A DNA stretch of 38,248 nucleotides from a virus, in IMG/VR virus record IMGVR_UViG_3300023174_000350, positions 1 to 38,248 of that record; one strand, written 5' to 3'. The notes under the pieces are model-generated. The model had not been told where the DNA came from and did not search any database. It saw nothing but the letters and a program-made list of their open reading frames with translations. This document shows positions 1-38,248 of this stretch, piece after piece. The translations under genes and the position numbers were made by a program. Numbering within the stretch: position 1 is the first letter of the stretch; each line of letters opens with the position of its first letter.

Positions 1-848
1 CCGTGTCGGCAAAATCCGCAGCAGGATACACAGGCACAGCCGGAAACACCGTGCAGACCAACCTTCTCGCCTCCTCGTTCATCGATGTCCTCCGCAACAA
101 AGCGGTCATCATGAACCTCGGCACCGAACTGGCTGGCCTCGTCGGCAATGTGGACATGCCAAAGCAAACAACCTTCGGCACAGGCTACTGGATCGGCGAA
201 GACGACGACGCGACAAAATCCGACATCGATTTCGGCCTCGTCTCGCTCCGTCCTCGCACCGTTGCCAACTTCGGCGAAATCACCCGCCGCATGCTCATGC
301 AGCCCTCGCTGTCCGTCGAAGCCCTGCTTCGCAACGACCTCGCGCAAGGCTTGGCCCTCACTATCGACTCCGCAGCCTTCTACGGAACCGGACTCAGCAA
401 CGCTCCGACCGGAATCAAATCCGCCGCAGGCGTCCTCTCGCAGTCCTTCGTGGCAGTTCAGCCAACCTTCGCGGAACTCGTGAACATGGAAAGCCTCGTC
501 AGTGCTCAAAACACCGATGTCGCCAGCATGGCATTCGTTGCCAACCCATCCACACGCGGCATGGCCAAGACCGCGCTCAAATTCCCAACCGGCTCCACCA
601 ACGGCGGAACCATCTGGGAAAACGGCACGATGAACGGCTACCGCACCGAGATCACCAACCAGATCACCTCTGGCGATGTGTTCTTCGGCAACTTCGCTGA
701 TTTCATCATCGGCCTCTGGGGCGGTCTCGAAATCACCGTGGACCCATACAGCAACAGCACCAAAGGCCGTCTGCGCATCGTCTGCATGCAGGATGTGGAC
801 TTCGCTGTCCGCCGCGCCCAGTCGTTCGTTTACGGCAAGAAGCCCTAA
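1..848 (+). CDS. Major capsid protein, C-terminal part (cut by window start)
   Basis: This is the shell-forming HK97-fold capsid protein; only its last 281 or so residues are present. The reading frame is already open at base 1, and the GTG at base 3 is an internal valine codon, not a start. The identification rests on its near-identity to the C-terminal part of the complete protease-capsid gene at 36071-37936. I see only two amino-acid differences (S/A in LSQSFVAV versus LSQAFVAV, and S/T in QITSGDV versus QITTGDV), although dozens of bases differ, almost all at third codon positions. It is followed by a terminator hairpin and the lysis genes. The missing N-terminus presumably holds the protease domain, as in the full copy. 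Confidence 0.9.
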   Translation, partial: VSAKSAAGYTGTAGNTVQTNLLASSFIDVLRNKAVIMNLGTELAGLVGNVDMPKQTTFGTGYWIGEDDDATKSDIDFGLVSLRPRTVANFGEITRRMLMQPSLSVEALLRNDLAQGLALTIDSAAFYGTGLSNAPTGIKSAAGVLSQSFVAVQPTFAELVNMESLVSAQNTDVASMAFVANPSTRGMAKTALKFPTGSTNGGTIWENGTMNGYRTEITNQITSGDVFFGNFADFIIGLWGGLEITVDPYSNSTKGRLRIVCMQDVDFAVRRAQSFVYGKKP

Positions 849-869
849 GCGATAGCTGACAACTCAACC

Positions 870-903
870 GCCTCCTCCGTGTGCATTCGCGGAGGAGGCT
901 TTT
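870..903 (+). terminator. Hairpin terminator after capsid gene
   Basis: GCCTCCTCCG (870-879) pairs perfectly with CGGAGGAGGC (890-899), a 10 bp GC-rich stem with a 10-base loop, followed by a short T run. It lies 21 bases after the capsid stop codon. The same hairpin follows the second capsid copy at 37958. The T tail is short, so partial read-through into the lysis and tail genes is likely; that would let capsid be made in excess. Confidence 0.75.
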
Positions 904-920
904 GTTAGGAACCGCAGATT

Positions 921-1088
921 ATGGAACCTCAAAAAATCACCCTTCTTCAAAGCCTCATGATTGCCGGCGAATCCTGCCCGGTCGGCAGCGATGTCGAAGT
1001 CTCGCCATCCTTCGCCCGCGAACTCATCGCCCTCGGCCTCGCCAAGCCGTTCGTCGAAACAGCCGCCGAGCCTAAGAAAAAGAAATGA
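921..1088 (+). CDS. Small hypothetical head-region protein, 55 aa
   Basis: The ATG at 921 opens a 55-residue product that begins MEPQKITLL and ends in a lysine-rich EPKKKK tail. Its stop codon overlaps the next start as ATGA. The centre (VGSDVEVSPSFARELIALGLA) resembles small proteins often found beside phage head genes, with a short strand followed by a helix. No function can be assigned. The gene is conserved in the second copy at 38009-38173, where one codon (one of two GCC repeats) is missing but the frame is kept. That supports it being a real gene. Confidence 0.65.
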   Translation: MEPQKITLLQSLMIAGESCPVGSDVEVSPSFARELIALGLAKPFVETAAEPKKKK

Positions 1089-1351
1089 GCCTCGACGAGA
1101 AGGACGGACGCCCTGCCGTGCGACTGAACCTCGCCGAAGCCATCGCCGCTCTGGCCCTCGTGGCAACGGTCTTCTCTTCTCTCAACGGCTGGATCGTCCT
1201 GCCCGAACAAATGCGCCAAGTCAGAAATGAAAACGAACGCCAAGACATCCGCCTCCAAGCCATCGAACGCCTCGCCAGCGAGCGCAGCGAAACCCTCGCC
1301 CGCATCGATGAAAGAACCAAGCGCATCGAAGAAAGCCTTAAAGCTAAATGA
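1085..1351 (+). CDS. Putative inner-membrane spanin (i-spanin-like), 88 aa
   Basis: This protein has a charged N-terminus (MSLDEKDGR), one hydrophobic segment at about residues 17-38, and then a strongly charged, helix-forming stretch rich in E, R, Q and A (about 45-88) that looks like a coiled coil. That is the architecture of an Rz-type inner-membrane spanin. The next gene, overlapping by ATGA, encodes a short lipoprotein, the expected outer-membrane partner. Holin and endolysin genes follow. The role, disruption of the outer membrane at lysis, is inferred from architecture and context, since spanins are poorly conserved. A different single-span accessory lysis protein is the alternative. 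Confidence 0.55.
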   Translation: MSLDEKDGRPAVRLNLAEAIAALALVATVFSSLNGWIVLPEQMRQVRNENERQDIRLQAIERLASERSETLARIDERTKRIEESLKAK

Positions 1352-1527
1352 AAACCCTGCTGGCACTCCTGCCGCTCCTGCTCCTGCCCGCCTGCGTAAG
1401 CGTCCCGCTGCCGCCAAGCGGAGAAAAGATGGGAAGCCTCGGGCGAGTGGAGGTCGGCATCCGTTACTTCCCGCCAGTCAACATCGATTGGTTCAACCCG
1501 CAAATCCCCAGCCTCAAAGACAAATGA
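1348..1527 (+). CDS. Putative outer-membrane spanin lipoprotein (o-spanin-like), 59 aa
   Basis: The ATG at 1348 overlaps the preceding stop. The product begins MKTLLALLPLLLLPAC, a short lipoprotein signal with a lipobox (LLPAC) at the expected distance from the start, so Cys16 should be lipidated. The mature part is short and begins with a proline-rich stretch (VSVPLPPSG), as in Rz1-type outer-membrane spanins. The pair with the coiled-coil membrane protein at 1085-1351 suggests a two-component spanin. It is too short for sequence comparison to settle the matter. Confidence 0.6.
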   Translation: MKTLLALLPLLLLPACVSVPLPPSGEKMGSLGRVEVGIRYFPPVNIDWFNPQIPSLKDK

Positions 1528-1700
1528 AAATCCTCGATTACATCCTCGCCCGTGCGTCGGAAAGCTCCACCTACAGGGGAGCAATTTTTTGCCTTGCTGC
1601 GGCAGGCATGACGGTGGACCCCGACAAGGCCAACGCCATCGCAGCCTGTGCAATGGCCCTCGCGGGAGCCATCAACATTTTCCGCAAAGAAAAAAAGTGA
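1524..1700 (+). CDS. Putative holin, 58 aa
   Basis: The ATG at 1524 overlaps the lipoprotein stop codon (ATGA). The product resembles a class of very small phage holins or lysis-associated membrane proteins: an N-terminal amphipathic part, a first hydrophobic stretch (RGAIFCLAAAGMTV), the typical 'xDPDKANAIAA' turn, a second hydrophobic stretch (ACAMALAGAINIF) and a charged RKEKK end. It lies directly before the endolysin, the usual place for a holin that times pore formation in the inner membrane. The call is based on pattern and position. Confidence 0.6.
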   Translation: MKILDYILARASESSTYRGAIFCLAAAGMTVDPDKANAIAACAMALAGAINIFRKEKK

Positions 1701-1709
1701 TTCACTGAA

Positions 1710-2219
1710 ATGATCCACCGACTCCTCGCCATCGCCCAAGCCGAGATCGGTATCCGCGAAGAGGGCGGCAACAATCGCGGCCAGCGAATCCGCGACTACC
1801 AACGCGCCACCGACCTACCCCCCGGCCCGTGGCCTTGGTGCGCCGCTTTCGTTTCGTTTTGCGTGCAGCAGTGGCTGATCGAAAACGATGTCCCTGAGTG
1901 GCTACGCCTCACTCGCTCGCCCGCAGAATGGCAACCCCGCACTGCTCTGGCCTACGGATTCCGCCAATGGGCAAAAGATCGCCCCCGCACGACCAGCATC
2001 TACACCGACCAAGACGCCGCCCAGCCGGGCGACATCGTGACCTTTGACTTTTCGCATGTCGGAATCGTTCTTGAGGACGATGGAAAGAACCTCGTGACGG
2101 TCGAAGGAAACACCAACTTTTCTGGGACACGCGACAGCGAGAACGGCGATGGAGTCTGGCGCAAAATCCGGCCAAAATCCCTCGCTCGAAACTTTATTCG
2201 CATCCACCCCGCCAGATGA
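1710..2219 (+). CDS. CHAP-domain endolysin, 169 aa
   Basis: This is a peptidoglycan hydrolase of the CHAP (NlpC/P60-like cysteine peptidase/amidase) type. The catalytic cysteine is visible in PWCAAFVS (Cys44), the histidine in FSHVGIV (His116), and a polar third residue lies in VEGNT (132-135). The PGDIVTF stretch ahead of the histidine is also typical. There is no signal peptide or clear separate cell-wall-binding domain, so it probably needs the upstream holin for release. The stop overlaps the next start (ATGAC at 2216). CHAP lysins can cut either stem peptides or the amide bond; the sequence does not decide which. Confidence 0.85.
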   Translation: MIHRLLAIAQAEIGIREEGGNNRGQRIRDYQRATDLPPGPWPWCAAFVSFCVQQWLIENDVPEWLRLTRSPAEWQPRTALAYGFRQWAKDRPRTTSIYTDQDAAQPGDIVTFDFSHVGIVLEDDGKNLVTVEGNTNFSGTRDSENGDGVWRKIRPKSLARNFIRIHPAR

Positions 2220-2509
2220 CCTACGGCAACCTCGATGTCTTTTTCAGCGGTCTCGACAACACCGAGATTCTGTTTTCTCTGCCGACCGGAACCAAGATCG
2301 TGCGCGGCTATTTCGACAACGCCTTTTTCGACAGCGCCGTGGGCGAGGTAGTCCTCGACAGCACGCAGCCCCGCTTCCAGTGCAAAGAGTCGGATGTCGC
2401 AGGAATCCCCCGCGAAACCCCATGCAAAGTGGAGGGGAAAAATTACACGGTGATGGAAATCCAGCCCGACGGCACCGGCCTCGCCACCGTCACCCTCGCC
2501 CATGAGTGA
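2216..2509 (+). CDS. Head-tail joining protein, lambda gpFII-like, 97 aa
   Basis: This small beta-rich protein carries the pattern seen in gpFII-type head-tail joining proteins: IVRGYFDNAFFD in the first half, and KVEGKNYTVMEIQPDGTGL near the end. Such proteins form a ring at the portal vertex that links the filled head to the tail. It starts by ATGA overlap with the endolysin, so the head-completion genes resume immediately after the lysis cassette. The next gene overlaps its end. Family assignment is from remembered motif pattern. Confidence 0.6.
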   Translation: MTYGNLDVFFSGLDNTEILFSLPTGTKIVRGYFDNAFFDSAVGEVVLDSTQPRFQCKESDVAGIPRETPCKVEGKNYTVMEIQPDGTGLATVTLAHE

Positions 2510-3014
2510 CATGATTTTCATCAACGCCAAGGGACTCGACCGCATCGGGCGCGACCTTGGCGCAACGCAAAAGCAGATCGAGCCAGCCATGCGCAGCGCC
2601 GTTTCGCGTGTCACACGCTGGGCAGGCAACGAAGCCGCCCGCCGCATCAGCAAGGCCACCAAAGTCACAGGCAAAGTCATCAAAGGCCGGATGCGTGTTG
2701 AAGTCATGGGCAAGGATGGCGTCCTCGGGCGCGTGTGGGCAGGTCTGCGCAACATCCCGCTCAAAGCCATGAAGCCACGCCAGACCAAGAGCGGAGTCAC
2801 AGCAGGCCCCGCCAAAGTCCCAGGAGCATTCATCTCCAAGAAACTCGGTGGCCATGTTTTCAAACGAACCGGGACGAAACGCCTCCCCATCGAAAAGCAA
2901 GCATTCCCCGTCCTCGACCCCGGTCTTGATGCCATGGGCAGTCTGGAAAACGAAATCGGCGAACGCCTGCAACGCGAATTTGAATCTCAACTCAAATGGC
3001 AAATGACCAAATAG
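2502..3014 (+). CDS. Minor tail protein Z-like (tail completion), 170 aa
   Basis: The basic, helical N-terminus (AMRSAVSRVTRWAGNEAARRI) and the later stretch KVPGAFISKKLGGHVFKRTG followed by KRLPIEKQAF match the gpZ / prophage minor tail protein Z family. These proteins act at tail completion or the head-tail interface. The length of 170 residues is within the usual family range. It overlaps the neighbouring genes at both ends (8 bases upstream, 19 downstream), as expected in a tightly packed morphogenesis operon. Confidence 0.75.
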   Translation: MSDMIFINAKGLDRIGRDLGATQKQIEPAMRSAVSRVTRWAGNEAARRISKATKVTGKVIKGRMRVEVMGKDGVLGRVWAGLRNIPLKAMKPRQTKSGVTAGPAKVPGAFISKKLGGHVFKRTGTKRLPIEKQAFPVLDPGLDAMGSLENEIGERLQREFESQLKWQMTK

Positions 3015-3538
3015 ACCTCGCCGTCCTCCACACGAAGATTGCCGAGAAGATCAACGCGAAATTCGGCAGCACGGTCAAAACCATCGCCGCCTATTCGCGT
3101 TACATGGACAAGATTGAAGTGCCAGCCATCACTTTCGAGTTGGACACCATCGAGCCAAACGCCACCGCAGACATCGGCACTCAGCAACTCCAGGTGGACA
3201 TCCGTTTTTCCGCCTCGCTCATCTACTCCTACAAAGCCGGGAACAAATTCGCCGTGCGCCTCATGGCCGCAAACTTCGCTTCATTCCTCCAAGGCCAGCG
3301 GTTCGGCATGCCCGTCACACCCGCCCGATTCATCGCCGCGACTCCGGAGGAATTTTCCGCCGAAAATCCTGAATACGAAACATGGCGCGTCGAATGGGAA
3401 CACACCTGCCTCCTCGGTGAAACCGCATGGCCCGAAGGCGGGGCGTTACCAACCGACATCCGCGCCTCGTGGGTGCCCAAGATCGGCATCCCCCACGAGC
3501 CGGACTATGTGCCGATCCAAGACATCCTCGCCACATGA
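2996..3538 (+). CDS. Probable tail terminator / tail completion protein, 180 aa
   Basis: The protein begins MANDQIDLAVLHTKIAEKINAKF and has alternating strands and helices, including an IEVPAITFELDTIEP segment. It follows a gpZ-like gene and precedes baseplate gene V. In comparable phages this slot is filled by a gpU-like or gp37-like tail terminator that caps the growing tube. The assignment is positional; the sequence alone shows no decisive motif. It overlaps the next gene by ATGA. Confidence 0.45.
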   Translation: MANDQIDLAVLHTKIAEKINAKFGSTVKTIAAYSRYMDKIEVPAITFELDTIEPNATADIGTQQLQVDIRFSASLIYSYKAGNKFAVRLMAANFASFLQGQRFGMPVTPARFIAATPEEFSAENPEYETWRVEWEHTCLLGETAWPEGGALPTDIRASWVPKIGIPHEPDYVPIQDILAT

Positions 3539-4305
3539 GCAACGCCCGCCTCGGAGAGCTTGAGCGCCGACTCTCAAACACCATCCGCCCCGGCACGGTG
3601 CTGGAAGCGGACTACGCCAAGGCCCGCATCCGTGTCACGATGGGAGACAATACCTCCGCATGGCTCCCGTGGCTCACCAGCCGCGCCGGAGAAGACCGCA
3701 CATGGCACGCCCCAGAAGTCGGAGAACAAGTCATCGTGATGGCCCCCGGCGGCGAACTCTCCGCTGGCTATGTCATGCCGGGCGGCATCTATAAGAACGA
3801 CTATCCCGCGAACGGCGACAAGGCCGAAATCAGCCGCACCACCTACAAAGACGGGGCCGTCATCGAATACGACCGCGAAGCCCACGCCCACCTGATCCAA
3901 CTCCCCGAAGGCAAGGCCACCGTCAAAGTCGGAGACGATGCCCAGACCGAAATCACGCCGTCCAAAATCACGGCCAATGTCGGATCGGACGCAAAGACCG
4001 AAATCACCGCCTCCAAAATCCTCGCCCAAATCGGCAGCGATGCCAAAAGCGAGATCACAGCCAGCAAAATCTCACACACCCTCGGCAGCGGAAAAGTGGA
4101 AATCACCAGCGGCAGCGTAAAAATCACGGTCGGAGGAACAACCCTCGAAATCGCCAGCGGCGGAATCACCATCAACGGCAACATCACGCAAACCGGAAAC
4201 TACGACCAGACGGGTCTGATGAAATCCAACGGTATCACGCTCTCGACCCACACGCACGGCGGCGTCATGTCAGGACCAGCACTAACCGCCGTCCCAAATC
4301 CATAA
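3535..4305 (+). CDS. V: Baseplate assembly protein V, membrane-piercing spike
   Basis: This is the central spike of a contractile tail, P2 gpV type. I chose the ATG at 3535, which overlaps the previous stop, rather than the longer upstream opening. The N-terminal part (about 1-100) is the OB-fold domain (RPGTVLEADYAKARIRVTMG and similar). The region at about 125-215 is a run of short beta repeats (VGSDAKTEITASKI and variants), expected to form a triple-stranded helix. The tip carries a His-Thr-His metal site (H239, H241), as in P2-type spikes that bind iron. At 256 residues it is longer than P2 gpV (about 211), which fits extra spike repeats. Confidence 0.88.
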   Translation: MSNARLGELERRLSNTIRPGTVLEADYAKARIRVTMGDNTSAWLPWLTSRAGEDRTWHAPEVGEQVIVMAPGGELSAGYVMPGGIYKNDYPANGDKAEISRTTYKDGAVIEYDREAHAHLIQLPEGKATVKVGDDAQTEITPSKITANVGSDAKTEITASKILAQIGSDAKSEITASKISHTLGSGKVEITSGSVKITVGGTTLEIASGGITINGNITQTGNYDQTGLMKSNGITLSTHTHGGVMSGPALTAVPNP

Positions 4306-4380
4306 CCTCCTCCGTGTTCTCCGTGTCCTCCGTGGTTAAACCTTTCTGACCTTCCTGCGGGAAGTCCCCGCAGAAGACAC
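4306..4380 (+). repeat. Dispersed repeat copy A between V and W
   Basis: The gap after gene V holds a CTCCGTG-rich block (4306-4342) ending in GTGGTTAAACC, and 18 bases later the 21-base block GGAAGTCCCCGCAGAAGACAC (4360-4380; the last base is not shared by all copies). Both blocks recur together at 32234-32296 and 35976-36039, and one of the two recurs alone at 7623, 15852 and 28931. The remainder to 4409 shows no obvious promoter. Confidence 0.8.
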
Positions 4381-4409
4381 CCCCAACCGCAGCCATAAAA
4401 TCTCGCCCC

Positions 4410-4745
4410 ATGCGAGGCATGAGCAGCGACACCGGCAAGGCGCTTTCCGGGCTGGACCATTTGAAGCAGTCGATACGGGACATTCTTACAACCCCGCTCG
4501 GCTCTCGCGTCATGCTCCGAGACTACGGCTCGCGCCTGTTTGACCTCGTGGACGCCCCGATGAATCGCGGGACCATCGTGGAAATCTATGTCGCCACCAT
4601 CGAGGCAATCCGCAAGTGGGAGCCTCGCGTTGAGATAACCCGCGTCATCGCCCAGGCTATCGAACCCGGTAAAATCACCATCGCCCTTGAAGGCGTCTAT
4701 TTACCCACCGGAACCGCGCTCACGCTGGACGGCATGGTCGTATGA
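4410..4745 (+). CDS. W: Baseplate wedge protein W (gp25-like), 111 aa
   Basis: This is a baseplate wedge subunit of the P2 gpW / T4 gp25 family. The hallmark is visible early: SIRDILTTPLGSRVMLRDYG, followed by a helix ending in IRKWEPRVEITRV. The length matches P2 gpW (about 115). I kept the ATG at 4410 because P2-type proteins have about 15 residues before this motif. The ATG at 4419 is a possible alternative. The stop overlaps the start of J. Confidence 0.9.
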   Translation: MRGMSSDTGKALSGLDHLKQSIRDILTTPLGSRVMLRDYGSRLFDLVDAPMNRGTIVEIYVATIEAIRKWEPRVEITRVIAQAIEPGKITIALEGVYLPTGTALTLDGMVV

Positions 4746-5641
4746 GTTACACGCCCATCGATCTTAGCAGCCTCCCCGCGCCGACGATTGTCGAGAGTCT
4801 CGACTACGCCGCGATTTTGCAGGACATGGTGGACGACCTCAAAGCCCGCGATCCGGCCTTTACGGCCATCGTGGAGAGCGACCCAGCCTTTAAGATTCTG
4901 GAAGTCTGCGCATACCGCGAAATGCTCATCCGCCAGCGCGTCAACGATGCCGCCCGTGGCGTTATGCTCGCCTACGCAACCGGCAGCGACCTCGACCAAC
5001 TCGGCGCAATTTTCGGAACAACCCGCAAAGTCCTCGTTCCCGCAGCCCCGACAGCGATCCCGCCGCGTTTGGCCGTCATGGAAACGGACACCGATTACCG
5101 TTATCGTGTCACGCTCGCGCTGGAAGGACTCAGCACCGCAGGCCCGGAGGGGAGCTATCTTTACCACGCGCTCAAAGTCGCAGGCGTGAAACACGCGACC
5201 ATCGTCGGACCTCCTACAGTGTCCCCCGGCAATGTCCTCGTGACCGTCCTCGGCCTCACAGGAAACGGAGCGCCATCGGCAACCGTCATTTCCAATGTCA
5301 CGCAAGCCCTCAACGCCGAAAGCGTCCGCCCGCTCACGGATGCCGTGACCGTGCAAGGCGCATCGATCCAGAACTACACGATCACCGCGACCATTTTCAC
5401 TTTCCCCGGCCCTGACTCTTCGGTGGTCATGGCCGAAGCCCAAGCCAGCGCCCAAGCATTCGCCACGCAAAACCACAAAGTCGGTAACGACATCAACCTT
5501 TCCGCCATCTTCGCGGCTCTCCATGTGGACGGGGTTCAAAAGGTCAACCTCGCCGCCCCCACGGCCAACATCGTCTGCGACCACACGCAAGCTCCTTTCT
5601 GCACCGCGATCAATCTGACATACGGAGGCTTAAGCCAATAA
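4742..5641 (+). CDS. J: Baseplate assembly protein J
   Basis: This is a P2 gpJ-type baseplate wedge protein, 299 residues against about 302 in P2. Family features include the N-terminal IVESLDYAAILQDMVDDL, the AARGVMLAYATGSDLDQLG helix-turn, the TDTDYRYRVTLALEGLSTAG stretch and a C-terminal ferredoxin-like domain. It lies between W and I in the canonical P2 order and overlaps W by four bases. Confidence 0.92.
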   Translation: MSYTPIDLSSLPAPTIVESLDYAAILQDMVDDLKARDPAFTAIVESDPAFKILEVCAYREMLIRQRVNDAARGVMLAYATGSDLDQLGAIFGTTRKVLVPAAPTAIPPRLAVMETDTDYRYRVTLALEGLSTAGPEGSYLYHALKVAGVKHATIVGPPTVSPGNVLVTVLGLTGNGAPSATVISNVTQALNAESVRPLTDAVTVQGASIQNYTITATIFTFPGPDSSVVMAEAQASAQAFATQNHKVGNDINLSAIFAALHVDGVQKVNLAAPTANIVCDHTQAPFCTAINLTYGGLSQ

Positions 5642-5642
5642 A

Positions 5643-6410
5643 ATGAGCAAGTCAATTTACCAATACCTGTCAGACCAGGACGGAAATTTCTTTTTTTACG
5701 GGCAAGCCCCGAACGCTGCGAAAACCACAGACCTCCTGTGGAATATCCTCCGGCAGGAATACAGCTCCGCAGGCGATCTGCTCGACACAAAGGTTGCGAT
5801 CAAAGTCGCATGGACCAACCGCACAAATGTCGTCTACGGCGACCCCGCCAACGAAGACGAAATCGCTGCGGACATCACACTGCGCGACCTCCTGCCGCCC
5901 AACGCCACCAGCCCAGAGCGATCCCTCTCCCTCGCCACCTCCCGCCTCGGCACCATCTCAACGCCCATCCGGTCGCTCTGGAACGCCGACACATGCCCCG
6001 AAAACCTCCTCCCGTGGTTAGCCTGGGCCGCATCGGTTGACGAGTGGGATGCCAACTGGACAACGGCAACCAAGCGGAACGTCATTAAAAACAGCGCCGA
6101 GATTCACCGCAAAAAAGGCACTGTCGCCGCCATCAAATCCCTTCTCCAATCGTTCGGCATTGCGCTCATCCTCATCGAGTGGTGGCAGACGACGCCAAAA
6201 GGCACGCCATACACATTCACGGTCGCGCTCGGCTGGTTGCAAACACCCGAAGCCGTCCAGAACTCGATTGCAAAAGCCATCGCCGCCATCAAGCCGGTTC
6301 GATCCTCTTTCGTCATTGCCGCAATAGAAACATTCGTCGGCTCTCTCAACATCGTCGGCGTTTGCAGGACGGCCACATTCGACCGCCTCGATTGCCGAGC
6401 CACCTACTAA
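5643..6410 (+). CDS. I: Tail protein I (baseplate, fibre attachment)
   Basis: This is a P2 gpI-type protein that joins the baseplate periphery to the tail fibre. The typical core is present: RDLLPPNATSPERSLSLATS, then LWNADTCPENLLPWLAWA, SVDEWD and IHRKKGTVAAIKSLL. At 255 residues it is longer than P2 gpI (about 176). The extra part is an N-terminal segment of about 75 residues ahead of the conserved core, with no recognised domain. It starts one base after the J stop and is followed by the fibre gene. Confidence 0.88.
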   Translation: MSKSIYQYLSDQDGNFFFYGQAPNAAKTTDLLWNILRQEYSSAGDLLDTKVAIKVAWTNRTNVVYGDPANEDEIAADITLRDLLPPNATSPERSLSLATSRLGTISTPIRSLWNADTCPENLLPWLAWAASVDEWDANWTTATKRNVIKNSAEIHRKKGTVAAIKSLLQSFGIALILIEWWQTTPKGTPYTFTVALGWLQTPEAVQNSIAKAIAAIKPVRSSFVIAAIETFVGSLNIVGVCRTATFDRLDCRATY

Positions 6411-6416
6411 CAAACC

Positions 6417-7622
6417 ATGCCCCTTCAATTCACCATCACAAACGCCGGACGCGCAGCCATAGCTCAGGTCGGAGGAGCCATCGGACCCGTTACGCTCACA
6501 AAGATCGCCATCGGCAGCGGCGGATACACGCCAACCGCAACGCAGACCGCACTGCAAACGGAAATTAAACGCCTCGACCCATCCGGGAGCAGCGTGCCAG
6601 TGCCGGGAACGATCAGCATCACCGCACAGGACAATTCAGCCGACTCTTACTCCGTCAAAGAAATCGGCCTCTACACGAACAACAACGTCCTTTTTGCCAT
6701 CTGCGCACAGACGGCCGTCATCATGACAAAAGCGAGCGGATCAGCCGCGCTTTTTGCAATGGATTTTGTGATGACCAATGTGCCCGCCGGAACCGTCACC
6801 GTGGGAAATGTGGGCTTCACGTATTCGCAAGCCACAGAGACAGCCATGGGCGTGCTGGGCATCGCCACGACCGCCGAAGCGCAGGCTGGAACGATTGACA
6901 CCAAAATCATCACGCCGCTCAAGCTGGCACAGGTCACAGCCACAGAATCACGGGCTGGCGTTGTCGCTCTGGCAACAGCAGCCGAGGCGCAAGCACTCGC
7001 GCCAAGCACGACAAAGGTTCTAAGCGTAGCGCGACTGCTGGACAGGACGGCAACAACCGCGCGTGCTGGGGTTGTAGTCTTGGCAACCAACGCCGAAACG
7101 CAAACAGGGACAGAGGCAAACAAAGCGGTCACGCCAGCATCTTTTGCCAGCGCCGGAACGCTGCTTGTCCCGCCCGGCGCGGTGATGCCATTTGCCATGG
7201 CCGTCACTCCATCCGGTTGGCTGGCTGCAAACGGAAATGTGGTCCCTAACGGTATAGGCACCGTTCAAGGTATAACCGCTAATTTTGCCGCTCTCTTTGC
7301 GGTGGTCGGAACAACCTATGGCCCGGCTGGAACACTCCCCGACCTGCGCGGCTACTTCGTGCGCGGCAGTGGGACAAATGCGGACGGCACGGCGGCGGGG
7401 ACTTTTGGAACGAAGCAGGCGGATGCCTTTAAGTCGCACTCTCATCCTTACACTGATAAGTGGGCAAACTTCGGGGCAAAAACCACCGTAGGCGGGGCTA
7501 ATGAAACAGGCTGGAAATATACTGACGGGTATACAACGGGAAATTTAACAACAACAGCAACAGGTGACCTTACGGAAACCCGCCCCAAAAACATCGCCCT
7601 CCTCTACTGCATCAAATTCTAA
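6417..7622 (+). CDS. H: Tail fibre protein H with collar domain
   Basis: This is a receptor-binding tail fibre. The N-terminus (MPLQFTITNAGRAAIAQ, then VTLTKIAIGSGGYTPT and YSVKEIGLYT) is the P2 gpH-type baseplate attachment domain. The middle has short repeats built on AGVVxLAT and EAQAGT, typical of fibre shafts. A phage collar domain follows (PPGAVMPFAMAVTPSGWLAANG, later LPDLRGYFVRG), and the end (RPKNIALLYCIKF) is the usual C-terminus of collar-containing fibres. No fibre-assembly chaperone gene follows. Two ACGT sites lie within it, in a region where that word is otherwise scarce. Confidence 0.88.
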   Translation: MPLQFTITNAGRAAIAQVGGAIGPVTLTKIAIGSGGYTPTATQTALQTEIKRLDPSGSSVPVPGTISITAQDNSADSYSVKEIGLYTNNNVLFAICAQTAVIMTKASGSAALFAMDFVMTNVPAGTVTVGNVGFTYSQATETAMGVLGIATTAEAQAGTIDTKIITPLKLAQVTATESRAGVVALATAAEAQALAPSTTKVLSVARLLDRTATTARAGVVVLATNAETQTGTEANKAVTPASFASAGTLLVPPGAVMPFAMAVTPSGWLAANGNVVPNGIGTVQGITANFAALFAVVGTTYGPAGTLPDLRGYFVRGSGTNADGTAAGTFGTKQADAFKSHSHPYTDKWANFGAKTTVGGANETGWKYTDGYTTGNLTTTATGDLTETRPKNIALLYCIKF

Positions 7623-7643
7623 GGAAGTCCCCGCAGAAGACAC
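7623..7643 (+). repeat. Dispersed repeat copy B (right block only)
   Basis: GGAAGTCCCCGCAGAAGACAC begins at the last base of the fibre stop codon region and lies in the 74-base gap before the sheath gene. It matches copy A exactly over 21 bases, but the CTCCGTG block is missing here. Confidence 0.75.
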
Positions 7644-7696
7644 CAACACGCGACCACCGCACTCTCTCACCCGCAACCGCAACCCACTAAATCACC

Positions 7697-8803
7697 ATGC
7701 CAACTTTTTTACACGGCGTAGAAATCCAAGAAATCACAGGCGGACCACGCCCAATCAAAACCGTTTCATCCAGCGTCATCGGCCTTGTCGGAACAGGCAC
7801 AGCCCACGCTGATTTCCCGCTGAACACGCCCGTCCTTGTCACCTCCCCTACGGGAGTTTCGACCAAGCTTGGTGCGACCAGCTACCTCGGCAAGGCCATC
7901 GAGGCCATTTACAAACAGACTGGCGCGGTTGTCGTGGTAGTGCGCTGCGCAACGCTGGCCGATGTCGCCGGAAGCGCAAGCCTGCTCACAGGCGTTCACG
8001 CTCTCCGAAAAGCGCAGGCTGAACTCAATGTCACACCTCGCCTCATCGTGGCAGAAGGCGCTTATGAGACGACAACGGTAGACGACATCAAAGTTGTCGC
8101 CTCTGCTCTCCGGGCGGTTGCAATCGCTGGTCTCGTTTCGAGCGTGACCGCAATCGACACCGCCACCGAAGCCTCGGCATGGGTCACAGCAAATGGAAAC
8201 GACCGCATGTATGCAATATGGCCAGCCGTCAACGGCGGCGAAGACCCAGCTCCGTATGTTGCCGGACTCATGGCCCGCATCGACAACGAGCGTGGCTTCT
8301 GGTGGTCTCCATCGAACAACGAAGTTTCCGGTATCGAGAAGATCGACAAGTCGGTTGACTTCGTTCTCGGAGATACCTCCTCACTGGCGAATGTGCTCAA
8401 CCTCGGAAATGTCGCCACATTCATTCGCAGCGGCGGATTCCGACTCTGGGGCAACCAGACCGGCAGCACGGACATCAAATACCAATTCGTGAATGTCCGC
8501 CGCACAGCAGACCTCATTTTCGACTCACTCCAACGCGCCCACCTCTGGGCAGTCGATCGCCTCATCAGCAAGACCTACCTCGAGGATGTCACGGAGTCCG
8601 TCAACGCCTACCTCGCCAGCCTTAAAAACCAAGGCGCGATTCTTGGCGGCAAATGCTGGCCCGATCCAGACCTCAACACCCCTGCAAACATTCAAGACGG
8701 TAATGTCTTTTTCAACTTTGACTTCACGCCGCCTTACCCAGCCGAGCACATCACATTCCGTGGCGAGCTGACCAACGAATACCTCTCCGAAATCCTTAAC
8801 TAA
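7697..8803 (+). CDS. FI: Tail sheath protein FI
   Basis: This is the contractile tail sheath subunit of the P2 FI type, 368 residues against about 396 in P2. It begins MPTFLHGVEIQEITGGPRP, typical of the family, and has the C-terminal domain seen in sheath proteins: WAVDRLISKTYLEDV, later GGKCWPDPDLNTP and an end with PPYPAEHITFRGELTNEYL. It is followed after 9 bases by the tube gene, the conserved pair in contractile tails. The preceding gap (7623-7696) holds repeat copy B. Confidence 0.94.
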   Translation: MPTFLHGVEIQEITGGPRPIKTVSSSVIGLVGTGTAHADFPLNTPVLVTSPTGVSTKLGATSYLGKAIEAIYKQTGAVVVVVRCATLADVAGSASLLTGVHALRKAQAELNVTPRLIVAEGAYETTTVDDIKVVASALRAVAIAGLVSSVTAIDTATEASAWVTANGNDRMYAIWPAVNGGEDPAPYVAGLMARIDNERGFWWSPSNNEVSGIEKIDKSVDFVLGDTSSLANVLNLGNVATFIRSGGFRLWGNQTGSTDIKYQFVNVRRTADLIFDSLQRAHLWAVDRLISKTYLEDVTESVNAYLASLKNQGAILGGKCWPDPDLNTPANIQDGNVFFNFDFTPPYPAEHITFRGELTNEYLSEILN

Positions 8804-8812
8804 AAAAAGACC

Positions 8813-9322
8813 ATGGCAACCGCATCGAAAATCCTCAAAAACTTCAACCTCTATGTGGACGGTCGCGGCTTCGCGGGCGTCTGTGACGAGCTGCAACTCC
8901 CGACCCTCGGCCTCGTGGTCGAAGACTTCCGCGCTGGCGGCATGGATTCATCTGTGGCCGTCGAAATGGGACAGGAAAAACTTGAAGCCTCTTTCGTGCT
9001 CAGTGGCTACGAGGAAAATGTCCTAAACCTTTGGGGAATCGGCCAAGGCCAAACCGTGCCACTCGTGGCCCGTGGCGCTCTTGAAAGCCTCGATGGCTCA
9101 GTGACGCCCGTAGTCGTTTACATGAACGGCACGATTCGATCGATGGAACCCGGCGCGTGGAAGGCTGGCGAAAAATCAACCATCTCTTTCACGATGGACC
9201 TTCGCAGCTACAAATACACGCAGGCTGGAAAGACCATCAACGAGATCGACATTCCGAACATGATTCGCATCGTGAACGGAGTAGACCGCCTTGCGGCACA
9301 ACGCAACGCAATCGGCATTTAA
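8813..9322 (+). CDS. FII: Tail tube protein FII
   Basis: This is the inner tube subunit of the P2 FII type, with 169 residues, close to the 172 of P2. Family signs include the opening ILKNFNLYVDGRGFAGVCDE, the LPTLGLVVEDFRAGGMD loop and a C-terminal NEIDIPNMIRIVNGVDRL. It lies between sheath and chaperone, as in P2. Confidence 0.93.
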   Translation: MATASKILKNFNLYVDGRGFAGVCDELQLPTLGLVVEDFRAGGMDSSVAVEMGQEKLEASFVLSGYEENVLNLWGIGQGQTVPLVARGALESLDGSVTPVVVYMNGTIRSMEPGAWKAGEKSTISFTMDLRSYKYTQAGKTINEIDIPNMIRIVNGVDRLAAQRNAIGI

Positions 9323-9325
9323 AGC

Positions 9326-9589
9326 ATGGCTGCCAAAAAATCCACCGTGGAAATCGAACTCGATTTTCCAATCAAAATCGAAAGCGTCGAATGCCGACGC
9401 CTCACCCTCCGCAGGCCGAAGGTTGGCGATATGCTGGCCGCTGAAGAAGGAAGCAAAGGGCAAAGCGAACAAGAGACAGAGATTCTTGCCTTCGCCAACC
9501 TCTGCATGGTCACGCCCTCCGAAATCCGAGACCTCGACCTCGGCGATTACAAGAAGCTCCAGAAGGCATTCTCCGGTTTTTTAGGCTGA
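9326..9589 (+). CDS. E: Tail assembly chaperone E (short frame)
   Basis: This 87-residue product is of the P2 gpE tail-assembly family. It is beta-rich at the start (STVEIELDFPIKIESVECRRLTLRRP) and helical afterwards. In contractile and siphovirus tails the protein before the tape measure is made in a short and a frameshifted long form, which together coat the tape measure during tube growth. Here the gene ends in a classic slippery site and the -1 frame stays open to base 9711 (see the next two entries). Confidence 0.85.
   Translation: MAAKKSTVEIELDFPIKIESVECRRLTLRRPKVGDMLAAEEGSKGQSEQETEILAFANLCMVTPSEIRDLDLGDYKKLQKAFSGFLG
9577..9583 (+). other. Programmed -1 ribosomal frameshift site in gene E
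   Basis: The heptamer TTTTTTA is in phase T TTT TTA (codons GGT TTT TTA), the X XXY YYZ form needed for -1 slippage. It lies four bases before the zero-frame TGA (9587-9589). P2 uses the equivalent T TTT TTG in the same gene. The downstream frame encodes a conserved-looking extension. Confidence 0.85.
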
Positions 9590-9711
9590 CGCGAGAGGAC
9601 GCCATGCGCGGCACTCTCGCTCTGGCCAGCCATACAGGCTGGAGCCTCGCAGAGATCAGCGAAATGACCGCCGAAGAGCTTGTGGACTGGTGCGGGAAAC
9701 TTCCTAAATAA
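9583..9711 (+). CDS. Frameshift extension E' of the tail assembly chaperone
   Basis: After a -1 slip on TTTTTTA, translation continues as RLTREDAMRGTLALASHTGW and on through AEISEMTAEELVDWCGKLP to a TAA at 9709-9711. This gives an E+E' fusion of about 128 residues, comparable with about 142 in P2. The residues after the slip (R-L-T-R-E) and the ending helix with VDW resemble E' tails of P2-like phages. There is no independent start or ribosome-binding site here, so I read it as expressed only by frameshifting. The tape measure gene starts two bases after its stop. Confidence 0.85.
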   Translation, partial: RLTREDAMRGTLALASHTGWSLAEISEMTAEELVDWCGKLPK

Positions 9712-9713
9712 TC

Positions 9714-11726
9714 ATGGCGACCGAGAAAAAATTCAAAGCAACAATCGAGATCGGCGGGGCCGTTGCTGGCTCGCTGAAATCCTCGTTTGCAGCGGTCACG
9801 GGCAACACGAAGATTCTTGGATCGGCGCTCTCTAAGCTGACCTCCCAGCAAAAGAAGCTCGAAAGTTTCAACTCATCACAACTGCGAATCGGCGAGACTC
9901 AAAAGAAGCTGATGCAGGCGATGAAAGCAGGCGACACCTCTGGCGTGGAGCGCCTGCGCAAATCGCTCGATACGCAACGCCAATCTCTCGCAAAACTTGG
10001 CGAGGAACTCAAGAAGGCCAAGATCAACACGAATGACCTGTCCGGCGAAATGGAACGCCTCGGCAGGAAGGCGAACGCGACCAAAAAAGTCATGGAGTCA
10101 TGGGGCAAGATAAAGCCCATCGGAGACAACTTCAAAACCGTAGCCACCCGCACCGCTGGCGGATTCGTTGCCATCGGCGCAGCAGCAGCAGCGGCAAGTG
10201 CCGCCGTGTGGAAACTCGGAACCGGATTCGGAAACTTTGCCGACTCCGCAGCGGAAGGCGCTGCAACCCTCGGGACCGATGCGAATTTCCTTCTCTCCGT
10301 GCGCTACGCCGCCAACCAAGTCGGAGCCTCTGCCGAGATGGCCGACAAGGCGCTTTCTGAAATGAACATCCGCCTTGTTGATGCGGGCGAGGACGGCAAC
10401 AAGACGGGTGAGGCACTCAGCGAGCTTGGTCTAAACATCGGCAAGCTTCAAAAGATGGACACCGCCTCGCAGTTTGCCACGATCTCGCAGGCGTTCAGCA
10501 AATACACCGGCAAAGTCAACAAGGCAAAAATAGCAACCGAGATATTCGGCAAGGCAGGGCGCAAAATCCCGAACCTCCTCAACCTGGGCAAGGAAGGGCT
10601 GCAAGGCTACGCGCAAGCCGCGCAAGATGCGGGCTACCTGCTCAGTGATTCCGACATGCTCATGGGCGATGCGTTTGATGAGGCCATGGGCCAATTCAAT
10701 CTCGCCCTTGAAGGCGCTCGCAACACCATCGGGCGCGAAGTCCTTCCAGTCTTGACCGAGCTGATGACCTCACTCGGCTCATTCATCCGCGAAAACGCGC
10801 CAAACATCAAAGCAATGGCGCAGGAGTTCGGCGGCTGGCTCAAAACTAACGGCCCGATCATAGGCACACAGATCCGCGATATGGCAAAGAGCCTGGTTGA
10901 AATGGGCAAGGCGGCTTGGCCATTCATTGAATCGGTAGGAGGAATCAAGGCCGTGCTTGGCAGCATCGCCGCCGTAGCATTCGCGCCAGCAATCGCCGCA
11001 GTTGTCTCGCTTGGCGCATCTATTGTGATTGCTACACCAACCGTCATCTCACTGACAACAAAACTCTGGGGCATGGCCGCAGCCGCAGCAGGCGGGAGCG
11101 CAGCCCTCCTGCCAATCATCGGCACGGTTGCCGTGGTAGCCGCTGGCGTTGTCGCCCTCGGATTTGCTGTCAAAGAAGTCTCAGACAACTGGGACACCTA
11201 CGCATGGGCGATCAACGAAGCGTGGACAGCCACAACTGGATTCATCGCAAAAATGGGAAGCGCAATTGCCGCATGGGTGAACGACACGAATATCGCAATT
11301 TCAAACTTTGGCGGCAGCATTTACAACTCAATCGCAGGCGCATTCGACAAACTCACAGGCAAGATCGGCGCGTGGTTCTCATGGGTGCGCGAAAGATTTG
11401 TTGGCCTCGGAAGCTCAATCAAAGGCGTCTTCACGGGCGGCGACTCGCCCGCTCCTGTGGACGGCGCACGCGCATCCGGTGGCCCCGTGTCCGCTGGCAA
11501 AAGCTACCTCGTCGGAGAGCGCGGCCCCGAAATTTTCTCGCCCTCCTCATCCGGGTCGATCATCCCCAACCACCGCGCAGGCGGCAGCGTGCAGAATGAC
11601 AACCGCACGATCACCATCAACATCACAGCCAGCCCCGGCATGAACGAGCGAACCCTTGCCGACCTCGTGCTCGCCCGCCTCGATGGACGCCAAGCCGCCC
11701 TCGCTGGTGGCGCACTCTACGACTAA
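9714..11726 (+). CDS. T: Tape measure protein T
   Basis: This 670-residue tail length ruler starts right after the E' stop. Its first 130 residues are charged and helical (coiled coil). Hydrophobic alanine/glycine stretches at about 145-165 and 410-480 are typical of the regions that contact membranes during DNA delivery. A C-terminal segment has GERGPEIFSPSSSGSIIP, frequently seen in tape measure proteins. P2 gpT is about 815 residues, so the tail should be shorter than that of P2. The family sequence is poorly conserved, but the position and architecture are clear. Confidence 0.92.
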   Translation: MATEKKFKATIEIGGAVAGSLKSSFAAVTGNTKILGSALSKLTSQQKKLESFNSSQLRIGETQKKLMQAMKAGDTSGVERLRKSLDTQRQSLAKLGEELKKAKINTNDLSGEMERLGRKANATKKVMESWGKIKPIGDNFKTVATRTAGGFVAIGAAAAAASAAVWKLGTGFGNFADSAAEGAATLGTDANFLLSVRYAANQVGASAEMADKALSEMNIRLVDAGEDGNKTGEALSELGLNIGKLQKMDTASQFATISQAFSKYTGKVNKAKIATEIFGKAGRKIPNLLNLGKEGLQGYAQAAQDAGYLLSDSDMLMGDAFDEAMGQFNLALEGARNTIGREVLPVLTELMTSLGSFIRENAPNIKAMAQEFGGWLKTNGPIIGTQIRDMAKSLVEMGKAAWPFIESVGGIKAVLGSIAAVAFAPAIAAVVSLGASIVIATPTVISLTTKLWGMAAAAAGGSAALLPIIGTVAVVAAGVVALGFAVKEVSDNWDTYAWAINEAWTATTGFIAKMGSAIAAWVNDTNIAISNFGGSIYNSIAGAFDKLTGKIGAWFSWVRERFVGLGSSIKGVFTGGDSPAPVDGARASGGPVSAGKSYLVGERGPEIFSPSSSGSIIPNHRAGGSVQNDNRTITINITASPGMNERTLADLVLARLDGRQAALAGGALYD

Positions 11727-11728
11727 CC

Positions 11729-12181
11729 ATGGCCAACGATACCATGCTCGCCCTTGGCGCTTTTCGATTCTCGATTTCGACTGCCGCATATCAGCAGTTG
11801 GAACGGCAAAGCTCCTACAAGTGGGAAGAGGTCGAACGATTCGGACAAGCGCCGCTGATGCAGTATTGTGGCTACGACTCCGAAACCATCTCCCTGCAAG
11901 GAACGATCCTCCCCGAATACAAAGGCGGACTGGGGCAGATGTCGCAAATGCGCGTCCAAGCCTCCCTCGGAATCGCCCTGCCGCTCGTTACTGGGACGGG
12001 GAACTATTACGGCCTCTGGGTGGTCGAATCGATCACCGAGGCGCAGGAGGTTTTCTGGAGCAACGGGCAACCCCGCAAAATCAATTTCCAGATCAATCTC
12101 AAAAAATACGCCGAGGTCACGCTGAAGATCGGGCCATTCAATGTGTCCGTGTCCGGGCTTCTGGGATCATTACTACGATGA
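11729..12181 (+). CDS. U: Tail protein U
   Basis: This P2 gpU-type tail protein has 150 residues (about 159 in P2). The opening LALGAFRFSISTAAYQQLER and the stretch WEEVERFGQAPLMQYCG, followed by SETISLQGTILPEY, match the family well, as does GLWVVESITEAQEVFW. It probably acts at the tail tip or baseplate hub. It starts two bases after T and overlaps X by four bases. Confidence 0.92.
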   Translation: MANDTMLALGAFRFSISTAAYQQLERQSSYKWEEVERFGQAPLMQYCGYDSETISLQGTILPEYKGGLGQMSQMRVQASLGIALPLVTGTGNYYGLWVVESITEAQEVFWSNGQPRKINFQINLKKYAEVTLKIGPFNVSVSGLLGSLLR

Positions 12182-12393
12182 ACGTCTACAAAACAAAGCA
12201 AGGCGACATGCTGGACGAAATCTGCCATCGGCATTACGGCAGCACCTACGGCCAGCAGGTCGAGACCGTGCTCGAGGTCAACCGCTCGCTTCGCCTGGCT
12301 GAACAAGGCCCCTACCTCCCCGCCGGCATCTACATCGTCCTGCCCATCATCGACGCGCCGAAAGCCAAGGAAACGGTCAGCCTCTTTTCGTAG
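12178..12393 (+). CDS. X: Tail protein X (LysM-like)
   Basis: This 71-residue P2 gpX-type protein starts at the ATG at 12178, which overlaps the U stop. It has the LysM-like pattern of the family: KTKQGDMLDEICHRHYG, then VLEVNRSL and LPAGIYIVLP. It is thought to help connect the spike and hub in the baseplate. It lies between U and D, exactly as in related phages. Confidence 0.9.
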   Translation: MNVYKTKQGDMLDEICHRHYGSTYGQQVETVLEVNRSLRLAEQGPYLPAGIYIVLPIIDAPKAKETVSLFS

Positions 12394-12396
12394 GCC

Positions 12397-13506
12397 ATGA
12401 AGCCCGATTTCCGCATCACCGGCACAGGAGGCGACCTAACCAAAACCTACGCCCAACGCCTCGCCTCGCTCACGATCACCGACAACTCGACCGAACAGGC
12501 CGATACGGTATCCATCGAACTCTCCAACCACGACGGCAAGCTCCCGATCCCCTCCGAGGGCGAAATCCTGAGCATCGCCATCGGCTACGAGGGCAATACG
12601 GTCGACAAAGGCAAATTCGTAATCGATGAAATCAGCCTGTCCGGTTTCCCCGAACGCATGAGTTTATCCGGCAAAGCCGCCCCCTTCGCAGCGGCGGGAG
12701 GATTCTCACCCTTCCAAAGCCGAAAAACCCGCAGCTTCGACAACATCACCCTCGGCCAGCTCGTCACCAACATCGCCGCCGAATGCGGCCTCGTTCCCGG
12801 CATCGCGCCGCAATACTACACGGTCACAATCCCGCACCTAGATCAAACGAACGAGTCGAACATGAACCTCCTCACGCGCCTCGCTCGCGATTACGAGGCG
12901 CTCATGAAACCCACCTTTGGCCGTCTCCTGTTCCTGCCGCGATCCACCGGCGCAAGCATCACCGGCGCGGCCCTACCCGGCCCGACGATCACCAAAGGGG
13001 AGGTCGCCAGCTACTCCGGGCAATTTAGCCAGCGCACGAAATACGGCAGCGCCACCACCCGCTGGCACGATCCAGAGACAGGCGAAACAAATTCCTTCAA
13101 GCTCGACGGCGAAGGCAGCGGCGCGGACTACGAAGCGCCAAACCTCTACCCCGACGAAACCGCCGCCAAAACCGCCGCCAAATCCTTCCTTAAATCCAGC
13201 GAGCGAGGCAGCGAATCGATAACGCTCTCCATGAGCGGACGCCCGGACATCATCGCCGAGGGTTTGATTACATTGAGCGGATTCCCCGACGCCATGAACA
13301 AAAGCTGGACCATCAAAACCGTCACGCACTCCCTCAGCCCCTCCGGGTTCACGACCTCCGTGCAGGCCGAAATCAAAGACCTCTCGACCGCAAGCTCCAC
13401 AGCCGCCACCCCAAACACGACCAGCGCAGCGAACAATCCATCCACCCCAGCAGGCCGAAACATTGAGGCCGTCACTTGGAATCCTGAGACAAATTCGTTT
13501 GAGTAA
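12397..13506 (+). CDS. D: Baseplate hub protein D
   Basis: This is a P2 gpD (T4 gp27-like) baseplate hub protein with 369 residues (about 387 in P2). Typical segments are LASLTITDNSTEQADTVSIE, then GKLPIPSEGEILSIAIGYE and the QTNESNMNLLTRLARDYEAL helix. The C-terminus becomes a low-complexity Ser/Thr/Ala/Asn tail at about 330-360. It is the last late gene; the attachment region begins immediately after its stop codon. Confidence 0.93.
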   Translation: MKPDFRITGTGGDLTKTYAQRLASLTITDNSTEQADTVSIELSNHDGKLPIPSEGEILSIAIGYEGNTVDKGKFVIDEISLSGFPERMSLSGKAAPFAAAGGFSPFQSRKTRSFDNITLGQLVTNIAAECGLVPGIAPQYYTVTIPHLDQTNESNMNLLTRLARDYEALMKPTFGRLLFLPRSTGASITGAALPGPTITKGEVASYSGQFSQRTKYGSATTRWHDPETGETNSFKLDGEGSGADYEAPNLYPDETAAKTAAKSFLKSSERGSESITLSMSGRPDIIAEGLITLSGFPDAMNKSWTIKTVTHSLSPSGFTTSVQAEIKDLSTASSTAATPNTTSAANNPSTPAGRNIEAVTWNPETNSFE

Positions 13507-13741
13507 ACGCAACAATGACGCAACACCCTTGTAAGTCGTTGATTATTAGGCTATGTTTTCAGATTCGTAATCGATAGGTCACGAGTTCGAATCTCGTCGT
13601 CGGCTCCCCTTCTAAAAGCCCGCAGATGCCCATTTTCAAAGGCTCTGCGGGCTTTTCTGTTCTTGTTTGAAATTGCTTGAGATTGTTTTGGAATTGCTTG
13701 AAATTGGCAACATGGACGCAACGGACGCAACAGGACGCAAC
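13507..13741 (+). other. Attachment region: tRNA-Thr 3' half with flanking arm repeats
   Basis: Bases 13564-13607 are the 3' half of a tRNA gene: an anticodon loop TTCGTAA (anticodon CGT, threonine), a T arm with a perfect 5 bp stem around TTCGAAT (13581-13597), then an acceptor strand and discriminator. The bases before 13564 cannot form the anticodon stem or the 5' half, so it is not a working tRNA but a phage-borne copy of a tRNA end, as in many attP sites. ACGCAACA repeats lie at 13507-13514 and 13518-13525 on one side and, as GGACGCAAC, at 13714, 13723 and 13733 on the other. They are candidate integrase arm sites. The integrase is adjacent. Confidence 0.82.
13614..13655. terminator. Bidirectional terminator hairpin
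   Basis: AAAAGCCCGCAGA (13614-13626) pairs perfectly with TCTGCGGGCTTTT (13644-13656), giving a 13 bp stem whose outer part is an A run on one side and a T run on the other. It can work in both directions. It lies directly downstream of the tRNA 3' end, so it may be the captured tRNA terminator and would also stop late transcription before the integrase. Confidence 0.8.
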
Positions 13742-14716
13742 AGGCCGGTGGTGACAATCAGGACTGCCACGGTTCGGGGGGAGCCTCGATTTGTGGTTTT
13801 TTCTAAAATTAACGGGGTGTCGAAGCGGGAATTTTTTCGCTCGCAGGTGGAGGCGCGGGTGCATCAGCGGGCGGTGATGGACAAGTTGATGACGCGCGGG
13901 ACGGATGCTTTCAAGGATGCGGCAGGCATGACGGTTGAAAAGGGGTGGAAGGAGTTTTGTTTGGTTCGAATCCCAAAACTAAAGGAGGGCAATCACGTTC
14001 GCCTTCTCAAATGGTGGTGGGGGCATTTCGTCGAGAAATACGGTTCACTGGATTTGAATGGCATCAAGCCCGTTCACATCGATGCTTTTTTAACTCGCCC
14101 GGAGTGGAACGGAACCACGGCGAATCAGGGGTTCGTTTACCTGCGCCTTGTATTCAACTGGCTGGTGCGCTACGAACTCGCAGCGGCAAATCCGGTGCTC
14201 AAAATCGACGTGCCGAAGGCTGCACCGGAGCATCATTTGCTGACCCTGGCGGAAGTGAAGAAGCTGTTAAGCCTGACGCAGAAAAATGTGAGGCTCCGCG
14301 CATGGATCGTGCTGGGTCTTTTCGGGGGGATGCGCATCTCGGAGGTGTGGCGCTGCCGCCCGGAGCATATCGAGCAGACAGAGATTTTCGTGCCGATCCG
14401 AAAGTCGACCGACCCAAAACCGCGCCCTCGTTTTGTGCCGATCCTTCCGGCGCTGACACGGAATCTTCCCAAAAAGTGGGATGACTTAGGCGAGGACATC
14501 ATCAAACGCGAGCGCACGGAGCTGGCGCACGCCATGGGCTGGCAGGAATGGCCGCAGAATTGCCTTAGACACACAGCAGCCTCGATGCACCGGGCTATGT
14601 GGCATGACAGCGCAAAGACGGCGTATTTTCTCGGTCACTCATCCCCGGGCATGGTGGAGGATCGCTACGCCAGGGGAGTGAGGCAAAATGAGGCCAAGGC
14701 GTTTTGGGCATTGTAA
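13712..14716 (+). CDS. int: Tyrosine recombinase integrase
   Basis: This enzyme integrates and excises the phage at the tRNA site. I prefer the ATG at 13712 (334 aa); a TTG at 13667 would add 15 residues encoded by the repeated TTGAAATTGCTTGA sequence. The N-terminal half holds a SAM-like core-binding domain. The catalytic half shows Arg in FGGMRISEV, CLRHTAAS with the second Arg and His, GHSS, and the nucleophilic Tyr in EDRYARG. In the H-x-x-R box the first position is Asn (NCLR), a change also found in other integrases. The first codons (DATDATGRNR) are made from the GGACGCAAC repeats, so the arm sites overlap the gene start. Confidence 0.92.
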   Translation: MDATDATGRNRPVVTIRTATVRGEPRFVVFSKINGVSKREFFRSQVEARVHQRAVMDKLMTRGTDAFKDAAGMTVEKGWKEFCLVRIPKLKEGNHVRLLKWWWGHFVEKYGSLDLNGIKPVHIDAFLTRPEWNGTTANQGFVYLRLVFNWLVRYELAAANPVLKIDVPKAAPEHHLLTLAEVKKLLSLTQKNVRLRAWIVLGLFGGMRISEVWRCRPEHIEQTEIFVPIRKSTDPKPRPRFVPILPALTRNLPKKWDDLGEDIIKRERTELAHAMGWQEWPQNCLRHTAASMHRAMWHDSAKTAYFLGHSSPGMVEDRYARGVRQNEAKAFWAL

Positions 14717-14739
14717 AACGCTAAAAGAAAGCAGGTTAG

Positions 14740-14749
14740 CCCCCCCCCC
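14740..14749. repeat. Run of ten C between convergent genes
   Basis: A ten-base homopolymer of C lies in the short space between the integrase stop and the end of the minus-strand regulator gene. It is outside both reading frames. The rest of 14717-14788 shows no hairpin terminator that I can see. Confidence 0.7.
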
Positions 14750-14788
14750 ACCCGCATTCTTCGTAAGTGGTGAGGTCGTGAATCTCAG

Positions 14789-15064
14789 CTATCCATTCCC
14801 TCGGGAACGGCCCGTCGAACGAGTTGAGGACCCACCAACGGAATGATCTTCTGGTCTGTGTATCTGTGCAATCGCACGCTCTGGGGAGGCGGCTTTTCCC
14901 TCTTCGTCCTGCCTCAATTCTTCAATTGCGGTCGCCACGATTTTTGAGAGCGGAAATGTTGCCAGCGGGTTTTTTGACTGCTCGACTTTTTGTTTTTCAA
15001 TCAAAAAATCGTGAAGCTCGATCGGGATAGAAACGTTCAGCTTTTTGTGAGTTTTTGTTTTCAT
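14789..15064 (-). CDS. Ribbon-helix-helix regulator, possible lysogeny repressor
   Basis: This is the only convincing minus-strand gene. The start at 15064 gives 91 residues beginning MKTKTHKKLNVSIPIELHDF, a beta strand followed by two helices (FPLSKIVATAIEELR), the ribbon-helix-helix DNA-binding fold of Arc/MetJ/CopG proteins. The C-terminal 40 residues are polar and look unstructured. It is transcribed away from a second ribbon-helix-helix gene at 15238. The 173-base gap between them has repeated operator-like sequences near both starts. I infer a repressor role like Arc or Mnt. A longer start at 15187 would cover the operators and is less likely. Confidence 0.68.
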   Translation of the reverse strand: MKTKTHKKLNVSIPIELHDFLIEKQKVEQSKNPLATFPLSKIVATAIEELRQDEEGKAASPERAIAQIHRPEDHSVGGSSTRSTGRSRGNG

Positions 15065-15237
15065 ACCTTCCCACCAGTAACACCGGAAACACCAAGAATC
15101 AAATTTTTGTAAAAATTTATTTTCGCCCGCAGAGTCAATGCCCATGCGGATGTCAATAAAAATCTGCGTATGAGGTGATCTCCCCATTTACAGATTTTCA
15201 TTGATCTATCGGTAGCACCGGAAGTATCGGTAGCACC
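15065..15237. promoter_or_regulatory. Divergent operator-promoter region of the lysis-lysogeny switch
   Basis: Two direct repeats of TATCGGTAGCACC lie at 15207-15219 and 15225-15237, spaced 18 bases, the second ending at the ATG of the plus-strand gene. A related sequence, CAGTAACACCGGAA, lies near 15073-15086, just upstream of the minus-strand start; it matches CGGTAGCACCGGAA at 12 of 14 positions. One shared protein could therefore act at both promoters. On the minus strand, TTGAC motifs occur at 15152-15156 and 15134-15138 (read in reverse), which could be -35 elements. The matching -10 boxes are weak, so I do not define the promoters precisely. Confidence 0.6.
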
Positions 15238-15390
15238 ATGCAAAGCGCATATGTAAAAACAAGCCTGAGTCTGCCAGCCGACCTTTACGAGTGGCTGAAA
15301 AAAAAGGCGGAAAAAAACGGGGGCACGCCAATAAGCCGATTGGTTGCTCAAGCCATCAAAACCCAAAAACAAAAGGAGGCCGCGAAATGA
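15238..15390 (+). CDS. Small ribbon-helix-helix protein, 50 aa, early regulator
   Basis: The ATG at 15238 directly follows the second operator repeat. The 50-residue product has a beta strand (YVKTSLSLPADLYEWL), a lysine-rich helix and a second helix (PISRLVAQAIKTQK), which is the ribbon-helix-helix pattern. It is the first gene of the rightward early operon and would be the counterpart of the divergent gene at 14789-15064. Its end carries a strong AAAGGAGG ribosome-binding site for the next gene, with which it overlaps by ATGA. Confidence 0.65.
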   Translation: MQSAYVKTSLSLPADLYEWLKKKAEKNGGTPISRLVAQAIKTQKQKEAAK

Positions 15391-15584
15391 TCGACGCAAC
15401 CGAAATGGCGGCACGCCTTGGAATCACCCGCCCTACCCTTCTGCGTTGGGCGACTAACAACCGGGTGCCCGGATTCAAGGTCGGACGCGAATGGAAGTTT
15501 GATGAGGCGGATGTTGTCCGCACTTTCAAGGTAACGACTGGGAACATTCTTCAACAGGCAAACAGCCGTGGAAGGGCTGCGTAA
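15387..15584 (+). CDS. Excisionase-like MerR-type helix-turn-helix protein, 65 aa
   Basis: The protein has the short winged-helix form found in excisionases and phage DNA-binding proteins: MIDATEMAARLGITRPTLLR, then WATNNRVPGFKVGREWKFDEADV. The conserved pattern 'IPxxKVGxxWRFxxxEV' is clearly recognisable. In this place, beside a switch and near an integrase, excision control is likely, although an early repressor role is also possible. A strong ribosome-binding site (GGAGG) sits 10 bases before its ATG. Confidence 0.7.
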   Translation: MIDATEMAARLGITRPTLLRWATNNRVPGFKVGREWKFDEADVVRTFKVTTGNILQQANSRGRAA

Positions 15585-15721
15585 TGAAATCCCCCCGCCT
15601 CTACCTATGCCAGTCGGGCGACATCACCGACACGATCCGCGCCTGCGGGTTCGGGGATGCACGAATCAAGTTTTTTCAAAAGCACGGCGTTCAAGCCGCA
15701 CATGTCTCTTTCGAAAGATAA
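15584..15721 (+). CDS. Hypothetical protein, 45 aa
   Basis: The ATG at 15584 overlaps the previous stop as TAATG. The product MKSPRLYLCQSGDITDTIRA continues to a GVQAAHVSFER end and looks like one small alpha/beta unit. I recognise no family. It is kept because of the coupled start and the absence of a better reading of this stretch. Confidence 0.4.
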   Translation: MKSPRLYLCQSGDITDTIRACGFGDARIKFFQKHGVQAAHVSFER

Positions 15722-15724
15722 TTT

Positions 15725-15850
15725 ATGGAACACGAAGTCATAATCAGGAACATTCAATTCGCGTGGGAGTTCATCCGCGCTGTCGGCCCAGCCATTGCGC
15801 TGGGGGTGGCAACCTACTGGGTAACTACATGGGGGGAGCGGTCACGATGA
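15725..15850 (+). CDS. Small membrane protein, 41 aa
   Basis: The ATG at 15725 opens a 41-residue product with one likely membrane span (FIRAVGPAIALGVATYWV) and a basic C-terminus. Its stop overlaps the next start. The function is unknown. Tiny membrane proteins are common in phage early operons, but prediction at this length is weak. Confidence 0.4.
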   Translation: MEHEVIIRNIQFAWEFIRAVGPAIALGVATYWVTTWGERSR

Positions 15851-16050
15851 GTTTAACCACAGAGGACACAGAGAACACGGAGATGGTGATGGCGAAGATT
15901 AAGTGCCCAGTTTCCGTGAGTAACTTTGCAGACATTGCAGAGGTCTTGAGCAAACGCGCCAAAGTGGATGGAAGAACGGCTTTTACGCGCCAAGTCGGGG
16001 GATGCCTTGAGATTTATTCGATTCCTGACGCAAAGGGGGCAACGCGATGA
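15847..16050 (+). CDS. Hypothetical protein with repeat-derived N-terminus, 67 aa
   Basis: The first ten codons (MSLTTEDTEN) are encoded by a reverse-oriented copy of the dispersed CTCCGTG repeat. The remainder begins at MVMAKIKCPVSVSNFADIAE and continues as an ordinary small protein ending at GATR. An internal ATG at 15880 or 15886 may be the original start, with the repeat inserted upstream and the frame extended by chance. No family is recognised. It overlaps both neighbours by ATGA. Confidence 0.5.
   Translation: MSLTTEDTENTEMVMAKIKCPVSVSNFADIAEVLSKRAKVDGRTAFTRQVGGCLEIYSIPDAKGATR
15852..15884 (-). repeat. Dispersed repeat copy F (left block, reverse orientation)
   Basis: TTTAACCACAGAGGACACAG and the following bases to 15884 are the reverse complement of the CTCCGTG...GGTTAAA block seen at 4306-4342 and 35976-36012. 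This copy is the only one in reverse orientation and the only left block without the CCCCGCAGAAGACA block. It lies inside a coding frame. Confidence 0.75.
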
Positions 16051-16310
16051 GCGCCTTCTGGGTAATCGACAAAGAGTCGCACGGGGAGAGCATTGGGACG
16101 AAGACGGTTTTTGGCCCGTTTGAGACAAGGCGACACGCTGAGAGTTTCATCCTTAGCGACTTTGAGGGCTGGTGGAAGTCGAGTGATTTGCCACTCATAG
16201 ATCGCGATGACAATGCGTGTGGCACTTACTTCATCTTAGAGCAAAAGGCCGAGGTGAGGCCGGTTGGCAAAACACACACCAAATTCTCACTGGTGGAGGT
16301 GAAGAAATGA
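16047..16310 (+). CDS. Hypothetical early protein, 87 aa
   Basis: The start overlaps the previous stop (ATGA at 16047). The product begins MSAFWVIDKESHGES and has GPFETRRHAESFIL, similar in style to small phage proteins that carry a 'GPFxTxxxAExF' pattern. No function is known to me. It is followed by an overlapping DUF551-like gene. Confidence 0.55.
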   Translation: MSAFWVIDKESHGESIGTKTVFGPFETRRHAESFILSDFEGWWKSSDLPLIDRDDNACGTYFILEQKAEVRPVGKTHTKFSLVEVKK

Positions 16311-16525
16311 GCGCGACTATGGAATGGATCGATGCCGGTGAGGAAATGCCGGACTCGGACACGGATGTCATTGTTGCCACGGAGGACGGCCACATCGAAG
16401 GAGGTTTTCACGACGGGAAGGATTGGCGCTGGGTAAACGCTTCACTCATCGAGATCGATGTCACCCATTGGATGCCGTTTCCAGAGCCTCCACAACCACG
16501 GACAAAAAAGGGGAAGAGAAAATGA
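16307..16525 (+). CDS. DUF551-like protein, 72 aa
   Basis: The protein fits the short phage domain DUF551: an opening MEWIDAGEEMPDSDTDVIVA with the W-x-D-A-x-E-x-x-P form, a GKDWRW centre, and the closing VTHWMPFPEPPQPR, the family's most recognisable part. Its biochemical role is unknown. It overlaps both neighbours, so it is translated as part of the early operon. Confidence 0.7.
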   Translation: MSATMEWIDAGEEMPDSDTDVIVATEDGHIEGGFHDGKDWRWVNASLIEIDVTHWMPFPEPPQPRTKKGKRK

Positions 16526-16668
16526 GCGCCACCCTCGCCATTTCCATTGCCGTGCTGACGCTCGGCTCCTGCTTTGCCTGCTACATGCTGGGCCGCGATA
16601 GCTACCGCAACGAACTCCGTGACTTCCAAGAGCGGAGACGCCGATGGGAAGAGTTTGACGACGAATAA
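16522..16668 (+). CDS. Small single-span membrane protein, 48 aa
   Basis: The N-terminal part (SATLAISIAVLTLGSCFACY) is a clear membrane span, and the rest is highly charged (QERRRRWEEFDDE). The start overlaps the DUF551-like stop. It is the last gene of the small-gene string. The function is unknown. Confidence 0.5.
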   Translation: MSATLAISIAVLTLGSCFACYMLGRDSYRNELRDFQERRRRWEEFDDE

Positions 16669-16811
16669 CAATTTCCTCGCCAGGTCTCATTGAGACCGCA
16701 GGGGCAAAGGGGGGCCGCGCATCCCAAAAAACGCGGACCAATTAACTCTGTAACGGACTGCGGCGACCGGAACAGGGACAACACAAAGCCGCAAATCAAA
16801 ACTAAAATAAC
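16669..16811. promoter_or_regulatory. Gap with perfect 15-base palindrome before the replication genes
   Basis: GGTCTCATTGAGACC (16683-16697) is a perfect inverted repeat with a one-base centre, just after the stop codon of the small-gene string. This is one of the few gaps over 100 bases, and the replication genes start after it. It could be a repressor operator or part of a weak terminator; there is no T run after it. I see no convincing -35/-10 pair. Confidence 0.45.
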
Positions 16812-17375
16812 ATGGCACAGCTAAAAGCACCAGAAACAACAGGCGGGGGGTTCGGCCCTCGCATCACGGAACTCGCACCAAAGGGAACCTACTTGGCCAC
16901 GATTGTGGACATCGTGGACACCTTTGGCGTGGAGCGCCCAAAATTCGAAGACCCTACGGTGATCGAGAAAGTGGACATCACGATCTTTGTCTTCGGGTTC
17001 AAGGGCAAGGACGGGAAGCATTACCTCGTGAAGACCCGCGACATGAAAATCTCGGGGCATGAGAAATCGACCCTCTACAAGTTCCTGCAAAGCCTGACTG
17101 GCGAGCCGCCGAAATACGGCTGGGACTACTGCGAGCTTATCGGCTCGGGCGCCCAGATCACGGTCACGCACCAGGAGAGCAAGCGCACGGCGGGGAAATT
17201 CTACGCCACCATTGGCGCTCTTTCCCCAGTGATGGAGGAGATGCAGGGGAAAAATCCGAAGCTCTCGGCCTTTGCCCATCTGCTGGACCCTGACAAAGCC
17301 TCGCCTGTGGCAGCGCCTAAGACGGCAAGCCCAGACCTCGAAGAGGATGAGGAAGATATGGCAGAGCCGTTCTGA
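16812..17375 (+). CDS. Single-stranded DNA-binding-like protein, 187 aa
   Basis: The protein begins with a beta-rich OB-fold-like part (GTYLATIVDIVDTFG, then VDITIFVFGFKGKDGKHYLV) and ends in an acidic tail, DLEEDEEDMAEPF, of the kind that SSB-type proteins use to recruit replication proteins. It is the first gene of the replication block, directly before a PD-(D/E)XK nuclease and the DNA polymerase. Similar phage proteins are annotated as SSB-like or 'DUF669-like'. The assignment is inferred from the acidic tail, fold pattern and context. Confidence 0.6.
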   Translation: MAQLKAPETTGGGFGPRITELAPKGTYLATIVDIVDTFGVERPKFEDPTVIEKVDITIFVFGFKGKDGKHYLVKTRDMKISGHEKSTLYKFLQSLTGEPPKYGWDYCELIGSGAQITVTHQESKRTAGKFYATIGALSPVMEEMQGKNPKLSAFAHLLDPDKASPVAAPKTASPDLEEDEEDMAEPF

Positions 17376-17385
17376 TTAACCGGGG

Positions 17386-17413
17386 GCCGGTGAGCGTTGG
17401 CGCGCTCACTGGC
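17386..17413 (+). terminator. Strong hairpin between SSB-like and nuclease genes
   Basis: GCCGGTGAGCG (17386-17396) pairs with CGCTCACTGGC (17403-17413), 11 pairs with one G-U and a six-base loop. There is no T tail, so it may be an RNA-processing or attenuation hairpin rather than a full terminator. It fills the 61-base gap before the nuclease gene. Confidence 0.5.
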
Positions 17414-17436
17414 TCCCTAACCTCTCGACCTATTTT

Positions 17437-18243
17437 ATGGCTATTTTATCCGACACAAAACAAAAGTCCCAAGGCTCGCATTGGTATACACTGGAGGGAG
17501 CGCCTTGTCACCAAGTCCCGAAGGCCAAGGGCGGGGAGCTGCGCAACGCTACCGTCGCGGACGCTCGCAAGCTGGGGCTTTTCCCCTCTGTAACGAATAT
17601 CTTGGGGGTGATCGCCAAGCCCGGCTTGGACACTTGGAAACTCCAACAGGTGGCGAAGGCTGCATTCAAGACCCCACCGGACGGCAAGGAGAGCGAGGAA
17701 TATTTCACCGACCGCATCATTGAGTCCGCTTTTGATCAAGTGGTTGATGCTGCGGATTTCGGTTCCCGCATTCATGACGCTCTGGAGAAGGTCTTTGAGG
17801 GCGAGAATCCCGATGAGGATTTGCTGCCTTATGTGCAGCCTACCTTGGCGTGGAAGGCTGAGAAGGGGCTGACCTTCACCCACCGAGAGATCACGCTCGT
17901 GAATGCCGGCGAGGGCTATGCGGGGCGATGCGATGTCTTGGCCAAGGGAAAACAGGGCCAGCTCGTGATCCTTGATTACAAGACCCGCAAGACGAAGCCC
18001 GGCGAGAAGGTGACCACCTACGACGGCCAAGGCATGCAACTCGCGGCCTACGCAGTCGCCCACTGGGGCGAGGCGATGCTGCCGAAGGTGACCGCGGCCA
18101 ACATCTTCATCTCCACCACGGAGCCGGGGCGCATGGAGGTCTGCAAGCATGAAGACCTGCCAGCGGAATGGGAGGCGTTCAAAGCCGCCTGCGTGCTCTG
18201 GCGCAAAACAAAGGGGTTCGACCCAAGGAGGATCGCGCTATGA
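17437..18243 (+). CDS. PD-(D/E)XK nuclease, RecB/Cas4-like exonuclease, 268 aa
   Basis: The active-site pattern of PD-(D/E)XK exonucleases is visible in order: His113 in GSRIHDALE, Glu151 in HREITLV, Asp166 in AGRCDVLAK, Asp180 and Lys182 in VILDYKTRK, and Gln201 in GMQLAAYA. This set is typical of RecB/AddB/Cas4-like nucleases and phage recombination exonucleases. Next to the SSB-like gene and the polymerase, it probably processes DNA ends during replication or recombination. No Cys cluster for an Fe-S centre is present, so it is not a standard Cas4. Confidence 0.8.
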   Translation: MAILSDTKQKSQGSHWYTLEGAPCHQVPKAKGGELRNATVADARKLGLFPSVTNILGVIAKPGLDTWKLQQVAKAAFKTPPDGKESEEYFTDRIIESAFDQVVDAADFGSRIHDALEKVFEGENPDEDLLPYVQPTLAWKAEKGLTFTHREITLVNAGEGYAGRCDVLAKGKQGQLVILDYKTRKTKPGEKVTTYDGQGMQLAAYAVAHWGEAMLPKVTAANIFISTTEPGRMEVCKHEDLPAEWEAFKAACVLWRKTKGFDPRRIAL

Positions 18244-18422
18244 TGACCTGCAAAGAGTGCGGCAACAAAGCCCACCACCGCCAATGGCCAATCCGGTTCG
18301 GCGAACTCCTCTGCCCGTCCTGCGGATGCCCAGAACACGGGCGCTGCGAACAACTCGAAGCCCTCGCTGCCGAGGGCGATGAGTGCGCCGTGGCTGATCT
18401 TTTTAAGGAGGGGTGTAAATGA
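18240..18422 (+). CDS. Small zinc-ribbon protein, 60 aa
   Basis: The product starts MMTCKECG and holds two CxxC knuckles (C4/C7 and C25/C28), with a further Cys30, consistent with one bound zinc ion. It overlaps the nuclease stop. A strong AAGGAGG ribosome-binding site for the next gene lies in its 3' end. The role is unknown; small zinc ribbons in this position are common phage accessory proteins. Confidence 0.6.
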   Translation: MMTCKECGNKAHHRQWPIRFGELLCPSCGCPEHGRCEQLEALAAEGDECAVADLFKEGCK

Positions 18423-18748
18423 CCCAACCCAATACTGACCCTGCTTTCCCTACGGAAAATTATACTTGGAAAGACGATAAAGGGGCGTGGCACACCTGTC
18501 CGCACTCCGGAATGTCTATGCGTGACTATTTTGCGGGGCAGGCTTTACCAGCTCTAATAAATGCCACTGCATTTTACCAACAAAAAGCTCAAGAAGAAGC
18601 GCTTGCTGAATATGCGTATAAATCTTGGAGAGAAATCCATAACGCTTTGGACGCAGATAATTTGCTTGAAGATTACATAAGTTGTTCTTGGGCGGCTTAC
18701 AAGATAGCGGATGAAATGCTTCGGGCTCGCCAGGAGGAGTCTGAATGA
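18419..18748 (+). CDS. Hypothetical phage protein of the 'MSMRDYFAGQAL' type, 109 aa
   Basis: The motif GMSMRDYFAGQALPALI is found in a widespread family of small phage early proteins of unknown function, which usually begin with a Pro-rich 'DPAFPT' stretch, as here. The rest is helical. Its DNA is more AT-rich than the flanking genes (for example around 18540-18680), suggesting a different recent origin. A strong GGAGG site precedes it and another lies in its 3' end, before the polymerase. Confidence 0.65.
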   Translation: MTQPNTDPAFPTENYTWKDDKGAWHTCPHSGMSMRDYFAGQALPALINATAFYQQKAQEEALAEYAYKSWREIHNALDADNLLEDYISCSWAAYKIADEMLRARQEESE

Positions 18749-20463
18749 CCCTTGCCGTTGATTTCGAGACTGACTGGTCCCGCGATTACACCGTTGCCGA
18801 CATGGGGGCATGGGCCTACTGCAACGACCCGCGATTCAACGCCTATCTGGTGGCATTCTGTGGTTCAGACGGATGGGAGTGGGTGGGACACCCGGCACAA
18901 GCTCCTTGGGCGAAAGCTCGGGAGTATGACCGCTGGTTGTCCCACAATGTGGGGTTTGATGCCGAGGTCTGCCGAGCTTTACGCGTGGAGCCTGCCAAGG
19001 TCTGGGACTGCACAGCGGACCTCATGGCCTACCTGCAATACCCTCGCGATCTCAAGGGAGCGTGCAAGGAGGCATTCGGCATCGATGTGGACAAGTCGGT
19101 GCGGGATCGCACCGGCGTGGCTGATCTCTTCGCCCCATCGGCAGGCGAGCTAAACGACTACGCATTGCAAGATGCCCGCCTGTGCCTGCGACTCTGGCAG
19201 AAGTTTGCCGTGCGCTGGCCGGAGTCGGAGAAGGAACTCTCTCGCCACACCCGTCTAATGGGCGCCCGTGGCATCGGGTTCGATACCTCAGCGGCACGGG
19301 AGGCCGTGGCGGGGTTGGGGGTGCAACTCGCGGAGACCGAGCGCACAATCCCCTGGGTGGCTCGCGGCCTCCCCCCAACTTCCCGCAATGAGCTTTTCCT
19401 CGAATGTGACCGCCTCGGGCTTCCCCGCCCGACGACCACTGCCGAGAAGAATCCCGCTTGGCAGGCATGGCTCGATGAACACGAGGCCCGGGTGCCTTGG
19501 GTGCGGGGGCTGAACCGCTGGCGGAAGCTCAACCGCACCCGTGAGGTGATCGGGGCGATGCTGGTGCGCACTGACCGCCAACGCCGTTTGCACTACGGCC
19601 TGCGCTACTACGGCGCGGCCATCACCGGCCGGTGGAGCGGAGCCGATGGGCTGAACCTCCAAAACCTTAACTCCAAGGACACCGAAGGCGGGATCGACCT
19701 GCGGGCGCTCCTCGTGCCAGCGCCGGGCAATGTTTTTGTGGTCTCCGACCTCTCACAGATCGAACCCCGCTGCATGGCAGTGATCTCGGGCGATGAGGAC
19801 ATGCTGACCTTTCTGCGCTCTGGCGCTGACCTCTACGAAGCCCACGCCAGGGCAACGATGGGATACTCAGACCCGCGCCCGCTGAAGGAAGTGGACAAGG
19901 GCATGCGGGCGCTCGCCAAGGCCCGCACCCTCGGGCTGGGCTACTCGTGCGGGGCAGAGAAATTCGTCGCAGTGGCCAAGATCATGGCCGGTCTGGACAT
20001 TTCCCCAGAAGATTCCGAGCGGATCGTGGCAGAATTCCGCGCCACAAACCCCAAAATCACAAGCCTCTGGGAGCGGATGCAACGGGCATTTCGACAGGCA
20101 AAGGGCAAGGTGTGGGTGGTGAAGACCGAAGCCGGGCGGGCGATGCGGTATTTCAACCCCGCAGATGGCCAAGCCTCCGCCGTAAAAGCCAAGCCACCAA
20201 CGAAATTCTACGGCGGCAAGCTGGTGGAAAACCTCATCCAAGCCACCGCCCGCGATGTCATGGCGGGCATGGTCCTTCAGATCGAGGCGGCAGGCTACCC
20301 CGTCGTGCTCCATGTCCACGATGAGATCGTGGCAGAAGTTCCGATTGATACCGCTGCCGAGGCCATGGAGGAAATCCGCCGAATCATGTCCACCCCGCCG
20401 GCATGGATGCCCACCCTGCCCGTCGAGTGCGAGGCGCATCTCATGGAGGTCTATGGGAAATAA
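18745..20463 (+). CDS. Family A DNA polymerase with 3'-5' exonuclease
   Basis: This replicative polymerase has 572 residues and two domains. The exonuclease part has Exo I (Asp6, Glu8 in VDFETD), Exo II (Asn68, Asp72 in SHNVGFD) and Exo III (Tyr139, Asp143 in YALQDAR), so proofreading should be active. The polymerase part has TGRWSG (295-300), motif A with Asp335 in DLSQIEPR, motif B around residues 388-403 (RALAKARTLGLGYSCG) and motif C His525-Asp526-Glu527. No 5'-3' nuclease domain is present. It overlaps the preceding gene by ATGA and its end overlaps the methyltransferase start. Confidence 0.95.
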   Translation: MTLAVDFETDWSRDYTVADMGAWAYCNDPRFNAYLVAFCGSDGWEWVGHPAQAPWAKAREYDRWLSHNVGFDAEVCRALRVEPAKVWDCTADLMAYLQYPRDLKGACKEAFGIDVDKSVRDRTGVADLFAPSAGELNDYALQDARLCLRLWQKFAVRWPESEKELSRHTRLMGARGIGFDTSAAREAVAGLGVQLAETERTIPWVARGLPPTSRNELFLECDRLGLPRPTTTAEKNPAWQAWLDEHEARVPWVRGLNRWRKLNRTREVIGAMLVRTDRQRRLHYGLRYYGAAITGRWSGADGLNLQNLNSKDTEGGIDLRALLVPAPGNVFVVSDLSQIEPRCMAVISGDEDMLTFLRSGADLYEAHARATMGYSDPRPLKEVDKGMRALAKARTLGLGYSCGAEKFVAVAKIMAGLDISPEDSERIVAEFRATNPKITSLWERMQRAFRQAKGKVWVVKTEAGRAMRYFNPADGQASAVKAKPPTKFYGGKLVENLIQATARDVMAGMVLQIEAAGYPVVLHVHDEIVAEVPIDTAAEAMEEIRRIMSTPPAWMPTLPVECEAHLMEVYGK

Positions 20464-21745
20464 TGTGGATACTACCAAAGAATTTACAGCTATCGAGTGG
20501 TGCGCCGGATACGGCGGGATTCATCTCGGACTTAAACGAGCAATCCCAAATCTGCGCGTCATCGCTTATGGTGAGATCGAAGGCTTCGCCTGCGCGAACT
20601 TGGTTGCAAAAATGGAAGCGGGACTCTTGGACCCAGCACCTCTCTGGACGGATATTAAGACCTTCCCATGCGAGGACTTTCGTGACCGAGTGGACCTCCT
20701 TGTGGCCGGTTACCCCTGCCAGCCATTTTCCGCAGCCGGGAAGCGACTCGGAGCAGAAGACCCTCGCCACCTCTGGCCACACATCGCCAGATCAATACGA
20801 GTTATTCGACCTCGACTATGCTTCTTTGAGAATGTCGAAGGACATATCTCCCTCGGCCTCCGAGAAGTCATTGGAGAGCTGGAATCAATCGGTTACAAAG
20901 CGGCGTGGGGAATATTCAGCGCGAGTGAAGTCGGCGCTCCGCACCAGCGGAAGCGGGTGTTCATCTTGGCCTACGATCAGAGCCAGCGAATACAAGGACA
21001 CTGGGCCGATTGGCTCCAAGAGTCACGACCACATGCTGGGCAAGGGCTACCTCTGCGCGGTGGTGACGCAGGATGCGGCGAATTGGCCGACGCCGACAAC
21101 TGCAGAGGCGGGGAAAATTGGAAATCAACCGAACTTTGGTCAGTTGGGCTTGAGCAATCACCCAGCAATTGTGGGGGGAATAGATCGCCCCAAGGGAGAA
21201 AAGTCACGATATGGCCAAGCCGCCCCGGCGAACCCCAGCACGGATGGGAGCCGCCAAGGGTTGTGGTTGACGCCAAGAGCCAACGAGCCGGACTCAGACA
21301 GCAACTTTGTGGCGAGGAATGCGGACAGGGGCGAGCATTGCCATCCGAGCCTGAGCCAACAGGCGAAAAGTATGTGGCCAACGATAACCGCCCACACGCC
21401 GGATATGGAGAGCAGCGGCCCGAACGGGAACGCAGGGACTTATCTGGCGGGGCAGGTGAAGGCGTGGGCAACGCCGAGAGTGGGTGGCGAGGAGAAAGCA
21501 GAAACGAGGTTAGCGCGAGGCAAGGACATTGGACTGCACGGCCAAGTCGGAGCGATGAAGAACACAGCCAAGCTCAACCCCCGCTGGGTCGAGACGCTTA
21601 TGGGCCGGCCGGTGGGCTGGGTTATGCCGAGCTGCAAGTCTCCTGTGACAATCGAACGGACGAACTGCGACTCCTCGGCAACGGAGTCGTGCCTGCCACC
21701 GCAGAGCGAGCATTCCGAACTCTTTGGGAGGGAATCATAAAATGA
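20453..21745 (+). CDS. C5-cytosine DNA methyltransferase
   Basis: The 430-residue product from the ATG at 20453 (or GTG at 20465) shows cytosine-5 methyltransferase motifs: motif I as IEWCAGYGGIHLGLKRA, motif IV PCQPFSAAGKR with catalytic Cys89, motif VI FFENVEG, motif VIII GAPHQRKRVFIL, and a C-terminal motif X (LLGNGVVPATAERAF). Motif I has WCAGYGG instead of the usual LFAGIGG. The long variable part (about 175-405) is rich in charged and Gly residues and has repeated ADA/VDA/ANA/GNA elements. A second open frame runs through almost the whole gene. It may protect phage DNA from host enzymes or mark it. The 3' end overlaps the primase gene. Confidence 0.88.
   Translation: MGNNVDTTKEFTAIEWCAGYGGIHLGLKRAIPNLRVIAYGEIEGFACANLVAKMEAGLLDPAPLWTDIKTFPCEDFRDRVDLLVAGYPCQPFSAAGKRLGAEDPRHLWPHIARSIRVIRPRLCFFENVEGHISLGLREVIGELESIGYKAAWGIFSASEVGAPHQRKRVFILAYDQSQRIQGHWADWLQESRPHAGQGLPLRGGDAGCGELADADNCRGGENWKSTELWSVGLEQSPSNCGGNRSPQGRKVTIWPSRPGEPQHGWEPPRVVVDAKSQRAGLRQQLCGEECGQGRALPSEPEPTGEKYVANDNRPHAGYGEQRPERERRDLSGGAGEGVGNAESGWRGESRNEVSARQGHWTARPSRSDEEHSQAQPPLGRDAYGPAGGLGYAELQVSCDNRTDELRLLGNGVVPATAERAFRTLWEGIIK
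20463..21740 (+). CDS. Overlapping long open frame inside the methyltransferase gene
   Basis: In the +1 frame relative to the methyltransferase, an ATG at 20463, coupled to the polymerase stop as TAATG, opens 425 codons without a stop. The predicted protein is not random in look. It has SSWPTIRASEYKDTGPIG, then repeated tryptophan boxes NWPTPTTA, LWLTPRAN, MWPTITAH and AWATPRVG, and near the end LNPRWVETLMGRPVGW. I recall proteins with such WPTP boxes and the LMGxPxGW ending being annotated beside or within phage DNA methyltransferases. It may be a real overlapping gene, a frameshifted C-terminus, or a conserved shadow of the methyltransferase. Confidence 0.45.
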   Translation: MWILPKNLQLSSGAPDTAGFISDLNEQSQICASSLMVRSKASPARTWLQKWKRDSWTQHLSGRILRPSHARTFVTEWTSLWPVTPASHFPQPGSDSEQKTLATSGHTSPDQYELFDLDYASLRMSKDISPSASEKSLESWNQSVTKRRGEYSARVKSALRTSGSGCSSWPTIRASEYKDTGPIGSKSHDHMLGKGYLCAVVTQDAANWPTPTTAEAGKIGNQPNFGQLGLSNHPAIVGGIDRPKGEKSRYGQAAPANPSTDGSRQGLWLTPRANEPDSDSNFVARNADRGEHCHPSLSQQAKSMWPTITAHTPDMESSGPNGNAGTYLAGQVKAWATPRVGGEEKAETRLARGKDIGLHGQVGAMKNTAKLNPRWVETLMGRPVGWVMPSCKSPVTIERTNCDSSATESCLPPQSEHSELFGRES

Positions 21746-22578
21746 ACGACGCCCTCGCTACAAATCTCCGCGCATGGCTCCGCAAAAAGGAGGCCGCTAC
21801 CATGTCCCTGCACAAGGCGATTTTCAAGATCGCCATCCTGTCCAAGGAGGCCGGACTACCCGCAGAACAAGCAGAACTCCTTTGCAAAGCCTACGCCGCC
21901 GGAAAGATGGCTCGACGGGCGCCTGAGCGTGAGATTCGTTCCGCCGTGGCCTGCGCCTACTCGGGAGAGGTCAAGCCGCAAGGCCCGCGCTTCCCCGCCG
22001 CCATGCCGGAACTCATGGCCGAGGTGGATGCCTACCCAGTGCCGGTCCCATACCCGCCCTACCCGCACAGCTCGCCCGAGGATTTCCTCGATAGGATGTT
22101 CCCCGGTGACCCTCTCCTGTGCATTGGCGCAACGGCCTTTGCCATGGATACCCGCCCGCTTTCCCAGTGGCGCGGACTCTTGGCAGGCATGCAGTTTCTC
22201 GTGCCATCCCCCATGACCTCGCCCACCGGCCCGCGCAAGGAAGATGGCGCCGAGTCCTTCCATGCTGAGAGCAACACGGGCGAACGGGCCTACCTCGTCA
22301 CAGAATTCGACCACGCAGGCAAACCCCAGCAGATGGCCAGAATCCGCGCCCTTGAGGCCCGTGGCACCCACAAGCTGGCGCTCATCGTCGATAGTGCCGG
22401 TAAGAGCCTGCACGCCTATTGGAAAACCTCGGGCGATGCCCACGCCGATTTCATCTTTTTTTCACACGCAACAAAACTCGGGGCAGACGACCGCCTCTGG
22501 CTACGCAGCCAGTTCGCACGCCTCCCAGCCGGTCAACGCGATGGCCGCAAACAAGAAGTCCTTTTATGGCAACCCTAA
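21742..22578 (+). CDS. AEP-like DNA primase, 278 aa
   Basis: The N-terminal third (about 1-70) is helical. The second half resembles an archaeo-eukaryotic primase catalytic core: an acidic motif in YLVTEFDHAGKPQQ, and a later SAGKSLHAYW that corresponds to the S-x-H nucleotide-binding motif. The protein sits directly before a RepA-like ATPase, a common primase-helicase pair in phages and plasmids. It would lay primers for the family A polymerase. The last acidic motif is not obvious, so the call is by pattern. The start overlaps the methyltransferase stop, and its end overlaps the helicase gene by 13 bases. Confidence 0.6.
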   Translation: MNDALATNLRAWLRKKEAATMSLHKAIFKIAILSKEAGLPAEQAELLCKAYAAGKMARRAPEREIRSAVACAYSGEVKPQGPRFPAAMPELMAEVDAYPVPVPYPPYPHSSPEDFLDRMFPGDPLLCIGATAFAMDTRPLSQWRGLLAGMQFLVPSPMTSPTGPRKEDGAESFHAESNTGERAYLVTEFDHAGKPQQMARIRALEARGTHKLALIVDSAGKSLHAYWKTSGDAHADFIFFSHATKLGADDRLWLRSQFARLPAGQRDGRKQEVLLWQP

Positions 22579-23723
22579 AACAACACGACCACATGGATGG
22601 CAAACGCAGAGCGGGCGCGATGCTCGAGGAACTGCTTGCCGCAAAGAAACCCTCAACCTCGCAAGAGACACCGGAGGAACCCGCCGCTACCCCGCTGCCG
22701 CCCTTTGAGTTTTTCGACGATATCCTGGCTAACATGCCGGACGAGCCGCCGCTTCTCGTAGGGGGCAATGACCCGTCAGACCTCCGAAAAAACGCTCTCA
22801 TTCACAAGGGCGACAAGGTGATGCTCGGGGCAGAATCCAAGGCGGGCAAAACATGGTGGATGATGCAACAAGCCCTGTGCATCTCTGCGGGAATCCCGTT
22901 CCTCGGGCATCAGACCGTGCAGGGCGTGGTGCTCTACTGCAACTTCGAGCTTCGCCCGTGGGCCTTCGCTCGTAGGGTGAAGCAAATCAGCCAAGCCCTC
23001 GGCCTCGTCGACGGCGCCGGACGGGCCAAGGTGCCACCGCTCTTCATCGGCTGGAACCTTCGCGGCAAGTGCTACGACATCGAGCGCATCTGCGAAGTCG
23101 CCGAGGAGAGGTTCCGCAAGATGCCGGGCATGAAGCTCGCGGGAATCGTGGTGGACCCCCTCTACAAATCCTACGGCGGCAAGGAAGAAAACAGCGCCAC
23201 GGACATGGCCGCCGTGCTCGAAAGCATGGAGCGATTCGCCGAAAACCTCCATGCGGCGATCTTCATCTCCTCCCACTTTGCCAAGGGAGACTCCGCAGGC
23301 AAGGCCCAGATCGACCGCATATCCGGCAGCGGTGTCATCGCCCGTGACCCCGACAGCATCATGACGCTCTCGAAGATCAAGGACGAAAAGAACCTCTACA
23401 CCTTCGAGGCCACACTTCGCAACATGGCCAGCCCGGAGCCTCGTGTGGTGGAGTTTGATTTCCCCATCTGGAAACCGAGAGACGACATCAAAGCGGGCGG
23501 AAAATCCTACGATCTCACCGAAATGGTGGCGCTCTTACCAGTGGATGGCTTCAGCTCAAACCAATGGTTCGAGGCAGCAAGTGAACAGGGGCTTTGCGGC
23601 AAGAAATCCAACTGGTCGAACCTCACAAATTCCGCCCTGAGCAAGGGTCTTGTAACGGTAAAAAACGGACCCAGAAACAGTCAAATTTTCGTGAAAGCCT
23701 CGGGAACCAGTCAAAACCAATGA
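22566..23723 (+). CDS. RepA-like replicative helicase / AAA ATPase, 385 aa
   Basis: This is a RecA-fold ATPase of the RepA-type (AAA_25) family. Walker A is GAESKAGKTW (88-97) and Walker B is GIVVDPLYKSYG (Asp197), followed by an ISSHFAKGD sensor-like stretch. The N-terminal 60 residues are low-complexity, rich in Pro and Glu. The C-terminal about 80 residues look like a winged-helix unit (LPVDGFSSNQWFEAASEQG). It probably works as the replicative helicase with the primase gene upstream. I chose the ATG at 22566; an open frame continues further upstream but only inside the primase gene. Confidence 0.82.
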   Translation: MATLKQHDHMDGKRRAGAMLEELLAAKKPSTSQETPEEPAATPLPPFEFFDDILANMPDEPPLLVGGNDPSDLRKNALIHKGDKVMLGAESKAGKTWWMMQQALCISAGIPFLGHQTVQGVVLYCNFELRPWAFARRVKQISQALGLVDGAGRAKVPPLFIGWNLRGKCYDIERICEVAEERFRKMPGMKLAGIVVDPLYKSYGGKEENSATDMAAVLESMERFAENLHAAIFISSHFAKGDSAGKAQIDRISGSGVIARDPDSIMTLSKIKDEKNLYTFEATLRNMASPEPRVVEFDFPIWKPRDDIKAGGKSYDLTEMVALLPVDGFSSNQWFEAASEQGLCGKKSNWSNLTNSALSKGLVTVKNGPRNSQIFVKASGTSQNQ

Positions 23724-23880
23724 TGACGAAACATTTACCCGCTAAAACGCGACCAGTTCCCCCACCTATAGGGAAAGGAACTACTCAAAACCGATGCGAC
23801 CAGTCAGTTCCCAGGGGTGCTACGCACCACCCCCTGGGTAACCTGAGAACTGTCAGTCCGCTTTTCATCGCTGCCACATT
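23724..23880. other. Structured gap after the helicase gene, possible replication or control site
   Basis: CCCAGGGG (23810-23817) pairs perfectly with CCCCTGGG (23831-23838), and an inner TGC/GCA pair is possible. Outside this stem, CAGTTC and GAACTG (23805-23810, 23847-23852) extend the symmetry imperfectly. GCGACCAGT occurs twice, at about 23750 and 23796. No gene is visible. The placement between helicase and resolvase genes would suit an origin, a terminator or an operator; the sequence does not decide. Confidence 0.4.
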
Positions 23881-24171
23881 ATGACCGCGCTGGAAATCAA
23901 ACATCCTTGGCAAGAACTCCAACGCGCACAAGGCGAGCAAGTGACCAAAGTCAACCCCCTCGAACTCGGCCGTCCTTTCAGCTTCACCGACGAGCAACGC
24001 ATCGCGCTGCAACCCTATTTGACCCACGCAGGAAAAGGAGGCGCCGTGCTGATCATGGCAACCTATTCAGCCTTTGAAAACTGGCTTACGGCCCGCCCCC
24101 TCGCAGTAAACGCGCAACAACGCAAATCCCTCTCCGCTTCACTCACCAAACTCAAAAAACAAAAACTATGA
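23881..24171 (+). CDS. Hypothetical protein, 96 aa
   Basis: The product is a small, mostly helical protein with a basic C-terminus (SLSASLTKLKKQKL). I recognise no family. It overlaps the next gene, the RuvC-like resolvase, by ATGA, so a role in DNA processing is possible but not shown. Confidence 0.55.
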   Translation: MTALEIKHPWQELQRAQGEQVTKVNPLELGRPFSFTDEQRIALQPYLTHAGKGGAVLIMATYSAFENWLTARPLAVNAQQRKSLSASLTKLKKQKL

Positions 24172-24599
24172 AACTCCACATCGGCATCGACCCCGGCCTG
24201 TCCGGCGGCATCGCATTCATCCCAGACAACGGAACCCCATGGGCGCACAAAATGCCCGAGACAGACAAGGATCTCATGGAGCTATTTCGAGACTCTATCA
24301 ACATTGCCACCCCCAAGGCCCTCATCGAGCTGGTGCATTCCAGCCCGCAGATGGGCGTAAAAAGTGCTTTCACTTTTGGCGAAGGCTACGGGCGGTTGCA
24401 AATGGCGCTGACCGCCTTGGGGATCCCTTACGAGCGCATTCGCCCAGCCGCTTGGCAAAAAGCGATTGGATGCCTCACCAAAGGCGACAAAAATGTGAGC
24501 AAACGCAAGGCGCAGGAGCTTTTCCCTGACCTCAAAATCACCCACGCCATCGCTGACGCTCTACTAATCGCAGAATACAACCGGAGGACGGCCAAGTGA
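24168..24599 (+). CDS. RuvC-like Holliday junction resolvase, 143 aa
   Basis: The RNase H-like fold of RuvC is recognisable: IGIDPGLSGGIAFI at the start (first catalytic Asp), a Glu in PKALIELVHS, a middle FGEGYGRLQMALTALG helix, the RIRPAAWQKAIG stretch and a final HAIADALLIAEY with the last acidic residue. It should cut branched DNA during recombination or before packaging. It closes the replication block. Confidence 0.85.
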   Translation: MKLHIGIDPGLSGGIAFIPDNGTPWAHKMPETDKDLMELFRDSINIATPKALIELVHSSPQMGVKSAFTFGEGYGRLQMALTALGIPYERIRPAAWQKAIGCLTKGDKNVSKRKAQELFPDLKITHAIADALLIAEYNRRTAK

Positions 24600-24790
24600 A
24601 AGAAATCCTCGAAGAAAACAACCGCCTTAAAGCCGAAGTGGATCGCCTCATCAGCGACAACATGGAGCTGACTGCTGTCATCCGGTCGCTGCGCAGGAAT
24701 GCCCGGGAAGATAATGAAAGGCTGGAAATCGTAAGCCATGAGCTATGGCTCTGTAAATACGGCAAATATGAGAAGGAGGGCGCGAAATGA
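24596..24790 (+). CDS. Small coiled-coil protein, 64 aa
   Basis: It starts at the GTG at 24596, overlapping the resolvase stop, with GGAGG eight bases upstream. The product (EILEENNRLKAEVDRLISDN and on) has heptads of Leu/Ile/Val, so it probably forms a coiled coil. The function is unknown. Its 3' end carries the GAAGGAGGGCGCGAAATGA junction for the next gene. Confidence 0.55.
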   Translation: MKEILEENNRLKAEVDRLISDNMELTAVIRSLRRNAREDNERLEIVSHELWLCKYGKYEKEGAK

Positions 24791-25089
24791 GCGACACGCC
24801 TGAGACGGATGACCAGCCAATCATCTATGCACTAAATGAGCATGGATACCAAGTTCCGTGCGTTGATTTGGAATTCGCTCGCAAGCTGGAACGCGAACGC
24901 GACGAGGCGAGGGAAGCAATCCCAGCTGGCGAATGGGTAGAATATGCGCATTACAAAAAAGTCCATGACGCTTCCAGTCGGTTGTTGGTTGCTATCAATA
25001 AGCAACTGCCAATCGGCTGTTTTACATTGGTAAGCAGCGAATACTACAAACTTCAAAACGCGATTTACGACAGGGAGGAGGCAAAATGA
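24787..25089 (+). CDS. Hypothetical early protein, 100 aa
   Basis: The protein begins MSDTPETDDQ and has a helix (EFARKLERERDEAREA), a common style of phage early proteins that often start 'TPRTD' or 'TPETD' and carry an LERERDE helix. No function is known. The DNA is more AT-rich in the second half. It is preceded by a strong GGAGG site and overlaps both neighbours. Confidence 0.55.
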   Translation: MSDTPETDDQPIIYALNEHGYQVPCVDLEFARKLERERDEAREAIPAGEWVEYAHYKKVHDASSRLLVAINKQLPIGCFTLVSSEYYKLQNAIYDREEAK

Positions 25090-25325
25090 CGGCTAAAGAA
25101 GTGGGCTTTGATGGCGAGGCAAATATCTTCACCCCGACTCACTTTTCGGATTTAGCCCACCAGCGTTTAACCATTCGGTTTTTAAAAGGAAGAACTGAGC
25201 ACCTAAGCAGGGCGAAAGAAATGCCTAATCATTTCTTTTGGAATAGAGAGACGGAAACTTTCTACTACATCAACCCCGAAAAAAGGTTGTTTCGCGTCGA
25301 GTTTGTTGAGGAGGCCGCGAAATGA
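25086..25325 (+). CDS. Hypothetical early protein, 79 aa
   Basis: I recognise no family for this mixed alpha/beta product. It has an aromatic-rich stretch (FFWNRETETFYYINPEK) and ends EEAAK over the ribosome-binding site of the sigma-factor gene. The AT content is higher than in the structural genes. The start has GGAGGAGG nearby. Confidence 0.55.
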   Translation: MTAKEVGFDGEANIFTPTHFSDLAHQRLTIRFLKGRTEHLSRAKEMPNHFFWNRETETFYYINPEKRLFRVEFVEEAAK

Positions 25326-25855
25326 GCGAGGACGCAATGACATCCTGCCTCCAACGCATCGCCACCGGTGACCAAGACGCGATGACCGAGTTGTTCGCGC
25401 TCACCCAGCCAGACATAACGCGCATCATTGCATCCATCGTCCCGGCTGACGATGCCGGCGACATCTTTCAGACCGCCATGCTCAAGGTATGGCAAAAGGC
25501 CGAAACATTCCGCGCCGGGTCGCCCGTCATGCCCTGGCTTATCGGGATCGCTCGCCGAGCTGCCTTCGACCTCCTGCGCACTCGGAGGCGTCGTGTCGCC
25601 CTATTTGAAAAAAATAACGACTCGGAAGGCTCTCCCGTGCCGTCATTAAAGGAAGACCGGCGCGAAATCCGCCAACACTTGGACAACCTGCCAGAAATGC
25701 AAAGGAAAATCATCCGCCTGAGCTTTTTCAAAAGCCTTCCTCTCAAAGACATCGCCGCACTGGAAGGAATCTCACTTTTCACCGCCCGCACTCTTCGCCG
25801 CAAGGCACTTAACACGCTGAAAGAAAGCCTGAACCTTGAAAATCTCCTCGCTTAA
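25322..25855 (+). CDS. ECF-type sigma-70 factor, 177 aa
   Basis: This is a small sigma factor with regions 2 and 4 only. Region 2 shows DAGDIFQTAMLKVWQKAETF and then PWLIGIARRAAFDLLRTRRR, the classic core- and -10-binding parts. Region 4 shows LPEMQRKIIRLSFFKSLPLK followed by DIAALEGISLFTARTLRRK, the helix-turn-helix for the -35 element. Its place just before a Mor-like activator and the packaging genes suggests it directs host RNA polymerase to late phage promoters. It could instead be a captured host ECF factor that changes host expression. A GGAGG site precedes it; no anti-sigma gene is visible. Confidence 0.85.
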   Translation: MSEDAMTSCLQRIATGDQDAMTELFALTQPDITRIIASIVPADDAGDIFQTAMLKVWQKAETFRAGSPVMPWLIGIARRAAFDLLRTRRRRVALFEKNNDSEGSPVPSLKEDRREIRQHLDNLPEMQRKIIRLSFFKSLPLKDIAALEGISLFTARTLRRKALNTLKESLNLENLLA

Positions 25856-26033
25856 ATACAAAGACGGAACCGCACACCACGCAGCCCGTGGTTATGTCGT
25901 GCTCTGGGCAACGCTCATGGCACACGCCAAGCCAAACCATCGCGGCTCCATCGCTGAGATCAGCCGCGAAATGATGGAAGCCATCGATTTCGATGAGCAA
26001 CGCCAGGACAAAGGGGAGGCGCATGAACTCTGA
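25836..26033 (+). CDS. Small hypothetical protein, 65 aa
   Basis: The most likely start is a TTG at 25836, overlapping the sigma gene by 20 bases. There is no good ribosome-binding site, so the start is uncertain. The product holds a helical part with SIAEISREMMEAIDFDEQRQ. It overlaps the start of the Mor-like gene. The function is unknown. Confidence 0.4.
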   Translation: MKISSLKYKDGTAHHAARGYVVLWATLMAHAKPNHRGSIAEISREMMEAIDFDEQRQDKGEAHEL

Positions 26034-26502
26034 AATCCCACTGCCGCCCACGGCGCAAGTCGTTGCCGATGTCATCGGACGCGAGGCCACACTGGCCCTT
26101 GCCATGTCCTGCCTGTATCGCTGCCTTTATGTGCCAAAGGGAAAGCTGGCACCTGACAGCTATCTCGTGCGCACAATCGGAGAGGAGAAAGCAAAGCTCA
26201 TGCAAAGAGAGTTCTGCGGGATGCTCTTACCTCTGGCAACCTGCCACCACATCGCCGTCTTTGAACGCCAACAACGCATCCGCGCTGCCGTGGCAGAAGG
26301 AAAGACACACGCGCAAGTCGCAGTCGCGTATGGCCTCACGGTCAAATGGGTGCGCAACCTATGCGCTCGCAAGCCAGACGAGTATCGCTACCCACTCAAA
26401 GCCTACGACCAGCCACCAGCCAACTTAGGGGGGGTATTAGTTACTCCTGAGGGGGTTAGGGAGCGGGTGCTAGGAAACTCGCAGAGTTTGGTTAGAGATT
26501 GA
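26023..26502 (+). CDS. Mor/C-like transcription activator, 159 aa
   Basis: This resembles the Mor family of phage Mu middle-gene activators. The dimerisation part is PPTAQVVADVIGREATLALA with RCLYVPKGK. A middle helix is HHIAVFERQQRIRAAVAEGK, and the C-terminal helix-turn-helix is THAQVAVAYGLTVKWVRNLC. I chose the ATG at 26023, close behind GGGGAGG; an ATG at 25993 would add 10 residues. Together with the sigma factor two genes upstream it would form a late-gene switch. It ends shortly before the terminase genes; 26503-26550 is a short gap in which a late promoter could lie. Confidence 0.65.
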   Translation: MNSEIPLPPTAQVVADVIGREATLALAMSCLYRCLYVPKGKLAPDSYLVRTIGEEKAKLMQREFCGMLLPLATCHHIAVFERQQRIRAAVAEGKTHAQVAVAYGLTVKWVRNLCARKPDEYRYPLKAYDQPPANLGGVLVTPEGVRERVLGNSQSLVRD

Positions 26503-26550
26503 CCAAAAAACCGCAGTTCGTTTCGCAACTCACTTGTAACCAAACATTCA

Positions 26551-27108
26551 ATGAAACAACCCACAAAATCCAAGCCTGAGACTCTGCTTGTGAGCGCCTC
26601 GGTGCTTGCCGCCGCGCTCGGTGGCGTGACCCCTCGATATGTCCAGCAACTCGAAAAGAAAGGCATCGTAAAAAAAACCGCTCGCGGAGTTTACGATCTT
26701 TGCGCCTCCACTGCCGGATACATCGAATGGCAGAAAAGCCAAGAGAATGAATCGGAGGATTCTTTCAAAGCCCAGCGCACTCGCGTCTACCGCGCCCGCG
26801 CCGAAATCCTCGAAGCGCAATCGATGGCCATGCGCGGCGAACTCCATGACGCATCCTGCATTGCCGAGGTGATGGGCGAGGGGCTGGCCAACATCCGGGC
26901 GAAGCTCTTGGCAATCCCGACCACGGCAGGCCCTCGCGTGGCAGACGAGACAGACCCGAACAAATGCGCGGCCCTCATCGAGACATTACTCCATGAGGCA
27001 ATGGCGGAATGCTCGAAATACAACGGGCGGGAGATTCTGAACCGCTACCTCAAGCGGAGTGAAGCGAAACCGGAAGAGGAAGAGACCGGCGAAGGCTGGG
27101 AGACATGA
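26551..27108 (+). CDS. Terminase small subunit, Nu1-like, 185 aa
   Basis: This DNA-recognition subunit of the packaging enzyme is close in length to lambda Nu1 (181). The N-terminal winged helix (SASVLAAALGGVTPRYVQQL) and RGVYDL wing match Nu1, and the middle helix (QRTRVYRARAEILEAQSMAM) with GELHDASCIAEVM is also typical. It would bind the phage cos or pac site, which I cannot place. It overlaps the large subunit by ATGA. Confidence 0.85.
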   Translation: MKQPTKSKPETLLVSASVLAAALGGVTPRYVQQLEKKGIVKKTARGVYDLCASTAGYIEWQKSQENESEDSFKAQRTRVYRARAEILEAQSMAMRGELHDASCIAEVMGEGLANIRAKLLAIPTTAGPRVADETDPNKCAALIETLLHEAMAECSKYNGREILNRYLKRSEAKPEEEETGEGWET

Positions 27109-29027
27109 CACCCGAACAACTCGACCGCGCCAGCGACCTCATCGCGGCATGGTCGGCAATCATTTCACCCCCTCCAAAGTGGACGATTTCCGAGTGGGCA
27201 GACCACCGGCGCAAACTCTCCGGGGAGGCGGCGGCGGAGAAAGGGCAGTGGCGAACGAACCGAGCGGAATACCAGCGAGGGATCATGGACGCCGTTGCCG
27301 ATCCGACGATTGAGCAAGTCGTCGTGATGTCATCGGCACAGGTCGGAAAAACGGAAATCCTTCTGAACTGCATCGGATACTTCGTGGACTTCGACCCCTC
27401 ACCCCTCATGCTCGTGCAGCCGGACGAGGCCATGGCAGAGACATTTTCCAAGGATCGCCTCGCGCCGATGTTTCGGGACTCACCAAGCCTCCGCTCGAAA
27501 GTGCGACCGGCCAAGACCCGCGACTCTGGAAACACGATCCTGCATAAAAGATTCCCCGGAGGGCATGTCACGCTTGTCGGAGCCAACGCCCCCAGCGGCC
27601 TCGCCTCTCGCCCGATCCGCGTCTTGCTCCTCGACGAGGTGGACCGCTACCCCGCCAGCGCCGGAACCGAGGGCGATCCGGTGAACCTCGCCATCGCCCG
27701 AACAAAAAACTTCTGGAACCGGCGCGTCGTCATGGTCTCGACCCCGACCGTGAAGGGCCTCTCCCGCATCGAGCGTGCTTTCGAGATTTCCGATCAACGG
27801 CATTTCCTCGTGCCGTGTCCCCATTGCCAACACGAGCACCCGCTTCGGTGGGGCAATGTCGTTTGGCAGGACGGACGACGCGACCTTGCAACCCTGCGTT
27901 GTCCCGCCTGCAACGGAACGATCACCAACGCGCAGAAAAACCAAGCCGTTGCCCGTGGTCGGTGGCAGGCCAGCGCAGGGCCAAGCAAGATCGCAGGCTT
28001 TCACCTCAACGAACTTTATTCTCCGTGGCGAAGCATCGCAGACATCGCCATCGAGCACGGGCGGGCGAAAGACGATCCCTCAACCTTGCAAGTCTGGATC
28101 AATACCAGCCTCGGCGAAACATGGGAAGAAGGCGGCGAGCGCATCAGCGAGCATGCCCTCATCGAACGGTGCGAACCCTACCCGCAGGCGGATGTCCCCG
28201 CCCGTGGGTTGATCCTCACGGCAGGCGTGGACACCCAGCAAGACCGCCTCGAGGTTGAGGTGGTCGCATGGGCAGGCGGCGAAGAAAGCTGGAGCGTGGC
28301 TTACCATGTCATCCTCGGAGACCCCGACATTCCCGAAGGAACGGCAGGAAGCCCGTGGACGCACCTCACCGACTACCTCCGCAAGCGGTGGACATCCGAG
28401 GCAGGCGGCGAAATGGTTATCGAAACGACCTGCATCGATACCGGCGGCAGCAACACCCAAGCCGTTTACGGCTATGTGAAACGCCACAAGGGCGACCGAG
28501 TTTACGGCGTGAAAGGCCAAGGCGGACCCGGCCTGCCCATCGTCGGCAACCCCGCCCGCCGCAGAGCAGGGAAAAAAACCACACGCCCCATCGATGTTTA
28601 TATCGTCGGAGTCGATTCCGCGAAGAGCATCGTTTACAAGCGACTCCGCATCACCGAACCCGGCTCTGGGTATTGCCACTTCCCGCAAGGACGCAGCGCC
28701 GAGTATTTCCGTGGACTCACCGCAGAGAAGGCCGTGACGAAATTCGTAAAAGGATTCCCCCGGATGGAGTGGCACAAAACATCCGGCGCACGGAACGAAC
28801 CGCTCGATTGCCGGGTTTACGCATTCGCCGCGCTCGTGCTACGCGCCCCGCAGTTTGACAAGCTCGCCCTCCGTAGGCGGCAAACCATGCCGGCACCCAA
28901 GCCCGCCGAGGCCGAGCCGCCCCCTCCGGTGGAACTCCCCGCAGAAGACACCCCCCCACCTCACGAAGACACTGCCGGAAAACGCAGGCGCACCCAGCGC
29001 CGTGGCAGCTTCGTGAATTCATGGTGA
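27105..29027 (+). CDS. Terminase large subunit, lambda gpA-like
   Basis: This is the packaging motor and nuclease, 640 residues, almost the length of lambda gpA (641). The ATPase shows Walker A MSSAQVGKTE (75-84) and Walker B VLLLDEVDRYP (Asp177, Glu178). A Cys pair set (CPHCQHEHP, then CPACNG) forms the family zinc knuckle. The nuclease part has GVDTQQDRLEVEVVAW and later acidic motifs. Near the C-terminus a copy of the phage's dispersed repeat encodes ELPAEDTPPP, a low-complexity insert not expected in this family. Confidence 0.95.
   Translation: MTPEQLDRASDLIAAWSAIISPPPKWTISEWADHRRKLSGEAAAEKGQWRTNRAEYQRGIMDAVADPTIEQVVVMSSAQVGKTEILLNCIGYFVDFDPSPLMLVQPDEAMAETFSKDRLAPMFRDSPSLRSKVRPAKTRDSGNTILHKRFPGGHVTLVGANAPSGLASRPIRVLLLDEVDRYPASAGTEGDPVNLAIARTKNFWNRRVVMVSTPTVKGLSRIERAFEISDQRHFLVPCPHCQHEHPLRWGNVVWQDGRRDLATLRCPACNGTITNAQKNQAVARGRWQASAGPSKIAGFHLNELYSPWRSIADIAIEHGRAKDDPSTLQVWINTSLGETWEEGGERISEHALIERCEPYPQADVPARGLILTAGVDTQQDRLEVEVVAWAGGEESWSVAYHVILGDPDIPEGTAGSPWTHLTDYLRKRWTSEAGGEMVIETTCIDTGGSNTQAVYGYVKRHKGDRVYGVKGQGGPGLPIVGNPARRRAGKKTTRPIDVYIVGVDSAKSIVYKRLRITEPGSGYCHFPQGRSAEYFRGLTAEKAVTKFVKGFPRMEWHKTSGARNEPLDCRVYAFAALVLRAPQFDKLALRRRQTMPAPKPAEAEPPPPVELPAEDTPPPHEDTAGKRRRTQRRGSFVNSW
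28931..28951 (+). repeat. Dispersed repeat copy C inside the terminase gene
   Basis: GGAACTCCCCGCAGAAGACAC matches copies A, B, D and E at 19 to 21 of 21 positions and is in frame in the 3' end of the terminase gene. The upstream CTCCGTG block is absent. Confidence 0.75.
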
Positions 29028-29518
29028 CAATTACGGCAGGCGAAACATTCGAGGTTACGGTATCGGCAGACCCCGCCGCGACCGTCCTTGTGCAATTCGC
29101 TGGCATGCAGTCGCGCAATGTCGCCGCCACCGGCACGGCAGGAACCTTCACCGCCGCCGCGAATACGAGCGGCTGGATTCCTGGACACTACATCTGGGAA
29201 GCGTGGGCAACGGTCGCCGCGCACCGCGCCCTCGTGGGAACCGGCGACCTCCTCATCCGCGAATCCGCAGCCACCCTCGCACCCGGTGCCGAGGTTCGCA
29301 CGCAAGCCCGCATCGCCGTGGCGCACATCCAAGCCATGCTCGCAGGAGGCGCAACACTGGAGGCGAAACGCTACAAGATCAACAACCGCGAACTGGAGCG
29401 GCACAGCATCGCGGAACTTTTACAACTCCTCTCTTTCTGGCGGCGTGAGCTATCCCGCGAATCCCGACTCTCATCCGGCATCATGTCCATCGGGCAATCG
29501 ATTTCCGTTCGCATCTAA
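29021..29518 (+). CDS. Probable head-tail adaptor (gpW position) with N-terminal beta domain, 165 aa
   Basis: The gene lies between terminase and portal, where lambda has gene W. The C-terminal part (about 95-165: IAVAHIQAMLAGGATLEAKR, then ELERHSIAELLQLLSFWRRE) is helical and resembles gpW-like adaptors. The N-terminal about 85 residues are beta-rich (TITAGETFEVTVSADPAA and on), like the small Ig or BppU-like domains of tail proteins. If correct this is a fusion of two units. It overlaps the terminase by seven bases. The assignment rests mainly on position. Confidence 0.5.
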   Translation: MVTITAGETFEVTVSADPAATVLVQFAGMQSRNVAATGTAGTFTAAANTSGWIPGHYIWEAWATVAAHRALVGTGDLLIRESAATLAPGAEVRTQARIAVAHIQAMLAGGATLEAKRYKINNRELERHSIAELLQLLSFWRRELSRESRLSSGIMSIGQSISVRI

Positions 29519-29520
29519 CC

Positions 29521-31050
29521 ATGGGCCTCTTCGATCTATTTTCCCGCACCGCCACCACGAAGACGCCCGCGCCAAGCCGCGCCGACCAGCCTCGCCTCTG
29601 GTCGGCGCGGTCAATTTTAAGCGACACCATCGGCAGCTTCGCCACCGCAGGCATGCCACAAGCCGCCGGTGCAGGCCGTCTGGAATCCACATGGGCAGGG
29701 ACACCGACCACGATTGACGCATGGATTTTCCAATACTGGAGCCGCATCGTCGCCCGCTCACGTGAGCAGGCCGAGAACAACGATCATCTCAAAAAGTTTT
29801 TGCAAATGGCCCGCGATAACATCGCAGGCCCGACAGGCTTCACATTCAACGCGCAGATCCGCGACCCGTCTGGAACGATGGACACCGTAGCCAGCAGCGC
29901 CATCGAGGACGCCTTTGCCGATTGGAGCAAGCGCGGAAACTACGACATCACTGGGCAACTCTCTCGCGCCGATGGCGAACGGCTCGCAGTGACCACCGCC
30001 GCGATGGATGGCGAGGTCATATGCATTAAGAAATATGGCGAAGACCTCAACAAGTGGGGCTTTGCCGTGCAGTTCATCGACCCCGTTTTGCTCAACCCCA
30101 CGAAATGGGAAAAGCTGAACAACGGCAATGTGATTCGACACGGAATCGAGTTTAACCCGAACGGTCGCCCGGTCGCCTACCATTTCCGCAACTACGACGA
30201 AATGATGATGGGCTATGTGAACCACAACGGCGAGAGCTTCCAGCGAGTTCCCGCCGATCAGGTCATCCATCGTTTCCTGCCTGAGCGAGTCGGCCAAAAG
30301 CGAGGCCTCCCGTGGGCACGCACAGCCCTCTGGAGGATGCGAATGCTCGCAGGCTTCGAGGATGCCGCCGTTGTCAACGCCCGTGTGTCCGCCAGCAAGA
30401 TGGGCTTTTTCCGAAACCTCGATGGCGACAGCGACGACATACTTGAAATGGACGCCGAGCCGGGCAAGTTTGAGGACATCGGGAACAGGGAATTTATTCC
30501 CTATACTCCGCAATTCCCAGACCAAGCATTCGACCCCTTTTGCAAAGCCATGCTTCGCTCGATTTCATCCGGCCTCGGCGTGTCTTACAACAACCTCGCC
30601 AGCGACCTCACGAGCGTCAATTTCTCATCGATCCGCCAAGGCGCACTCGACGAGCGCGAAGTGTGGAAGGGCCTGCAAGAATGGCTCATCTCCGGCTTCG
30701 TCATGCCAATATACGAGGCATGGCTTGAGCGTTCCTTGCTCGCCAACAAAATCCTGATTGCTGGCAAGCCGCTCAAATTCGACCGCCTCGAAAAATACAA
30801 GCAAGTAGCCTTCACCGGACGCCGCTGGGCATGGATCGACCCGTCCGCAGAAATGGCCGCAAACGAAAAAGCCATCTCGCAAAAACTCAAATCCCGCAGC
30901 GAGATCATCCGCGAGACCAGCAACCGCGACCCCGAAGATGTCTGGAGCGAGATCGAGCGTGAGGAAGTGGAGCTTAAAAAACGCGGCATCGTCCCGCTCA
31001 TTCCAGCAGGCGCAGCCGCCCCCGTGGCACAGCCCGAACCACAGCCATGA
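29521..31050 (+). CDS. Portal protein, lambda type
   Basis: This is the dodecameric DNA gate of the head, 509 residues (lambda gpB 533). The typical parts are QYWSRIVARSREQAENNDHL near the N-terminus, the NIAGPTGFTF stretch, DGEVICIKKYGEDLN, the VIHRFLPERVGQKRGLPW loop and SSGLGVSYNNLASDLTSVNF. These match the lambda portal family closely. It overlaps the next gene by ATGA. Confidence 0.94.
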   Translation: MGLFDLFSRTATTKTPAPSRADQPRLWSARSILSDTIGSFATAGMPQAAGAGRLESTWAGTPTTIDAWIFQYWSRIVARSREQAENNDHLKKFLQMARDNIAGPTGFTFNAQIRDPSGTMDTVASSAIEDAFADWSKRGNYDITGQLSRADGERLAVTTAAMDGEVICIKKYGEDLNKWGFAVQFIDPVLLNPTKWEKLNNGNVIRHGIEFNPNGRPVAYHFRNYDEMMMGYVNHNGESFQRVPADQVIHRFLPERVGQKRGLPWARTALWRMRMLAGFEDAAVVNARVSASKMGFFRNLDGDSDDILEMDAEPGKFEDIGNREFIPYTPQFPDQAFDPFCKAMLRSISSGLGVSYNNLASDLTSVNFSSIRQGALDEREVWKGLQEWLISGFVMPIYEAWLERSLLANKILIAGKPLKFDRLEKYKQVAFTGRRWAWIDPSAEMAANEKAISQKLKSRSEIIRETSNRDPEDVWSEIEREEVELKKRGIVPLIPAGAAAPVAQPEPQP

Positions 31051-31391
31051 GCCAGCCTTTCGACATCAACATTGCCGCAGGCGAGTCGTTCTTTTTCGAG
31101 GTCACGCTAAAAGACTCCACAGCGTCAAACGCGCTGCCAGTCAACCTCACAGATTTCACAGCATCCGGCCAACTCCGCGAGGACTGGGACAAACCACTCT
31201 TGGCTGAGTTCGCAGTCACCTTCCCGCTGCCACGCACCAGCGGCAAGGTTCGCGTAGTTCTCACAGACGAGCAGACCCGCGCCCTGCCAGTGAGCCGCGC
31301 TCGATACGACATTTTCATAACCGACCCATACGGCAACAGCCGGAAACTCCTCGAAGGCATCGCCACCATAAGCCGCTCCATCACCAGATAA
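31047..31391 (+). CDS. Small fibre- or tail-associated beta protein (BppU-like), 114 aa
   Basis: The protein begins FDINIAAGESFFFEVTLKDS and ends YGNSRKLLEGIATISRSITR. It fits a group of short phage proteins with a BppU N-terminal-like beta sandwich, found ahead of fibre genes. It is the first gene of a fibre cluster. The role is inferred to be structural or adaptor-like. Confidence 0.5.
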   Translation: MSQPFDINIAAGESFFFEVTLKDSTASNALPVNLTDFTASGQLREDWDKPLLAEFAVTFPLPRTSGKVRVVLTDEQTRALPVSRARYDIFITDPYGNSRKLLEGIATISRSITR

Positions 31392-31395
31392 AACC

Positions 31396-32136
31396 ATGGC
31401 CTCCGTTGACATCACCCTCGTTCCAAACACGCAAGTTGTAGTTACACCCGGCATTGCCATGCCAATAGGCGCAGGAGCGCAAGGCCCCGCCGGAACGGTA
31501 GCAATCGGAAGCGTATCGGCGCTCACAACCGGATCAGCCCCGACCGTTGTCAATGTCGGAAGCCCTACGAATGCCGTGCTCAATTTTGGCATCCCTCTCG
31601 GAGCGCAAGGCCCCGGCGGAACGATAGCCGTTGGCGCAGTGCAAACGCTTGCAGGTGACCAAAACGCATCGGTCACAAATATCGGCACGCCACAAAATGC
31701 CGTTTTGAATTTTGCCCTCCCTCGCGGCCTCTCCTCGACCGTCTCCGTCGGCACGGTCTTCATGCTTGCCGCTGGAGCCACGCCAACAATCACCAATGTC
31801 GGCACGCAGGAAAACGCCGTTCTCAATTTCGGCATACCCGCACCAGCCCCCGGCCCGAAGGGCGATGCAGGCGAGCGAGGCCCCGCCTTTGTGTATGGAT
31901 CGATTTCGTTTCTGTCGGATGTCTCCGACGATCACCTCACCCACTGGATCGGACGCGCCTCCGCAGGCACCGGCACGGATCAACCGGCATGGACAATCAC
32001 ACGCAGCGTATTTAATCGAAGCGGCGAACTCATCAGCCGAGGCGTAGCAGTCGCCGCAAAATGGGACTTGCGCGAAACAGCCACCTACATCGCCGGAGTC
32101 GTCTCCACCAGCGAGATCGACGCCGGATATTTCTAA
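31396..32136 (+). CDS. Fibre protein with three collagen-like/beta repeats, 246 aa
   Basis: The N-terminal two thirds hold three units of about 40 residues with the plan VGxVxxLxxGxxxTVxNxG...NAVLNFGIPxG (from about 35 to 155), a repeat well known in phage tail fibres. A short GPKGDAGERGP collagen-like stretch follows. The C-terminal domain (about 165-246) has THWIGRASAG, then PAWTITRSV and WDLRETATY, and is related to the protein encoded at 33238-33612. It is probably a receptor-binding or decoration fibre. Confidence 0.7.
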   Translation: MASVDITLVPNTQVVVTPGIAMPIGAGAQGPAGTVAIGSVSALTTGSAPTVVNVGSPTNAVLNFGIPLGAQGPGGTIAVGAVQTLAGDQNASVTNIGTPQNAVLNFALPRGLSSTVSVGTVFMLAAGATPTITNVGTQENAVLNFGIPAPAPGPKGDAGERGPAFVYGSISFLSDVSDDHLTHWIGRASAGTGTDQPAWTITRSVFNRSGELISRGVAVAAKWDLRETATYIAGVVSTSEIDAGYF

Positions 32137-32369
32137 AAAAACTACTCATCCCCCGCAGTCATTTTGACCGGCGCAAGTGGGGGAGGCGTGCTGTGCCTCC
32201 CTTAAACCGCTCACCACCTCTACGCCGTTCACTCCCCCTCCGTGCTCTCTGTGTGCTCTGTGGTCAATCCAGCACGGAACGCCCCGCAGAAGACACGATT
32301 TTTTCGAGCGGCAAAATAACGCCCGTCCACCACGGACACCGCAACCACCAACCACCACACAAAAAAATC
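32137..32369 (+). repeat. Dispersed repeat copy D in gap between fibre genes
   Basis: This 233-base gap has no gene. It contains the CTCCGTG block (32234-32270, ending GTGGTCAATCC, a diverged form) and the GGAACGCCCCGCAGAAGACAC block (32276-32296). The flanks are irregular, ACC- and CAC-rich before the next ATG. The ATG of the next gene follows an A run at 32361-32367. Confidence 0.8.
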
Positions 32370-33158
32370 ATGTCTGTCCCAATTCGCATTCGCCGCCGTC
32401 AATCCGGTTCCGCCGGAGCACCCGGAGTTCTCAAATCAGCCGAACTCGCATTCAACGAAGTTGATGGAATCCTTTACTACGGTAAAGGTGCCGACGCATC
32501 CGGCAACGCCACACAAATCGTTGGCATCGGCGGCAACGCCTCCAGCAGCTACGCAGACGGCATCGTCGCGACAGAGCGTGACGCCCGCATCGCCGCTGAC
32601 AACACCCTCACCACAAACCTCGCCAGTGAGGTAACACGTGCGCAGGGCTCAGAAAGCACGATTTCCACGAACCTCGCAAACGAGATCACCCGTGCGCAGA
32701 ACGCCGAATCAGCTCTCGGGACTCGCATCGATAATGTGTTGAGCAATGTTACTCCCGGCTCGCTGGATTCGCTGTCGGAAGTTGTCACAGCTTTCCAAGC
32801 CGCAGACTCCTCGCTCAACGGAGCAATCAGCAGCCTTGCATCCAGCGCCTCCACCGGCCTCACAAATGAGGTCAACCGCGCCACCGCAGCGGAAGCCGCC
32901 CTCGCTTCGGACATCTCCGACATCGAGACAGCAGCATCGGCTCTCACCAGCCGGGTCACCAGCGCAGAGGGAAGCATCACCGCAAACGCTTCCGCGATCA
33001 GCGCCGAGTCCACAGCCCGCGCAGCCGCGATCAGCGCAGAGACCAGCGCCCGCCAATCCGCTATCAGCTCAGAAGCAAGCACACGCCTCTCAGCCGACAA
33101 CGCACTAAGCGCCCGCATCCTCGTTCTCGAGACCGAGATCGACGGCGGCAGCTTCTAA
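32370..33158 (+). CDS. Tail fibre with Mtd-like N-terminus and coiled-coil shaft, 262 aa
   Basis: I start at the ATG at 32370 (MSVPIRIRRRQSGSAGAPGV), because the longer upstream frame crosses the repeat. The first 45 residues (KSAELAFNEVDGILYYGKG) match the attachment domain found at the N-terminus of fibres such as Mtd. The rest is a long Ala/Ser/Thr/Glu-rich shaft with repeated TNLASEVTRAQGSESTI-like and AAISAETSARQSAIS-like units, probably a trimeric coiled coil. There is no obvious receptor-binding tip, so it may carry another protein. Confidence 0.7.
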   Translation: MSVPIRIRRRQSGSAGAPGVLKSAELAFNEVDGILYYGKGADASGNATQIVGIGGNASSSYADGIVATERDARIAADNTLTTNLASEVTRAQGSESTISTNLANEITRAQNAESALGTRIDNVLSNVTPGSLDSLSEVVTAFQAADSSLNGAISSLASSASTGLTNEVNRATAAEAALASDISDIETAASALTSRVTSAEGSITANASAISAESTARAAAISAETSARQSAISSEASTRLSADNALSARILVLETEIDGGSF

Positions 33159-33174
33159 AGCAAACGGCCCACAG

Positions 33175-33214
33175 GGCCGGTCAACCTCGTGTCCATACAT
33201 GACGACCGGCCTTT
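33175..33214 (+). terminator. Possible weak terminator hairpin
   Basis: GGCCGGTC (33175-33182) pairs with GACCGGCC (33204-33211), followed by TTTC. The loop is 21 bases long, so the structure is weaker than the other hairpins here. It lies after a fibre gene stop codon. Confidence 0.35.
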
Positions 33215-33237
33215 CAAATCCTTCCGAGTCCATACTC

Positions 33238-33612
33238 ATGCCAGTTCCGATAAAACCTAAAAAAACCGTCGTGCCGGGTCGCATCCCCAGCACGGCGGAT
33301 TTATCGCTTGGCGAGGTCTGCATTAACTACGCCGACCGCAAAATTTTTGGACGCCATCCTCAGTCGGGAAGCGTCATCCAACTCACCACCCCCCCGCGCA
33401 ACGAAATCCCCGCCATCCTCGTCCATGCCGTGGACGGAGCAAACCTCTACATCGGTCGCCTTGAGTGGGAAGACTACCCCGCCACAGGCGAACCAGACGA
33501 CTCCCCCGCCTGGACAATTTACAAAATCACAACCGACTCTGCCGGCAATGTTCTTAGCGAACAATCCGCCACCGGCGCGTGGTCTTCCAAAGAATCTCTA
33601 ACCTACTCATAA
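33238..33612 (+). CDS. Short fibre-cluster protein with Mtd-like N-terminus, 124 aa
   Basis: I start at the ATG at 33238 (MPVPIKPKKTVVPGRIPSTA), which parallels the start of the gene before it; an ATG at 33199 would add 13 residues. The N-terminal 50 residues (LSLGEVCINYADRKIFGR) are Mtd-N-like. The C-terminal half (NLYIGRLEWEDYP, then PAWTIYKITTDSAGNVLSEQ) is clearly related to the end of the protein encoded at 31396-32136. It is a small chimera of the same modules. Confidence 0.65.
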   Translation: MPVPIKPKKTVVPGRIPSTADLSLGEVCINYADRKIFGRHPQSGSVIQLTTPPRNEIPAILVHAVDGANLYIGRLEWEDYPATGEPDDSPAWTIYKITTDSAGNVLSEQSATGAWSSKESLTYS

Positions 33613-33897
33613 ATGAAAGCTACCAACCCAATCGAAATCAACGGCAAATCATTTGACCGTTACAGCCTCAACCTCGCCATCAACGGCAAATACAACGCTG
33701 ACGGCACGCCGGATGCGTCCATCGCCGCCCGTTTCATACCAACGCGTCTGGTCGAAAACGGCGAGCCAGAGCAGGCGCAAGAGCAGTCTGTCAACATTGC
33801 CCTCGGCTCCCTCTCCGGCTCCGACGAACCCACACTCACCGCCGTCGCTGAAATCTCGGCGGCACTTCAAAAATTCATCCTCTCGAAAGGACTCTAA
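33613..33897 (+). CDS. Hypothetical fibre-cluster protein, 94 aa
   Basis: The gene begins directly after the previous stop codon. The product (IEINGKSFDRYSLNLAINGK and on) is a single beta-rich domain with a helical end (TAVAEISAALQKFILSKGL). I recognise no family. It is probably structural by position, perhaps a shaft or cap partner of the large adhesin that follows two bases later. Confidence 0.55.
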   Translation: MKATNPIEINGKSFDRYSLNLAINGKYNADGTPDASIAARFIPTRLVENGEPEQAQEQSVNIALGSLSGSDEPTLTAVAEISAALQKFILSKGL

Positions 33898-33899
33898 TC

Positions 33900-35918
33900 A
33901 TGGCTAACCGATTTGCCGTTGCCTCTGGCAACTTTAACGACACCGCTACATGGTCAACGACTGCGGCAGGCTCGCCCGGAGCATCTGTCCCGGTCGTTGG
34001 CGACAATGCTATTGCTAATGGGCGAACAATAACAATAACTGCATCCGCAGCTTGCGATAATGTCACTAATGGCTCTTCGTTTGGCGGCACTGCGGGAGGT
34101 CGGTTCGACCTATCTAACGGAGTCACACTAACAGCTTCGGTCATTGGCGGATTCCAATCCAGCAATACATACGGAGCAGTCAACCTGACAACGACATCAT
34201 CCGCATCAGTTGTTGCCACATCTTTGACAAGCAGTGCCGTCACCGCGCCTGCTATTTATTTAAATACCAGTGGCACACTAACTTTAACAGCAAACTCAAT
34301 AACTGGCGGAGCCGCTTCGCCAGGATCATCCACTATTTTCATTCAAAGCGGAACATTGTCAGCTCAAGCAAACTCTGTCATTGGAGGAAGATCTGCGTCT
34401 GGAAATAGTGACGCAATTCGCAGCATTGGAGGCGGCACGGTTGTGTTGAACTGCCCGTCTATAACTGGTGGTGAAAATAACGGAGGTGGCACAGCCTACG
34501 GCATTGCGAGCATCTCGACAGGTAGCGTTACGGTAAACGGGAATGTATTTGCAGGCATTGCTTTTGCCGGAGTTTTTGCAAGCACTGGCACAACAATCAT
34601 CAATGGAAATGTCAATGCCGTAAATGGAGTGAACGGAGTTATTTCGTCAGCGACCGTGCAAGTGTCTGGAAGTTTTTACTATTCAGCAAACGGAACAATT
34701 CCAATAAGCGCGCCTCGCCTAATTCTTGGAACACTCCCAGTCGCCAGTTTAACGCGCTATGCCTTGAGTGGAGCGGGCACATTTTACGATTTCTATACGG
34801 CCGACAATTCCACTGCACTGAACCAAGCCGCGCCGACCGATGTCCGAAGCGGCGTGGCATACGGTATCGGCAACTCGCAGACAGGACGCCTCACCGTCCC
34901 CGCTCGCGGCTCAGTCGCGCTCTCGGTCAACTACGGCCCGTCGATGCCATTTACGGCAACCCGCAGCGGCACGACCGCCACGGCCACACTGGCATACAGC
35001 TACCCATTGGTAGTCGGCGACCAAATTACGATTACAGGCGCATCAAATACCGAGTGGAATAGCACATACACCATTGCGTCAGTCGTCTCCGGCACATCAG
35101 TAACATTCATTGTCCCTGCCACTCACAGCGCCACAGCAGGCACAGGCGCAACGATGCAGACAACCGGCACCGCTGTCCTCGATCCCGCTGCCGTGGCATC
35201 GGCAGTGTGGGGCGCGGCAACGCGCACGCTCACCAGCGCCAGCGGTCCAACCGCAGCAGATAATGCGACAGCGGTATGGGCCGCAGCATCGCGAACGCTT
35301 ACAGCGGCAGACAAGACCGGCTATTCACTCACCAGCGCCGAGCGCACAGCCATTGCAACCGCAGTCGAGTCTTCCATCCTCAACGAAGCAGACGGCCAAC
35401 AAATACTCAACGCAATCGTCGGCGCAATTGGAAACAGCAATGTGGATCAAGTCGCTCTTGTAGCCGCGATCCGCAGCGACCTTGAGCGAGCAGGAGGACG
35501 CCTCGTTAATTTGGACGCCACCGTATCAAGTCGTCTTGCACCAAGTGGAACGCTGGCTACAGTCACGACATTGACCAACGCGCCAACGGTTCCAACCGCC
35601 GCCGCCATCGCTTCTCAGGTGCGAACCGAGCTTTCGGTTGAGCTTGGGAGGGTGGATCAGCCCATCAGTTCGCGCCTTGCGGGATCGGCCTACACAGCGC
35701 CGGCAAACAGCGACATCGCGGCCATTAAAGCAAAAACCGACAATCTGCCAGCAAGCCCGGCTGCAACCGGAGACATCCCTACCGAGTCGGAAATCGCCGC
35801 CGAAGTTTGGAGCAAGCCGACGACCGAGCTAACCATCACCGGCAGCATCGGCGAACGCGCAAAAAATCAGAGCACTGTCTCGACCACCGGCGCACAACTC
35901 GCCGCTGCACTCTCATAG
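33900..35918 (+). CDS. Large beta-helical adhesin/tail fibre, 672 aa
   Basis: The N-terminus (NRFAVASGNFNDTATWST, then GASVPVVGDNAIANGRTITI) resembles the G8-like or 'coat' domain that opens some adhesins. Residues about 60-270 are rich in Gly, Ser, Thr and Asn with short periodic strands, as expected of a right-handed beta helix. The C-terminal part has repeated VWGAATRTLTSASG / VWAAASRTLTAADK units and ends with AAEVWSKPTTELTITGS. The DNA between about 34000 and 34800 is clearly more AT-rich than its surroundings. A perfect terminator follows. It is the best candidate for a variable receptor-binding protein. Confidence 0.7.
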   Translation: MANRFAVASGNFNDTATWSTTAAGSPGASVPVVGDNAIANGRTITITASAACDNVTNGSSFGGTAGGRFDLSNGVTLTASVIGGFQSSNTYGAVNLTTTSSASVVATSLTSSAVTAPAIYLNTSGTLTLTANSITGGAASPGSSTIFIQSGTLSAQANSVIGGRSASGNSDAIRSIGGGTVVLNCPSITGGENNGGGTAYGIASISTGSVTVNGNVFAGIAFAGVFASTGTTIINGNVNAVNGVNGVISSATVQVSGSFYYSANGTIPISAPRLILGTLPVASLTRYALSGAGTFYDFYTADNSTALNQAAPTDVRSGVAYGIGNSQTGRLTVPARGSVALSVNYGPSMPFTATRSGTTATATLAYSYPLVVGDQITITGASNTEWNSTYTIASVVSGTSVTFIVPATHSATAGTGATMQTTGTAVLDPAAVASAVWGAATRTLTSASGPTAADNATAVWAAASRTLTAADKTGYSLTSAERTAIATAVESSILNEADGQQILNAIVGAIGNSNVDQVALVAAIRSDLERAGGRLVNLDATVSSRLAPSGTLATVTTLTNAPTVPTAAAIASQVRTELSVELGRVDQPISSRLAGSAYTAPANSDIAAIKAKTDNLPASPAATGDIPTESEIAAEVWSKPTTELTITGSIGERAKNQSTVSTTGAQLAAALS

Positions 35919-35934
35919 TTGGTTCATAGGTTAT

Positions 35935-35968
35935 CCCGGCGTGGGCCAAAACCCACGCCGGGTTTTTT
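35935..35968 (+). terminator. Rho-independent terminator after fibre cluster
   Basis: CCCGGCGTGGG (35935-35945) and CCCACGCCGGG (35952-35962) form a perfect 11 bp stem with a six-base loop, directly followed by TTTTTT (35963-35968). It is the strongest terminator in the window and separates the fibre cluster from the protease-capsid gene, which then needs its own promoter or antitermination. Confidence 0.93.
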
Positions 35969-35975
35969 GCGTCTA

Positions 35976-36039
35976 CCCCTCTCCGTGTCCTCTGTGCTCT
36001 CCGTGGTTAAACATCCACGGAACTCCCCGCAGAAGACAG
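35976..36039 (+). repeat. Dispersed repeat copy E before the protease-capsid gene
   Basis: The CTCCGTG block (35976-36012, ending GTGGTTAAACA) is followed by GGAACTCCCCGCAGAAGACAG (36019-36039). The spacing is six bases here against 17 to 18 in copy A. This repeat fills most of the gap between the terminator and the ATG at 36071. Confidence 0.8.
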
Positions 36040-36070
36040 CCCGCCCGCCGCTGGCAAAATTCGCGCACAC

Positions 36071-37936
36071 ATGAAGCCAGCCGCGAAAGAACTTTTCAAC
36101 CAGCCCATGCGCCGAGTTATGACAATTGGCGCAATCGCTGCGGAGTCGCGCACCATCGAGTTGGCTTTTTCCAGCAACGCCGAAATCGAGCGTTGGCCTG
36201 GCATGATCGAAGTCCTCGATCACTCAGCGGATGCCTGCGACCTCTCGCGGCTCAACGACCGCGCCAATCTTTTGTTCAACCATGACGCCGACGAAGTGCT
36301 CGGAGTCGTCGAGACCGCCCGCATCGATGCAGACGGGATGGGCCGTGCGCTGGTGCGCTTCGGCAAATCCGAATGCGCCGAGGAAGCGTGGCGTGATGTT
36401 CAGGACGGAATCCTGACAAAAGTCTCCGTCGGCTACCGCATCCGCGAAGTCAAATTGACCGAAGAACGCGAGGGCGTGGATGTCTACACCGTCAGCCGGT
36501 GGGAACCCTACGAAATCTCCCTCGTCACCATCCCCGCCGACACTTCTGTCGGAGTGGGTCGCAGCCTTAACCCGCAAGAGGCGATCAGCCTCGGCACAAT
36601 CACCCAATCCAATATGCAAGACACACCTACACCCGCGCCACAAGCGCCCGCACCGGCGGCACCGGAGATCAACATCGTCGCCGAGCGCAATGCCGCTGTG
36701 AAAGGCGAGCAAGACCGCACCCGCTCGATCCTCGAAGCAGGTGACAAATACGGAATGCCAGCACTCGCCGCACAGATCGTGCGTGACGGTGGCAACCTGG
36801 TCGACTTCCAAGCCGCCGCCCTTGCCGAGAAAGACAAGCGCAGCGCCCAAGTCCGCGAAGGCAACGCACCAATCGGACTCAACGAGCGTGAAGCTGGTAG
36901 CTTCTCATTCGTTAAATTAATCCGCGCCCTTGCCGCCGAGCCAACCGATAAGAAAGCCCGTCAAGATGCGGCTTTTGAATTGGAAGCTTGCGAAGCCGCT
37001 GCCGGACAAGTCGCCCATCGCAATGTCAAAGGCACCATGATTCCCGTGGATGTCCTCACCGCAGGCTACGGACAGCGTGGCACGAACACCGTGTCGGCAA
37101 AATCCGCAGCAGGATACACAGGCACAGCCGGAAACACCGTGCAGACCAACCTTCTCGCCTCCTCGTTCATCGATGTCCTCCGCAACAAAGCGGTCATCAT
37201 GAACCTCGGCACCGAGCTGGCTGGCCTCGTCGGCAATGTGGACATGCCCAAGCAAACCACATTCGGCACAGGCTACTGGATCGGCGAGGACGACGACGCG
37301 ACAAAATCCGACATTGACTTCGGACTCGTCTCACTCCGTCCTCGCACCGTTGCCAACTTCGGCGAAATCACCCGCCGCATGCTCATGCAACCATCGCTGT
37401 CGGTCGAAGCTCTGCTTCGTAACGACCTCGCCCAAGGCCTCGCTCTCACCATCGACTCCGCAGCGTTCTACGGCACAGGCTTGAGCAACGCCCCGACCGG
37501 AATCAAATCCGCCGCAGGCGTGCTCTCTCAGGCATTCGTCGCAGTTCAGCCAACCTTCGCGGAACTGGTCAACATGGAAAGCCTCGTCAGTGCTCAAAAC
37601 ACCGACGTTGCCAGCATGGCATTCGTTGCCAACCCATCCACACGCGGCATGGCCAAGACCGCGCTCAAATTCCCAACCGGCTCCACCAACGGCGGCACCA
37701 TCTGGGAAAACGGCACGATGAACGGCTACCGCACCGAGATCACCAACCAGATCACAACTGGCGATGTGTTTTTCGGCAACTTCGCCGACTTCATCATCGG
37801 CCTCTGGGGTGGTCTCGAAATCACCGTGGACCCATACAGCAACAGCACCAAAGGCCGTCTCCGCATCGTTTGCATGCAAGACGTGGACTTTGCTGTCCGT
37901 CGCGCCCAGTCCTTCGTTTACGGCAAAAAGCCCTAA
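36071..37936 (+). CDS. Fused prohead protease and major capsid protein, 621 aa
   Basis: The N-terminal about 175 residues are an HK97-type (S78) prohead protease: FSSNAEIERWPGMIEVLDHS, catalytic His71 in LLFNHDADE and catalytic Ser119 in TKVSVGYRI, and EPYEISLVTIPADTSVGVGR. A Pro/Ala linker (TPTPAPQAPAPAAPE, about 185-200) follows, then a delta-like helical region and the HK97-fold capsid from about residue 320. Most phages make these as separate proteins. The protease may cut itself off during maturation. An in-frame ATG at codon 182, at the linker, could allow separate translation of the capsid. It is preceded by repeat E and followed by a terminator. Confidence 0.9.
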   Translation: MKPAAKELFNQPMRRVMTIGAIAAESRTIELAFSSNAEIERWPGMIEVLDHSADACDLSRLNDRANLLFNHDADEVLGVVETARIDADGMGRALVRFGKSECAEEAWRDVQDGILTKVSVGYRIREVKLTEEREGVDVYTVSRWEPYEISLVTIPADTSVGVGRSLNPQEAISLGTITQSNMQDTPTPAPQAPAPAAPEINIVAERNAAVKGEQDRTRSILEAGDKYGMPALAAQIVRDGGNLVDFQAAALAEKDKRSAQVREGNAPIGLNEREAGSFSFVKLIRALAAEPTDKKARQDAAFELEACEAAAGQVAHRNVKGTMIPVDVLTAGYGQRGTNTVSAKSAAGYTGTAGNTVQTNLLASSFIDVLRNKAVIMNLGTELAGLVGNVDMPKQTTFGTGYWIGEDDDATKSDIDFGLVSLRPRTVANFGEITRRMLMQPSLSVEALLRNDLAQGLALTIDSAAFYGTGLSNAPTGIKSAAGVLSQAFVAVQPTFAELVNMESLVSAQNTDVASMAFVANPSTRGMAKTALKFPTGSTNGGTIWENGTMNGYRTEITNQITTGDVFFGNFADFIIGLWGGLEITVDPYSNSTKGRLRIVCMQDVDFAVRRAQSFVYGKKP

Positions 37937-37957
37937 GCGATAGCTGACAACTCAACC

Positions 37958-37991
37958 GCCTCCTCCGTGTGCATTCGCGGAGGAGGCTTTT
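37958..37991 (+). terminator. Hairpin terminator after capsid gene, second copy
   Basis: The stem GCCTCCTCCG/CGGAGGAGGC and a TTTT tail repeat the structure seen at 870-903 exactly, 21 bases after the capsid stop codon. Confidence 0.75.
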
Positions 37992-38008
37992 GTTAGGAAC
38001 CGCAGAAT

Positions 38009-38173
38009 ATGGAACCTCAAAAAATCACACTTCTTCAAAGCCTAATGATCGCCGGTGAGTCATGCCCGGTCGGCAGCGATGTCGAAGTCTCGCCATCCTT
38101 CGCCCGCGAACTCATCGCCCTCGGCCTCGCCAAGCCATTCGTCGAAACAGCCGAGCCCAAGAAAAAGAAATGA
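38009..38173 (+). CDS. Small hypothetical head-region protein, second copy, 54 aa
   Basis: This is the counterpart of the gene at 921-1088, one codon shorter near the end (TAEPKKKK instead of TAAEPKKKK) and with several silent changes. It supports the view that both copies are maintained by selection. The function is unknown. Confidence 0.65.
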   Translation: MEPQKITLLQSLMIAGESCPVGSDVEVSPSFARELIALGLAKPFVETAEPKKKK

Positions 38174-38248
38174 GCCTCGACGAAAAAGACGGACGCCCTG
38201 CGATCAAAATGAGCATGGCCGAAATCATCGCCGCAGTCGCCCTTATCG
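38170..38248 (+). CDS. i-spanin-like protein, second copy, N-terminus only (cut by window end)
   Basis: This begins like the gene at 1085 (MSLDEKDGRPA) and then differs strongly: IKMSMAEIIAAVALI against VRLNLAEAIAALALV. The hydrophobic character of the segment is kept. The window ends inside the membrane span, so the rest cannot be compared. Confidence 0.55.
   Translation, partial: MSLDEKDGRPAIKMSMAEIIAAVALI

Follow-up and report, generated by a model that had tools for sequence, protein, structure and literature searches.

The window, by which we mean the whole 38,248-nucleotide stretch of viral DNA analyzed here (IMG/VR virus record IMGVR_UViG_3300023174_000350), contains a C5-cytosine DNA methyltransferase frame, alpha, that is overlapped on the same strand by a second open frame, beta, at +1. 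The question is whether beta encodes a protein and, if so, how that protein relates to the methyltransferase. Our preferred answer, to which we give a probability of about 0.85, is that the two frames encode a split C5-cytosine methyltransferase, in which a catalytic alpha chain and a beta chain with the recognition region and motif IX would form the active enzyme.

Layout of the overlapping genes

Reading the frames confirmed the original prediction that both are open across about 1.28 kb, and the W-box, RASEYKDTGPIGSKSHDHM and LNPRWVETLMGRPVGW features described for the +1 frame were all present. Beta (20463..21740, like the other parts of the locus and its two flanking genes on the plus strand) runs from the ATG at 20463, within a TAATG, to the TAA at 21738-21740 and has 425 codons. 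For the methyltransferase, a frame of 430 codons starting from the ATG at 20453 had been proposed. Its openness held, but that ATG, an annotation-style alternative start, was not conserved among the aligned loci; the conserved start was the GTG at 20465, which gives alpha 426 codons (20465..21745) up to the TGA at 21743-21745. Together the starts form the twin codons ATGTG (20463..20467), with the beta ATG at 20463-20465 and the alpha GTG at 20465-20467. The A of the beta ATG doubles as the last base of the TAA (20461-20463) of the upstream family A DNA polymerase gene (18745..20463; PF00476, E 4e-34). On the other side, the ATG of a 278-amino-acid gene without a PHROG match (21742..22578) overlaps the alpha stop (ATGA).

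Relatives were collected by scanning viral contigs with each frame separately, which yielded 160 loci, 104 of them left after dereplication. The first scan was queried with beta and was biased toward open beta frames; the second was queried with alpha only, and its loci showed the same open +1 frame. Among the 104 dereplicated loci, the alpha start lay 2 nt 3' of the beta start in 80 and 5 nt in 19, and the alpha start codon was GTG in 81 and ATG in 22. In 103 of 104 loci, a beta ATG was found at the aligned position or close to it; since the assignment of the beta start demanded an ATG, the informative part of this result is its position. In 50 loci, no other start 3' of the upstream in-frame stop would retain motif I in alpha. 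Base conservation was low 5' of the beta ATG and high from the ATG onward, and therefore the homologous block begins at the twin codon. A Shine-Dalgarno-like 4-mer was found upstream in only 43 of 102 loci. The twin start codons (ATGTG or ATGNNATG), giving an overlap of about 100%, appear to be a new feature.

Conservation and selection in the two frames

Both frames were open and conserved over their full length in the 104 dereplicated loci. In the set of 160, the +1 frame was open over most of the gene, while the +2 frame was broken every 35 to 125 codons in nearly all loci. The observed +1 open run was reached by 0 of 500 synonymous shuffles in 83 of the 104 loci, including the window, and by at most 17 of 500 in the remaining loci; in the +2 frame, these genes had a median of 17 stops. 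In four members of the window's family (L065, L070, L048 and L071), the frame ends lay about 150 to 800 nt apart, with one frame truncated.

Selection was assessed with an OLGenie-like script (not OLGenie itself) that classified and counted substitutions according to their consequence in each of the two frames. For the overall estimate, 31 independent pairs with 78 to 98% nucleotide identity were compared with 57 control gene pairs from the flanks. The share of third positions in the summed substitution rate was 0.41 (0.39-0.43), against 0.66 (0.63-0.70) in the controls. The dNN/dNS of beta was 0.56 (0.50-0.61) against 0.74 (0.66-0.84), and the dNN/dSN of alpha was 0.46 against 0.15. Because the shadow frames of ordinary genes also give 0.74, a raw dNN/dNS below 1 was not counted as proof, and only differences from this control value were used. 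The results showed that both frames are under purifying selection.

The regional analysis was based on 35 pairs, and gaps lower its reliability in the variable middle of the gene. Counts of nonsense changes in beta, which adjacent substitutions confound, were left out of it. Constraint was found in both frames at alpha residues 1-60, 126-178 and 249-272, and in alpha only at 61-125. It was weak in both frames at 179-248, and weak in alpha but mild in beta at 273-350. At 351-392, which holds a box of the LMGxPxGW type (LMG box), constraint was found in beta only (beta dNN/dNS 0.35 versus alpha dNN/dSN 1.15), and at 393-426, which holds motif X, in alpha only (alpha dNN/dSN 0.17, with beta at the control level, 0.78). 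Constraint thus passes from one frame to the other along the gene. Within beta, codons 1-60 were strongly constrained relative to the controls (dNN/dNS 0.31 [0.20-0.42]), and codons 61-125 were at the control level (0.75 [0.59-0.90]). Selection on parts of a beta segment overprinted on the catalytic domain also appears to be a new feature.

The original prediction had named stops in close homologues and random substitutions as marks of a mere shadow frame. Both were looked for, and the second frame withstood the checks. The proposal of a genuine dual-coding gene pair is thus strongly supported by the openness in 104 loci, the shuffles and the selection in both frames.

Distribution of methyltransferase motifs between alpha and beta

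Alpha is a C5-cytosine DNA methyltransferase by profile (PF00145, E 2.7e-34; also phrog_363) and by its catalytic-domain motifs; motifs I, IV (PCQ), VI (ENV), VIII (QRKR) and X were invariant or nearly so. Its structural model matched M.HhaI (Foldseek E 4e-12) and also M.HaeIII. The catalytic domain with motifs I-VIII occupies residues 1-178 (20465..20998). The model was confident over most of this domain and over about 405-425, and of low confidence for 188-404 except about 250-270; it had no confident small domain. The linker was likewise largely unconstrained outside about residues 250-267, where WPSRPGEPQHGWEPPRVV (21212..21265) forms its main island of alpha constraint. Beta reads GQAAPANPSTDGSRQ over the same DNA, and both frames are constrained there (0.36 and 0.50). 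Motif X of alpha, DELRLLGNGVVPATAERAF ("RLLGNGVVP"), lies at residues 399-417 (21659..21715). The best PADLOC match of alpha (20465-21742) was the Druantia DNA cytosine methylase DruM2 (E 2.3e-37); such Druantia-like matches probably reflect the shared catalytic domain.

Beta matched phrog_1008, a phage "DNA methyltransferase" family (E 5.6e-23), as did 79 of 80 beta homologues. Beta had no match in Pfam or NCBIfam, and a search of its profile against the PDB also gave none. The N-terminal segment (residues 1-125, 20463..20837) lies over the alpha catalytic domain. It is followed by a helix at residues 130-162 (20850..20948), opposite alpha motifs VII-VIII, where both frames are constrained (beta dNN/dNS 0.51, alpha dNN/dSN 0.35). 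When beta was modeled alone, this helix had block mean pLDDT values of 78 to 95 (residues 131-160), and the rest was mostly of low confidence (overall mean pLDDT 53.9). Such a poor model would fit a subunit that needs a partner, although it is not evidence for one. W-x-T boxes at residues 169, 208, 268, 305 and 335 (20967..21476) make up a proposed recognition region. The number of WxTP boxes ranged from 0 to 7 among homologues and followed beta length (r = 0.76), which suggests that the boxes are swappable recognition modules. Further downstream, beta carries AKLNPRWVETLMGRPVGWVM ("LNPRWVETLMGxPxGW") at residues 369-388 (21567..21626), which is the candidate equivalent of motif IX.

The identity of beta was approached through single-chain phage C5-methyltransferases, in which motif VIII is followed, within a single frame, by PTP boxes, an LMG box and motif X. 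An example is gp71 of mycobacteriophage IrishSherpFalk, which has motifs I-VIII, then LLPTP boxes, LNPAFPEWMMGWPTGW and RIIGNGVVP. By hhalign, window beta aligned with Paenibacillus-type beta (E 3e-31), Paenibacillus-type beta with the single-chain C-termini (E 1.2e-14), and window beta with the single-chain C-termini directly over the 22 columns of the LMG box (E 6.5e-6). The W-x-T boxes are tied to the single-chain PTP boxes via Paenibacillus-type beta. In a single-chain relative, the LMG box and motif X were collinear with M.HhaI 273-310 in the right order, an alignment that was subsignificant alone (-1.8 bits); the LMG box would therefore be motif IX by position. Given the order of parts after motif VIII in the single-chain enzymes, the best reading of these alignments is that beta represents the recognition region together with motif IX, the part of the enzyme that alpha lacks.

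Two-polypeptide enzymes of this class are already known. The M.EcoHK31I small subunit is encoded within the large-subunit gene in a different reading frame, and the beta gene likewise overlaps the alpha gene in the +1 frame. C5 methyltransferases made of two polypeptides occur in nature, as in M.EcoHK31I (YGGCCR) and M.AquI (CYCGRG), and in vivo complementation is also known for fragments of other enzymes of this type (PMC3404938). The large subunit of M.EcoHK31I carries motifs I-VIII and X, with only motif IX on the small one (PMC3404938). By motif layout, alpha resembles the former, and beta resembles the latter in its LMG box, which is constrained in beta only and homologous to the single-chain box. 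Unlike in M.EcoHK31I, the present pair is phage-borne, and beta is 425 residues long and starts 2 nt before alpha, so that the frames overlap almost entirely, catalytic domain included. The variable WxTP boxes are also in beta here, whereas the recognition domain of M.EcoHK31I has been placed on the large rather than the small subunit (PMC3404938). M.AquI likewise consists of a catalytic chain and a second chain that bears motif IX, but its motif X accompanies motif IX on the small subunit (PMC3404938), whereas here motif X is in alpha.

Since two-polypeptide C5 methyltransferases and complementing fragments are known, a split enzyme is the simplest account of the locus. Translation would start either at the beta ATG or, two bases further on, at the alpha GTG. 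Alpha would fold into the catalytic large domain, with motifs I-VIII and X, the cofactor and the catalytic cysteine, and beta would provide motif IX as well as the DNA-recognition region with its variable WxTP boxes. The two chains may then associate into an active enzyme that methylates phage DNA, presumably evading host restriction; this role is suggested by the usual function of phage methyltransferases. A more tentative idea, which we regard as possible but rather doubtful, is that the beta N terminus was born by overprinting and selected for a function of its own, for example keeping the subunits bound to each other or determining their ratio, and that the WxTP modules make a multispecific enzyme. 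If the N terminus does have its own function, the twin start codon would fix the subunit ratio.

Rival readings and phage relatives

Three other accounts of the second frame were weighed. That it is a noncoding shadow of the methyltransferase frame is very improbable. Shadow frames of GC-rich genes can run long (shuffled genes retained +1 runs of about 174 codons), and beta constraint was at the control level opposite alpha 61-125 and 179-248. However, the +1 frame was open in all 104 loci with fewer stops than in synonymous shuffles, third-position change was lowered, one segment was constrained in beta only, and the annotation of Paenibacillus phages treats a homologous second frame as a gene. 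The shadow reading was rejected on the shuffles, the third-position change and the regional constraint.

A second account is programmed ribosomal frameshifting, which would yield one chain by fusing the catalytic portion of alpha with the C terminus of beta, perhaps with a shift back for motif X. A joined product is plausible in the single-chain mycobacteriophage relatives, where the parts share one frame and the point at which the PTP frame switches varies. For the window it is unlikely: two shifts would be required to take in motif X, alpha constraint returns past the beta-only stretch, and beta has its own conserved ATG and a constrained stretch of 60 initial codons that would be absent from such a product. 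The C-terminus swap of the original prediction is thus disfavored. We consider it quite unlikely, too, that the methyltransferase gene is overprinted by chance with an independent protein of another function (antirestriction, a regulator or a partner). The N-terminal part of beta, partly conserved and without a counterpart in the frame of the single-chain enzymes, does suggest that at least this part is extra. But the single-chain relatives hold the PTP/LMG region within the methyltransferase itself, and alpha is unconstrained where motif IX should be. An antirestriction-type partner, as also envisaged at first, found no support: beta matched phage "DNA methyltransferase" families, and the profiles tie it to the recognition and motif IX region of single-chain methyltransferases.

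The proposed split-enzyme layout has parallels among phages. Gp56 and gp57 of Paenibacillus larvae phage Jacopo, both annotated as DNA cytosine methyltransferase, show the same +1 overlap, with the LMG box in a beta homologous to that of the window and motif X in alpha; unlike in the window, the Jacopo beta has 234 residues and starts about 200 nt inside alpha, without a twin start. In Arthrobacter phage Juno112 (gp41/gp42), the layout is AquI-like, with motif X in the +1 chain rather than in alpha. Mycobacteriophage methylase genes with the ShiLan insertion also contain a second open frame, but there the hidden frame encodes an HNH homing endonuclease carried by an insertion element (PMC11855218), whereas we take beta to be part of the methyltransferase. 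A literature search for papers on alternative-frame phage methyltransferases found none. The locus is a clear case of a same-strand dual-coding phage gene pair of about 425 codons with selection measured in both frames, and the split would explain why such phage "DNA methyltransferases" seem to be without motif IX.

Annotation can miss a beta-type subunit. Salmonella phage SEN5, Pseudomonas phage Haboob and three E. coli prophage loci each encode a +1 PTP/LMG protein with no annotated gene. The prophage loci are annotated "DNA cytosine methyltransferase" (L272:789-1958, L273:792-1820 and L274:801-1745); in L272, the methyltransferase is given as two pseudogene pieces, yet the frame is open throughout. 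Expressing alpha alone to test such a methyltransferase could yield a false negative. In four mycobacteriophage-type loci (L163, L173, L186 and L187), the point at which the PTP stretch switches from the +1 to the methyltransferase frame differs between relatives, and over motif VIII the PTP stretches remain open in the +1 frame.

Besides the polymerase, the window encodes a tail sheath, a terminase and a portal. The beta alignment gave ten cellular-genome matches; as most were records of Verrucomicrobiota type (Verrucomicrobia, Opitutae, Pedosphaera, Geminisphaera and Spartobacteria), the host likely lies within Verrucomicrobiota. A PD-(D/E)XK nuclease family protein is encoded upstream of the polymerase gene (17437-18243). 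An open reading frame at 25322-25855 matched sigma-70 regions 2 and 4 and may encode a phage sigma factor; after it, at 25993-26502, lies a Mor activator family match that fell just below the cutoff.
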